A stretch of 64,000 bases of DNA from Gymnothorax reevesii. Lineage: Eukaryota > Chordata > Actinopteri > Anguilliformes > Muraenidae. The stretch spans positions 152,541,947-152,605,946 of the forward strand of contig CM056573.1 of NCBI GenBank assembly GCA_029721435.1, written 5' to 3'. The stretch's first letter is position 1, and each line of letters opens with the position of its first letter. The position numbers were made by a program, and so were the translations under genes. The notes under the pieces were generated by a model, which was not told the origin of the DNA, ran no database searches, and saw nothing but the letters and a program-made list of their open reading frames with translations. Below are positions 1 to 64,000 of the stretch, in pieces.

Positions 1-335
1 TGCGTGTGAATGCTCTTATAATGTCCTCTTCTCTAATGTAATGGTAATCCTGGTCCATAAGTTTATGTCTCAGGTCCTGTATTTCACTGTTAAAATCTGC
101 TATGTCAAAGCGGTTATAAAAGCTGTTAAGGGCATTTGCAAGGTTGAGATCAGAGTCAAAGCCCTCAAGAGTGATGGCATTGTTTGAGTCAGACTTATTT
201 ATGCCTGCAATGCTTTTCATACATGACCATGCGATCCCAGTTTGTTTGTGGACACGTTATGTTGCAATTTTTCCTTATAGTTCTGTTTTGCTCTTAGTAT
301 TTCAATTTCAATTAACGTTTGGGGCTGAGGAATAA
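1..335 (-). pseudogene. LINE fragment, region before the reverse transcriptase
   Basis: The minus strand contains frame-broken text resembling the linker between endonuclease and RT of fish LINEs: a run like LRAKQNYKEKL, then NLANALNSFYNRFD, then REEDIIRAF. It continues off the left edge. Its position relative to the next fragment is the reverse of a single element's order, so it is probably a separate insertion. Confidence 0.55.
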
Positions 336-339
336 TCTA

Positions 340-1000
340 ACATAAAGGAAGCATATAATCAAAAAAATCAAAAGTGGCCCAAGTATGGAGCCCTCAGGTG
401 GCTCTAGGACTCTTCATCCTCGGACATTTTGTCCCCAGACTTTTCGTCCCCTAGGAATTTTCCTCCCTGGATTGTTCGTCCCCAATAATGCTTTGCCTTC
501 TTCCTGCATTATAACTCTATTGTCATCTTTAACCCTTACATCATGATGATCTATCCATCTATCCATCAGTCTCTCAACAGTGGTAGCACATTTTTTAATC
601 ATGAGGGGACAAAAAAGTCCAGGGATGAAAAGTCCTCGGGGACAAAGAGTCCGGGGAAGAAAAATTTTGGTACAAAGAGCCCTGTAACCCCTTGGGCTAA
701 ACCTGAAGTATGCAGTACAGATGATGATACATAATCACCAAGAGAAACCAAAAATATTCTGTTTGACAGATATGAGGAGAGCCATTTTAATACTGTCCCA
801 GAGAGCCCACCCCAATTTCTCAGCCTGTCAATCATGATTACATGATAAATTATATCAAAGGCTGCACTTATATCCAACAGCACCAATAATGAGCAGTCTC
901 CAGAGTCAGCATTCATCAAAAGATCATTTGTAACTGTGAGAAATTGTGTGATTGTTGATAAAGCGATCTGAAACAGGAACATGTTGGAAGCAATTATGTG
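340..1000 (-). pseudogene. L2-like LINE reverse transcriptase fragment, split by an insertion
   Basis: The minus strand at about 1000-690 encodes an RT core: VTNDLLMNADSGD, then LLVLLDISAAFD (catalytic block A), then SSYLSNRIF and SGLAQG. It breaks off and resumes at about 395-345 with GSILGPLL, the usual continuation of the PQG motif. The 290 bp between is the inverted-repeat element below. Endonuclease and the YADD block are missing. Confidence 0.75.
401..689. mobile_element. Short inverted-repeat (MITE-like) element inside the LINE RT
   Basis: Imperfect terminal inverted arms of about 85 bp (401-485 and 603-689), each built from repeated copies of a motif like GGACTTTTTGTCCCC. It has no coding capacity. 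It sits between SGLAQG and GSILGP of the LINE, which supports insertion. No clean target-site duplication is visible, so the superfamily is undetermined. Confidence 0.6.
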
Positions 1001-1171
1001 TTTGTTGGTCAGAAGCTCACTGCCTACCACTGAAAATCCCGAAATACCTGTGTTACTGCTTGGGGGACATTGGGGTTTAGGATATAGATGCCTGTCTCAA
1101 ACATAGGCTGGCTGAGTTCAGTGATTAAAGTGAATCCAAGCTTGGGCTTTTAATTAGCAACCTATTGGCTA

Positions 1172-2347
1172 TAGTGTTATGGTTTGCACCCTGCCGGATG
1201 CAAACGGCAATCCGGCGGGCACTAAGACCATGGGCTTGGACGAAAGGAGGCTCAAGTGTCAAGGCTGGGGGTGATGAACTGAATTGACTTGAAAAAACAA
1301 ACAAGAACTGAGGTACAAAAAGATAGAAATAAGGTAAGGTGGCAGCTAACAACAAACCTGCTGTGGCCAAGTAAAATGCAGAGCACCAGGACTGGCACCT
1401 CCCAGCCCTAAATACTCTGCAACTGCCTCCAACTTAATTCAGTGGTGTAGCCAGAGGGTGGTCAAAGACACGTCACTTTATGAAAATAATTAGTCCTGGC
1501 TAGTTCTTTATCATTTTCCTTTATTGACGCGTTTTCCAATTATCGTATTTTGCAACTGAAGACAAGGTTTCTCTCCATATGCAATCTAACAGCGACTAAA
1601 TCATGGACAAAATTCAGTACAGTTGTGGAACAAGAACAGAGAATTGGGTTGCCCAAAACATCTGTTTAAAACAATCATTAGTCCTGACCTGTTCTCAGTC
1701 ATTTTCATAACAGAAGGTTCACTTTGAGAGCACTCCACACTTAACAGTTGCTGCTTGTTCTCCCCGATTAGGTAAGATGATAATCATTCATCTGGACACA
1801 TATTTGCCGTATTTAAATCAACGTTATTCAAAATTGCATACTTGTTGACTCTCATGCAAGCAGCTTGAGCCGCACGCTTTTTTAAGCCTATTTAACTGCC
1901 GAGTGCCACTTTTTTTTATCAACCCACACAATACCTAGAATGAAAGTCCGCGTTTAATTGTAACACAGACCAGTTCAATCAATGCGAAGCATTGGCCTAT
2001 TAATAAGTAAATTATTTTGCTGTACTGAATTTAGCTCATGATTTCTTCATTGTTAGGTCGCATATGAAGAGAAACCGTGACTTGAGTTGCCAATTATGAT
2101 AATTAGAAACTGCGCTAATAAAGGAAAATGATTGAGATCTAGCCATGACTAATTGCTGTCATAAAGGGACGTGTCTTTACCCACCCTCTGGCTACGCCAC
2201 CCGCTTTAATTGGCTCCAGCTGAGGCCAATCAAGGCAGAGGCAGAAGAACGTGAAAGGGGAGGGGCTGAAAGGCCCAAACCTCAATAAATGGTGTAAATA
2301 ATGCAGAAGTGCATAGTTTTCTGTCAAATAATGCCTCCCCAAACACA
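1172..2347 (-). repeat. LTR-like interspersed repeat split by a hAT-like element
   Basis: Without the inner insertion, this minus-strand repeat matches 13433-13620 on the plus strand: both contain GGTTTGGGCCTTTCAGCCCC, then a CAGCTGGAGCCAATTAA block, then GAGTATTTAGGGCTGG. The TG...CA ends and the AT-rich promoter-like stretch suggest an LTR, but no 5-bp duplication or internal retroelement was found. Confidence 0.4.
1440..2203. mobile_element. Non-autonomous hAT-like element (764 bp)
   Basis: Long imperfect inverted ends, CAGTGGTGTAGCCAGAGGG on the left and its complement CCCTCTGGCTACGCCACCCG on the right, extending about 80 bp. They are flanked by near-matching 8-bp copies (acttaatt at 1432-1439, ctttaatt at 2204-2211). 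The uninterrupted copy at 13.5 kb shows the site without the insertion. No transposase ORF. Confidence 0.75.
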
Positions 2348-2721
2348 GATGTCAAACTACACCTATGACAACTGGCCATATTCAAAGGTCTTGTCCATGT
2401 CCATGCCTTGGAAGGTTAGAGCGGTTTTGGTGGTATGGGGAGGACTTGCATCTTATTAGGAAAGTGGTCATGATGTTTTGGCTCATCAGCGCATATCTCA
2501 TTTATCTCACTTGGTTTCATCTGTTGGTCAGAAAGATGTGGTAACCCATCCCCTGGGGTAAAATGGCCCCCATGTATTCTTTTAACCAATAAATGGCGCC
2601 AAATTTCATGTCAACGCATTTATTGAATGTCTGTTATCCTTTTTTTTTAAATTTAATTTCAACAGTATAATCATTTGCGATGGTTGATACATCTTTTTTT
2701 TTTTTCAAAACAGCAATTTAT

Positions 2722-2751
2722 TTATGTTATGTTATGTTATGTTATGTTATG
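2722..2751. repeat. (TTATG)n microsatellite
   Basis: Six uninterrupted TTATG units followed by TTTATTTATG. Confidence 0.9.
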
Positions 2752-3040
2752 TTTATTTATGTTACACCATACAGAATATTTTTATGTCTGCATGATGTTG
2801 GGGTATTTAAGTAGATTGTGATATGTTAGATTACGAGATTTTTTTTTCAAGGTGAGACCCTATACTTGAGGGTTAGGAGTCCCCTCACAAATGGGACAAA
2901 AAGCCCAAGGAGTTCCTTGCAAGAAAATTGTAATATTTTTTTTCCACTGAAAGTGTAAAGTGCAGTTGCAATATGTTTGAGAGGTCTGATTCATCCTCAA
3001 AAAGGCCTCTGCCTCTACGTTTTTGAAAGAATAGGGTTAA

Positions 3041-3690
3041 CCCTCCTATTATGTTCAGATTAATAAGTCATTTTTAGTCAGTTTGATCCCTGCAATGAAA
3101 AACAAGGCAATCAGAGATAGCAGACCTGGCCCCAGCCACGGGCTGACAGACAGACTGACAGAAACACACACACACAGACATGATCATTGCTTAACCTGGC
3201 CCCCTAGGGGAGGGGCCAGGTAATTACATAAAATGTTTGTAACTGAAAGTTTTACCCAATCTCCTCTCAGCTCATTTATGCCCTTCTACTGACCATTTTA
3301 ATAGCCAACTAAATAGACACGACTCCCCCATCCTCCCCTTATACATCAATCATCGATTTTACACGATTATTGCAAAATGAATGGGACCAAATGTTAAATT
3401 AATGAGAAATTTTTTGAACATGCCCTCAGGCTCAAGCAACATGACAAAAAAGACAAATAAAAGAGCAAAATTATGGTTTCATGTGATAATTGATCCTGGG
3501 GTCAAAATGACCCAAACAACAACGATGCTTACAAAATGTGTTCAGAATATGAAATATTTTTTCAGTAAAATTCATGGTCTACCCGTAAAGTCAGGGGGGA
3601 AAAAAACTAGCAGAAAAAAAGTATATTTAACATATTTTTAGAGGTTGAACATTAAGTCAGGTCAAATTGACCCGTAACATAATAGGAGGG
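3041..3690. mobile_element. TTAA-flanked piggyBac-like non-autonomous element (650 bp)
   Basis: Perfect 15-bp terminal inverted repeats, CCCTCCTATTATGTT and AACATAATAGGAGGG, are directly flanked by TTAA at 3037-3040 and 3691-3694. CCC-starting ends with TTAA duplications are the piggyBac hallmark. The 86-codon ORF inside (3381-3641) is not recognisable as a transposase. Confidence 0.85.
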
Positions 3691-3694
3691 TTAA

Positions 3695-4715
3695 GGCTGG
3701 AGACAGAATACGTCCATGATTGTATGGAATTTCTCACAATCTCATGGAATCATTAAGTCAAAATTTATTGAGGCATGGTTATTAATGTTGTTGTCATCAT
3801 CTTTATCACCATACCTTCGTTTAATACATTTACAAAATACACTGTTGCCCATAAAGTTGGAATCATTTTGTATTCTGACACTCTATATATCAAGAATAAA
3901 TGACACTGTCACAATCATTTCATGAACAGAGGTGAAAAAATATTTTATTCCATCTCCATGAGGATCAGTGTATATGAATAAATAAATTCACATTTAAAAT
4001 GATTTCAAATTATGGAGAAGTAAAATGAAAATATGATATTCATTTCAGTATTTTGTAATAACATTTTGAAGTAATATTAAAAGTTATATTGCATTTATAA
4101 TAATAACTGTGCCTAATCATATAAAATTCGGTAAAGAAAAAAAAAGTAAAGATTTTTAATTTACTAAACATGTTTTATAAGATAAAAGATCTGATGGCAA
4201 GTGGGGTAAGATGCACCCTAGGGACTTCAAGTGGAGGAACAAGATGGAATTAGGTTTTGAGTAGTAAAAACCTACTATATCAATTGTCAGAAATTCAAGT
4301 CTCAATATGACACAATTCAATTGAAAATGTATACAGTTCAGAGGGGCAAATTTTCCAAAATTCCCCCACCACCGCATTGTTGAATGATTCTGCTTATTAA
4401 TGTTTTTTATACATAGGTAATGTGAATCCTATGATTTACTTCTTAATGCTATTTACTTGTAAATGTCTTTCCAAGTCTTCCCCCGTCAATTTTAGACAAT
4501 CAGACAATTTTGGCTGCATAAGCAACGCATGGATGGTGAATTCTCACAGATAGCAGAGATGGAATGCAGGAACATACCTTCCCAACCACTAGTACACTCT
4601 GGTACTATGTTACTGACAATGAGTTCAGCAAGTTGTTTTGGTCATTTCTGAGACTAACCATAACACACGTCTGGCATCTGTTCTGTGAAATTATGCTGAA
4701 CCCCACCAGTATACT
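3695..4715. other. No recognisable gene
   Basis: AT-rich unique-looking sequence with short random ORFs. I see no splice-linked exon, RNA gene or clear repeat boundary. Confidence 0.5.
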
Positions 4716-4824
4716 CCCAGATAACAAGCACTTCGGCTCTGGATCTGCCTCCGATCTGCCCCGGCTCCAGCTGATCCAGCTCAGTGCCGGGGCAGATCCG
4801 GAGCGGAGGAGCTTGCTATCTGGG
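4716..4824. repeat. GC-rich palindrome (109 bp)
   Basis: The ends CCCAGATAACAAGC and GCTTGCTATCTGGG pair with one mismatch. Inner GATCTGCC/GGCAGATC blocks also pair. It contrasts with the AT-rich flanks and resembles a very short fold-back MITE. Confidence 0.6.
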
Positions 4825-5247
4825 TTGAGACTTGACATGCTGTGGTTCGCAAAATACAGTATGTTTATGGTGTGTAAGTATTATAAAGAAACAACTTTCT
4901 AATTATCAAACTGTATACAGACCAAATAATTTAGGCTTAGATTTCTTGCTTCTAATTTGGAGTAACCCTTGCTTTTATACAGTACTTCAGTCATGTCTTT
5001 GGTGAAAATTGGCTAAAGTGAGGGTTCAGCACGCCACTTTTGCAACTGTTAGGCCACATGTGACTGTGGATTCGGACACTCAACCCCTTTGACATCAACT
5101 TGGTGAGCCGTTCGAGTCCATTTGAATGATCTCAATTCTTTAATTTACACCGTGGCTGGCAAACATTGGACAGTCAGGCACCAGAGAGATACTCCCAAAC
5201 TTTTGAGCAATCTTTTCAGTGATGGAATAATGACAAGATACAAGATC

Positions 5248-5402
5248 GTCCCGTGAATAACAAAACGACTCGCTAGTGAGATTCCTAATTAAACCTGTTT
5301 TTCTGCACCATAAAGTGCAACAGCAGCTGTAATACTTCGTGGTGCAGAAAAACAGGTTTCATAAGGAATGTCACTTGCGACCTTTTGTTATTCATGGGAT
5401 GA
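5248..5402. repeat. Long hairpin (about 62-bp arms, 30-bp loop)
   Basis: 5248-5310 and 5341-5402 are imperfect reverse complements; both carry GAATAACAAAA and AAACCTGTTTTTCTGCACCA. No coding content. Probably a fold-back MITE. Confidence 0.65.
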
Positions 5403-5670
5403 GACTCATTTTCATCAAGTTCTCACCTCATTAGCCATCTGAAAGTGATGTTTATCAACTGACTTAAGGTGGCTTTTGCCTTTCCACCTTTTGACAGACC
5501 AGATATTGAGAACAGACCCAGAGAGACATTATTGCATTTTGCCCTGGTTACAAAAATCTTGATTTTTGGTTTTTCAGCCAGAAATGGCATTAAACGTGCC
5601 AAAGACCTAATTTGGGTGGTGCGTTTTCAATGCTGGTCAGTGTGTGTATGTACATCTACACTGAAAAAAA

Positions 5671-6468
5671 TATAAACGCCCCATATCTAATTTTTCAGTT
5701 TTTATTAACAAAAAACTGGAACTGGGATTCGTCTGTGAATAGCACTCTTCTCCAGCGTGCCAAGGGCCATCGAATGTGTGCGTTTGTCAATGCAAGTCGG
5801 TTCCAACAACGGACAGCGGTGAGATCCAGACCACGGTGAAGATGCTGAGCATGTAAGTTGGCTTCTCACAGGGGGTTACGGACTGTCTGTGGTGTGATGC
5901 GTCTGTTGTGTAGACTAACAGTCTCAGCTGCTGTGCAGGTCACTGATCTGAACCAATCCCGCAGGTGGGCGAGCCAGATGTAGCGATCTTGTACTGGTGT
6001 GGTCACACGTGGCCGACGTGGATGAGGTCAATTTGCAGTACTGCCTGTCTGTCCGAAACAAACTCTCAAACGGCCTATCATCCGATATAGTTAACATTCA
6101 GCTGCAAAGCGACCACTCTGGTGGACATCCCTGCATCCAGCATGCCAATGGTACGTTCCTGCATGACCTGAGACATCTGAGGCATGATGACTTTTGACAA
6201 AATTTGACATTTTGGGGTGGCCTTTTATTGTCCCCAGTATAAGGAGTGTCTGGGTACTGCTCATTCTGTCTGATCACCGTCTGGAAATGCCACACATATG
6301 TACTGAGTGAAATCACTGCATCACTGAGCAAATGCTCACTGACTGAGAGATGGATAAAAAAATGGTACACAAATCAAGAGAAATATCCCTATTGTACAAG
6401 TAAAAGTCAGCATATGCTCACTTAGAGTTGTTAACTCCATGTGGCATCAATATTTGACATGGGGCGTT

Positions 6469-6473
<5 letters not shown>
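5671..6473. mobile_element. Internally deleted Tc1-like element
   Basis: The ends TATAAACGCCCCATATC (left) and GACATGGGGCGTTTATTA (right) are inverted. The interior is a rearranged transposase remnant on the minus strand. The right end runs into a (TA)n(CA)n microsatellite at 6472-6512. Confidence 0.7.
5730..6185 (-). pseudogene. Tc1-like transposase remnant, N-terminal half
   Basis: Read from an ATG at 6185, the minus strand gives a start like MPQMSQVMQERTIGMLDAGM, close to the paired-like HTH of the better copy at 62.6 kb. It continues with several frameshifts through a PRVTTPVQDRYI-like segment. The catalytic D-D-E half is absent. Confidence 0.7.

Positions 6474-6512
<39 letters not shown>
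6472..6512. repeat. (TA)n(CA)n compound microsatellite
   Basis: About 14 TA units then six CA units, beginning at the edge of the Tc1-like element. Confidence 0.9.
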
Positions 6513-6513
<1 letters not shown>

Positions 6514-7892
6514 GTGCATACCAAAAAAAGGTATTCTAACTTCCGCAGGTTAATGTGCCACGTTTATATCATTTCACCATTTCTATACAAGGATATACGA
6601 CTTCTATACGACTTCCTTAGCTCTTCATGGATGTCGCTGACTGTAACATTACTGTCACGCATGACTGATTAAATGACCTTTGAAAGGGATGAATGAGTTC
6701 TTTATGAAATATTTTAACTTTGTTAATTTCAGAGTTATTTGCAGCAATGTAAATACTGAATGAGGATAACAAATATGCAATGGGTACTGTTGAATTTAGG
6801 AGATATTACTATTGGCAGCATGTCTCCCAAGACACTGCTGGTTCAAAACAGTTTGTTCTGAGAAAACTGGAGGAGAAGGAAGCAGGGTGACCTGCCCAGC
6901 TGTGAAAACGTGGGAGTGGAGGTACATGATACATAGTGGAAGCAGGAATCACCCTCTTACTCGTGGGCTACATCAGACATGATGTTTTCCAAATTCCTTG
7001 TAAATCTGCTGCTGCTTTTTTAGCCTGAAATGCCAGTTGAATTGCTTAAAAACGGTAGGGACACAGCTTCAGAGATGCTCTTTGACATATCCATCATGTT
7101 GGTCATTCTCAAAATGTGACTTTCTGACAAGTGAAATGTCAAATTTTGACTTTGTCAACAAAAAAGTTTATGCTGCCTATACTAATTTATTTGCATGATC
7201 AATAATCTGCAACAGTTCATAATTTTTTTTTTCAAATCTTATTTCAAGATTCATCAGATCTGATGCTTTTCCTTTCTCAAGTCCTGTTGTTTTAGTGCTC
7301 ATGTTCCCACTATGGCCTCATCTTACTGTTTTTAGATGAAATGAGCTTGGGCTACTGCTGTTCATTTGATGTGTTTGCGTGTTCAGAGATGCCTTCTGTT
7401 CAGTAGGCCTACAGTTCTAAATGCACAGAACGTTGCCATATCTATGATAAATAATCCACTTGTGTGTGTTTGGAGACACAATTGAATTGGTGAATTCAAT
7501 TAGAGCCCAACTCCACAGATTTTCAACATGGAGTTGATTATTAAATTCAACTATTCAATTGTAATTGTCATTGTAATGACATTCTTTTTTGACAAGTGGT
7601 GCCAGGCAGAACATATCCCGGCGGGGGACCCCCTGACATTCTACCCCTCCCACTAACAAGTCTAATGTTGACACACAGTGCAGCGAATGGTTGGAAGTGG
7701 AATTGAAACATTCAAATTTCGCTTTCAGAATTTAAACAGAGAGGATTTCAGGAAGTTATCATGAAAAAACCATTTGCTATCCTGGCTGTCACACAGAAAA
7801 ACAGACAAACAAATGCCATTGAAGACAATCCACCTTCAGCTGGGGTAATAACCCAAATTCTTGATCTTCAATGAAGTGCCATTGATTTAACC
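6513..7892. other. No recognisable gene
   Basis: AT-rich sequence without a supported exon, repeat boundary or RNA gene. Only short chance ORFs. Confidence 0.5.
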
Positions 7893-8091
7893 CAGGGCTA
7901 TTCAACCTTGTCCAGAAAGGGCCAGTGTGGGTGCACGCTTTCATTCCAACCAAGCAGCTACACACCTTATTCCACTGATCAACCCCAAGAGTCTTTGAAA
8001 TGAGCTTGATTAGAAGAATCAGGTGTGTAGCTGATTGGCTTGAAAGCCTGCACCCGCAGTGGGTCTTTCTGGACAAAGTTGAACAGCCCTG
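7893..8091. mobile_element. hAT-type MITE (199 bp)
   Basis: Inverted ends CAGGGCTATTCAACCTTGTC and the complement of CAGGGCTGTTCAACTTTGTC, continuing about 75 bp to a shared AGCTACACACCT block. CAGGG ends are typical of fish hAT MITEs. The flanking 8-bp sites do not match, so the duplication has decayed. Confidence 0.7.
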
Positions 8092-9099
8092 CTGTATCCC
8101 CTTTGTTCAGAAGCCAAATCTGGCAATTAATGCTTTCCCCTATTTAATGTTTCATAATTCAAGATTTGAGCATCACAAAGAGTGGAAAATACCTTCAATG
8201 AAACAAGACGTGTAGCATTTAGAATACCATCTTATTTCAGTTTATTTTAATGTAAGTACAAAATAAGGGGTGCCAACAAAAAATACATTTCCAGGGTCAT
8301 GATTTCCTTGACCACAAGGGTTTACATCCGAGTGTGATATTCAAAATTAACAACTGTCCATAAGCCAACTAAAATTGCTATCCAAGTGGCTCCCCGAGCT
8401 TTAAAAATTGTGTGCTGTCAACTCATAACGTAATCATATCTTTCACACAAATCAACCTCTCACTCATAAAGCACAAGATGAGTTAATGATTTCAAGTGGG
8501 AATTAGCAGGCGTTAATAACATTGGCAGGGATGGACATCTATAATCACCAACAACCTCTCCATCCCCAAAATAGGCTTTTTTTTTTGCCTTTACGAAACA
8601 ATAAAATTTGCTAATTTTTCATCAAATCCTGATCATTCAGCACATGTACTAATTATAAAACAGCTTATTTTCCTGTAAAAATGTTCACCCTGCAAGGAGA
8701 CATATTTATTCATACAATTCCTTGACGACGGTGATGGGACTTATCACATCATATTCTAAATACTTTTCAGGCACCGCTTTCTCATGAATGTTCGAAATAC
8801 ATTTCGCATCTACCCATTATTTGTAGGATAGTACAACTGAGTGCATTAGTAGAGCAGTTTCATGGAAAATAGCGTCGAAGTCTGCGCTAAGGGCTTAAGT
8901 TACTGGTGTTAGTAACAGTAACTGGAATTACAAGCGCAGGAAGTTATACCAGTGACTAAAAGAGCCATGAAAAATTTCCCAAAAAGATTTATCTTCCAAG
9001 GTTGCAAAAACTGCATCTCAAAGCAAACATCATTATTCGCAGGAACATCAATAAATTATTCCATTAGATCCTTTTTTTGTGTGTAAAAAAAAAAGTCTT
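8092..9099. other. No recognisable gene
   Basis: AT-rich sequence with homopolymer runs; nothing assignable. Confidence 0.5.
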
Positions 9100-9440
9100 T
9101 TGACTCTCTTACGATGCAGTTTGGAGTCAGTTTGACTCTAAAGGGATGTCAATGTTTACCATCTCTAAAAAAATAATATTTCCTCAAAAAAAAAAAAAAA
9201 AATCAATTTTATGACCTGTACACTTTTTGTAAGCATACGTGTTGCTTGGGCCATTTTGACTCCAGGATCTATTATATAAAATTATAATTTTGATCTCATT
9301 TTTGTTAGGATGCCAACTACTGAGGGCATTTTCAAATTAATTTCTCATTCATTTTTCATTTTGTTTAATTAATTTTGCTATAATCATGTAAAATCAATGC
9401 TTGACGTAGAAGGGGAAGATGGGGCAGTCATGTTTTATTT
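9100..9440 (-). mobile_element. Diverged fragment related to the 3.0-kb TTAA element
   Basis: The reverse complement follows the same order as 3400-3540: a GAATGAGAAATT stretch, GCCCTCAG, GATCCTGGAGTCAAAATG, then ATGCTTACAAAA. The termini are degraded, so only kinship is claimed. Confidence 0.6.
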
Positions 9441-11177
9441 ACTTCGCTAGTAAGTAGAAAGGTCACGCTTTCAGTTACAAACATCTTATATAGCTTTAAA
9501 TTGTGGGCATCAAACTAAACTCAAACTAAAGATTGTTTAATAATTTGAGCTTGACAGGGGGGTAAAATCAACATTATAAGATATGACTAACCAAACTTAA
9601 ACTTTACTTCGGCAAAAAAGTTATTTACAATTAAATTGAGGAAATTTGGGATAAGGAAAACTTATCAAGTTTAAATTGTTATAGCCACCCATTTCTCTTA
9701 ACTTCGACCCTGAGAGCACTTATCCACAAAATTTTGTGATTTGAAAACAAGAGTTTTAATAGACGTCAAACTAGTTATTAGAATGTAATATTAAAATCAT
9801 TGAGAAATATTTTTTCATTGTCTGTAAATGCCTCAAAAGCTTTACACCTGGCTTGTGGAACAAGATGTCATTTATATCAAAAAACCACAATAATGAGAAG
9901 TCAACTGATCTTATCTCTAAAGTAAATACACTACAGGCCAAAAGTTTGGGGCCACCCTCAGATTTAGAATTTTTTAAAAAAAAATCACACATCATGTTCT
10001 TTCCTTATTTTTTGCACATGAAATGATTTCAGTGTATAAAATATAGGAAGCCAATAGGTTTTGGGTGAATTCCAGACCTCAGACCACATTTTAAAGCTGT
10101 CTTGACTGATTGATTACTGACCAAAATGTTTTATAATTGAGTTCCAAAGCCTTTGTGTTACAAAATTTTATGTCATTAGGACGTGAACAATTTTATTTAA
10201 CAAGAAGGCATGCTGCAGGGGCGTTACCAAGGGGGGCAGGGGGTGGGCAGTGCCCACCCTGAGAAAAGCTCTGCCCCCCCAATGAAAACTCAAGATAAAA
10301 AACTGATTTACAACTATTTGACCGCAAACACGCGATATCCAACTGATTCACAGCCGGAGGTAGACAGCCATTTAGAGTGAGCTTTGCGTATGCCTCATTT
10401 ATCACTATGTGTGATTGGTGGATTTCTTTGCCAGTCTATTCTGCTGTGAAACCAACGGGCACTCTCGAATTACTAGGGACCTTCCCATTCTTTAAGACTG
10501 CCGTGTTCACTCATCAGTCTGAGGTCATGTCTGCGGCCGTGTGCTTCTCTCAGGGAATTAAAACTTTGCCTAATCTCTTTTGTTGCTACTTCTGCCACTG
10601 CTTATTTTGTCAGTCTTGTTGTTTGACATTAAGGTAATTTGTGTACTAGTTTGTCATCTGTGTTGAGTGACTCGTGTGGTTATATCCTGAGTTGACTACA
10701 GAGTGAGCCAAGGCAGCTAGCCAGCAGCTTGTCTGGTGTTGCCAGTCACTCACAAGAGTTGTTGCAACAATGGCCTAATTCCAATCCACCCCCTGAAGAC
10801 TCAAGCCCTGATCCCTCACTGACTTAATTGACGTCAGCTGTAAGGGACTGAGTCTGTGAGTCTGAGAGGGCTCCAGGTCCTATAAATTGGAGTGGAACAG
10901 CGTTTACCCCCTTTCACGTTACCAAACTACACGCAGTTGTGACAATCAACGTTAATTCTTACACGTAAACTTTTCTTTCTTGATCCTTCCATTACCTCGA
11001 TCGGACCACTTTTTGGTTTATTTACCGCTTTATTTTTTTGTGTACATTTCCTGTATTCCGACGGCATTCCCCGTATTTGACTTAACAACACTATGAACTG
11101 TGGGTAATTTCCTTACCCAAAGTCAGCATCGGCTCTGACTTACAGTAAGTGAGCAGTAAGGGCTCATTCATGGACTC

Positions 11178-11393
11178 ACTGACTTTATGATCTGACAATG
11201 GAACAGCCCTCACACACTCACGGACTTCCCATGAAAACGCCTCTAAATCAGTGAGTCCGTAAGTGGTCGGATTATGAAATTGGGCCACTGACTTGATGAC
11301 CTGACAATAGAACAGCCCTCACGCACTCACGGACTTCCCATGAACGTGCCTCTATGTCAGTGAGTCCGTAAGGGGTCGGATTGGATTTGGGCC
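11178..11393. repeat. Two-copy tandem repeat, unit about 108 bp
   Basis: 11178-11286 and 11287-11393 are head-to-tail copies sharing ACAGCCCTCACxCACTCACGG, GACTTCCCATGAA and CAGTGAGTCCGTAAG blocks with about a dozen differences. Confidence 0.85.
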
Positions 11394-11406
11394 AATAATT
11401 CTGTAT

Positions 11407-12535
11407 CATAAGCACTTCCGGAAAAAAAACCTGACGGAGTATATTTCGGCGACATGCTGCACGGAGCCAAGTAAAGGACTACGGAGGCAGCTCAAAGAAA
11501 AGTAAACGTGTTCCCATTTACTTTGCTTGATTGGCAATTAAATGGTGGATTCGTGTACTCTCTAAGTCGAATGAGTAACTTACAGCTGTTTATTAAGACA
11601 GCATGTGTAATTGATACATTTCGAAATTTAAATGGCCGTAGAACAGCAGATTTTCATGAACAAGATGTCATTGCCACATAATTTCGTGCGACTAATCATT
11701 GACACCTCACATTCGTGTTTCATCCACTTTTCTGAATGTTTTCCACCTTGTGTTTTTTCTAGACGCTTAAAATCCAGTGCGGTCTTATAACAAATCTCTT
11801 TATTTTTATTTTATCATTATAGATCTCCGAAAAATACCACAATGAGAGATGAAATGCTGAGTTGGGATGTGGCGGAGTTGAACGAGGATATTTTGTGTGA
11901 TGAGTCCACTTGCAGTTATGAGGTGTGCAGGCAGTCGAGTGTAATTTCTTGAAACTTATACACCTGAAGCGGCTTAAACTATTTAAAATGCCGCCGGGAG
12001 GAAGCCTGAGTTTAGATTTCACTAATTGCAGCCCTTCCCTAAATCTGCTCCCGTGTACTTGGTCGAAATATCAATCAAGTAATTTCAGTGACCTATAACG
12101 ATTAAGATGTGATGGTGAAAAGCAGACAAACCTAACTGGGCTAACTGGGCTAAGAATGCCAGTTTGAATAATTAGAAAAAATCTTCCTCCTCCCCAAAAG
12201 CAGATGAAACATGAATGTGATATTAATGATCAGTCGCAGGAAATCGCGTGGCAATGACAATCGTGTTCATGTAAATCTGCTGTTGTATGCCCATATAAAT
12301 TTCGAAATGCTTCACTCAAACATGCTGTCTAAACAGCTCTACTCATTCAACTTCGAGAGTAAACGGATCCACCATTTGATTGCCAAACAAAGTAAATGGG
12401 AACAGGTTTGCTGTTCTGAGAGTTGCCTAATTGGTTGATAGGAGGGGATTCTACAGTCCTTCACTTGGCTACGTGCAGCACGTAGCCGAAAAATACTGAT
12501 GTCAGTCCTTTTTTTTTCCGGAAGCATTTCACATG
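11407..12535. mobile_element. Fold-back element nested in the hAT-like element
   Basis: Inverted arms of about 170-200 bp (11407-11580 and 12334-12535) share CTTCCGGAAAAAAAA, TGCTGCACG, GCCAAGT and TTCCCATTTACTTTG in mirror order. The centre has no recognisable protein. The termini and duplication are not clear. Confidence 0.6.
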
Positions 12536-13103
12536 TTCTTTGACGTTTCGCACTTTCGTTCAACCTGTGTTGGGTAATAAAGCAAAAGGGAAAGCTCCGA
12601 TGTTTGCCCTATGGCAGCAGAGGGTAGTGCTACGCCTTTAAAAAAAAAATTGCGGTTCACGATCAGCACAACCCTAGTGTGCATAATTAATGAAAGCTGA
12701 CCACACCTGTTAATGTCCCTTCCCTATCACCAGTTCACCAGCCCCCATAACGGTGATTTAGAGGCTTTTTTTTTTTTCTTTTGCACCCCCCCCCCAAAGA
12801 GGACAAATGCCCACGCACACTTGACGTCCTGGTAAGGCCTCTGGCATGCTGTATAAATGCTTTCCCCAAAACCAAGGGGTCATATTGCACTTGGTGCACC
12901 ATTAAAAATCTGAGGGTGGCCCCAAACTTATGGCCTGTAGTGTACATTGATGTCTGTTAGTGAAACCTCTTGAAAAAATAGACCTAGTTCAATTTTGATT
13001 TAAATTAAGGAATAACAGATTATTATTCCTTAAGATTAATTAAGGAAAAACATGAATCTGTGTTAGTGAAACTAACCCATAGTTAGTCTACCACAATCTA
13101 TAA

Positions 13104-13317
13104 CAGGGGTCACCAACTCCATTCCTGGAGGGCCACTATCCTGTAGGTTTCTGCTCTACCTGCTGTTCAGCACACCTGATTCAACTAAATAGCTACTTAA
13201 CAAGATCACGAGCTGGGCAATTGAGTGGCTAATTAGTTGAATCAGGTGTGCTGAACAGCAGGCAGAGCAGAAGCCTACAGGATAGTGGCCCTCCAGAAAC
13301 GGAGTTGGTGACCCCTG
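13104..13317. mobile_element. hAT MITE (214 bp) with perfect 8-bp duplication
   Basis: Ends CAGGGGTCACCAACTCC and GGAGTTGGTGACCCCTG; arms extend about 90 bp. Exact 8-bp duplication atctataa at 13096-13103 and 13318-13325. Length and ends match the common fish hAT MITE type. Confidence 0.92.
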
Positions 13318-13432
13318 ATCTATAATTTCATGTGGCAAAAAGCTTGGTATTTGTCACTGAATGGAGGTACAATATTATGTATTTATATGACCATTAAACA
13401 ACGACATTCTGGTCATTTTATGAAAATAACTT

Positions 13433-13620
13433 TGTGTTAAGGTTTGGGCCTTTCAGCCCCTCCCCTTTCATGTTCTTCTGCCTCCACCTTTGATTGGCCT
13501 CAGCTGGAGCCAATTAAGGTGGAGGCAATTGCAGAGTATTTAGGGCTGGCAGTTGTCAGTCCTGGTGCTCTGCATTTAACTTGGTCTCCTTTCTCATTAG
13601 ATTTACTTTTATTTAACCCC
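13433..13620 (+). repeat. LTR-like repeat, second copy
   Basis: Same family as 1172-2347 but uninterrupted: it shows the pre-insertion sequence CCAATTAAGGTGGAGGCAA where that copy carries the hAT-like element. Class uncertain. Confidence 0.45.
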
Positions 13621-13669
13621 TATTTAAGATGTCTTTCTCATTAAGCTTTTGTTCTATTAAAAAGACTTA

Positions 13670-13860
13670 AAGACCATCAAAGTCCTATAGAACAGGTTTT
13701 TCAACAAGGGTGTTCTATAAGAAGGTCTTATAGAACAGCAATAATCTAATAGGACTTTCTTTGCCATAGAGGTGCTCTATAGGTTTCTAGCAAATTCCCA
13801 TAGAACACATGGAAAATCCTATAGAACACGCTTTTTGAGAATTCCGCGCTCTATCGGAAA
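13670..13860. repeat. Cluster of TATAGAAC / GTTCTATA motifs
   Basis: At least seven copies of a CCTATAGAACA-like motif or its complement, on both strands and irregularly spaced, within about 190 bp. Function unknown. It ends where a Tc1 fragment begins. Confidence 0.6.
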
Positions 13861-13865
13861 ATCCT

Positions 13866-14440
13866 GAAGGAGAATGTCCAACCATCACTTGGTGACCTCA
13901 AGCTCAAGCTCACTTGGGTTATGTAACAGGACAATGATCCGAAACACACCAGAAAGTCCACCTCTGAATGGCTTAAAAAAAACAAACTGAAGGTTTTGGA
14001 GCAGCCTAAGCAAAGACAGGACTAAAATCCGATTGTGATGCTGTTGCATTACCTTAAACAGGCTGTTCATGCTCAAAAACCCTTCAATGTGGCTGATATA
14101 AAACATTCTGCAAAGAAGAGTGGGGCACAATTCCTCCACATCAATGTGATAGACTCATTGCCAGTTATTGCAAACACTTGATTGCAGTTGTTGTCGCAGA
14201 GGGTGGCACAACCAGTTATTAGGCTTAGGGAGCAATTACTTTTTCACACCAGGTCTGGTAGTTTTGCATAGCTTTTTCCCCACAATAAATTAAATCATCA
14301 TTTAAAAACTGCATTTTGTTTTTACTCGGGTTGTCTTTGTCTAATATTAAAATTTATTTGCTGATCTGAAACATTTAGGTGTGCCAAATATGCAAAAGAA
14401 AAAAACAGGAAGGGGGCAAATACTTCTTCACGGCACTGTA
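13866..14440 (+). pseudogene. Tc1-like transposase, C-terminal part with 3' terminal repeat
   Basis: Plus strand reads QDNDPKHT (second catalytic aspartate block), then [15 protein letters not shown], a degraded PIE region, and VHAQKPFNVADIK, with stops and frameshifts. The 3' end finishes in CTTCACGGCACTGTA, a Tc1-type terminus. The 5' half is missing. Confidence 0.85.
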
Positions 14441-14594
14441 GAACATACTCTACAGTCTGACATAGTCTGAATTCATATAGGACTATGAGTAAAGTCTGGT
14501 CCCACTTTTCAGTTCTAGAGCCAAATGCGTAATGAGGCACCTAATCCTTTTGTTCGCCGCTCAGGAAGTTTATCTAATGACATTTCACTAACAG

Positions 14595-16160
14595 CGGGGA
14601 AAATAGGTTTTGAACATCAACATTTTTCTCAGTAAATATATTTCTAATGGGGCTATTGCCATGAAATTTTCACCAAATGTCAGTAACAACCCAAGTAATC
14701 CACCCATATAAAGAAATCAAAACAAATAAGTCCATCAATTAAGTTACTGTATGTGTAATGAAGTGGAATGACGCAAGGGAAAAGTATTGTACATGCTTAC
14801 TGAAATTCACTAAATACTTAAATGCTAGTCGCATGCATTGCTCAGGTGTGATTTTGGCCCATTCTTCCACAAAAACTGTCTTCAAATCTTGAAGGTCCGG
14901 GGGCCTCTTCTATGAACTCTGATCTTCAGTTCTTTCCATAGACTTTCAGTTGGATTCAAGTCGGGTGATTAACTGGGCAATTCAAGCAGCTTTATTTTCT
15001 TTCTCTGAAACCAATTGAGAGTTTCCTTGGCTGTGTGTTTTGGATCATTGTCTTGCTGTAATGTCCATATAATTTCATCTTCAATAGCCTAGTAGATTAG
15101 CTGGCAGCAGATTCTTATCAAGAATGTCTCAATACATTTTTCCATTCATCCCTCCTTCAATTCTATGAAGTCTACCAGTACCATGTGCTGAAAAACAGCC
15201 TCACTACATGATGTTCCCACCTCCAAACTGTTGGTATGGTGTTTTGGGGGTGATGTGCAGTGCGGTTTGTCCTCCAAACATGGTGTGACATCCAAAGAGT
15301 TCAAATTTGGTCTCATCTGACCAGACTATATTCTCTCAGTATTTCATAGCCTTGTCCAAATGCTGTGCAGCAAACTTTTAAATGAGCTTCAACATGCTTT
15401 TTCTACAGCAATGGAGTTTTGCGTGGTGAGCGTGCATTGAGGCCATGAAGGTTGAGTGCATTACTTATTTTTTTCTTGAAAACAACTGTAAGTTCTAATT
15501 CCAGGTGTTTCTAAGGCCCTCCATGAGTGGTCCTTAGTTCTTAGACAACCCTTCTGATAATTCTTTTGACTCCTCTGTCAGAAATATTGCTGGGAGCACC
15601 TGGTCATAGCCGATTTATGGTGAAATGATGCTCTTTCCACTTCTGGATTATGGCCCCAATGGTGCTCACTGGAACATTCAGAAGTTTAGAAATACGTCTG
15701 TAACCAATGCCATCAGTATGTTTTGCAACAATACGGTTGCGAAGGTCATGAGAGACCTTTTTGCTTTTACCTATCATGAGATCCTTCTTGTGTGACACCT
15801 TGGTAAAGAGAAACCTTTTTATAGGGTATCAATCAGGACTAAACCAACTAATATTACTATAATTTGAACTGATAGGGGGCAAGATTGCCTTCTAAATACT
15901 GGCAGATTTCACCTGGTTTCTTGCCTTTTTGCACCTCCTTTTCTTCATGTGTGCAATACTTATTCCCTCGGTCATTCCACTTTATTATACATAACTTAAT
16001 TCATGGATTTATTTGTTTTAATTTCTTTGAATATGTGAATTACTTGGGTTGTTACTGACATTTGGTGAAAGTTAATATCTCAAAATTTCATGCCAATAGA
16101 CCCATTAGAAATACATTTACTGAGAAAAATGTTGACATGTTCAATACTTATTTTCCCCGT
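14595..16160. mobile_element. Tc1-like element with about 205-bp terminal inverted repeats
   Basis: Both ends start CGGGGAAAATA and the reverse complements match over about 205 bp (14595-14800 and 15955-16160), the long inverted-repeat layout seen in part of the Tc1 family. Total 1,566 bp. The transposase lies on the minus strand. Confidence 0.85.
14830..15780 (-). pseudogene. Tc1-like transposase, inactivated
   Basis: Opens MIGKSKKVSHDLRNRIVAKH and continues through a HTH (YRRISKLLNVPVSTIGAI) to a stop at 15604. Further recognisable but stop-ridden sequence extends to about 14830. The family length of about 340 residues fits the space, but several stops and shifts make it non-functional. 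Confidence 0.85.
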
Positions 16161-16980
16161 CTGTCTGCAGGTGGCTTGAATTTTTTTTTTTAGCTTGAGT
16201 CAGAGCTGCAGGCCCTTTAGCAACTTCAGGGTCATACGCCTCAGTGATTCAACTTTGAGTGGTTTTACACTCTCTCACATTCTCTTCAGTCCAATCATCA
16301 TTACAATCATTTCACCACTCAAAAAGCATCCATTTCGATTTTGCATGCCATCAAAGTTCTGCAATTTCCGGTGTCTTGCACAAAAGGCATCATACCGTAC
16401 GAAAATGCATATAGACATCAACTTGAAATGTGATGCACTTCTTAAAACCCTTTTCTGCAGATGTAGACGGTGGCGTCCGTAAATTCCAAAATTTAATTCC
16501 TAAAAAATTCTGTAATTCAATTTCCAAATGTGTGGATTCAATTGAATAATTTTCAAAAATCTCTGTGACACAAATCCTGAGTTCTAAAGCTTAAATAGGC
16601 TCATGCACTACAGGAAAAATTGGCAAAATTTTGTATTCTGCGCAAAGGGGTTAATGATGACCAACTGATCCAACTCCAATAAGCACATTCCAATTGCCCG
16701 ATAGGGGGTGCAACAAATTTGAAAGTTTATATCTCAAAATTTCATGTCAATAACCCTATTAGAAATACATTGACTGAGAAAAATGTTGACATGTTCACTA
16801 CTTATTTTCCCCGTCTGTCTGCAGGTGGCATGGATTTTTTTTTTTTTTTAGCTTGAGTCAGAGCTGCAGGCCCTTTAGCAACTTCACGGTCATAAGCCTC
16901 TGTGATTCAACTTTGAGTGGTTTTACACTCTTTCACATTCTCTTCAATCCAATCATCATGAAATAGTGCCACGGGCACCG
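16067..16980. repeat. Duplicated repeat block (copies at 16067 and 16722)
   Basis: 16067-16310 and 16722-16960 are about 90% alike and include the last 90 bp of the Tc1 element plus its flank CTGTCTGCAGGTGGC. A third related stretch is at 18068-18320. The layout suggests local duplication after Tc1 insertion. Confidence 0.75.
16446..16650. mobile_element. 205-bp TTAA-flanked piggyBac-like MITE
   Basis: Ends ACCCTTTTCTGCAGATG and the complement of CCCCTTTGCGCAGAA, flanked by TTAA (16442-16445 and 16651-16654). The paralogous block at 18211-18240 has a single TTAA (18224-18227) with no insertion. It looks like a deletion derivative of the 1.9-kb element at 54.4 kb. Confidence 0.85.
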
Positions 16981-17219
16981 TAGCTTTTTATTTCAGGCTT
17001 CAGCGTTATGTAAGCTCACAGATTGAGTCCAACATTGGGACAATGAAGACAGATTTTTTCATTTGTGTTGAGAAAATAAAACCAAATATAACTGCAAGTG
17101 GCAACAACAGGGTCCAAGCAACATGAGATAATCATCAGTTTTGAAGCAGAGAGGACACAAATTATCCAAGTTTTTCAAACAATTTCCAGTTCCTGCAAAT
17201 TCCAGGTTGATTACTCATT

Positions 17220-17690
17220 AGTCATCATTAGTCATTCAGTGGTTTGGCAGAAGAAGATCAAAGTTATTGCAGACACTGATGCCGATGTGGACACTGGCAC
17301 TGACAATTTGTTGGGCTGATGTTGGCCATATTGTTTCACTTATCAACTTGTTCTTATAGATTTTCATCGCAACCTAGACTAAACTGAAGCATGCAAAATT
17401 TCAAATTCATCTGACAAATGGTTTAAGAGTCTTAACCATTTGTTTGCTAAAATGCCTCCAATGGACGCATTTACACCAATGAAACAATTTATAATCTGTT
17501 CATCCAAATGGACCTCACCTTGATCCCTTCAGTGGTTTGGCAGAAAAACATCAATGGTAACGTGGACACCGACGATTTGATTGGCTGATGTTGGCCAAGT
17601 TTTTTCATTTATCAATTTGTTCTTATATATTTTCATAGCAACCCTGACAATCATGAAGCATCCAAAATTTTAAGTGAGCTTAGTGAGCTT
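17220..17690. repeat. Two direct repeats about 300 bp apart
   Basis: 17225-17390 and 17525-17680 share CAGTGGTTTGGCAGAA, TTGGCTGATGTTGGCCA and ATCAACTTGTTCTTATA-type blocks at roughly 75% identity. Class unknown. Confidence 0.6.
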
Positions 17691-18067
17691 AAACATTTTT
17701 TTTTTATACTTCAGAACTTTTGGGTTCTTCTGCTCAGGGTTCATCAAATGGATCATTGATCACTCTAATTAGCATTAAAAAGTTTATTTACTTTCAAAGT
17801 AACTGTGAAAGTTATAGAGGTGTCATATTAGGAGTAAAAGAGCATATACCCAATATGTTGTCACCATTTTCCAACGTCGCTCTAAGAGATAATTAATTCT
17901 AGCCACTATGCACAGCAAGGTGTCTGAAATTACTAATGTGACTGTGCATATCATGTTGCAAAATTTGCAGACAGCGTACATCATTCCAAAAACATGTTTT
18001 TATGTTTTTACTAATTTTGTTAGTGCATGTTTGAATAAACCCCAAAAACACTTAGGAGACAATTCAA

Positions 18068-18410
18068 AGAAAATTATAAAATCATTACAATCATTTCACC
18101 ACTCAAAAAGCATCAATTCTGATTTCGCATGCCATCAAAGTTCTCCGATTTCGGGTGTCTTGCACAAAAGGCATCATACATTGAAAATGCATATAGTTAT
18201 CAACTTGAAATGTGATGCACTTCTTAATGATGAACAACTGATCCAACTCCAAGAAGCTCATTCCAATTGCCTGATTGGGGGCGCTACAAAATTGAAAGTT
18301 CATATCTCAAAATTTGCAGCTGAGAATCTTACAAAATTTGGTGTGGACAGAGTACAAACAATCCTGAGTGAATAAATGAAATTTGGTGATGATTGGAAAA
18401 AGTGGGCATG
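18068..18410. repeat. Third copy of the 16-kb repeat family (empty TTAA site)
   Basis: Matches 16303-16445 and then 16651-16745 as one continuous block, giving the uninserted allele for the 205-bp element. A 155-codon ORF (17908-18375) crosses it but resembles no protein I know and is probably chance. Confidence 0.7.
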
Positions 18411-19439
18411 GCTTATTAACAAAAGTCTAAATTTGCACGCATTCCACATGGTGATCTTGAAGAATTCATTTTAAAAAATCACAGGTATGTCCTATGAAGC
18501 TGAAATTTTGGGAGGATAGAGACAAAAGAGAGACATCGAACAGAGACAAAACTTTCATACATGCAACCTATATTAAATTCATAAGTCCATCACGCTATAT
18601 TTTTTTAAATATGAAAATTCATAACGTCAATATCTCAGTAAATGTTGATTAAATTTTACTGAACAAGGCACATACAGTACATTGTCTACATGAAGGATAT
18701 GAAGTGTTCCGAACAGCGTTCTGATAGGTCAAACAGTTTGTCCACAGTAAGAAGTTAGATTTCACTGTGCATTGTTCAATATTCATAACAGTTTTATCAA
18801 ACTTTACTAAAAAAAATTGACACCACACAGGATGGCACCACAATGATGTGTGAGTGTGAAATTTTTCAGAATTTTTGCATTGGTCATTTTTCTGTTTTAG
18901 GTGTTTAAGTTCACATGGCAAGAATGCAGCGCATTTGCATATTCAACGGTATCACTCCAAGTTCAGCTTGTATTTAAAATGATCTTGTTATGAGATCGGC
19001 GTAACATTCAGGTCAATAAGGAAGATAAGGGTTGAACATTTTTACTAAAACATCCAAAATAAATTTTCCATTCATATTCAGGCCGCCAGCATCTTCAGCT
19101 GATGATAACGCATTTGAATACCTCAAACCTTTGCGCCAATGGATACATCCTAATGAATATTGAACTGAGGGATTTCATTAGCCAGAATGTTCCCGTGGTC
19201 AACTGTTCTTGACGGGTAACACTATGCCAAAGCGTCAAATTCGTGGAATGTGTCGCATTTTGTATTTCTGCCTCTGTGCGTATAATTGATATGTGCCATA
19301 GCAATCCCTGCTTACCATTTGATTAACTTTTCATGTCTCATATTGTCAAGTGCAAAGGCTCGCTGGTGATTTCTGGTTCTCTTATGGAACCCTAAAGCTG
19401 TGTTTATTGTTTATAGTCAATAAATGTTCATTCTTGATG
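18411..19439. other. No recognisable gene
   Basis: AT-rich sequence with short ORFs only; nothing assignable. Confidence 0.5.
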
Positions 19440-20050
19440 TGTGATCAGGTAGACACCAGGAGCGAGGTGAAGGGGAATTTTAGGGGAGGGGAGTTTATTT
19501 AAACAAAAGCAAACAGGCACGAGGGCCAACAAAAAAACTTGGCCCAAAGGGTTGCAAAAGACAAACTAAGGTGAGCTTCACAGAGCTAGAAACTAAAGAT
19601 GAAAAATGACAAAAATAAAAGCCACTGGAAACTCCAGGCAGATAATTAATAAACAGAAAAGAACAACGATGCTAAGAATGCAGAAGGCTATATACAAAAT
19701 GACTATGAAAAACCAGACTAGACCGAGACTTGGGAACATGAGCTTGAGCAAGAACGTGGGAACATGAACTTGGAACAAAACTTGAGACACTGTCTGCCAG
19801 CCAACTTCCACCGCATCCAGATAAAGGGTAAGAAATCAGAACACATGAGGGGTAACACCTGGAGAAGGAGAAACAAGAGGCATGGCAAGATCATTGGATA
19901 TGGACAAAGATTGTTTGACAACACATGCTCATTAAGAGAATGAGCGTGCTCAGCTTAAGTACCAATTAAGTATGCAGTTTGAAAGCAGCATGAATGTTTA
20001 GAACAGAAGAGCACAGCAAGACTTGAAATAGTAAAGCAGGAATCATGACA
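19440..20050 (-). repeat. LTR-like block
   Basis: On the minus strand it runs TGTCATGATT...CCTGATCACA, with a TATATA box near 19690 and AATAAA near 19497, the order expected of U3-R-U5. No matching 5-bp duplication or internal domain was found, so identification as an LTR is provisional. Confidence 0.4.
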
Positions 20051-22901
20051 ATAAACTCCCTGTCTAAATTAGTAATATTAGTAATGTGCCTATCTAAGAA
20101 TTACACCACCCAGTGAATGTTAGTAAATGTTAGTAACTTAAAAACAGTTAATTGCCAATTAAGCTTAGACAGCCCCGAATCAGCACAGCACAGAAGGAAG
20201 GGGGAAATAACAAAGCCAACCAGAGCTCTGAAAATGTGCAACAACAAAGGCACGGGGCGGAACGCAGAAAAGCGGTGGAGTGGCTTGGCAGACCTGGCGA
20301 AAACAAAAACATGGAAAAGTAAAAACATGGACAAGGAATGTGAACTATAAAATGCGTAATCCTAATACAAGAAACTGTTAAAACTGTGACTATGAACATG
20401 AACTATGAACTATGAAATCTTGAACATGAAACTGTTAAAACCATAAATGCTGTCCTGGCCCCCAGAACACAACAATTCTTCTTTTACGTTAGGATTGCGG
20501 TGTAGTCAGGCCTCCTAGGGAGGTGCTAAATTTATGGGAAGAGTAATGGCTGAGGTTAATTATACCATTGAAAGCAATCGTAATATTTCCTGGTTGCTCA
20601 ATCAATCAGAATGTGTTGCAGATCTGCCCTCTTTGCATGATTATTTGTTAACCATAAAAACAGACAATACAACAGAAAGACAATATGTGTCAGGTTGTCA
20701 TTGATATGTAGCCCAGTGGAAATGTATTGTTTTATGTTCGAGCCACACAAAGGCACAGCTGCCCTTTTCGCAGGCCCTGAGTGGGTGTTGCATGGCCAAT
20801 GCATACATCTGACGTGATGTAGATCTGAAGAGAGGATTCCAGTCTTGCCTGCGTCACACGCCCAGGGAGATACAAGGCGGCGTGTTTATTTTTTAGTCAG
20901 TTTGAAGCACTTTCTTTGTTTAATTAAACACAAAATAAGCACAAAATAATTTCAAATTCACCCAACAGCATTGAAATTATGATAGCTGAATAGCTGGATG
21001 AACATAGAACTCAGAACAGTTTGAATTATCTCAATATCTCATCTCGAACCAGAGTTCTAGCAATTTCAAGACTTGTTTTCAGGGCACTAAAATTAAAAGG
21101 AGATGTGAAGTAATTAAGACACGCTTTACTCCTGGAATTTATGAAAAATTGCCATAACTTTTTTTATTCTTGGAGATATTAAGATGAAATTCAGAATTAA
21201 TGGGTATTTTTGGGTGCTCTTTAACATGCTCCAATCAAAATCACTGTAAGACAAATAGTTTTAAGCTATCCTGACCATGTTGACTTCCTTAGTTGCCTGA
21301 AAAATATTCAAGGTGCCAGTGTCGCTGAAAGAAAAGGATGAAAAATATTTTCAAACTCAAAATGTGTTTTTTTTTTGGGTTTTTTTTTTTGCCATTTTTC
21401 AAAAAGGATTACAAATGATAAATTGATGACAAAATGAAAAGGAATTCACAACAGCCCACAACTATTTTTCATATGATATAATAGATTCCTTGTTCATTAT
21501 TCCAAACTAAATTGTACCAAGCATCCAACAATAAATGAAAAAAGTCAAGGATGCCACCCCCGCCATTACCCACAAACCCCGCCCACCCCCATCCACATGT
21601 GTGGCCCAGCCTGGCTCGACTACTTTTTTTTGGAAGTCAATTCGAAATTCCCGCGAGCAGCCAGCTGGAAGACGTCATCAATCTTACATGAATAGAGGCC
21701 CAAAATGTCAATTTATCGCATCAAAAACTGAATTTAAGGACTCCTTACCTGCTTATCCCTCATTTGAAATGTTCATTTGGTGTGTAATGAGGGTAAAATC
21801 CGTAAAATTTTAGCAAAAATTGCATCAAAAATTCGTCACATAAGTTTTCAAAACCAGAACTTGTGTAATGGAAAATTCTACTATGCAATCAGGTAAAACC
21901 GTGCCTTGGTTAAGTGTACTTCATAAACACAGCCGAAAACGCCAGAGGTGTGGCGGTGGCGCCCCTAGCAACAATTGCCGTACCTATCTTTGGATTACCG
22001 GTATCCCCCCCCCCCTCCCCTGCCCCCCTGTCTGTTACCCCAATGAGGTGTCCCTCTCTGTCTTCCCCATTGCTGTATTAACCCAATATTCCCTGGTAGG
22101 GCACAGTTTTTATTCTGGTTGGGCTACTGAAAATAAAGATTTTGTATTCTTTTCTACTTGAAGTATGTCTCTGTCCTCTCATTGTGACAAACCGGGTACG
22201 GGAAGGGTTATTTATGCAACTGGTACATTGGTGTTAGCCTGAGCCTCTTCTTCGCCCGCCTTTTTGGGTTTAACCCCCTAATTGGGGTAGTGGTTACATT
22301 TAGCACCTGCCACATACTATTTCTTGACAGAAGTCGTTCGCTCCCTGGATTCAATTAATAATTGGCTACCCCCGAAAACCCCGCCAACTCAAAGAGAACA
22401 AACCCTGCCCCCATGGGGTCCACTCACTTACAATGCGTTTGTACGCAGTCAAAGAGGCAGAAGGGAGAGGGACAAGAAGAAGATGTACAGAATTAACACT
22501 CTCGAAACCAGCCTTATTTTGCAGCTTCTTTTGTCAATTACATCACAACTTTTTGGCAACTTTTCTTTTCCACACACATCGCGCCGTAAAATGGTAAATA
22601 ATTGTTTCTTTCTTTCCTTTTCCTTTACACTCACTTATTCACCGCCCCACTATTTTGAAGCATGCTTTCATCGTTGCTTTATTTTCCTGTTTTAACACTT
22701 CTTGCTCTCATATTTTGCTTTAAAACACTTTTACCAACATTTTGCCAATAACTTAATAACATTCTCCGAATTTCAACTCTTCCGTTACCCCAGACAACCA
22801 AGAAAACGCTTGAAATAAAGTTTTACCACTTTTATCACTTTCACTTCCCCCAACCACTCAAATAATACGCGTTTAAAAAAAGCACTAAACTATAATAAAG
22901 G
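20051..22901. other. No recognisable gene
   Basis: Mixed AT-rich sequence with poly(T) tracts near 21370 and a C-rich run near 22010. A stretch at 22130-22210 has an AATAAA but no other LTR sign. ORFs of 90-120 codons here resemble nothing known to me. Confidence 0.45.
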
Positions 22902-23007
22902 AATAAGCCCCGAGAAGCAGTGGGTTACAAGTGATTTTATAATGGCGGAGGGGCGTTCCCTCCGCCGTTATAAAATCACTGCAGCCCACTGCTTCAAGGG
23001 GCTTATT
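22902..23007. repeat. Near-perfect hairpin (106 bp)
   Basis: Left arm from AATAAGCCCC, right arm ending GGGGCTTATT; the arms pair through GAAGCAGTGGG/CCCACTGCTTC and GTGATTTTATAA/TTATAAAATCAC to a loop of about 8 nt. Probably a palindromic MITE. Confidence 0.75.
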
Positions 23008-24309
23008 GCTTTCATAAAACGGTTACCCTACATATAGCCCATTAAATAAACACAATAAAAAAATCTATCATTTATTGGTAATAATGAAACAAATTGAACC
23101 ATTTGTTCTTCCACCAAGCAAGATCGAGTGGACAGAATGGTTGGCAAGCAACACAGACGCTCAGATTGCTTTTTCATCTAGCACCATAATGATGTCACAA
23201 CAGGCTATTTGGGCTCGTTAATGTAGATAAACTATTTATTTGTAAAATATCTCCCGAAGGCCCAGTTAAATTTTACGTTCGTTTCGGTTTTCGAGTCTCC
23301 TTGTTCTCAACTCGTGCCGATTGGCCATATCATTACAACATGCTGCGAGAGTGGGGAATAAGATTGACTTTTGTCCTCCACATGCTGGTGTCCAGGAAAA
23401 TATGTTGAATGGTGCATTAGTTTGCTAGCCAGCTTGTCAACTAGCTAGCGTTCACTACAATGGATGCCCATAAAATAAACAAAAAAAAATCAGCAATTTA
23501 TCGCTAATACTGGAATAGCAAACTACTTAGCAAGGTAGCTAGCAAGCTAAAGTGATATCAAAAGCTATAATGCAATAGCTAGCTAGGTAGATGGCCAACT
23601 GGTTAGCGGGTTAAAAGGCTAAACTTCGCTAAAAGTCTTGAAACTAACGTAACCTAATGAGTCAGTTCAGCGCCGATTAGTTGGTTGCGCGCAGGAATAT
23701 TTTCTGCTACGGTCTGCCTCAGAATACAGTGAGTTACACTGATTTTTTACAGGCATAGAACGCGGCTAAGCCAATCACATTTAAGGATGGGAAGCATCCG
23801 TTTTATAAAACAATTTAATAAATGCTTTATAATGTTTATCCCCACAAAAGAGTAAAACACGCTGAAGCAAACTAAAATGTATAGAATTCTATACCCGCAC
23901 CAGAACATACAAGGGCGAGGGTGAGAGGGAAGGGGGGCTTCGGACGGTGCTGAATCTCACTCACGCAGCCCCGGAGAGGGGGAAGGGATTAGGAGAAGGG
24001 AGAAATGGAGAATAAACTATAATAACCTCATTTTGATTCATTCATATGAACTCACGTGAACTCATCAAATAGCCATCAATCAAATTTTGACAGTAGGCGT
24101 ATTTAAATATGACCTTTGACCCCATCAAAACGTATCTACTGTTTTTTGACACAAGGCTGATGATATAATCTCTCTATCAGAAGACTGAAAATTTGTAATG
24201 TGTTCGAGAAGGAGCAGGAAGAAGCAAGAATGCTTATCAAGTCCTACCCTGTCATTACAGTAATGGTATCCATAGATAGTTATTTTAGACCTGAAAATAA
24301 TATTCACCA
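23008..24309. other. No recognisable gene
   Basis: AT-rich with scattered GCTAGC-type motifs near 23420-23600. Nothing assignable. Confidence 0.45.
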
Positions 24310-24960
24310 AGATATCTTTAACATTGCAATTGCAATGTTCCCCACATCATTAAATCATGATTATTTTTTGAGCAACGCCTCATCTCTGTATTTGTCCACG
24401 ATTGATTTTTTTTAAATTTGCTTTTAAACTGTGTAATATTATTGCTTTGCTTAATGTCATCATCAAGGCTATTCCACAGGAACACCCCACAAACTTTACA
24501 TATAACACGCCCCACTGTGTGTTATACAGCATGTACAGTGTTTTTTGGTTCAGCATATGTCTAGTTTTCCACAATAACCCAACACTTTCACAGATCTTGT
24601 TGCACAGATATTTAACATGAGATTTCCAACAGAACTTATGGTCTAATACAACTCCCAGAGACTTATTTTCATAAACCCTTTATTATTTCTTGATTAAATT
24701 TTGACTTGAACCTCTGTATTTATTTAACACTAACCAAACAACATGTATTTTGTTTTTTTCAAGTTTAAGGATAATTTGTTTTTATCGAACCAACATTCAA
24801 TTTTACCCATTTCTTTTGTGACCTCCTCTAATAACTGTTGTAAATCCATTCCAGAACAAAAAATATTTGTGTCATCAGCAAAAACAACAAAGGTAAGAGT
24901 ACCATGCACAACCTCTGGGAAAATTGAAAAAAATCACAACTTTTTTGGCTTACCTTAATG
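24310..24960 (-). pseudogene. CR1/L2-like LINE, 3' reverse transcriptase fragment
   Basis: Minus strand reads FADDTNIFCSGMDLQQLLEE (RT catalytic FADD block), then KNKLSLNLKKTKYMLFG, and further on FLWNSLDDDIKQSNNITQFK, a typical LINE C-terminal end. Stops and frameshifts separate the blocks. Endonuclease and the 5' RT are absent. Confidence 0.8.
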
Positions 24961-25395
24961 TTTAAATACCAAGTGAAGTATTTGGGTGTGGAAAAATTTC
25001 GATCGTACATCCAGTAAAGATAATTTTCACTTTAATTTCTACAGCGGCTATACGTGCTCCTAGCTTATAAAGGTGGCAGCCATGACACTGTTGACAATGC
25101 TGGGGCATGCGCTGCGTATGCATAGTTCGCGATATTGTTTGGGAATATAATGCAGACAAAAACTAAAACCATGATTATTGTGATTGCGTCCATATAATTA
25201 TCATGGGGAAGAGGTTGTGGACCTATCAATGAATACCAAGCAGTATATACGCAGTATCTTGTGGTACTTTAAGTATATCCAGCTGAATTTTCTAGTTGTT
25301 TTAGCCATTTAGCTCAATTCACTCCCATTCATTGAGAATTATCTTATGAGTGCCCTCTAGGTGAATTGCAGCCAATTTCAGCATACTGGCATTAA

Positions 25396-26051
25396 GGTGG
25401 ATAGACACTCCCAAAATAGGCTTTTTTTTTTTTTTGAAAAAAATTGTTTGTGACATTTTCGTAAAATAACCTTCAGTAAGCTCATAGTGAGTGTATTTGA
25501 TAGGATTATCAAAAATATGGACATCTTTTGTTTTTTGTCAATTTCTCAAAAAGTTGACCAAAAGACCTGCCAAGCATTGCTTCAAACACCATTTCTCCGC
25601 TTTCTCTCATGCTATCATTGTGAAACTTGGAATATAAGTTCAACAGATGCATGTCTATGGACTGATCAGGCATTTTGAAGAAATCATTTGTGTAACTAGA
25701 TTTTGTGGTAATCAGGTACCCAATAAAGTAAAAAAAAAAAACCCACTAAAATGCCCATATTTTTTCACAGAAATATTTTTTTATGAAAACCCTCTGATCA
25801 GAACATGCACTATATAGTCATAAATGATCTGTGAAAATTTTAGATTAAAGTAATATAAGGTTTTGGAGATATCCTGTCTGAGGTACTTCGTCAAGTTCCA
25901 CATTGCGTTAGCCATCTCAGGACCTAATTAGCATAATTTATGTAAATAAACAATCACTTTAATTTTGTATTTAGCAGTTGTTCATATGATGTTGATACTT
26001 ACTTGTTATGCATGAAAGAGAAGTAAATGTATTTGAGAGTGTCTACCCACC
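25396..26051. mobile_element. TTAA-flanked element with GGTGG ends (656 bp)
   Basis: Ends GGTGGATAGACACTC and GAGTGTCTACCCACC, flanked by TTAA at 25392-25395 and 26052-26055. TTAA duplications fit piggyBac or Kolobok; the GG start is not piggyBac-like. No transposase. Confidence 0.75.
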
Positions 26052-28889
26052 TTAAAGCAATTCTTACCTTTCTGGCATGTGGCACAGCACTTGGAAAAAT
26101 TTGAACATGAACAACTCCGCCTTCCTCCAAAGTCCCGCCCTCTCTCCCCAGCCTGACCTCTTAGGCTCCCCTCCTCCCCTGACGCATGTGGTGAGAAAGT
26201 TAGCAGCGCAAAAGAAACTGATTTCAGACCGGATGCGAAACAAATTTTTCAATGTCAATGCAAAGATGCGAATCAAACGCGTATTCCCGTCTTTGCATTG
26301 ACTTTGAATGTAATCTGTCATTCGAAAAATTTCTTCCGCATCCAGTGTGAAAGCATCTTGAAACGGGGCAATGGAGTCAGATTCAGAGGCACCGGTTAGT
26401 GAAAACTAACAAACAATAATTGCATAATATTCAAATCTTTATGTGGTATAAAATAAAAAGCTCCCCTCGTAACATCTAACGAACTACCATTAACGTTATC
26501 ATTGTAATTATAGCATTTCTGCACCTGTTTGTTTACAGTCAGATGCGTCGTTTGTCGGCAGAATTCATACATATTTTTTTGCAAAACTGCTGTCATAACG
26601 TCTTACCAGAATTGTCCCGGTAACGTTAGTCATTAAATTAGGAGCAGTTGCAGCTATTTTATTTGAAGGCTAACTTTGTTGAGGACCTGTTTTGTCTCTA
26701 CCGCTCTGCTTCTCTGCTAGAGAGGTGCGCGATTCGCAAGCGGTGACAGCGATAGGCAACTGGAAGGGACGTGGCGACGGATGACAGACAGGAAGCTCGG
26801 CAAATTATTTTATTCAGACCGAAGAAAATGACTGGTCAGACTTTTATCAGAAATATATGAGAATTGAATACTAATAAGTTTCAACACCTGGTGGATTTCT
26901 TTTACATGTTAGTGTGCCATATGCTTATTAGGAGCATTGTAAGACTACAAAAGAAAAGTGAAAAAATGGCAGAAAGTTAAGAATTGCTTTAATACAAGTG
27001 GAAAGGCTCTTCGTAGAAGGGCTCTGTTTTTAGTTTGCATTAAAAATGTGTTTTGCGAGGACGAAGGCAATACCCCTTAGCCCTGACACACTGAATCAAA
27101 GGTGAAGGTGCTTGAGCCAGAGTGAAAGGTCATTGTGGTACAAAATCTGGACGAGGCACATCTACCCACCAAGGAAAGTGCTTAACCCAAGTGGTTTGAG
27201 TGAAATGGCCCCGACAAAGTTTTAAAGGTGAAGGTCACTGAGCCAAGGTCAAAAGTCACTTGGGTGCGAAACCTTGACGAGGCATGCCTACCCACGAAAG
27301 CTGTCTACATACGCAAAATCAAGTTCCAAACCCAAATGATTACAGAGAAACGGTCCAGACGAAATGTTCCCGTCCGCTGTCTGCGAAGGGGACGACAATA
27401 CCCCTCTGCCCTTTAGTCGGGGGTGAAGGGTGATAATAAATGTTGCTTGAAGGTGCCTTCTGGCTGCCATATTGAATTTTCAATCACACGATCCAATTAC
27501 TGTCCTACTGTCGGCTGACTTGGTGACCTATGAAATACTGAGGTGATGTTCAAAATATGGAGATAGACCTATGTGACAGTGGCTTAGATGTAAAATGAGA
27601 GGCTATAAAAACAGAATCAAGTGTTGCAGCCATACCTAGTTAACTCTAGGATGGTTTAGTTTGTAAAACACTATTTTGAGGAAAATGCAGGAAGACCTAG
27701 TTTGTCGTTGATTCTCAGGCAAAGATAAAGGGATATTTGGAATTCTTCCAGTAGTTTTTTCACATGGTATATAATGACAATATATGGACGTTTTCCTGCA
27801 CAACATAGAGCAGCAGACCTAATACAAAACGGAACCATTCAATTACTTAACTGATCATTGATCAGTGAAGTGTAAAAAGATGTTTGTCTGAAAACATTTG
27901 TTGGTAAGGTTTAAATTTTGTGTGCCCTGTATGCAAAATTAATGTTCTTTGCCAGTTGCATACCTGTTTAAGTGATGAATTGCTCTACTTGTGGTTGTTC
28001 GAGATCTCAACGGAAGTTTTATAACGATGCTATAGTTGTGGCCAAGTGCTACAAAACAATTAGCCCATGTAGCACCACAATTATGTGCAAAAAAAAGACA
28101 GATGGGAAGTCCTGGCTTAGAGAGTAAAAATCCTTCCTAGATTTTTACTTCAACCACCTGGAATCATTTCAGCCAGGATACATAGCTAATTAGGTGGATT
28201 TTTACTTCTGAGTCCTAGATTTCCCACTGATGCCTCATCCATTCCTAAACATTCCTGATCAAGTGGCTGGTTGTGGGGGGTAGTGTGGGGGGACAGATTA
28301 AGAAGGAAAATCTACCTGTCTCAAATAAAAAAATGTAACCTCTTGGCTTCAAGGGCTGCAGGATTGATAAGGCATAGCTTTTGCAAATTAACAAGTGCAC
28401 GCCAAGAGCAATTATTCAAATAATCAGTTTTTTAGGCTGACAATCAGGCCATAAAACTATAATGCAGGCTGGAAACTCCAGTCTTGAAGGGCAGAGTTAT
28501 GCAGATTTTTACAGCTATCAGCTCTCCTTGCTCAATAGTATAATTAGTTGCATTCCCCAAGATCAATAAACTCATAGGTTAGAACACAATAAAACGGTGC
28601 AGTGCAGGCATATCAGCACAAGAATGCCATCAGCTGCAGCTGATATCCTTAAAATGTCAAATTATGATCATGTTAATTCTTTGGCAAACTAATTGGTCTG
28701 AAATCTAGAGAAAGATACTCTTTACTCCCCAATGACATATGACATATGTTAACACACGAAAAAAACCTATAGCCATTGAATAAGAAATTTACGACAAACT
28801 CAGTTCATTGTTTGCAAAAAAAATTGCATGAAAGGAGTGGGCAACAATGTCCATTTCCTGTTTATATATATACAGTATATATAAACGGA
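26052..28889. other. No recognisable gene; weak direct repeats at 27.1-27.4 kb
   Basis: 27097-27170 and 27226-27300 share GTGAAGGT, TGAGCCA, GACGAGGCA and CTACCCAC blocks. Near 27055 and 27388 an ACAATACCCCTT-like stretch recurs. The rest is unassigned. Confidence 0.45.
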
Positions 28890-30054
28890 ATTCTTTAAAA
28901 ACAATGTTCCTCAATGTCAAATTGCAAAGGCTTTGAAGGTCTCATCATGGACATGGGATAACATCATCAAAAGATTCAGAGAAACTGGAAAAATCTCTGT
29001 GCGTAAGAGACAAGGCCGAAGACCTTTACTGGTGTCCGTGACCTTCGGGCCCTTGGATGCCACTGCATCACTCACCGGCATGATTCTGTCATTGACATTA
29101 CTAAATGGGCCCAGGAATACTTCAAGAAACCACTGTCTGTAAACTAAAACTAAAACTATTAGGCATAAAGGAAGCCATTGTTGTTCATGATCCAGAAGCG
29201 CCGCCATGTTCTGTGGGCCAAGACTCATTTAAAATGGACTGTAGCAAAGTGGCAAAGTGTCCTGTGGTCAGACGAGTCCAAATTTGACATTCTTGTTGGA
29301 AATCATGGGCGTCGTGACCTCCAGGCTAAAGAGGAGAAAGACCACCCCTCCTGTTATCAGCTTTCAGTTAAAAAGCCAGCATCTCTGATGGGATGGGGAT
29401 GCATTAGTGCATATGGTGTGGGACACTTGCATGTTTTAAAAAGCATCATGAATGCAGAAAGGTATGGTTTTAGAGCAACATATGCTCCCCTCCAGATGAC
29501 ATCTATTCCAGGGAAAGCCTTATGTATTTCAGCAGGACTATACAAAACCACATACTGCAGCTATTACAACAGCATGGCTTCGTAGTAGAAGAGTCCGTGT
29601 GCTGAACTGGCCTGCCTGCAGTCCTGATCATTGACCGATTGAGAACATTTGACGCATAATTAAAGGAGAAGTCCATCAAAGGAGGCCAAAAACCCTCCAG
29701 CAGCTGGAAGCCTGTATTTAACATCAGTGGGATCAAATTCCAACGGCTAAACTGAAGAAACCTGTCTCCACAATGCTCAGACGCCTCCACTTTGTGTTAA
29801 AAATAAGAGGGGATGCTACACCATGGTAAACAGGCCCCTGTTCCAACTTGTTTGAGACCTGTAGCAGGAATGAAATGAGAGCATTTTGTGGGGGGGGGAA
29901 AAAAAAATTGCTAAAATTCTCAGTTTCAACATTTGCTATGTTACCACTGTTCTATTGCAAATAAAAAACTGGCTGGTGTGATTTGAAAGTCATTGCATTT
30001 TGATTTTATTCACAATTTACACTTTGTCCCAACTATAGCGGAATTGGGGTTGTA
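28890..30054 (+). pseudogene. Tc1-like element, 5'-truncated, transposase decayed
   Basis: Plus strand: HTH-like CQIAKALKVSSWTWDNIIKR, a segment with WSDESKFDI (first catalytic D), [15 protein letters not shown], and NWPACSPD near the third catalytic site, in several frames with stops. The 3' terminus 29985-30054 ends GGAATTGGGGTTGTA, as in a widespread fish Tc1 family. No 5' terminal repeat is present. Confidence 0.85.
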
Positions 30055-31165
30055 ATTAATTCCTGAATTTTTACGTGAGAAACAGAAACCGATTACTTTG
30101 GTTGAAATATTTCACTTTGCAGTAATGATGGAGAGGATTTGAATATCCAGTTTCAGACCCCGACGTAGAAATTTGAGACTTATGAACGAATGAGACAGAG
30201 GATTCATTTACACTTGCATGACATCTGTTGTGACTGCATCTCAGACTATCTCCTAATTTTGGACATCTGAATTCTTTATTATATATATTTTTTAATGTCT
30301 GAAGTGAATCTTTAGGTACAATTTTGTAAAGATTATCCATAATAAAATGCATGCTCAAAATGCATCAAAATAACTACTAATTAGCAGATTAGAGATTTTG
30401 AGAGCTGTTTCGAGCTGTGCTTCATCAAGGTTGAAAACCGAATCATTAATAAATCACCAAAATCAGGGCTGGGCAGCCCTGATACTGATGGACTTGTCTG
30501 TTATATTGGCGCTCTCTTGTGGTGAGACATAAACACAACAGACCAAAAAAATGCACTTTTAACACGATTAAAACAGTTTTTCTTTATTTTTTTAAAATAA
30601 TTATGCTCATCAGGGATATGAAACCACTTATAATTTTAAATGAACAGCTGTATTATTCTGGGCCCTTGGTCTCTGGTTATTTTAATCCGCCAGAACATAA
30701 ACCTGCAAGAAAATCAACAAATCAAAATGAAACATATTTTGTTCTCAGTGAACATGATATATTTATAACCCCAACTCTGAAAACCCTTTGATATATTATG
30801 GAAAATGCACATAGAATCAGAAAAGAGCGATTTGAAAAATCTGTTCACCTTTTACTATTCTGAGCACACAGCAACAACACATAATTTGATTTTTTAATTT
30901 GAAAGTCGGTCCTGTCTGCCCATATTCCTCCCAAATTCAACTGAAATGTCAAATATTTATACAAAATTAAAAATGTCTGTTTTTCAATGTGAGATAATGA
31001 TGCTTCAATAAAGTGTCCACACAATTTTAGCTGTATAGAACGTTGTATATTACTGTAGTTCCTTTAATGCACACTGTCTGCGACTACCCTGCATTTACCC
31101 ATTTACAGTTGGGAAAGGGTATATATCCAAAGGTACTAATAAAGTATATGTCTACATTGTAGCAA
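30055..31165. other. Sequence downstream of spaca6
   Basis: AT-rich; no gene seen. The spaca6 3' UTR should lie in the upper part, but no minus-strand poly(A) signal stood out close to the stop. Confidence 0.45.
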
Positions 31166-31374
31166 TTACCCCAGGGACAAGAAGAGCAGAAGCAAGAGAG
31201 ATGTCAGACAAGCAGCCATGAGCAGTGGGGAGGGGAGGATTGTAATGCTGGCAGGGGTTGGGGTGAGGTCACTGGATGGTCCTGCAGGTAGGGATGGAAT
31301 CTGCGCTCCAGACAGGACAGCCATATCAAATGTGCCTTGCAGCTTGACCTGGGAACCCAGGACCTGAGGAATCA
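31166..31374 (-). CDS. spaca6: spaca6 exon 9: stalk, C-terminal membrane segment, stop
   Basis: 209 nt, acceptor CTATAACAG. The first two bases complete a valine codon with exon 8. It reads VKLQGTFDMAVL, which parallels TELQASFREVL in human SPACA6 (from memory), then a Pro/Ser/Thr-rich stalk and a hydrophobic run of about 20 residues ending LFLSLG at the TAA (31168-31166). The near-absent cytoplasmic tail could mean a tail-end transmembrane helix or, less likely, a GPI signal. No clear poly(A) signal was identified. Confidence 0.72.
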
Positions 31375-34300
31375 CTGTTATAGAGATTACAGTGATATGT
31401 GTTAGAGGCCAAGGAAAGAGAGGCACAGCTCTTGCTGTTACAAAACATAAATCGAGACAGAGCGACAGGTTCTCCTTAGATATGACAAATACAAACAAAT
31501 TAGTGAATATTTCTTAACAAATCAATTGCTAAACCTCCAAAACCTACTTGCCTGAAAGAAAATTTTAATTCTCCGTGGAAAGAAATCTTGCTGCATTGTG
31601 CCTTCATTAGTTAAAAAGCTACACCAGTTAATACTATGTGCAAATGCTTTTTGTTCTCTGACCTTTGTGCCTTCTCGTATAGCGATGATAGCCACTATGT
31701 TGTCTTTCCTACCGTTTTTACACTGTTTTAGTTTGCTCTGTTCTGTTTTAATTGCTCTGTTCTATGCGTCATGATGTTTTACAGCGATTTTATGCTGATT
31801 ATTTATATTGTTTTTAGTTATGTACTTTTACTGTGAAGCACTTTGTGTATACGTACTGTGAAAACTGCTATACAAATAAACGTTTACTTACTTACTTACT
31901 TACTTATGTATGCTCATGAAATTTACATGGCAATTTTGGCCAGGAAACTCAAGCTAGTGATAGATGGTCTACGTCAGGCACACAGTCACATTTCCTCAAT
32001 TGACAAATTTTTTGTGCACATAACTTTTTACATGAAAATAGGTGGGGGTGTGGAAGATGGTAAAGGAGGCATAAATGAACCAAAGCTTTAAGATTTGTGA
32101 ATTGCAGTGAATGGAGCAACTAAAATGTAACCATAACAGCAGCATCCATTGCAATGTAGCACTTAACCAATTACTTTTTGGAAGAAATGCACAAAGAATG
32201 CCCTTATTGAGCATCAGAAATAAAACAATGACCTTGGATTTTGCCAAACATTATAAGAACTATCACTGACTAACTAAGAGCAATAAAATCGCGAGACCAA
32301 AATAAAACTTTTGGACAAGCGTGCCATTGGCATGTTTGGAGGCAAAAAAGAAGTGCAATGAAGAAGAATATCCAGGTGGATCACTGATTTTTTTGGGCAC
32401 ATCTTGCTATCAGTGGTCCCAAATCCTTCCTGGCCTCTGTTGCAGATGTCTTATGTCGTTTGCTTCGCTCACACACACACCAACATCTGCACGTGTATTG
32501 CGTTCAGAGAAATTTTGACATTTCTGGAGCTAGCTAATTACATATGCACATACTGCTGTGGGAGCATACGAGGGATGCAAACCACGTAAGACATCTGCAA
32601 CGGAGGCTAACCAACACCAACCTGTTGAAACTGCTCAGAAGGAGTAATGTCTCCCGGTTTCTTTGGTGTTGAGTTTTTCCTGAAGTTCTTTGGCTGCAGA
32701 GCAGCGCACTTCCGTTGGTGCTTCGGCAGGTAGACGCTTGCCCCGGGCCAGGCGCTATCATTGTAAAGTCGCTTCATTTCCTTTATGGTCTCATCCAGTT
32801 GACTTTTTATTATTGTGAACTTTTCTAATAAACGGTAGCATTCTGTACGGCATACAAACAGTTCGCTTGAGGAATATACAGCAGTATTTACGGAAAGAGC
32901 ACTGCCAATAATTGAAGGAAATTATCCAAATAATCCAAATATCCCTCTATCTGCTCTCCTCACCCTCAACAGAACCCCTTTTGAGCCACATATCAACTGC
33001 CGCAATATTATATGGTGCAGCACTTTCTCTCGTCATCTTACAAAAGATGATGATACGAGCTGTGTGTGGGCCAGGTAGAATGCACACTCACGCTTTGTGT
33101 TCCTTCGCTATGGTCTTCTTAGGCTTGCAGAGCTAAATGTCCATCAAAATGCTTGTATGATGTATCAAGTGGTACATAACATAAACAGCAGATTGTCTGA
33201 GCTCGTTCCAGTCTACAGTCCTCTGCTCATCCATGATACTGGAAAGAAACATCTTATCACTGGCAAAAAAAAAGAACTTAAATGTACCAGCTTGAGTTTT
33301 ACTTGCAAGGGCCCGCAGATCTGGAACGAACTTGATGAGTGCATGAAAGTGCTGAAGACCATCTCTATCTGTGGTGGATTCATACTTGTACAAGGTATCG
33401 AAGGGAGGACTGTATCTGTACCCCTGCGCTCCGTATTCTTCAAGTCAGATTTAGTTACAGGACAGGTAAAGGTGGGACTTATGTCAAGTCTACCTATCAA
33501 GGGTGTTTCTCTGTTGCTAGGCAATGACCTGGCTGGGGGCAATGTAGTTCCCCCTGTTCATCTTACTTCACAGCCGAGCACTGAAGATGGCAATGAAGAC
33601 CCATCTCGGTATCCTTCCTGTGTAGTGACCCGTGCTATGGCTAAGAAGGCTCAAGAAGAAGATGATGTGGTGCCGTCCAGCACATTGAATAGTCAGGATT
33701 TATCAGATACTTTTATCAGTTTTCTGTTCAGCCAGCCAGATAGGTCTAGTGATTCTGATGTGTCTGGAGACTTGTCTCTGTCCAGAAAGCAGTTGATTGA
33801 GGAGCAAACTAATGATCCTGAAATTTATGTACTGAAGAGGAGAGCCCTTCCAGAAAAAGAAATAGACCCAGTTCCAGTTAGGTATTATCTCAAGGATGGT
33901 GTGTTGATGCGGAACTGGCCCCCTCCTGATATCCCTGCTAATGCAGATTGGGTAGTGGTTAGGCAAATTGTTGTTCCGAAGGTCAACAGGAATCAGATCT
34001 GAACAATGGCTCATAGTTTACCTTTGGGAGATCATCTTGGTGTTAACAAGACTGTTGATAAGATCATGAAACACTTCTTCTGGCCTGGACTTCGGAAAGA
34101 TGTTTCCAACTATTGCAAAACCTGTCACACTTGTAAGGTAGTAGGAAAACACAAGTTAGACCCACCTGTAACTCCATTGCAGCCTATCCCAGCATTTGGG
34201 GAGCCCTTCTTTAAGGTCATTGTTGATTGTGTTAGTCCATTACCCAAGACTAGATCTGGAAATCAGTGTGCGCATCTACCAGATTCCCTGAAGCCATACC

Positions 34301-37300
34301 TTGATGTAACATCAAGGCAACTGCAATCTCAAAGGCTTTGATAAAGTTCTTCACGTTGGGAAATTCAGTCAGACTAAGGTAGCAATTTCACTTCCAGATT
34401 GTATCAGCAGGTTGTGTATGAACTAGGTGCGAAGCATATTCTTTCCAGTACCTATCATCCAGAGAGTCAGGGTGCCTTAGAGCGGTTTCATTCCACTCTC
34501 AAGACAATGATGAAGACTTATTGTTATGACCATGAGAAAGACTGGGATGAAGGTGTTCATTTGCTGTTGTTGGCAGCTAGAGAAGCAGTGCAGGAGTCTA
34601 CTGGATTCAGTTTGTTTAAGCTAGTGTTTGGCCATGAAGTTAGAGGACCTTTGCTATTGTTGAGTGAACAATGGCAAGAGAAAGAGCCATCAGTCTGTTA
34701 GACTACGTTAGCAAGTTCAAGGAAAGACTGCATGCAGCTTGTGACCTAGCTAAAGAGAACTTGAAATCAAGTCAGGGAAAAATGAAAACTTTGTATTATC
34801 ATAAGGCTAGAAGCCGTTAGTTTAAACCAGGAGACATGGTCTTGTGTTGTTTCCCTTGCAGTCCAATCCATTGCAGGCTAGATTTCATGGTCCTAATGAA
34901 ATTCTGACAAAACACAATGATCTCAATTACATTGTGAAGACTCCAGATAGGAGGAAGCCAAAACAGTTGTGCCACATTAACATGCTGAAGCCTTATCATG
35001 ATTGGAATGCTAGGGTTGCAGCTGTCATTTCAGATCCTCCCATGGCTAAGACTTGTGAAGATGAGGGGGAGTTTCAAGATTATCAACTTAGAATTAAAGC
35101 TGAAGTTCTTTCATGTAAATTGCAAAATCTTGATGTAAAACTCCAGCACGTAGAACCCTCACAGAAACATCAGTTTGAGAGGTTGATCAAGAAATATAAG
35201 GATCTATTTTCTGATGTTCCAAAGAGTTTCTTTAGCTTCTCATGATGTCAATGTTGGTGATGCCAAACAAAATAAAACAGCATCTGTACCGCATGAATCC
35301 TGAAAAGAGAAAGACTGCTGAGAAAGAGGTTGAGTACATGTTAGAACATCATATTATCAAACCCTCTAACTCAGATTGGAGTTCACCCTGTATGTTAGGT
35401 CCAAAACCTGATGGAAGTACTAGATTCTGTACAGATTATCGCAAAGTCAATGCTGTAACTAGAACGGATGTGTTTCCAATACCTAGGATTGATGATTGTA
35501 TCGATAGAGTAGGGCAAGCAAAGTTTCTGACCAAGATTGATTTATCGAAGGGTAATTGGTGCTTGCCTTTAACTGAGAGGGTGAAGAGCATCTTTGCTTT
35601 TGCCACACCATGTGGGTAATACCAGTATGAAGTCCTACCCTTTGGTATGAAAAATGCCCCAGCCATGTTCCAAAGGATGATACAGTCTACAATCGCCGGA
35701 TTGCCACAGACGAGTGCATACATCGACGACCTGATCACACGGAGTGACTCCTGGGGAGAACATTAAAAGATGTAGAGACGTTGTTCCAGCGCCTGACTTA
35801 GGCTAACCTGACTGTTAACCTGAACAAGAGAGACTTTGGTTGTGCTACTGTCACGTATCTTGGCTACGTCATAGGCCAGGGTAAGGTAGCACCCATAAAT
35901 GCTTAACTCCAAGCCATCATGGACTTTCCAGTTCCTGACAACAAAAAAGCTTTGCGCCACTTCCTTGGAATGATCGGGTACTACCACAAGTTCTGCAAGA
36001 ACTTTGCTGAGATTGCTCTCAGTCTCACCAACTAACTGAAGAAGGGTGTAAAGTTCACTTGGGATGAAGCATGCCAAAGAGCCTTCAATCGCCTGAAGTC
36101 TCTGCTGTGTCACTTCCCCGTGCTCAAATCTCCTGACTTCAACAAACCATTCTCCATTGCAGTCGATGCTAATGGCCAAGCTTGTGGATCTGTGCTCCTA
36201 CAAAGATGTGACTCTGATGACATTAAGCATCCCGTGGCATACTTTTCCAGGAAGTTCAATCGCCACCAAAATAACTATTCCACAATAGAGAAGGAGCTGT
36301 TGGTTCTGGTTCTATCCTCATAACACTGAGAGGTTTATGTTTGTACAGGGCAAGAGCAAATGATTGTGTACACTGACCACAATCCGTTAATGTTTTTGAG
36401 TAAAATGAAAAACAAGAATCGGATATTGTTGAACTGGAGTTTGATTTTACTGGAGTTTGACTTGGAAATTAAGCATGTAAAGGGTACTGACAATGTAATT
36501 GCTGATTGCTAATCCTGTGTTTGAGTATGTGTATATATCACGTTTATGAGCAATTTGTATTACATGTACATATACACAATTGTCTACGAAACCATTTTTG
36601 TATTGAAAAGAAATTTTTTTCCTTCATGAGTCAAAATTTTTCCCTTTTGGAATGGAGGTGTAATGTGAAAAGAAGTCACTAAATGACGGTATTGACCTTT
36701 TCTTTTGTTAAGCCCAGAATGGAGCTAGGTTTGGACATGTCCTGGGCATGTCCGAGATGGAAAGTCCCAGAGAATTAAAAAAAGTCTAAAAGGAGGGAGG
36801 GTTCTGCAAAAGAGTATATAAGGAGGAAAATTGAGAGAGTAAAGTGGTAGGAGAAATTGCAAGAAGGATACATTTGACCAGACCTGTCACACTGTTCAAG
36901 ACCTGTCCCAGTGAAGTTTTTTTTTTGTGGATTTTTGCCTGTGTTGGAGTATTTTCCTCACCCAGGACATCACCAAGCAACCCCACCAAAGGGACTGTAA
37001 ATATTTTTGTTCTTGTATTTACCAATCTTGGTCAGTAGAGCAGATAGTAAATAAGTTAAAAGTGTTTGTTTAATTAAACCTGTTTAAATTTTAAAATTTT
37101 GTCTGTCATCCCTTGCTGTCATAAATGTTACAACTAATTGGGGCCAAAACATATAAAAATAATGATATATATAAAAATAATTAGGAGACCTAAATTTACG
37201 ACTGACACGCCCATTTTTTTTTTTAGGAGTTTCTCCTAAATCCGGTAGTTAGGACCTACTTTTAGCGCTAAGATTGTTTGTGAATATGGGCCCAGGTGAG

Positions 37301-40300
37301 ATAAGTGAAGCGTGTAATCAATTGCTTGAATTCATCAATCAAGTGCTGAGTAACACTAAAAACCAGCAGACACTGCAGCTCTCCAGGACCAGGCTTGGCC
37401 ATCCTTGAATTATGAGGATATAAGGAAGCGCTGAATTCATCGATGGAGGAATGTATGTGTAAATCTATGGTTGTAAACAACGCGATTATGTGATAACTGT
37501 AACAGATAGTAGAATGGCATAGTATCAATACCATGTTGTATTTTCGCTTCAGAAAATTGATTTTTCTTAACTACTAATTGGGATACCATTGGCTCACTAT
37601 AGCTGAAGTGCTTGCTACAAATTACAATGATTTTTTTCTGTCACAAGAGATCATTGTTTTGAACTGCTAGATAGATAATATAGGGAAGCACATTGAGCAG
37701 TTTGCACTCCAGGCTTAGCCGAGAAGTTTAATACATGCCACTCCTGAAAAACAGGGATGTGACTGGACTTGTGTAAAATTAGCCTCAAATATCGTATTTT
37801 TGCTAAACAATTATTTATCATGACTTAGGTTGATGCTGTTATGTTTAGTGAGAGAATAACAAAATATGTAAGTGCAATATGTGTGTGATAATATTCTGAA
37901 GGAGAGCTACAGCTAAACAGCTAAATTAACAATAATGTTGTTATTGTCCAAATATTTATGCACATTATGCTCCCCAACTACAGAACCTTCTGTCGTTTTG
38001 TCCTAAAGCAGCTGCTTGAAACCAAGGGGAAAGTTTACATATGATGGGCTGTACAGGTCTGGAGGAGATAGGACCTACCAGTTAGAGGAGAACTTGGTCA
38101 CACGCTGGATACTGACAGCAGGAAGGCTCTTGGCCCCTGGCATCACTCGCTTGATAGATGATTATACTTATAACTGGCTAAATTATAATAAAACACTTTA
38201 GTTTGGATGGGAGCTTGTGGCTCCTTGATGGAACAACCCTCCCTCTTTCTTGCCTCACCTTGGAGGTGATGGTAGGTTCTGACAATGGACCGCTGCTGGG
38301 AGAAGATCTCACACTGGTAAGTGCCCTGGTGGTGAATGCGGGCAGAGGAGATGAAGTACAGTTGATCCTTCCCAACAGTCACAAGCCCAAATTGTTCCAC
38401 CTGCTGAGTCTTGATCTTTATGGGAGGAAAGGTCTGTTGTGATCCCAGAGTATATGCTTAATCTCATACGGTCTTATACTTATGAGCACGCACACTCGCA
38501 CACATGCGTGCGTGCGCACACACACACACACACACACGGAAATTTTTTTCTTCTAAAGGGGACAACATTTGGGTCAAGGCTGTATCAGCATAACGTATTT
38601 ATAAGTGCATGGAACTTTTCTGGTGTTTCCCTTGAGAGTTGATATGAATGAAAATAATAGAATGGTACAGCTGCCTCGTATTTTTAAGAATTGAGACGTC
38701 AGTTGTATCAACCAGCTGCCAAAAGTCCCAGTAACCCTAGCCCATAACGACTAAACTACCTCATTGCTCAACAAAGTTGCTCACCTCAGGGGCAAATCTC
38801 CAAACAACCTCGATGTCATTGGGCAAGGGAAACTGGACGTCACATTGCATCTCAGTGCTGTTGCTTTCTCCAACTATGAGATCCATCACTTTACAACACA
38901 GATACAGATCATAAGCAAATTTCTTAACTTGTTTACTTAAAATAAATTTGATGGGCAGGATGAACTGCCTCGATCATTTCAATGAATTAAATAACGCCCT
39001 TAATACTTAATAATGCCCTCCACAAAAGTGAGTGTATGAGATGGTTGTTTGAGCAGTAATTTCACAAAGGCAGGTGGAGAATGAATAGTATGGCGAGTGG
39101 ACGAAAGCTATAGTCTTACATATGGCAGAATTGTCTTAGGACTTTTGCTCAAACCTCAAATTACAGATCTTCTGTTTGGCAAACATAGATGCTCAGTTGA
39201 AGTATGTGTTTGTTATGTGTCCACAACCTGTACCATATAATAGTACAAAGCCAGGCTGCACTTGTTAATTCTAAATTGTTGTATGTGCTCACAAATGAGA
39301 TAACTATTACTGAACACTTGATATTGTTCATTTGCTCAGTCTTTCTTGTTGTTTTTCAGGGTCCAACCTTGATCCTGTGCATGCAGAACACCTGTCTATG
39401 TTGATTTATATTCCAGCTGCAATTACAATGCCAGACATTTAACCGGCTGTAAATAATTTGAAAACAAGATGCTTTTTATGTGTGATTACTGCAAATTCCA
39501 AAATCACATTCTGTGTTAAACAGTTATGAATGCCACAGTGTAGACAGTGTAATGTTTTCATAGTATAATAATAAGCGCCATATGACTAATGTATTTTATC
39601 ATTCATGTCATTATAAAGGCATTTCCAGCATAAAGATAAATTAGACTACACATAGTAACCCTTATGCAACTAAGTAAGAAATAAATGATTGCTGGTCAAA
39701 ATTGTAGGACTTAAGGATAGACAGAAAACCAGCAGCTACTGAAATCCCCCAAGACTGGGATTTAGATAAAGTACAAACTATTTTACTGTAGGACTATCCC
39801 ACCGAAATAGCAAGCCTTGCAATAATGTTTATGCCATCTTAAACACTAAAAAAGTGAAATCTGATAAAAGTTTGCACATTCTGTACTCCATAGCACTGAG
39901 TGAAAAGTCACCGCGTGAAAAGCATGTCAGCTATTTTATCTATGTGTGCGTAGGACCTCTCCTTGAATCACCACCTTATCGTGGTGGAGGGGTTTGAGTA
40001 CCTGGATGATCCCAGGAGCTATGTTGTTTGGGGCTTATTTCCCCTGGTAGGGTCTCCCAGGGCAAACAGGTCCTAGGTGACGGGTCAGACTAAGAGCGGT
40101 TCCAATGCCCCCAATGAAGAAAATCACATCAAGGAAAGTTACTTCGCCCGAAGTGACGTCACCGCGACCCCACCCTGGAGCCAGGCTTGGGGTTGGGGCT
40201 GGCAGGCGAGCGCCTGGCGGTCAGGTCTCCACCCACAGGACCCGGCCGGGCACAGCCCCGATCAAGTGATGTGGGCCCGCATTCCCATAGGCCCATCACC

Positions 40301-43300
40301 CGCAGGAGGGTTCAGAAGGGCTGATGCTAAGCGTTTTGGGTGGCAGTCGTGGGCGGTGGCCCCAACGACCCAATGCCTGGACATGGAATCTGGCTATGGG
40401 GAAATGGAATGTTACCTCGCTGGGGGGGAAGGAGCCTGAGCGTGTGTGGGAGATTGAGCGCTCTGGAACCCAACTCCTTGAGGGAGACTGGACCCTCTTC
40501 TATTCTGGCGTTGCCCGCAGTGAGAGGCGGTGGGCTGGTGTGGGCTTGATTATAGCCCCCCAGCTTAGCCGCCATGTGTTGGAGTTTTTCCCGGTGAACG
40601 AGAGGGTTGCTGCCCTGCACCTTCGGGTCCGGGACAGGTGCCTCACTGTTGTTTCGTCTTATGGGACGAATGACAGTGCAGAGTACCTGGCCTTCTTGGA
40701 GTCCATCGGAGGGGTACTGGAAAGTGCTCCGACTGGGGACTCCATCGTTCTGCTGGGAGACTTCAACTCCCACATGGGCAGCGACAATGTAACCTGGAGG
40801 GGCATGATTGGGAGGAACGATCTCCCCGATCTGAACCAGAGTGGTGTTCTGTTATTGGACTTCCGTGCTAGTCACAGTTTTTCCATAACGAACACCTTAT
40901 TCAAACATAAGGGTGTCCATCAGTGCACGTGGCACGAGGACACCCGAGGCCGGAGGTCAATGATCAACTTTGTGGTCGTATCATCTGACCTTTGGCCGTA
41001 TGTCTTGGACACTCGGGTGAAGTGAGGGGCTGAGCTGTCCACTGATCACCACCTGGTGGTGAGTTGGATCCGCTGGCGGAGGAGGAAGCTGGACAGACTA
41101 GGCAGGCTCAAACATGTTGTGAGGGTCTGTTGGGAACGTCTGGCGGAACCCTCTGTCAGAGGGGTTTTCAACTCTCACCTCTGGGAGAGCTTTGACTAGA
41201 TCCCAAGGCTGGAGACATTGAGCCTGAATGGACCGTGTTCTCCACCACCATTGTTGATGCGGCCGTTCGGAGCTGTGGCTGTAAGGTTTCCGGCACGTTA
41301 CGGCGGCAATCCCTGAACCCGGAGGTGGACACCGGAAGTAAGGGATGCCGTCAAGCTGAAGAAGGTGTCCTATTGAGCTTAGCTAGCTCATAGGACTCCT
41401 GAGGCAGCTGACAGGTACCGGCAGGCTAAACGTGCTGCGACCCAGGCGGTGGCGGAAGAAAAAACTTGGGTATGAGAAAAGTTCGGGGAGGCCATGGAGG
41501 AGGATTATCGGTCAGCCCCGAAGAGATTCTGGCAAACCGTCCAGAGCCTCAGAAGGGGGACACAGTGCCCTGCCAACACTGTTTACAGTGGGGGTAGGGA
41601 GCTGTTGACTTCGACTGGGGATATTGTCGACCAGTGGAAGGAATACTTCCAGGATCTCCTCAATCCCACTGACATGCCTTCCGTAGAGGAAGCAGAGGAT
41701 GGGGACCCAGAGGCTGATTCATCCATCACTCGGGTTGAAGTTACTGAGGTAGTTCGGAAGCTCTTCGGTGGCAAGGCACCGGGGGCGGATGAGATCCGCC
41801 CTGAGTATTTTAAGTCCCTGGATGTTGCAGGGCTGTCTTTGGTCACACACCTCTGCAGCATCACGTGGCAGTTGGGGACAGTGCCTCTGGACTGGCAGAT
41901 CGGGGTGGTGGTCCCTCTATTCAAAAAAGGGGACTGGAGGGTGTGCACCAACTACAGGGGGATCACACTCTTCAGCCTCCCAAGTAAAGTCTATTCCAGG
42001 GTGCTGGACAGCACAATTCAGCCGATAGTTGAACCCCTGATTCAGGAGGAACAACGCGGTTTTCGTCCTGGCCGCGGAACACTGGACCAGCTCTATACCC
42101 TCCGCAGGGTGCTTGAGAGTTCATGGGAGTTTGCCGAACCAGTTCACGTGTTTTGTGGACTTGGAGAAGATATTCTACCTTGTCCCTTGTGGCATACTGT
42201 GGGAGGTGCTTCGGGAGTATGGAGTTCAGGGCCCTCTATTAAGGGCCGTGTGGTCTCTGTATGACCGGAACAGGAGCTTAGTTCGCATTGCCAGCGGTAA
42301 GTCAGACCTGGTCCCGGTGCATGTTGGACTCTGGCAGGGCTGCCCTATTTTAACGGTTCTGTTCATTATTTTTATGGACAGAATTTCTAGACGCAGCCAG
42401 GAGCCGGAGGGAGTCCAGTTTGGGGACCACAGGATCTCATCTCTGTTTATGCGGATGTTGTCGTCCTGTTGGATCCTTCAATCCAGGATGTTCAGCATGT
42501 ACTGGGGCAGTTTGCAGCTGAGTGTGAAGCGGCTGGGATGAGAATCAGCACTTCCAAGTCTGAGGCTATGGTTTTCGACCGGAAAAAGGTGGCGGGCCCC
42601 CTGTGGGTTGGAGGAGAGCTCCTGACTCAAGTGGATGAGTTCAAGTATCTTGGGGTTTTGTTCACGAGTGAGGGAAGGATGGTGCATGAGATTGACAGAT
42701 GGATCGGTGCAGCAGCAGCAGTAATGCGGTCATTGTACCAATCTGTTGTGGTGAAGGAGGAGCAGAGCCGAAAGGCGAAACTTTCAATTTACCAGTCAAT
42801 CTACGTTCCTACCCTCACCTATGTCAGGAACTTTGGGTCATGACCGAAAGAACGAAACCTCGGATACAAGCCGCTGAAATGGGTTTCCTCCACAGGGTGC
42901 CAAGGTGCTCCCTTAGAGATAGGGTAAGGAGCTCTGTCACCCGGGAGGAGCACAGAGTAGAGCCGCTATTTCTCCACGTTGAGAGGAGCCAGCTGAGGTG
43001 GCTCAGGCATCTATATCGGATGACCCCTGGACGCCTTCCTGGGAGGTTGTTCTGGGCATGCCTCACCAGGAGGAGGCCCCGAGGAAGACCCAGGACACGC
43101 TGGAGGGACTATGTTGCTCAGCTGGCCAGGGAACGCCTCGGGATACCCCCGGAGGAACTGGAGGAAGTGTCTAGGGAGAGGGAGGTCTGGGGATCCTTGC
43201 TTAGACTGCTGCCCCGCGACCCGGCCCCGGATAAGCGGAAGAAGATGGATGGATGGATGGATGGATGGTGTGCGTAGGAATATACAAACGCATGCTTGCA

Positions 43301-43500
43301 TGTAAAAAAACAAGTAGTTTTTTCTCAAAAAGTTGGTGTCCGGGCCACCTTGAAATTTAAAGTTAACCGAATTTAAGTGCGCAAGTTGAGGTAATTTTGT
43401 AATGATTCAAATTTTCCTCAACTTAGAAGGAGTATCTTTTTTTTTTTATAGTGTGAAAACCTGTGGGAACGTCCTCTCTAATCATTGTCTGTTTTCTGAA

Positions 43501-43534
<34 letters not shown>

Positions 43535-46500
43535 TGTGTCTGTGCGTGTGTCTGCCGATGTGTTTGACTGCCTGAAGGGGGCTGGGTAGGCTAGGCTGCA
43601 AGATTACGGGATTGGATGGAGGTGTTGATCAATACTGATGCTTACCAGGACAGTCCAGAGGATATTCACAGCTGTCGTACAGACAGGTGACACAGTTATA
43701 AACAGCGCCTGATTCCTGAAAGCCTGTAAATCGCCAAATAATAAAAAAAAGAATTTGGGGGAACAAACAGAGATATTTTTATTCTCTGAAAACCATCTTC
43801 AACGCAGACAAGATACTAAACAGATGTTTTTAGATTTCGGCAAGAGAATTTGAGAGAATGTCATGATATAAGCAAATGTAAATTACAAAATACTTCTCCA
43901 CGAAATTGGCAGGAGCAAGGGCAGGAAAATGGTCTCTAGGATCAGAAATATTGCAGTAATATTTCTGAGAATGAAGGAGATTTGAGATCCCAAATGAAAG
44001 GTTAACCTTCTCCACATTATAAAGTTAGTAAATCAGCATCAGAGGACGCTGGTACTCACCACAAGGAGGGTAGCATCCAGTAGCTAATGAAAGATAAAGA
44101 GATGTTCAACCTCAAGCAGAGTATTTCTCCATCGTGACAGGTTTATTTCAAAGTTGTCAACATCATAGGACCACATATCGGAATTGAATCTTAGACAACT
44201 GTATTATCAATTGGTTAGCTTTTTTGGTTATAGGATTTGTTTTTTTGTTTTGTTTTGTTTATGTTTTTACAGTGTATCACTAATATTTGCCATTTGCCTG
44301 GTCAAGGTCTCCCTAGTAAAACTTCCTGTTAAGCATAGTCAATAGAGAGCAGTTGTCAAAGATTCAAGATTCCATGTCAACTGTTTTTCTGTTCTGGTGC
44401 CTCAGGGGGAAACATCATATCCACTGTATATCGAGGCAACGAATGTTTCCGGCGAGATATTGGACAGTCAAAGGAAGAAATAGAGCATCAACAAATGCTT
44501 CCTTGAACCTGGGCACAACACAAGTCAGAGAAATCTCTTTAATGTCATTACAGGCCAATAGGTGGAGTTTAGGAAACGGTGGCAAGGTACAACGTTGTAA
44601 ATGAGAACTTCTCTTCTGCCCTAAGCCAAATAAGTTTGTGTGTGCATTTGTGCTGAGTCTGAGCATGGGTATCCATACATACATGGAACTCACCAGTATG
44701 TGCACAGAGACACAGCATAAAAATTCCACCTTGGCATAAACAGTACATTTCATATCCCTATAAATTAATGCTGATAATATTTATTTTGACCTCATACTCA
44801 TATATGCAACTATAAAGCAAGGATTCTCTCTCTGTGTGAGAATGAGTGTCTTTTGCATATATCGAGATTCGCTGATTCCGATCTACTTCACTCCTGGCGA
44901 TTCTTCTGCTGGCAACCCAAGGATACGCGGAGTCAAATTTGGTGCGATTTGGAAACGGGGCATTTTCAGTATTGATAAACTTTGAATAAATAAGTGAACA
45001 GCACTCTGAGCAGCAATGAGGGCGGGGCTTCAGGGCTCTGCAAACTGAGTTGAGCTGTGGCTCATAGTTTGTGCATTTTGAACGGCACAGTCTGAGTTGT
45101 TTTTAAATCCAATTTGCTGGAGTATAGAGCGTAAAAGGAGAAACTGCATCACTGTCCACATACTTTGCAACTGCTTTATATAAATCAGATTCTTGGAAAA
45201 AATTAAATTAGGGGGAAAACGACTGCTTCTCACCTCGAGGCAACTTGGACGCTGCAGTGATGAAGTGGTCAGCAGCTGCCAGTAACCTCTCTTCATACAC
45301 AGAGTCTTACAGATCGCACAGGAGAGAGAGAGAATGAGTATGATCCCGACATGCTGCTCATAGCCATTCTCTGCCCTCCTTCAGCCACCAGCTCCCGCTG
45401 GCCCTCAACTCTCCCTCATTATCTTCCATTTTCACACTTCTTGTCTCGCTGTCTGACTATCAGAGTGAGGGTGTCTGATGCCAGTGCTTGGTGAAACAGT
45501 GCTACACTTCTGCCCGATAAGTTTTTTTTGTTCCCCTTTATTTTGTCTGTCCTTTCTTGATGTTATTGAAATGCAACTGGTGCTCCTTCACAAATGTGCT
45601 CTCTTTAAATAATTTTAAATGAATAGCTTTTAAATTATTTGTCTCTGTCTCACTCTTCCTGTCTGAAGCATAGACTGTAAAAAAAGATGGACGCAGCTCC
45701 CGGGTCTGAGAAGTGAGGCCGATGCGGAAATCTCAAAAAATAACATTCTATTTAATGGCCAGCAGATGGCGATGTCGGTGGTTGGAGAAAGAAGTTCAAT
45801 GCTATTGAAGTCTATGAGAAAATGACCCTACTTTGCCACCGGATTATTTCAATGATTTTCCACATCATCTTATGGTATCTACCGCAAGTTTCAAGTCTCC
45901 GTCGATATATCGTGATGTTCATTTTTTGTAAAATAAGGTCCCAAGTAGACTGGAATAAAGGATAAAGCCAGAATATACTTTAGGGGCGTGGCAATCCTCT
46001 GGTCCTTGTCCGATACGGCCAGATCCAGGGCCATGTCCTCCTCGGATCTTCAATTCACGCTCTCGTCCGATAGGAATCACACCCGGTTTCAAAATGACAA
46101 AATGGTGCTGTTCAAATTGCCAAAAATCGAGGCTTCTTAAATGGTATGCTGAAACCAGTGGGTGATGTCACCCTTGCTTCGTCCATGTTTTTAGACAGTC
46201 TATGGTCTGAAGTGTAGTGGTCATTGGGTGTCTCAAGCTGCATGATTTGATACCTGGATTTAACTTCTCATCAAATTCCTCCACAAGGGGTATGATCTCA
46301 GCATGCAGGATATCCCTTAATTGTCTGTCATAGCCTCCCCCTGATGAAAACAGACACCTGACTAAATGTGAGCTGATAATTACATCATGCAAAGTCTACT
46401 CTCTTTTTACCTTTTCATAGTCCCAAACATTTCATAGTCTTTCCTGATCTTAGTTTTAAATTATGAAAGTGTCACAACTATGTTTAATCAGTCATCAGTT

Positions 46501-46830
46501 TCCAATGAGTTCATATGTACATTCCATTGAAACAGCAACAACAACAACAACAACAACAATAATAATAATAAAAGTAATAATAAATATTATGACCAATGCA
46601 AAGTCCATGTCCTCACCGACTCGACCAGCCTGGAGCACTTTCTTTTCATGGTTGAAAATCCGATCAATTTTCTTGAAACAAGAGTCCATGTTTCGTACAC
46701 CATATTTGGTAAGAACATGCCCCCAACACAAACGGAGGCTGTCATTAACATCTACAAAGCACTGGAAACAACCAGAAGAGCAAACTATCCAGACACTGAG
46801 AAAAATTGCCCAGATGGCCAATTTCTCCAT
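31166..46830 (-). CDS. spaca6: spaca6, sperm acrosome membrane-associated protein 6 (nine-exon model)
   Basis: Exons in transcript order: 46830-46617, 46340-46254, 45305-45234, 44325-44281 (tentative), 44083-44060, 43723-43646, 38888-38785, 38433-38259, 31374-31166. Coding length is 1,008 nt (335 residues plus stop), close to human SPACA6 (about 324). All introns read GT-AG and every junction phase agrees. Domains: signal peptide about 1-19; CFQC motif (C21, C24) opening an IZUMO-like helical region to about residue 140; CYPPC (143-147) and CVTC (158-161) hinge cysteines; an Ig domain with C189, W203 and C249; a C-terminal hydrophobic segment about 310-335. From knowledge of the family, SPACA6 is a sperm-surface protein required for sperm-egg fusion in mouse and zebrafish, acting with IZUMO1 and TMEM81. 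The PLDCPV motif and the CxPPCG hinge match human SPACA6 as I remember it; no alignment was run. IZUMO1 or another family member is less likely because of this hinge. Confidence 0.88.
31884..31906. repeat. (TTAC)n microsatellite
   Basis: Five TTAC units in spaca6 intron 8. Confidence 0.85.
32434..32606. repeat. Inverted repeat (30-bp arms)
   Basis: 32434-32463 and 32577-32606 pair through GTTGCAGATGTCTTA and GTTTGC blocks across about 113 bp. Lies in spaca6 intron 8. Confidence 0.6.
33000..33364 (+). pseudogene. LINE reverse transcriptase C-terminal fragment
   Basis: Reads LQKMMIRAVCG, then after a frameshift RYGLLRLAELNVHQ and MMYQVVHNINSRLSELVPVY, then KGPQIWNELDECMK, the usual CR1/L2-type LINE tail. 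It ends abruptly against the Gypsy fragment. Confidence 0.7.
33365..36513 (+). pseudogene. Gypsy pol remnant: INT then RT then RNase H
   Basis: The integrase zinc finger (GDHLGVNK ... CKTCHTC) is at about 34025-34140. DDE-type blocks follow: VIVDCVSPL, a second aspartate block interrupted by a stop near 34372, and HPESQGALERFH with the glutamate. RT spans about 35260-36020: KPDGSTRFCTDYRKVNAVTR, FLTKIDLSKGNW, LPFGMKNAPAMFQR and the active-site YIDDLI. RNase H is at about 36140-36480 with FSIAVDANG and IVYTDHNPL. Multiple stops and frameshifts make it inactive. Confidence 0.88.
36659..37132 (+). repeat. Gypsy 3' LTR (474 bp)
   Basis: Starts TGTAATGTG and ends AATGTTACA, with inverted TGTAA/TTACA tips. 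A TATATAAGG box lies near 36817. A purine-rich stretch (TTTTGGAATGGAGG) precedes it, as a polypurine tract should. The matching 5' LTR was not found. Confidence 0.75.
37290..37410 (-). mobile_element. Partial hAT MITE
   Basis: Minus strand has GGATGGCCAAGCCTGGTCCT and GGAGAGCTGCAGTG, resembling the end of a common fish hAT MITE. The other end and the duplication are not visible. Confidence 0.4.
38259..38433 (-). CDS. spaca6: spaca6 exon 8: second half of Ig domain
   Basis: 175 nt, acceptor ACAACAG, donor GTGAGG. It contains ARIHHQGTYQCEI, a typical Ig F-strand with C249, matching ...LTHRGTFSCVI in human SPACA6 as recalled. It enters in phase 0 and leaves in phase 1. The following 6.9-kb intron holds a Gypsy fragment in the opposite orientation. 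Confidence 0.88.
38514..38537. repeat. (CA)n microsatellite
   Basis: About 11 CA units in spaca6 intron 7, just upstream of exon 8. Confidence 0.85.
38785..38888 (-). CDS. spaca6: spaca6 exon 7: first half of Ig domain
   Basis: 104 nt ending in phase 0 at a GTGAGC donor. It carries the first Ig cysteine (C189) and core tryptophan (W203), with an N-glycosylation sequon NST at 183-185. Together with exon 6 it reads DCPV at the junction, as in human SPACA6. The intron before it (38889-43645) holds a 3.3-kb LINE. Confidence 0.88.
40324..41025 (+). pseudogene. LINE apurinic-type endonuclease domain
   Basis: Contains MGKWNVTSL (catalytic Asn block), SIVLLGDFNSHMG (LGDFN), and TRGRRSMINFVVVSSD, where the usual IDF is INF. 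A TGA at 41023 stops it just before the conserved STDHHLVV, which is still present in the DNA after the stop. Confidence 0.85.
41494..42843 (+). pseudogene. LINE reverse transcriptase, frameshifted
   Basis: Contains GGKAPGADEIRPEY, VVVPLFKKGD, NYRGITL, EEQRGFRPGRGTLDQ and a VDLEKIF block (normally VDLEKAF). A frameshift near 42140 moves to another frame. The active-site FADD reads YADV in its best frame, so the second aspartate is lost. The C-terminal region continues to about 43250 with RRPRGRPRTRWRDYV. Confidence 0.88.
43501..43539. repeat. (TG)n microsatellite
   Basis: About 19 units with one interruption, in spaca6 intron 6. Confidence 0.9.
43646..43723 (-). CDS. spaca6: spaca6 exon 6: hinge cysteines
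   Basis: 78 nt, acceptor TTTACAG, donor GTAAGC, phase 1 in and out. It encodes NCVTCLYDSCEYPLDCP, the second CxxC and the PLDCP motif that joins the helical bundle to the Ig domain in SPACA6. Confidence 0.88.
44060..44083 (-). CDS. spaca6: spaca6 exon 5: 24-nt microexon
   Basis: 24 nt encoding TGCYPPC, with a pyrimidine-rich acceptor ending TTTCATTAG and a consensus GTGAGT donor. The CYPPC motif matches CIPPC of human SPACA6 (from memory), and the last base joins exon 6 to complete a glycine codon. Gene finders often miss exons this short. Confidence 0.8.
44281..44325 (-). CDS. spaca6: spaca6 exon 4 (tentative)
   Basis: 45 nt between an AACAG acceptor and a weak GTGATA donor. I chose it because it is open in the needed frame, links exons 3 and 5 in the right phase (1 in, 1 out) and begins GSF, as the corresponding human segment does. 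It is about eight residues shorter than the human segment. I scanned the rest of 44084-45233 by eye and found no better phase-compatible exon, but the donor is poor and another exon could be the true one. Confidence 0.45.
45234..45305 (-). CDS. spaca6: spaca6 exon 3: helical bundle
   Basis: 72 nt with a GTGAGA donor, phase 1 on both sides. It contains VYEERLLAAADHF, which lines up with NYDERSHLHDTF of human SPACA6 as recalled. The acceptor is CTGTAAG. The intron upstream (45306-46253) contains a complete 536-bp hAT-like element. Confidence 0.82.
45669..46204. mobile_element. hAT-like element (536 bp) with perfect 8-bp duplication
   Basis: Ends CATAGACTGT and ACAGTCTATG, extending imperfectly to ATGGACG. 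Exact duplication gtctgaag at 45661-45668 and 46205-46212. No ORF. Lies in spaca6 intron 2. Confidence 0.88.
46254..46340 (-). CDS. spaca6: spaca6 exon 2: helical bundle
   Basis: 87 nt, entered and left in phase 1. The acceptor is pyrimidine-rich and ends TTTTCATCAG; the donor is GTATCA. It encodes an acidic amphipathic helix containing LRDILHAEIIPLVEEF, as expected for the four-helix IZUMO-type domain. The phase joins exon 1 exactly through a shared glycine codon. Confidence 0.82.
46534..46571. repeat. (CAA)n(TAA)n microsatellite
   Basis: About eight CAA then four AAT units in spaca6 intron 1. Confidence 0.9.
46617..46830 (-). CDS. spaca6: spaca6 exon 1: signal peptide and first CxxC
   Basis: Starts at the ATG on 46830-46828. 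Residues 1-19 form a hydrophobic signal peptide ending near CSS, followed by GCFQCF, the CxxC that opens the mature IZUMO-like bundle. C35 and C51 follow. The donor is GTGAGG (46616-46611) and the exon ends in phase 1. Human SPACA6 has a matching cysteine spacing (CLLC, then LRIC, then EEC) from memory. The opposite-strand reading across this exon is a shadow. Confidence 0.85.
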
Positions 46831-48541
46831 TAAACCTATTCAAAGGATTGTACACCGAATTCTGGGGAGAAAGCTCCTCATGCTTGTTTGTCTGTTTTTC
46901 GGTTTGTTTTCAAAATATAACAAGCAACTGCCAGAATGTGAGACTGCTCATGCCCAGTATGAAATTAGTGACATCATAATAAAGCTTGCAGAGAGAATTC
47001 TCACAAACGCACTTAATTTCTGTTTAGAGAATGCAGTGGCCTAGTTGACCCTGAAATGCTGCATTCAACAAAATGGTACCTAATCTACTAAATAAAGCTT
47101 ATTAAAAAGCAACACAATGCTGTGAAATGGCAAAAATAAGACTTTAATGAAAAAAAACTAGACTAGTGCTATAAATCTTTGCTATTTTCATTTAAGCTAT
47201 GATGTTGGTAAATTTTAAAATGGAAAACTTCATTTTCTTTGTTAAGTCATTTTTCTTTTGACAAGCAGAGCACTGTGCTTCACTATTCTGTACCTGTGGA
47301 AGATAATCAGACATGAATTCAGTATTTCACATCTCCCCATTACAATTTCTCTCCTTTGCGTTCATTGTCTCTCTCCCCCTCTTACCATGATCCCACAGTG
47401 TGCCACTGTCATTGCAGCACAGAAAGATGGAGCGATAGTGAAGAAGAGAAGAGGGAGGAAGGGGAAAGTGGTGGAGGCAACTAAAGAGAGTGGGAAAACA
47501 TTTAAGGGCCTTGAACAAAGAAAAAGCTTAGAAGAGATTGGACTTTGCGCGAAGATTAATGAAAACTGGATGCAAAAGAAAAATAATTAAAATTATGCAA
47601 ACACAAATATAATTGACAGAGATAGAGGTGGAAAATGATATATGGCCAAAAGTACAAAGACAAAGTGAGTGAATCAGAAAGGAAATACAAAAAAAAAGCA
47701 GTGGGGAAACTGGGAATGGATTGAGCACAAAATTTTTTTATCCAAAAGGAAACAGAGGTGGCAGAGAGGTGAGAAGGACTTAGCAAAAAGACAAGAATAA
47801 AGGTGAGAGACGGGTGAACTGATGGAGCGAGACTACCAATCAAACTCACTGACTCAACTCACCCGGCACCGCCACAATCCCCCTCCTTTCCCCCTCTCGA
47901 TGTGTCGCCATGGTAACGAGACAGGGAGCCTAATATGGGGAGTTAATATATTTTCAGTGGCAGGGCGAGTTGGGTACTAATGCATTCATCTGTCTCCTTA
48001 CAGACAAGCCAATCAATACAGAGCTAGGGTCTGTTCCAGGACTGTCAAACTGCACATGCAGGGAGAGTCCATCAGTGATGCTGCGTATTTAAAGACAAGT
48101 AACGGAGGGCAAATTCTTGACAAAAAAAAAAATCTTAATAGGGCATACAGAAGAAAATGACTTGCCTGACATTTTGTGTTTTTAATCAAGCATCCATTTT
48201 TATTCCTAATGTTTATTTGGTTTTAATAATGAAAAAAAACTAAGCAGAGTAGAGTTTTGTGTTGTTACATACATGTGTTGAGGCTGCTTCACTATTCATT
48301 GCACATAACTCGATCTTCAATGTTGCACATTAGGTATTTCTAAATGATACATCAAGGGTTTGGAGCATAATGGTTACATGTCCAAAATTTCGAATTTGAG
48401 ATTTATATACTAAAACAAGTGGTTTCTGATGCTTTTCCGTGGAGCACAAACATGATATGTCCAGCTGGCTCAGTTCCAGGAGAATTGGCAGTTTAAAATA
48501 TTATGTCCATCAATGCAGAAACCTTTGGAGGACCAAAGTGC
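46831..48541. other. spaca6 upstream region, no second gene seen
   Basis: Contains the presumed spaca6 promoter and 5' UTR on the minus strand, but no TATA box or other element was clear. The ORFs at 47258-47849 are low-complexity and unconvincing. Confidence 0.4.
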
Positions 48542-48616
48542 TATGTCCGGACATGTACCATTTGTGCTCCAACTGCACTGAACTGTTGGAGCACAAATGT
48601 GAGATGTCCAGACATA
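48542..48616. repeat. Hairpin (31-bp arms, 13-nt loop)
   Basis: 48542-48572 and 48586-48616 are reverse complements with about five mismatches; the inner 12 bp (TTTGTGCTCCAA) pair perfectly. Confidence 0.75.
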
Positions 48617-49499
48617 CAACTTCTGTGTTCCAAGGTATCCAGTGTAGATGTTGATATATCACAGGGTTTCCGCAACATGTAATTGATTGTGGCGCACCGC
48701 CACGGCAAAATAAAACCAGCCACGCCCATGTAAAATGATTTTACATAAACTCCAGAAATCCTACAGACAATCAGGTGTCGCCAATCCTCCTTGTCAAGTT
48801 AAAATGAGCGCCAATAATTCTTGACCTGTTCTCAGTCATTTTGCTTGATGAACCCATTTTCCAATGAATAATAATTAGCCCTCGGCAGTAGAATGCGCTG
48901 ATCTCTTCTTAATGTAATGTGTGCAACGATTAGAGAGAAAAATATTTTGTTCACTTTGCAAAATGATAAACTACGATGTTAACTTCTGTGTTTGCTATGA
49001 TTCATTGAAAGTAAGCGACTGTGTTTGCCATTGACTTTCATCTTTTTCTGGCATACCAAGACACTAGATCTAAATTAAATTGAGGAAATGAAATACATGA
49101 GTGTGATTGTGTATGGCTGTAGGTTTTCCAAATTGAACTTGATGCTGGACTGGAAAGATCATGCAATTCCTACGATTCTTTAGGTTTCGGCACAAAAGTT
49201 TTGAAGGAGGAAACCAGACTTAGTAGTTATTTTGTGTTGCCCCGATATTCTTAAAGCCACTGGATTGATTCACATAAAATTACATCTGATTTGTAGCTCA
49301 GTAACCCTTATTCTTTGTACTTAATACATTTGACCATTGTGGTATGTTACCAAATGGACAAAGATTATTGGAGAACAAAAGTAATATGCCCATTTTTGGT
49401 AATTTTGGCTGGTTCATTGCCGAAACAGTTTCTCTTGCTGTCATGGTCCGTGAAAAAAGGAATGGATAAAATACGGAAATTAAAAGACATTTTTGCGTC

Positions 49500-50430
49500 G
49501 AGTGCGTAATGCCCCCTTTATTGGCCAAACACTCATTGGTTCGCCGAGGCAACGTGCCTATTAGTCTACATAGTGATTTGATGCAGTCCGTCCCCTTCTT
49601 CCCCCAACGCCTGACCAAGTTCATCTTGCATGGCTGGTGGCCCAAGATGTCCCAGACATTTTCAAAGGGGGAAAAGGTCAGGACTCATTGCTGGCCAGGG
49701 CATCCTATGGATATTGTGGTTTTGAAGGTGGTAATTGACCATTTTTACCCAGTGAGCACGGGCGTTGTTGTCCTGGAAGACAGAACGCCACCCTTCATGT
49801 CGTGCCAACGGGGCAACATAGGGTGTCAGTATGTTGCCCCAATAGTACTGGCCAATGACTCTTCGTTGCACAATATGTAGTGGGGTTCAGTTAGTCATGG
49901 TGATCCCACTGCACACCATAACAGACCCACTACCAAATCTGTCATGCTGCCTCAGGTTAACATTGACGTGGTGTTCGTTATGACGTCGCCAGATGCGACC
50001 ACGCCTATCAAGGAAGTCTAAAGTGTACTTCGACTCATCTGAGAACATTACATGTGACCACCGACAATTTCCCCAGTTCCTGTGTTGTGTACACCATTCG
50101 CGTCTATAGGCAGTGCGGCGGTTGGTCAATGCCGGCACTATACAAGGCCGTCTAGCATGAAGATGGGCATCGTCTGACCAATCACTCAAACACCACTAGC
50201 CTGGTGCAGGTTTGCAGCAATCAGATTTGCTGTTTGAGTGTGATTTCTCAGAGCCTGGGTACGAATCAACCTATCCTGGGCTCTTGTTGACTGTAAATTC
50301 CCTGAATGGCGGCGATCATCAACATTATGGGTTTGCTGATACCTGTTCCATAATCTGATAATCACAGACTGGGAAACATTGAAGCAATTGGCAACATCAC
50401 ACTGACGGCTGCCAGTTTCAAGCATACCAA
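49500..50430 (-). pseudogene. Tc1/Tc3-like transposase, decayed
   Basis: From about 50425: a HTH region (CDVANCFNVSQSVIIRLWNR), then CRWSHVMFSDESKYTLD (first aspartate), VFQDNNARAHW (second), and MPWPAMSPDLFPL followed by a stop where the catalytic glutamate block should be. At least two frameshifts and two stops. Terminal repeats not located. Confidence 0.85.
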
Positions 50431-50708
50431 TTTAAGGGTTCATTTCCACAAGTGCTCATCCTTTTTTTTGTCTTTTTAGAGCGTTAAATTTTATTATTTC
50501 AGAGTACTAAAACAGTAGCCTGACTCCGCCAGCCTTCGTACTTCTACTTAATTTAATTTCGCTTCACTACTCTGTCTGATCACGAAGAGCTCTGCTTCAT
50601 TTACCTCGGCAGAAAATATGCCACACCAACCCACAAACAGAAGGCGTGGCCCTGATACATGATGTAGCCACCGTGCCGAGTTTGAAATTGTAGTCTCAGT
50701 AATCAACA

Positions 50709-50900
50709 ATGGCTACGGACAGAGAAACACTGGAGGCCATTCGCTCTGTCGTGGAGAAAATCACTGGTATCAGTGACTTATAGCCACAACAAGATGAATG
50801 TTTGGTTAGTTTTTTTGAGTGGAAATGATGTTGTAGCACCACTCCCTACATGTTTCGAGAAAAGTTGTCATATCTACTTAATATCCATCTTGAAACATAT
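50709..50900 (+). pseudogene. RecQ-like helicase fragment, probably transposon-borne
   Basis: Starts MATDRETLEAIRSVVEKITG, then a stop, then PQQDECLVSFF and a degraded Walker A (LPTCFEK in shifted frame). PQQ followed by a P-loop is the start of RecQ-type helicases. Copies of such genes accompany some fish DNA transposons (family knowledge; ISL2EU-type is my guess). A CGAAGCGAAGTAG-like stretch at 51660 partly mirrors 50540-50580, hinting at element ends. Confidence 0.5.
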
Positions 50901-50959
50901 GAAACAGGCAACCTGTGAGACACAGCCGAACCATCTCAGCTAGCTTGTAGCTTCTAGTG

Positions 50960-51237
50960 CAGGGCTGTCAAACTCACCCGTAAACGGGCCAAGAGGGTGC
51001 AGGTTTTCACTCCAACAATGCAGAGGCGCACCTGAAACAACTAATCAGTTGTGCAGGCCAAGATCAGTTGATTAAATCAGTGCTTTCAGGTGAGCTTCTG
51101 CTTGGTAGGATTGAAGACCTGCAGCCTCTTAGCCCGTTTACGGGTCAGTTTGACACCCCTTACAGAGCACCTGTTGGATAGCCATTGGATCCAGGGAGTG
51201 CTTCCTCCATCAATTTTTCTACAGTTTGACACCCCTG
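50960..51237. mobile_element. hAT MITE (278 bp) with perfect 8-bp duplication
   Basis: Ends CAGGGCTGTCAAACT and AGTTTGACACCCCTG; duplication ttctagtg at 50952-50959 and 51238-51245. An internal earlier copy of the right end (about 51149-51158) suggests an internal duplication. Confidence 0.88.
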
Positions 51238-51699
51238 TTCTAGTGTTACATTGCCCACGAATGTCACACTATTTAAGTTAGCAGCAAACTTTTTAAAAAG
51301 CCGTGTTTTTGTTCATGTCACAAGACCTATTCGCTGTCTCAGTGTTATGTTGTCATTACCCATGAATGAAATGGCGTCTGAGACAGCCAAACGCTTAGAG
51401 CCAAACTATGTTACTATGAAGTTAGATAGTGAGCTCGGTATGATGACAGTGCAAGTATATATGGTTAACGGTTCAGTTTTTGTATCAACGCAAATTTCAT
51501 CCTGATGTAAATAATGGGTTATTCTCGCCAATTCTCACCCTTGCCGAAACATTAGTGATTAGTTTACGGGTACACCAATGATTTTAAACTTCTGACAAGC
51601 GCCCACCCACCAGGAAGTAAACACTTCTCAATCACAACTGTCCAGACTTTGTGTACGAAGCAAAGCGAAGTAGCAGAGTCTGGTTTTATGGGGCTTGTA

Positions 51700-53326
51700 A
51701 AACAGGGAATCTTTTTGAAAACAAAATACACCACTTTCTCATGATAATGAACAGCAATTATGGTCATACTTGTATACTATAGTCATGGATTTCAAAAAGC
51801 TTCTTGAACAAAATGAATGGAAGACATATACAGTGAAATGGAAGGTTAACAGCTGAACAAAGGTCACTATAAAAGCCAATCTCCATAAATTATGAATGGG
51901 CAGTACCACCATCCAAACAGGATTAAAGTCTTCATTCCTCATTGATAAGGATGTGGTGTGGTAATTAGAAAGCTCAGTAATTTATAAGCAGCTAAAAAAG
52001 ATCACCTTTTTTTTCAGACTTCTTTTTCGCCTGTTTTTAGCCCAGGTTTCTGGCTGTCAGGGTCTATTTTTCTTTTGGGTTGAATCCACACACACACATC
52101 CTGGCCAGTAGAGTCAGCCATTTTTGTTATGTAAGAAAGCTACAGTGGCTGCAACTTGCCAACCAATTTTCTAAGCGATGCTTTGATTGGCTGACTGGAC
52201 TTATGTACTAGTAGAAGTTTTAGACTGGACTCGGTCACTGCTAGACGTAGCTTCCTCCGTAACTTCCGATTCACTGCTCATTTTATATTGTACGCGAGTG
52301 CTTCTTGGCCAACATTAGATTATGTGGCTTATTCCTCATCAGTGAAAGAATAGATTTTTAGTGTTATCTGATTCTTAATGAATATGGACTTGAGCAGTTA
52401 TGGAAATAACCCCTTCAATTGTTCTTAGAAGTTCAGCACATTTTCTTCGCAGTGCGAGGTCTACAATCAAAGGATGTCTAAAATAAACAAATTCAACGAA
52501 CAATTCCAGCCAGAAGCTATCATAATGAAAGAAATCTCGATCACAGGGGAGTCGATGACCTTTCTCCAAAGTGTCAAATTCGAATATGCACCCGGCCACT
52601 TGTTCGGAATTTCCATGTACTGCACGTGCGCACCATTGACTGCGTTTTGATGCTCAGTTTTAGAGCAGTTTATGTTATCTCCATTGGCGTCCGTAATTGT
52701 ATCCTAAACACAATCATTATTTTGTTATTGACCTTGAAATTCCAATATCCACTACTTTTTTGAAGAGTGCATATTGGGAAGAAGTGCATGTCAAACCACT
52801 GGATATTTTCCATTAAACCGTATTTTTAATGACATTATTCTCATATCACAAACATGGATAATGCATTAATCAACCATATGAATGAAATGTGAGTGAGTGT
52901 GACTACAAGAGTTTTGGTGATTGAGGATTGTACATATACTGTATTTTTTCAGTTTGGAACTTACACCATCTGCTATATTACCTCAAAACATATTGCAATA
53001 TGTCATTTAACTGGATGTTATGTGCTGCTTTATTCAGTGCATTTTCAATGATATCCTTCTTTTTTGTCCCATGAAAATGACCACCTCTCTTAAAAACACT
53101 ATACAAAGAGTTATTGAAACAATGTTGTTTTTATTAAATTTGCACAGTAACAGATCTGGGTATTGATTATAAGCCCATGGGGATAATACCCTAGCCTATC
53201 ATCTTATTGGACCATTTCCTTGGTTGGAACAGAATGCTAGCAAACAGAGCCTGCCGTCTGGATAAACCTTTCTAATGGCAATGTGAAATGTTGCCTGTTG
53301 GAGGTGCTAGTTCTTTAAAAGCCATA
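51700..53326. other. Unassigned; one unrecognised 74-codon ORF on the minus strand
   Basis: The ORF at 52599-52375 (minus) is rich in aromatic and charged residues (FFHYDSFWLELFVEFVYF). I do not recognise it, and no splice-linked partner was found. The rest is AT-rich with no supported feature. Confidence 0.35.
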
Positions 53327-53702
53327 CACTACAGACCAAAAGTTTGGGGCCACCCTCAGATTTAAAAAAAAAAAAACAAGACACATCAACTGTTCTTTCC
53401 TTATGTTTTGCACATGAAATGACTTCAGTGCATAAAATATAGGAAGCCAATAGGTTTTGGGTGAATTTCAGACCTCAGACCACATTTTAAAGCCGTCTTG
53501 ACTGATTGATCACTGGCCACAATGTCTTATAATTGAGTTCCAATGCCTTTGACTTACAAAATTTTATGTCATTAGGACGTGAACAATTTTATTTCACAAG
53601 AAGGCATGGTGTATAAATGCCTTCCCTAAAACCAAGGGGTCACATTGCACTTGGTGCACCATTAAAAATCTGAGGGTGGCCCCAAACTTTTGGCCAGTAG
53701 TG
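53327..53702. mobile_element. TA-flanked MITE, uninterrupted copy (376 bp)
   Basis: Ends CACTACAGACCAAAAGTTTG and the complement of CACTACTGGCCAAAAGTTTG, flanked by TA on both sides. It is the intact version of the element split at 9929-12942 and about 90% alike. Confidence 0.88.
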
Positions 53703-54080
53703 TATCTGGGAGCTAATACAATGGTTACCCTTTCTTATTACTCAGTTTCTTTGCTATGGCTGATTGGAGTCATATACAGAACACTGGCAAGACGTCAGTG
53801 GTAATGAAAAGTATTACATAAGGATCATCGTACCCATACTCAGTAGGAAGTGACAACACATTGGGGTGATACCCTGCTTTTGCTTTCATGTGTTTGGGAA
53901 AGCATATTTCATTGACTACCAGCAAAATCCAAAACTCCATGTGCATTTGATAACCATTTTAACAGCTGAATTGTTTCATAATTACATCTTGGAGTACGCT
54001 GGACCTCAAATGCACTCTTCTGAAAAGAACACCTTGCATGACATCTTGAAAAAGAGCCTCATGCTTCTCTCACTATAAAC

Positions 54081-54163
54081 GCATGCAGCCCTGCTCCCGA
54101 GGACCTCACCTGTGACCTCCAAAGACCTCACAGGTTAAGGGTCTCAGGGACAGAGGGGCATAC
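54081..54163 (-). ncRNA. mir125a: mir-125a microRNA hairpin
   Basis: The minus strand reads a miR-125a-5p sequence at 54150-54128, with seed CCCTGAGA followed by CCCTTAACCTGTGA. After a short loop comes the 3p arm at 54113-54093 (ACAGGTGAGGTCCTCGGGAG). The arms pair over about 22 nt and the pairing continues outward, as in known mir-125a precursors. Lin-4-family miR-125 represses developmental mRNAs. It lies 7.3 kb upstream of spaca6 on the same strand, the arrangement known in mammals. The TTAACCTG form points to miR-125a rather than miR-125b. Confidence 0.92.
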
Positions 54164-54366
54164 TGGGAGACATACTTTATGCAGTACTCACTTGCAGAAA
54201 CAGATTTGTGGAGGAAATAATCCATGTTTGGGCAATACCTATTGAGAAAATCACATCTTAAATTTTAGTATCACACAGTGGACAGAGAAAAACAGTGTAT
54301 CATACAATACACCCACCACATTTTGTGCAGGTAGTGCTACGTGTGTACATATGTAATGCTAGTTAA

Positions 54367-56261
54367 CCCCTTTCTGCAGATGTAGACGCTCGCGTCTATA
54401 CATATGGAAATTTAAGCACTTAGTTGTAGTACTCGACCGCGAGATGGCACCCCCGGATCAGCTATTGAACATTCACAAGCAGGCAGAGCTGAAACGCATG
54501 AATTAAACTCCTCAGCTAAGCCTGATGTGCAAACTGGTCAATATCCTTGCCCATAGTATTGATCCAGTAGTTTTAAAAAATTATTACTTGCGACAGAAAA
54601 AAAAACGTAGTACTCTGTAGCAACCATTTTAGCTACAGTGAGCCAACAGAATTCCAATTAGTGGTTAAAAAAATACGTTTTGCGAAGCTAAAAATCCGAC
54701 ATAGAATTGATTCTCCCAAATTCTACTGTCAATTACAGTCATCACACACAAAATATGCGTAGTTCCCTCTCATGGATTAATGCGTATATTCCTCCATTGA
54801 CAAATTTAGCGCTCCCTTCTATCGACCCAAGTACTGGTGTCGATAGCCAGTCACTCAATTATATATTCAGATTCATCTGCGTAACTCTACAGTTATAGTT
54901 CACGCCCTTGTGAAGCTTCCCCGGTAACGATGTATTGATAGACTCGTTTCTTATCCAATTCCCGAGTGTTTAAACTTTCCTCAATAACTGAAATAAATTG
55001 ATCGGACAATAAGAATAGGATGCAAAGCTAAGCGTAAAAGTAAGGTCGGTTGTGTTCTTCGAATGTTGGCCACGGTTGCGCAGCTGAAAATGATGTGATG
55101 TCAAAGAAACAAAGGCACCTGAAACCGGCCTGAAGTGCTCAGTTTCATTTGCGAGATACATGTTGTATTGACACCGTCAATGGGAATTATTCCGAATGAA
55201 ACAGTACTGAAGGGTTCCTTCTACCTGATACATCTGTCTCTGGAGGAGGGCAACAATGAAGAAAACAGGTTATACTTCTACTCTGTTTGCATTTTGCTCA
55301 TTATAGCTTTTTGCTGTAGAATTTATACCGCGTTTAAAGACATTGAATGCCAAGGTTTTCGTTTCTCCAAATGCATGCAGCCCACGCACGTCGATAGATC
55401 CCTTGGTACGTTCATTACACCATTCTGTTGAATATGGAGGCCTATGTCGTTTGATTTTTCCTGAAAGTGAAATTTCTGTTCTGTTAAAATACGGTGTATT
55501 TCACAATTCAGATATTACTGAGTAAGTGAGTTTTTACCCTTATAAGGTGTAAGGTAATGAGCTCGGATGTGAGAGCGGTTAGCTTTTCATTGCAGCGTGA
55601 ATGCTATAGCTCTTTAAGCAGCACTTTATTTAAAGCTTGAGGGACTTCGTAGAAAAATAGACATTATTGTTAACTTTATTATGGAAAAAGGCATGTTTTG
55701 TGTTTGGAGAGGTTACTGGTGACCAATGATGTTCAACTGCACTGATATTGATAAATTCATGCTAAACTCAACCAGAAAATCATTAGTTCACGCTGAATTT
55801 CATGCCCCAAAAGTTAATTTGTGTTAAATATATGATTAATGTATAATTTGACAGTGAACCATTTTGATGGATCTCAGACTTTGGGGAGACACCTGGATAG
55901 CTGTCTAATTTGGCTCATAGCAAGCAGGGAATCTAGAATGTAATGTTCAATATGAATTGTACTTGTGGTCAAGAAGTCTATGATCCCAGAAATGTATAGC
56001 CCCAGCATTTTTTCATTTGTCGGTATTATTTTTTTTTTGCTATTTCAATGGTGAATTCTCATTAAGATTTTTTATGTTTGCAGCCCCTTTTCTCCACCAA
56101 AATCATTAAAATAAACTGAAATATGATGGGAGTCTAAATGCTTCAAGTGTCTAGACTCAATTGAGCCAAGGTTTTTCTGTCTGTGAAGCTGCAATCTTGA
56201 ATTATAAAGCCTTAATTCAGGTAACACCCAAAAAGCCAGATTTGGCTTCTGCGCAAAGGAG
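54367..56261. mobile_element. TTAA-flanked piggyBac-like element (1,895 bp)
   Basis: Ends CCCCTTTCTGCAGATG and the complement of CTCCTTTGCGCAGAAG, flanked by TTAA (54363-54366 and 56262-56265). It shares both ends with the 205-bp element at 16.4 kb. ORFs up to 98 codons are not recognisable as transposase, so it is non-autonomous or decayed. It lies about 200 bp upstream of mir-125a. Confidence 0.75.
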
Positions 56262-56265
56262 TTAA

Positions 56266-59200
56266 AACCAACTGTATGTTTTGATTAAACTCCCAACAGA
56301 TTAAAAAAAAAATGAATTCAAAATTAAAATTATAATAGTGTATTGAGTTTTCATAATGATAACACTTTATGGAATACCATACACATCTCACCACATATGA
56401 AGAAAATTTTCTAATTTTACTGATTAAATATTCTTATTTTCTCCTGCCTGACAGTAAAAGACACAACCACTCATTTAAGAGCAGCTCACTTACCGAACAG
56501 CAAAAAGAACCCCATTTGGAATTGCATGGGCCATGTAATTAAGGCACACAAGGTCAGCGGCGGAAATAAAATGCGTGGATTTCATCTCGAAATTCCAAAA
56601 ATGTCTGCTGATCTTCGCTTGAGCGCAAACTGCAAGAGGCAAAAAGAAAAAGGAAGACCTACTTAACCCTGGAAAGTTGCACAAATGCCTTCTGCACAAG
56701 TCTCTGAAAGCAGTTAACATCACATTCACCTATACCTGAATCCAAAGATGAATAAATAGAAAAAACCTTTTTTCTAAAGATTGAGGCAGCGCTACCTGGA
56801 AGAAGACAATTTGGCTGACTGATTACACTGTAACACAGCAACGACTGGCACTTGTTTTTTCACCATGTCAGATGTCCAATGCAGGGAACTCATGAACATT
56901 ACACACAGACATATAAGCAAATAAAGAGGCACAACTTGCACGTTCACAAGGAAGTCCTGTAACAAAATAATATGAAGCTTAAGTCCGGTTCACTCCCTTT
57001 TATGGCTCAACTTGCTTTCTTAAGAAGGGAAAGTTAGTCACTTCTAATGAAAATGCATTTCCTTTGACAATATAAAAATACATACTGCATATATTTCAAA
57101 TATGACATGAGTAGGTTCCATTTTAAAAAAGCCCAGCATAACTAGTCCCCGTGAAGAGTGAACATGCGGGTCTCAAAGCTCATACATCCATGAATACAGG
57201 TGAGTGCATGTGAAAACACGAAACCCAAGTGAACACACGTGAAACACATGCTCTACAAAAAAGCTGAAATTTATTGCCCATCTCTTTCCTCTTTGCTTCC
57301 CAAATTGCCTTTGTTTATTACATTACTTCGATCCATTATAAAAAGAGAGACCACAAAAAGCCAAAAAAGTAAAGAGCAAAAGCACCAGCTGAGCAGAGGT
57401 GTCTTTTCACTGTCCTGCCTGATGATGAAATTCACACTCAGAATTTTGGTTTGCTGATACGCAAGTCATGTTGTTGCCGTCACATATCTACATTATTTTT
57501 TCATGCACTGAAAGATGAAAACAGAGATAGGCATGCACATATGCACACGCGCACACGCACACACACACACCAACACACGTGCATGCGCGCATACACACGT
57601 TTATAAACACAGAAAAAGCATATATCTCCTGTCATTCCCATTTATCTGTCCCTGTTAGAGAGGCTAAATCTCAGCTGCCTCAGCAATATTCTATGGAGCA
57701 AGAGCAACAAAAAAAGAAGCTCGACTGGTTCAAAGCCAGAGAAAAAAGAATTCCTTTTTTGTCGTCTCCAGTCCCATGTCTTCATTTTTGAGCGCAGTAA
57801 AAAGTGGATGAAAAACAGTCTTATATTCTTAATCTCATTTTCATGCTCTCTGTTCCATGTGTCTGCCGCTGCACAAAACCACAGAATCACAAGCCATGGG
57901 AGTTAAATCAGGCAGTGTGCTAAATATAAGGTACAGTCAAAATAATCTTATTGATTCCATTATTACGTGCTACTCCTACACTGCCCCCCCCAAACCACCA
58001 CTAAAGCTCACTTCCCTCTGTCCTCACCATTATTTGTGTCACTGGCAGAAACAGACACACATTCACGTACACACACACACAGACACACACACACCGTCTC
58101 TGTCTTTTCCTGCCATTACCTCAACTAATTCTCTTCTTGCCTCTCACATTCTCCCTCTGTTGTCTTTCTCTCTCATTCTCCCTCTCTGAGGTCTCTGCTC
58201 CCTACCTCTCTCTCTCTCTATTGCACTCGTTGTCCTCAATCTCCACCAGGCTCTCCTTTCTGTCTCTCTCTGCTCTTGCTCTCTCTCTCCCTCACGTTTT
58301 CCTAGCATCATGTCGTCAGTCTCTCCCTCCCTGACGCTTTCTCTGTCGCGCACTTTTGCAGTTCTGTGTGTGCACGTCTGGGAAAGACAAAATGTGCATG
58401 AGAGGCAGAAAGCAAAGAGCAGGAAAGCGGGAGGGGATAGTAGGGAGGAGGTGTAAATAAACAGAAAGGGCTGATAAAAATCATCTAGGGTGAGAATAAT
58501 CCCAATTACATCACATCTAGAGGTAAAAAAAACCTCAGGAAATTTACAAATATATTTACTCTTGTGAGTTAATTATCAATTATTGTATGTGCATTGGAGC
58601 ATCCCTGTGGGAATATTATCCAGGAATAAACGTTCCCTTCGGATGTAGTTCCCGGTCAATGGGACAATATACACCTGACTGTACAATAGTAAACAGGCTG
58701 CCAAGCGCAGAAAGGGCATGAACGATTTCGAGACATGCTAAAAAAAGGTGTCCAAATTTGACTTTTGACTATATGCTTCCACTTTGAGATCATTCTTTTT
58801 CATCCGGTTAATATCATTTCAAGGCAAATGAGTGACTTGATAAATAACTTGTTCTTGTTGCATATTTCGTGTTTAGTTTGTCGAGGATGGTACATTCCTT
58901 TCAAACTGCATTGCATCAATAGTAAGCTGCATTGTACCTACAGGGTTCTCACCAGAGATTTTTGACTGCGTAGTGGGATGGGACATCACCCAAACCGGCC
59001 GGGGATTTGGGGGCGGGTCCAGGAGCAGAGCCTTGGTAGTGGGCCCAGGGGAGGCAAAGCCCCCTGGAAGTTCTGGCAATGTATGGCTTTTTTAAGGCCT
59101 ATTTAACAGCCTAGATGGTCCAATTAAAGTATATATATGAAGAGTTCTTTTCCAAAACACAATACAGTATATCCATTTTACACATTTTGTGTAAAATCAG

Positions 59201-60190
59201 CTTTTTCTATTTTGGCGCCCATTGCATTTTATAGAAAAACACAAACTTTGGCCGCGAAGAAATACACCTTCTCGTATGAATTCCTAAAAACAGATTATTT
59301 CACCATGTGTAAGAAGCATAGGACTACCGGTCTATGGCATTATCTCAATTTTTGTAATTTTGGCACTTATTGCGTTTTGGAACCAAACACTTTGTATATA
59401 CTCACCTACAACACAAATCTTGCCTGTAAAATCTCTTGAAATAATATCTGGGACCACTGTAGCTAAAGGTAAACTTGCAAAGGCTTTGGTTCTGATGTGA
59501 ACTCAAGGGTCATGCTAATGCAGGGCTCTCAAGTCTCACACAGTGAGCGTGATTGCCACTCATTTCAGTCAGATGTCACGCACCCACACCACACACAGTA
59601 TTTCTCACGCAAAAAAATTATGACAATGAAAACAATTTCCAACAGTAGGCCTATATGCGCAGCAGCACCGCTATAACTTTGGAAACTGGCAGGAATCAAA
59701 CACATCTCCCCTAGAGTTCTCGGAGGTAGCTTGCCACCTGCCAGCTAATCAAAAAAAAAAAAAAGGAAAGAGGCTACACAATGGCCAATCAGATAATTGC
59801 ACTCATATCTGGGTAAGATTTAGGGCAACAACCAATGGAAAAAATACTCAGTTATCCTGGAATTATTAACGTGATCCTTCAACAACAACGTTCTGAAAGC
59901 TGCATTAATCATAAACCCACAGTGGAAAACAGGAGTATCAAGCACCCCGTGCCCCCGTTCTTTCCTTAACAATCTCATATCACGATGAGCGCATGGTTGT
60001 TTCTGTCAAAACAAACCATACCCTATTCATTTGCAGCGAAGATGACGGTAGAGACACAAGTTCTTTCGGAAAATTTGCACATATTTTACTGGAAAATTTG
60101 TCAAACTTTGCAAGCACACAGCGTGAAAGACAGCGTAGCGGGCCAAGACACAGCGTATTTTTTCAGGTAACAATAGGCTGGTGAGAACAC
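56266..60190. other. No confirmed gene
   Basis: A strong minus-strand donor-like site (TTCG then GTAAGTGAG) at 56493 could end an exon of the mir-125a primary transcript, but no acceptor was pinned down. CA-rich repeats occur at 57546-57598 and 58063-58095, and a CT-rich tract at 58140-58330. Otherwise unassigned. Confidence 0.4.
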
Positions 60191-60194
60191 TGAT

Positions 60195-61060
60195 CTAAAG
60201 TACAAACCACCTTCTGAAAAGTTGGGATGGTGCAAAATGTAAATAAAATCAGAATGCAACTGTAATGGCCGGTCGAATACAGAGGCCAGGTGCAAAGACC
60301 AGAGAGAGAGACAGTAGTACGGACACAGTACAAACACAGAGAATAATACAGGTCAAACGAAAGTACTCGCGCTTTCAAAGGACGTATAATAGTCAGGACC
60401 ACGGAGGCAAAGCGAGATAGAAAAAGGGAGAAGAAACTCCAATAATTAGAAGATAGAAAGTCATACAAAACCTAACTACGAATATCTTCGGCTATAGTGC
60501 GTAGCTACAAGCAGACACTCTAGCAAAGAGGCATGGCGAACATCCGGCTTATATAGAAGCACCGCCCCAGTTCAATCAGCCAGCTGGATCAAGAATCCAA
60601 TTGAAATGAAATACGATATCGTCCCAGGACGAGAGCCAAAAAGAAAAGTCCGAAACACATGCACAAACATCCAGAACCATGACAGCAACGATTTGAAAAT
60701 CATTCAAACCTCATGATTACTTGAGAATAGTACAAAGACAACATATCAAATGTTGAAACAGAAATTGTATTGATTTTTGAAAAATATCTGCTCATTTAGA
60801 ATTTGATGCCAGCAACATGTTCCAAAAAAGTCAAGACAGGGGCAAAAAAAGACTGGAGAAGTTGCATAATGCATAAAAAAGCCTAGTGGAACAGCTTACA
60901 GCTAATTAGGTAAATTGGCAACAAGTCCATAAAATGATCATCCCTGAGAGGCTGAGTCTTTAAAAAGTTAAGATTGTGAACATTCCCCCACGCTATTCAA
61001 CACTCCATGGGCAAATAGTTAAACAATTTAAGAATAACATCTCTCAATGTAAAATGGACC
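60195..61060. mobile_element. Tc1-like 5' fragment split by a solo LTR
   Basis: 60205-60260 and 60685-60760 read as one Tc1 end (AAAAGTTGGGATGGTGCAAA, then GATTTGAAAATCATTCAAAC, then ACAACATATCAAATGTTGAA) once the insertion is removed. It belongs to the same broad family as the element ending at 30054. No transposase portion is preserved. Confidence 0.75.
60261..60684 (-). mobile_element. Solo LTR (424 bp) with 5-bp duplication
   Basis: On the minus strand it runs TGTCATGG...GGCCATTACA with a TATATAAG box near 60551. An exact 5-bp duplication gcaac flanks it (60256-60260 and 60685-60689). No internal retroelement sequence remains, so it is a recombined solo LTR; superfamily not determined. 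Confidence 0.85.
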
Positions 61061-61428
61061 TTTCTGATTTACTCTGACCAGCCCCGCCCCCCTTAGTTAC
61101 TGTTGCTATGCCCCACATGCAATGCAGCTCAATTCCACATAGACAACAGTACAGCAGAAGTGAGAGCATCACTCTCTTGGGCGTATTCCCAAAAAAATTG
61201 CGAATTGTTTCTTACCGAATGCGTCCAACTTGTCCAGCAAAGTCGTCTAGAGAGGTCTTAAGTATTTCACGGAAGGATTAAAAATTTTTAAGGGAACGGG
61301 TGGAGATGCAAGAGCAACCGCGAAGTGCTGGGGATCGATGCACAAAAGACACACCCAATAAATTGCACACTGAGATGACACCAGACAAAATAGAGGAATC
61401 GTACTGCATGTATAAAGCAGGGTAAGTA

Positions 61429-62935
61429 TACTCAGTCCATACGAAAACGCACCACTCACGAAATCTGGAATAGCTCCACGGATTGATATGTGAAGTATAT
61501 ACGTATGATGCATTTGAGATAATGAATGATTTAAGAAGACATGTGAACATCATTCAATTTCATTCACGATAATGTTAATGCGCGAGAGAGGGATAACTGG
61601 TGTAGGGGTCAAACAGGAAAGTCAATAACGGGTGTGACCGCCATTTGCATTGACACGTGGTGCATTGTCGTCGCATGGAGTTGATCAGTCTCTGGATAGT
61701 GTTCTGAGGGATAGCATTCCACTACGGAACAAGGGCAACCTCAAGTTCTCGGATGTTGTCCATCTGGCGTCGACGTGAAAGACGTCGTCCAATTTCATCT
61801 TATAAGTGCTCGATAGGGGAGAGGTCGGGTGACAGAGCTGGCCACTGAAGCAAGGGGATGTTCTGCTGTGCAAGGTACTGCATGGACACCCTTGCAGTGT
61901 GTGCCCTAGCGTTGTCCTGTTGGAACGTGTGGACATCGTGGTGTTGGTTGAAGAAAGGCACAACATGGTTCTGCAGCACCTGGTCCCGGTAGTAGACGCC
62001 ATTCACCCTTCCTCTGCAGATATGGAGAGGGGTTCTGTGACGGTAGCTTATTCCACCCCACACCATAACGCTGCCACCACCCCAACGGTCCGTTAGAAGG
62101 ACACAATCGGCGTTATAACGTTCACCACGTCTCCGCCAAACAGGTAAAGGGCCATCTGCGTTCCTTAAGTGAAATCGTGACTCGTCAGAAAAGATGACAC
62201 TGTGCCATTGTCGTAGTCGCCAATTCTGGTGCCTGTTTGCCCACTGTAGACGCTGGTTTCGGTGACCATCTGTCAATATGGGGCCGAAATAAGGACGTCG
62301 TGCATGCAGGCCTGCAGCTTGCAGACGGTTCTGTACGGTGTTGGGGTGAATGAATCCACGTCGTCCTTGGACTTGAGCAGCCGTTCTTGTCGCTGGTAGT
62401 GTTCGGCCTCGGACATGATCCCGTACGATCGGACGGTCCTGACATGCTGTTGTCACACGTTGTTGACTCGGTCGAGGACGGTCCCGAGTGCTCCTCGTTT
62501 GCAGAAACCTTTGATGGAGTCTTGCGATCGTTGTGTGTGCGCAGTGTAGTCGTCTGGCAATTTCCCTGGTGCTGGCGCCAATTTGAAGCATGCCTATGGC
62601 ACGTTCCCGTTCAGGGGCTGTAAGTCGCGGCATAGTGTCGACGTTTCACAAGTGTCAGTGAAGAAGTGAAATTCTATTCGGATTCACATGCTTTTAAAGG
62701 CAATGTGTGCACAAATTCAGAGTGAAATTCATTTTTCCCATGGTGTGCGTGCAAGATGTTGCGTTTTTGCAAAAAATTACAGCGTTACAGTTAACTTGAA
62801 ATTCTCGCATTTCTTGCACCTGGCATGTTGGGTGACGTCACTGTAGTGTTGTTGTTGTATAAAAATTATATTGAAGTTCATTTGAACTTAAATATTGACT
62901 TTTTTCAAGTGGTGCATTTTCATTTGTACTCAGTA
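61429..62935. mobile_element. Tc1-like element, complete ends (1,507 bp)
   Basis: Ends TACTCAGTCCATACGAAAAC and the complement of TACTGAGTACAAATGAAAAT, flanked by TA dinucleotides (61427-61428, 62936-62937). It contains one transposase on the minus strand. Confidence 0.85.
61570..62633 (-). pseudogene. Tc1-like DD34E transposase with early stop
   Basis: From the ATG at 62633, 277 codons are open: an N-terminal HTH region (ERAIGMLQIGASTREIARRL), then D150 in FSDESRF, D240 in FQQDNARAHT and E275 in SPIEHL, giving 34 residues between the last two, the Tc1 signature. A TAA follows IEHL, and the normal C-terminal tail (DEIGRRLSRRRQ) continues in frame with a second stop (near 61725). About 60 residues are cut off. 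It is the best-preserved transposase in the window. Confidence 0.9.
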
Positions 62936-62937
62936 TA

Positions 62938-64000
62938 GTTTTCATAATTTTGTTGCCATCACTGAGATAAAAATAACAGTGGATCCAGTATGCTGTCTAG
63001 CATCAGTTGGCCATGAGTCAGACAATCCACTAGCTAGACTTCATAATACATTATATTACGCAATGCAGCTGGCCCTTAAACAAGCTACATTAGGCATAAT
63101 TGAGTTATTAATCTAACATTAGTTTTATAGCCTAGGCGTTTTCCTCCAAACCAATTTTGATAACAAGCTATCTTTACTCTTTTTGACTAAGCTATAGGGC
63201 TGTCGCGATAGATTAATCGCAATTATTTTAAGCGCAATAAAAGTAACAGCCACAATGAGGCAGACAGATGTGCTTGCTTATTACCTTTTCTATGACACAT
63301 ACCTAATGCGGTCATTTGAAATGCTTCCGGGAAGAAAACTATGATTTGAAGTCCGGCAATCACCAGCGAGGTTGGACAGCTTCCATCACCTTGGCATAAT
63401 TAGCTTACCTTAAATCAATTCCCATGTACTTTTCCTAACTTGCAATCAAGCCATTTATTCATCCAACTGACCAATCAAAACCAAAATGTGGCCTATAATG
63501 ATTGAGAAGAGATAGTGAGAAGCAGAGAGACCTAACCAGGCTACCATGATAATAATCTGGATAAATCGCAGACCTCTGAATTCCACCTTTCGTAGAATTT
63601 GTACATATCATTAAAAAGATTCCTTAAAAATAAAATCATTTTAAGAGATCCTGGTTCTTAAGTGTTTCAAAACATAGCCTCGATGAAGTGGAAAAAATTT
63701 TGTGAAGCATATCGAGCATGAAAGTGAGAGAAATTATTTTTGCATTGCATGCAATAGAAAAATTCAGCAAAGACTTTGCAAACACGTGCAGGCAAATGCA
63801 AATTCGCGGCATTTTTTATTTGATCATTGAGTAAGATTAATTTAAAAAAGTAATGCATAGCTCTTGAATTTGGTTACTTTTGAGCGGGTAAATAGCCTAC
63901 AGTGAAGTTGGAAAAAAATTCTGTTCAAGCGTAGCCTATCGAACAGGATATGTCAATTGTTCACAGGCAGCGCGGCAAAACGTAAAACTGGACATAGGCC
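62938..64000. other. No recognisable gene
   Basis: AT-rich sequence to the right edge; short ORFs only. Confidence 0.5.

Follow-up and report, generated by a model that had tools for sequence, protein, structure and literature searches.

A nine-exon spaca6 gene, probably the anguilliform orthologue, in Gymnothorax reevesii

The locus described here raises the question of whether a series of short open pieces, lying among the remains of mobile elements, forms one complete gene, and if so which gene it is and where it ends. The gene spaca6 is a known sperm gene on which sperm-egg binding or fusion depends in vertebrates, and the anguilliforms are an early branch of the teleosts that includes the eels, which are difficult to breed in captivity. 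The window, by which we mean the whole 64,000-nucleotide stretch of Gymnothorax reevesii DNA that was analysed, had been given a first-pass annotation claiming a complete spaca6 gene of nine short exons and 335 residues, spread over 15.7 kb between positions 31166 and 46830 and hidden from the reading of single open frames. We find a spaca6 copy on the minus strand, in which nine coding exons between 46830 and 30636 (Table 1) join in one frame of 335 residues plus a stop codon (1008 nt). The eight introns all begin with GT and end with AG, and the entry phases of exons 1 to 9 (0, 1, 1, 1, 1, 1, 0, 1, 2) fit one another, in agreement with what had been claimed for exon number, frame and phase. 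It is also fair to call the gene hidden, as the longest exon, exon 1, holds the 71 codons given earlier for the largest piece. The introns measure, in order, 276, 948, 1150, 336, 4757, 369, 6884 and 467 bases, and the coding span comes to 16,195 bp, not 15.7 kb. The donor sites match 6-8 of 9 consensus positions, those of exons 1, 2 and 8 matching only 6.

Table 1. Positions of the spaca6 exons and of associated features in the window (tblastn values are for the Anguilla protein).
Feature	Positions	Strand	Length	Content	tblastn identity, E
Exon 1	46617..46830	-	214 nt	start codon, signal peptide, first CXXC (CFQC), C35 and C51	76%, 5.7e-39
Exon 2	46254..46340	-	87 nt	helical domain	89%, 1.6e-12
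Exon 3	45234..45305	-	72 nt	helical domain	76%, 1.5e-6
Exon 4	44060..44083	-	24 nt	microexon encoding ATGCYPPC (CxPPC motif)	
Exon 5	43646..43723	-	78 nt	second CXXC (CVTC) and CEYPLDC hinge	92%, 8.1e-11
Exon 6	38785..38888	-	104 nt	first half of Ig-like domain (C174)	52%, 1.0e-15 (match overruns exon)
Exon 7	38259..38415	-	157 nt	second half of Ig-like domain (C228)	79%, 9.6e-25
Exon 8	31170..31374	-	205 nt	stalk and transmembrane segment	58%, 3.0e-14
Exon 9	30636..30702	-	67 nt	cytoplasmic tail FMFWRIKITRDQGPRIIQLFI and stop	48%, 1.5e-4
AATAAA	30583..30588	-		candidate polyadenylation signal just 3' of the stop; motif read in the sequence, role putative	
LINE-type retroelement pieces	40291..42843	+		intron 5; three ORFs in separate frames; antisense to spaca6	
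LTR-type retroelement pieces	34826..35619	+		intron 7; two ORFs in separate frames; antisense to spaca6	

When the Anguilla protein was compared with the window by tblastn, eight colinear minus-strand matches were obtained, one for each exon except that of 24 nt, with E values of 5.7e-39 to 1.5e-4 and the next match at 0.54. The salmonid protein P0010 gave seven exon matches, none of them for exon 9, and a next match at 0.20; in the reversed window, which served as control, the best E values were 0.76 (Anguilla) and 0.078 (P0010). A 33-nt stretch at 38111-38079 was rejected as an exon on comparison with the eel proteins.

Exon 4 is too short for a significant tblastn match (hits over it reach only E 1.3 and 0.93), and its support comes from position, phase and motif. 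A scan of intron 3 for open, in-phase stretches of 9-90 nt between AG and GT yielded 48 candidates, three of which encode CxPPC; these share one acceptor, and the 24-nt version retains the CGFQ of the eel proteins. The two cysteines of the microexon are present in 114 and 107 of the 120 homologues listed. Among these public fish SPACA6 models, 13 of the 120 have no CxPPC anywhere, and the number rises to 20 of 120 if G[FL]Q is required after it. In four models (P0005, P0013, P0031 and P0109) the exons flanking the microexon are joined directly, while nine more listed rows carry other residues in the microexon columns. Models of this kind perhaps reflect annotation errors and perhaps real skipping. 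Skipping would preserve the frame and remove two cysteines beside the hinge; that the microexon is alternatively skipped in testis, producing a second SPACA6 form of altered geometry, seems to us improbable, and the four fish models perhaps imply skipping wrongly. Because the CxPPC motif sits on an exon of 24 bases and the tail on a separate exon of 67 bases, spaca6 is easily mis-annotated. The public annotations of zebrafish spaca6 disagreed in exon number, and the protein-coding one lacked the N-terminus, according to PMC8762341. The literature searched for spaca6 together with a microexon returned nothing, and titles and opening lines of abstracts in the literature searched for spaca6 and eel described no eel spaca6 gene. 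The present model adds a complete spaca6 gene for an anguilliform.

The low boundary of the gene had to be corrected. Position 31166 closes an in-frame TAA that is created by reading past the donor of exon 8 (GG/GTAATT, the slash marking the exon end), and reading through to it gives 314 residues. The interval 31166-46830 contains eight exons, the ninth, at 30702-30636, falling outside it. The 335 residues are attained only with exon 9, so the protein first described was right and its low coordinate wrong; the high end stands, and the gene is complete only when the exon beyond that interval is included. The frame does enter this TAA right behind the membrane segment, as would be expected if the gene stopped there and encoded a tail-less protein of 314 residues, either as its main form or as an isoform retaining intron 8. 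However, the tail is present in the proteins of Anguilla, Conger and Aldrovandia, and a matching exon, with its acceptor, is found 467 bases further on and is required for the 335 residues, which makes an end at 31166 very unlikely. The exon 9 peptide FMFWRIKITRDQGPRIIQLFI matches the C-terminal end of the Anguilla protein, FMVWWMTMTRDEAPRIVQLFI, with an identity of 0.64, compared with a median of 0.11 over those listed fish (86 of 120) that have residues there. Since exons 8 and 9 lay outside the query used in the protein search, they were aligned separately to the Anguilla C-terminus, with scores of 226 and 75, respectively, each reached by none of 1000 shuffles. We place the end of the coding sequence at 30636.

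The protein search was made with exons 1-7 minus the microexon (237 residues), and of 359 candidates 196 proteins matched at E <= 1e-3, of which 120 were listed. The best match listed is SPACA6 of Anguilla rostrata (E 1.1e-128), and the names, as far as they are shown for the 120 listed of the 196, either read SPACA6 or say little (hypothetical, uncharacterised, unnamed, Ig-like), with no IZUMO or TMEM name among them. The highest identity among the matches listed is 81%, suggesting that the window's own protein is absent from the database; judged by these matches, the Gymnothorax reevesii copy seems to be unannotated among public proteins. Of 337 full-length columns, 77% are identical in the Anguilla protein and 76% in that of Conger, and the closest full-length relatives are SPACA6 proteins. 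The Anguilla rostrata protein (P0001, 337 aa) has the same termini and the same CxPPC segment, but is two residues longer, and the likeness is weakest in exon 8 (70%) and exon 9 (64%). A maximum-likelihood tree was built from the window protein and 16 homologues chosen from the 120 listed (17 rows), and in it the window protein groups with Anguilla, Conger and Synaphobranchus with a support of 96/96, and these four group with Aldrovandia at 100/100; the branching within the four is not settled. Anguilla, Conger and Synaphobranchus belong to families that are placed in Anguilliformes. The gene is an ordinary member of the already known SPACA6 family, and on this comparison the locus is almost certainly the spaca6 orthologue of an anguilliform fish.

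The gene might still have been silenced recently, as a pseudogene that continues to read open, and two of its introns do hold retroelement pieces. This we consider hardly likely: retroelements inside introns are ordinary, the 335 codons are uninterrupted by a stop, every splice dinucleotide is intact, and the window protein keeps all 81 of the 81 conserved columns, a conserved column being one with agreement of 95% or more among no fewer than 100 of the 120 listed homologues. In addition, the DNA of exon 7 has a single match in the whole genome (2.17 Gb in 421 contigs, the window lying on contig C1), and that match is at the spaca6 locus.

Read from its N-terminus, which is signal-like, the 335-residue spaca6 product continues with a helical region that bears a double CXXC, followed by an Ig-like domain, a single membrane segment and finally a short tail. 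The signal peptide, single membrane segment and tail were assigned by hydropathy and by alignment to the eel proteins; the first two had been proposed earlier, and hydropathy agrees, with a hydrophobic signal-like N-terminus at residues 4-22 (KD 2.06) and a membrane segment at residues 296-314 (KD 2.43). The SPACA6-type cysteine motifs also named in the first-pass annotation are borne out. Both CXXC motifs, which as a pair linking helix 1' to the hinge are a feature of the IST superfamily, are kept (CFQC at 21-24 and CVTC at 143-146) and would form disulfides, and 10 of the 14 cysteines are found in 120 of 120 listed homologues. C35 and C51 are likewise found in 120/120. Human SPACA6 has an extra cysteine pair, Cys41-Cys55, that joins helices 1 and 2, according to PMC9482655; C35 lies 11 residues beyond the first CXXC, as in human, and is separated from C51 by 16 residues versus 14 in the human protein (same paper), the pair lying outside our structural alignments.

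A search of PDB sequences with exons 1-7 gave human SPACA6 (7TA2) at E 3e-15, the next best of three matches to E 10 being at 0.21, and a profile search (13 rows) gave 7TA2 at E 1.3e-29, followed by Contactin-1 at 0.0063, among 36 matches to E 10. IZUMO1 was not found among the 3 or the 36. The sequence match to 7TA2 runs only from the end of the helical domain through the hinge and Ig part, a stretch in which CIPPC, the hinge CXXC, C...PLDC and the Ig cysteines of the human ectodomain align; this alignment bears out the Ig domain claimed earlier, the Ig region scoring under every Pfam cut-off. A structure model of the Anguilla orthologue, made from 19 homologues, is of good quality for the Ig part but weak for the helical domain (mean pLDDT 63.4, pTM 0.39). 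With this model Foldseek ranked 7TA2 first (5.7e-15) and IZUMO1 structures second to seventh (from 2e-8). Superposed over the whole length, the model gave TM-scores by query of 0.29 and 0.24-0.25 with rmsd values of 17-20, so that the Foldseek result backs the ranking and not structural detail. Where members of the IST superfamily have a distorted four-helix bundle with a triangular face, the model shows helices of low confidence, though 7TA2 ranks first. IZUMO1 (PDB 5F4E and others) shares the plan of a helical bundle plus Ig domain but gives no sequence match to E 10, and it is described in PMC9482655 as being without the extra helix disulfide of SPACA6. The window protein is thus closer to SPACA6 than to IZUMO1 by sequence, and by fold this holds for the Anguilla orthologue only. 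That the locus is instead another IST-superfamily or related gene (IZUMO1-4, TMEM95 or TMEM81), as the common architecture, the IZUMO1 matches of the Anguilla model and a weak Izumo-Ig Pfam score (E 0.0062, under the cut-off) might suggest, appears extremely improbable and is by the rankings largely refuted, given the names of the 120 matches listed of 196 and the presence of SPACA6 and absence of IZUMO1 to E 10 in the PDB sequence searches, the direct comparison having covered SPACA6 and IZUMO1. The earlier assignment to SPACA6, and to no other gene of the IZUMO family, is thereby upheld.

The function of spaca6 in Gymnothorax reevesii would follow by analogy with its orthologues. According to PMC8762341, zebrafish spaca6 has nine exons, encodes 318 residues and is expressed in testis, and its product likewise has a signal peptide, helical and Ig-like domains, a membrane segment and a short tail. 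The zebrafish protein is 17 residues shorter than the one described here, and the function proven by knockout is that of the zebrafish gene: its loss leaves males sterile, with sperm that do not bind the egg and a lowered level of Dcst2 (PMC8762341). In mouse, loss blocks fusion after binding, whereas in zebrafish binding itself is blocked (same paper). The description of the gene as essential holds in zebrafish and, by the work cited in that paper, in mouse; it may extend to this fish. By orthology, the eel protein would be produced in testis and located in the sperm membrane, where it may help sperm to bind the egg before fusion, as in zebrafish. A possible template is the zebrafish-type complex of Izumo1, Spaca6 and Tmem81, which might contact Bouncer on the egg; PMC11052572 cites experimental data for this trimer and a suggestion that it interacts with Bouncer. 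The mouse trimer is cited, and its affinity for zebrafish Bouncer predicted to be low, in PMC12530800, so the Bouncer contact may not be general.

The first-pass annotation called the locus transposon-dense, and pieces of mobile elements were found in two introns of the gene and in its flank. A Pfam scan covered 10 of 25 listed open reading frames (at least 120 codons); six of the ten match mobile-element families and four match nothing. The pieces in intron 5 match Exo_endo_phos (E 1.1e-4) and RVT_1 (E 3.7e-6 and 1.6e-5), all under the Pfam cut-offs, and those in intron 7 match Integrase_p58_C (34.3 bits, cut-off 27) and RVT_1 (29.8 bits, cut-off 29.6). Neither set overlaps an exon, both would be removed by splicing, and we saw no sign that they affect spaca6. 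In intron 7 no family of LTR-like direct repeats of at least 60 nt was found. The linked miR-99/let-7/miR-125 cluster, which neighbours human SPACA6, gave no Rfam match in the window at gathering scores. Beyond the LINE-type pieces, intron 5 contains a GATG repeat at 43244-43268. An open minus-strand piece in intron 7 (about 32880-32620) encodes a basic, cysteine-bearing peptide; it was rejected as an exon, having no Pfam match and no counterpart in eight SPACA6 homologues. The same intron holds an inverted repeat of 38 nt (32433-32470 and 32570-32607, 87% complementary, 99 nt apart) that is MITE-like. In the flank, at 61800-62645 on the minus strand, an open frame of 281 codons matches HTH_Tnp_Tc3_2 and DDE_3 above the Pfam cut-offs and represents an element of the Tc1/mariner type.
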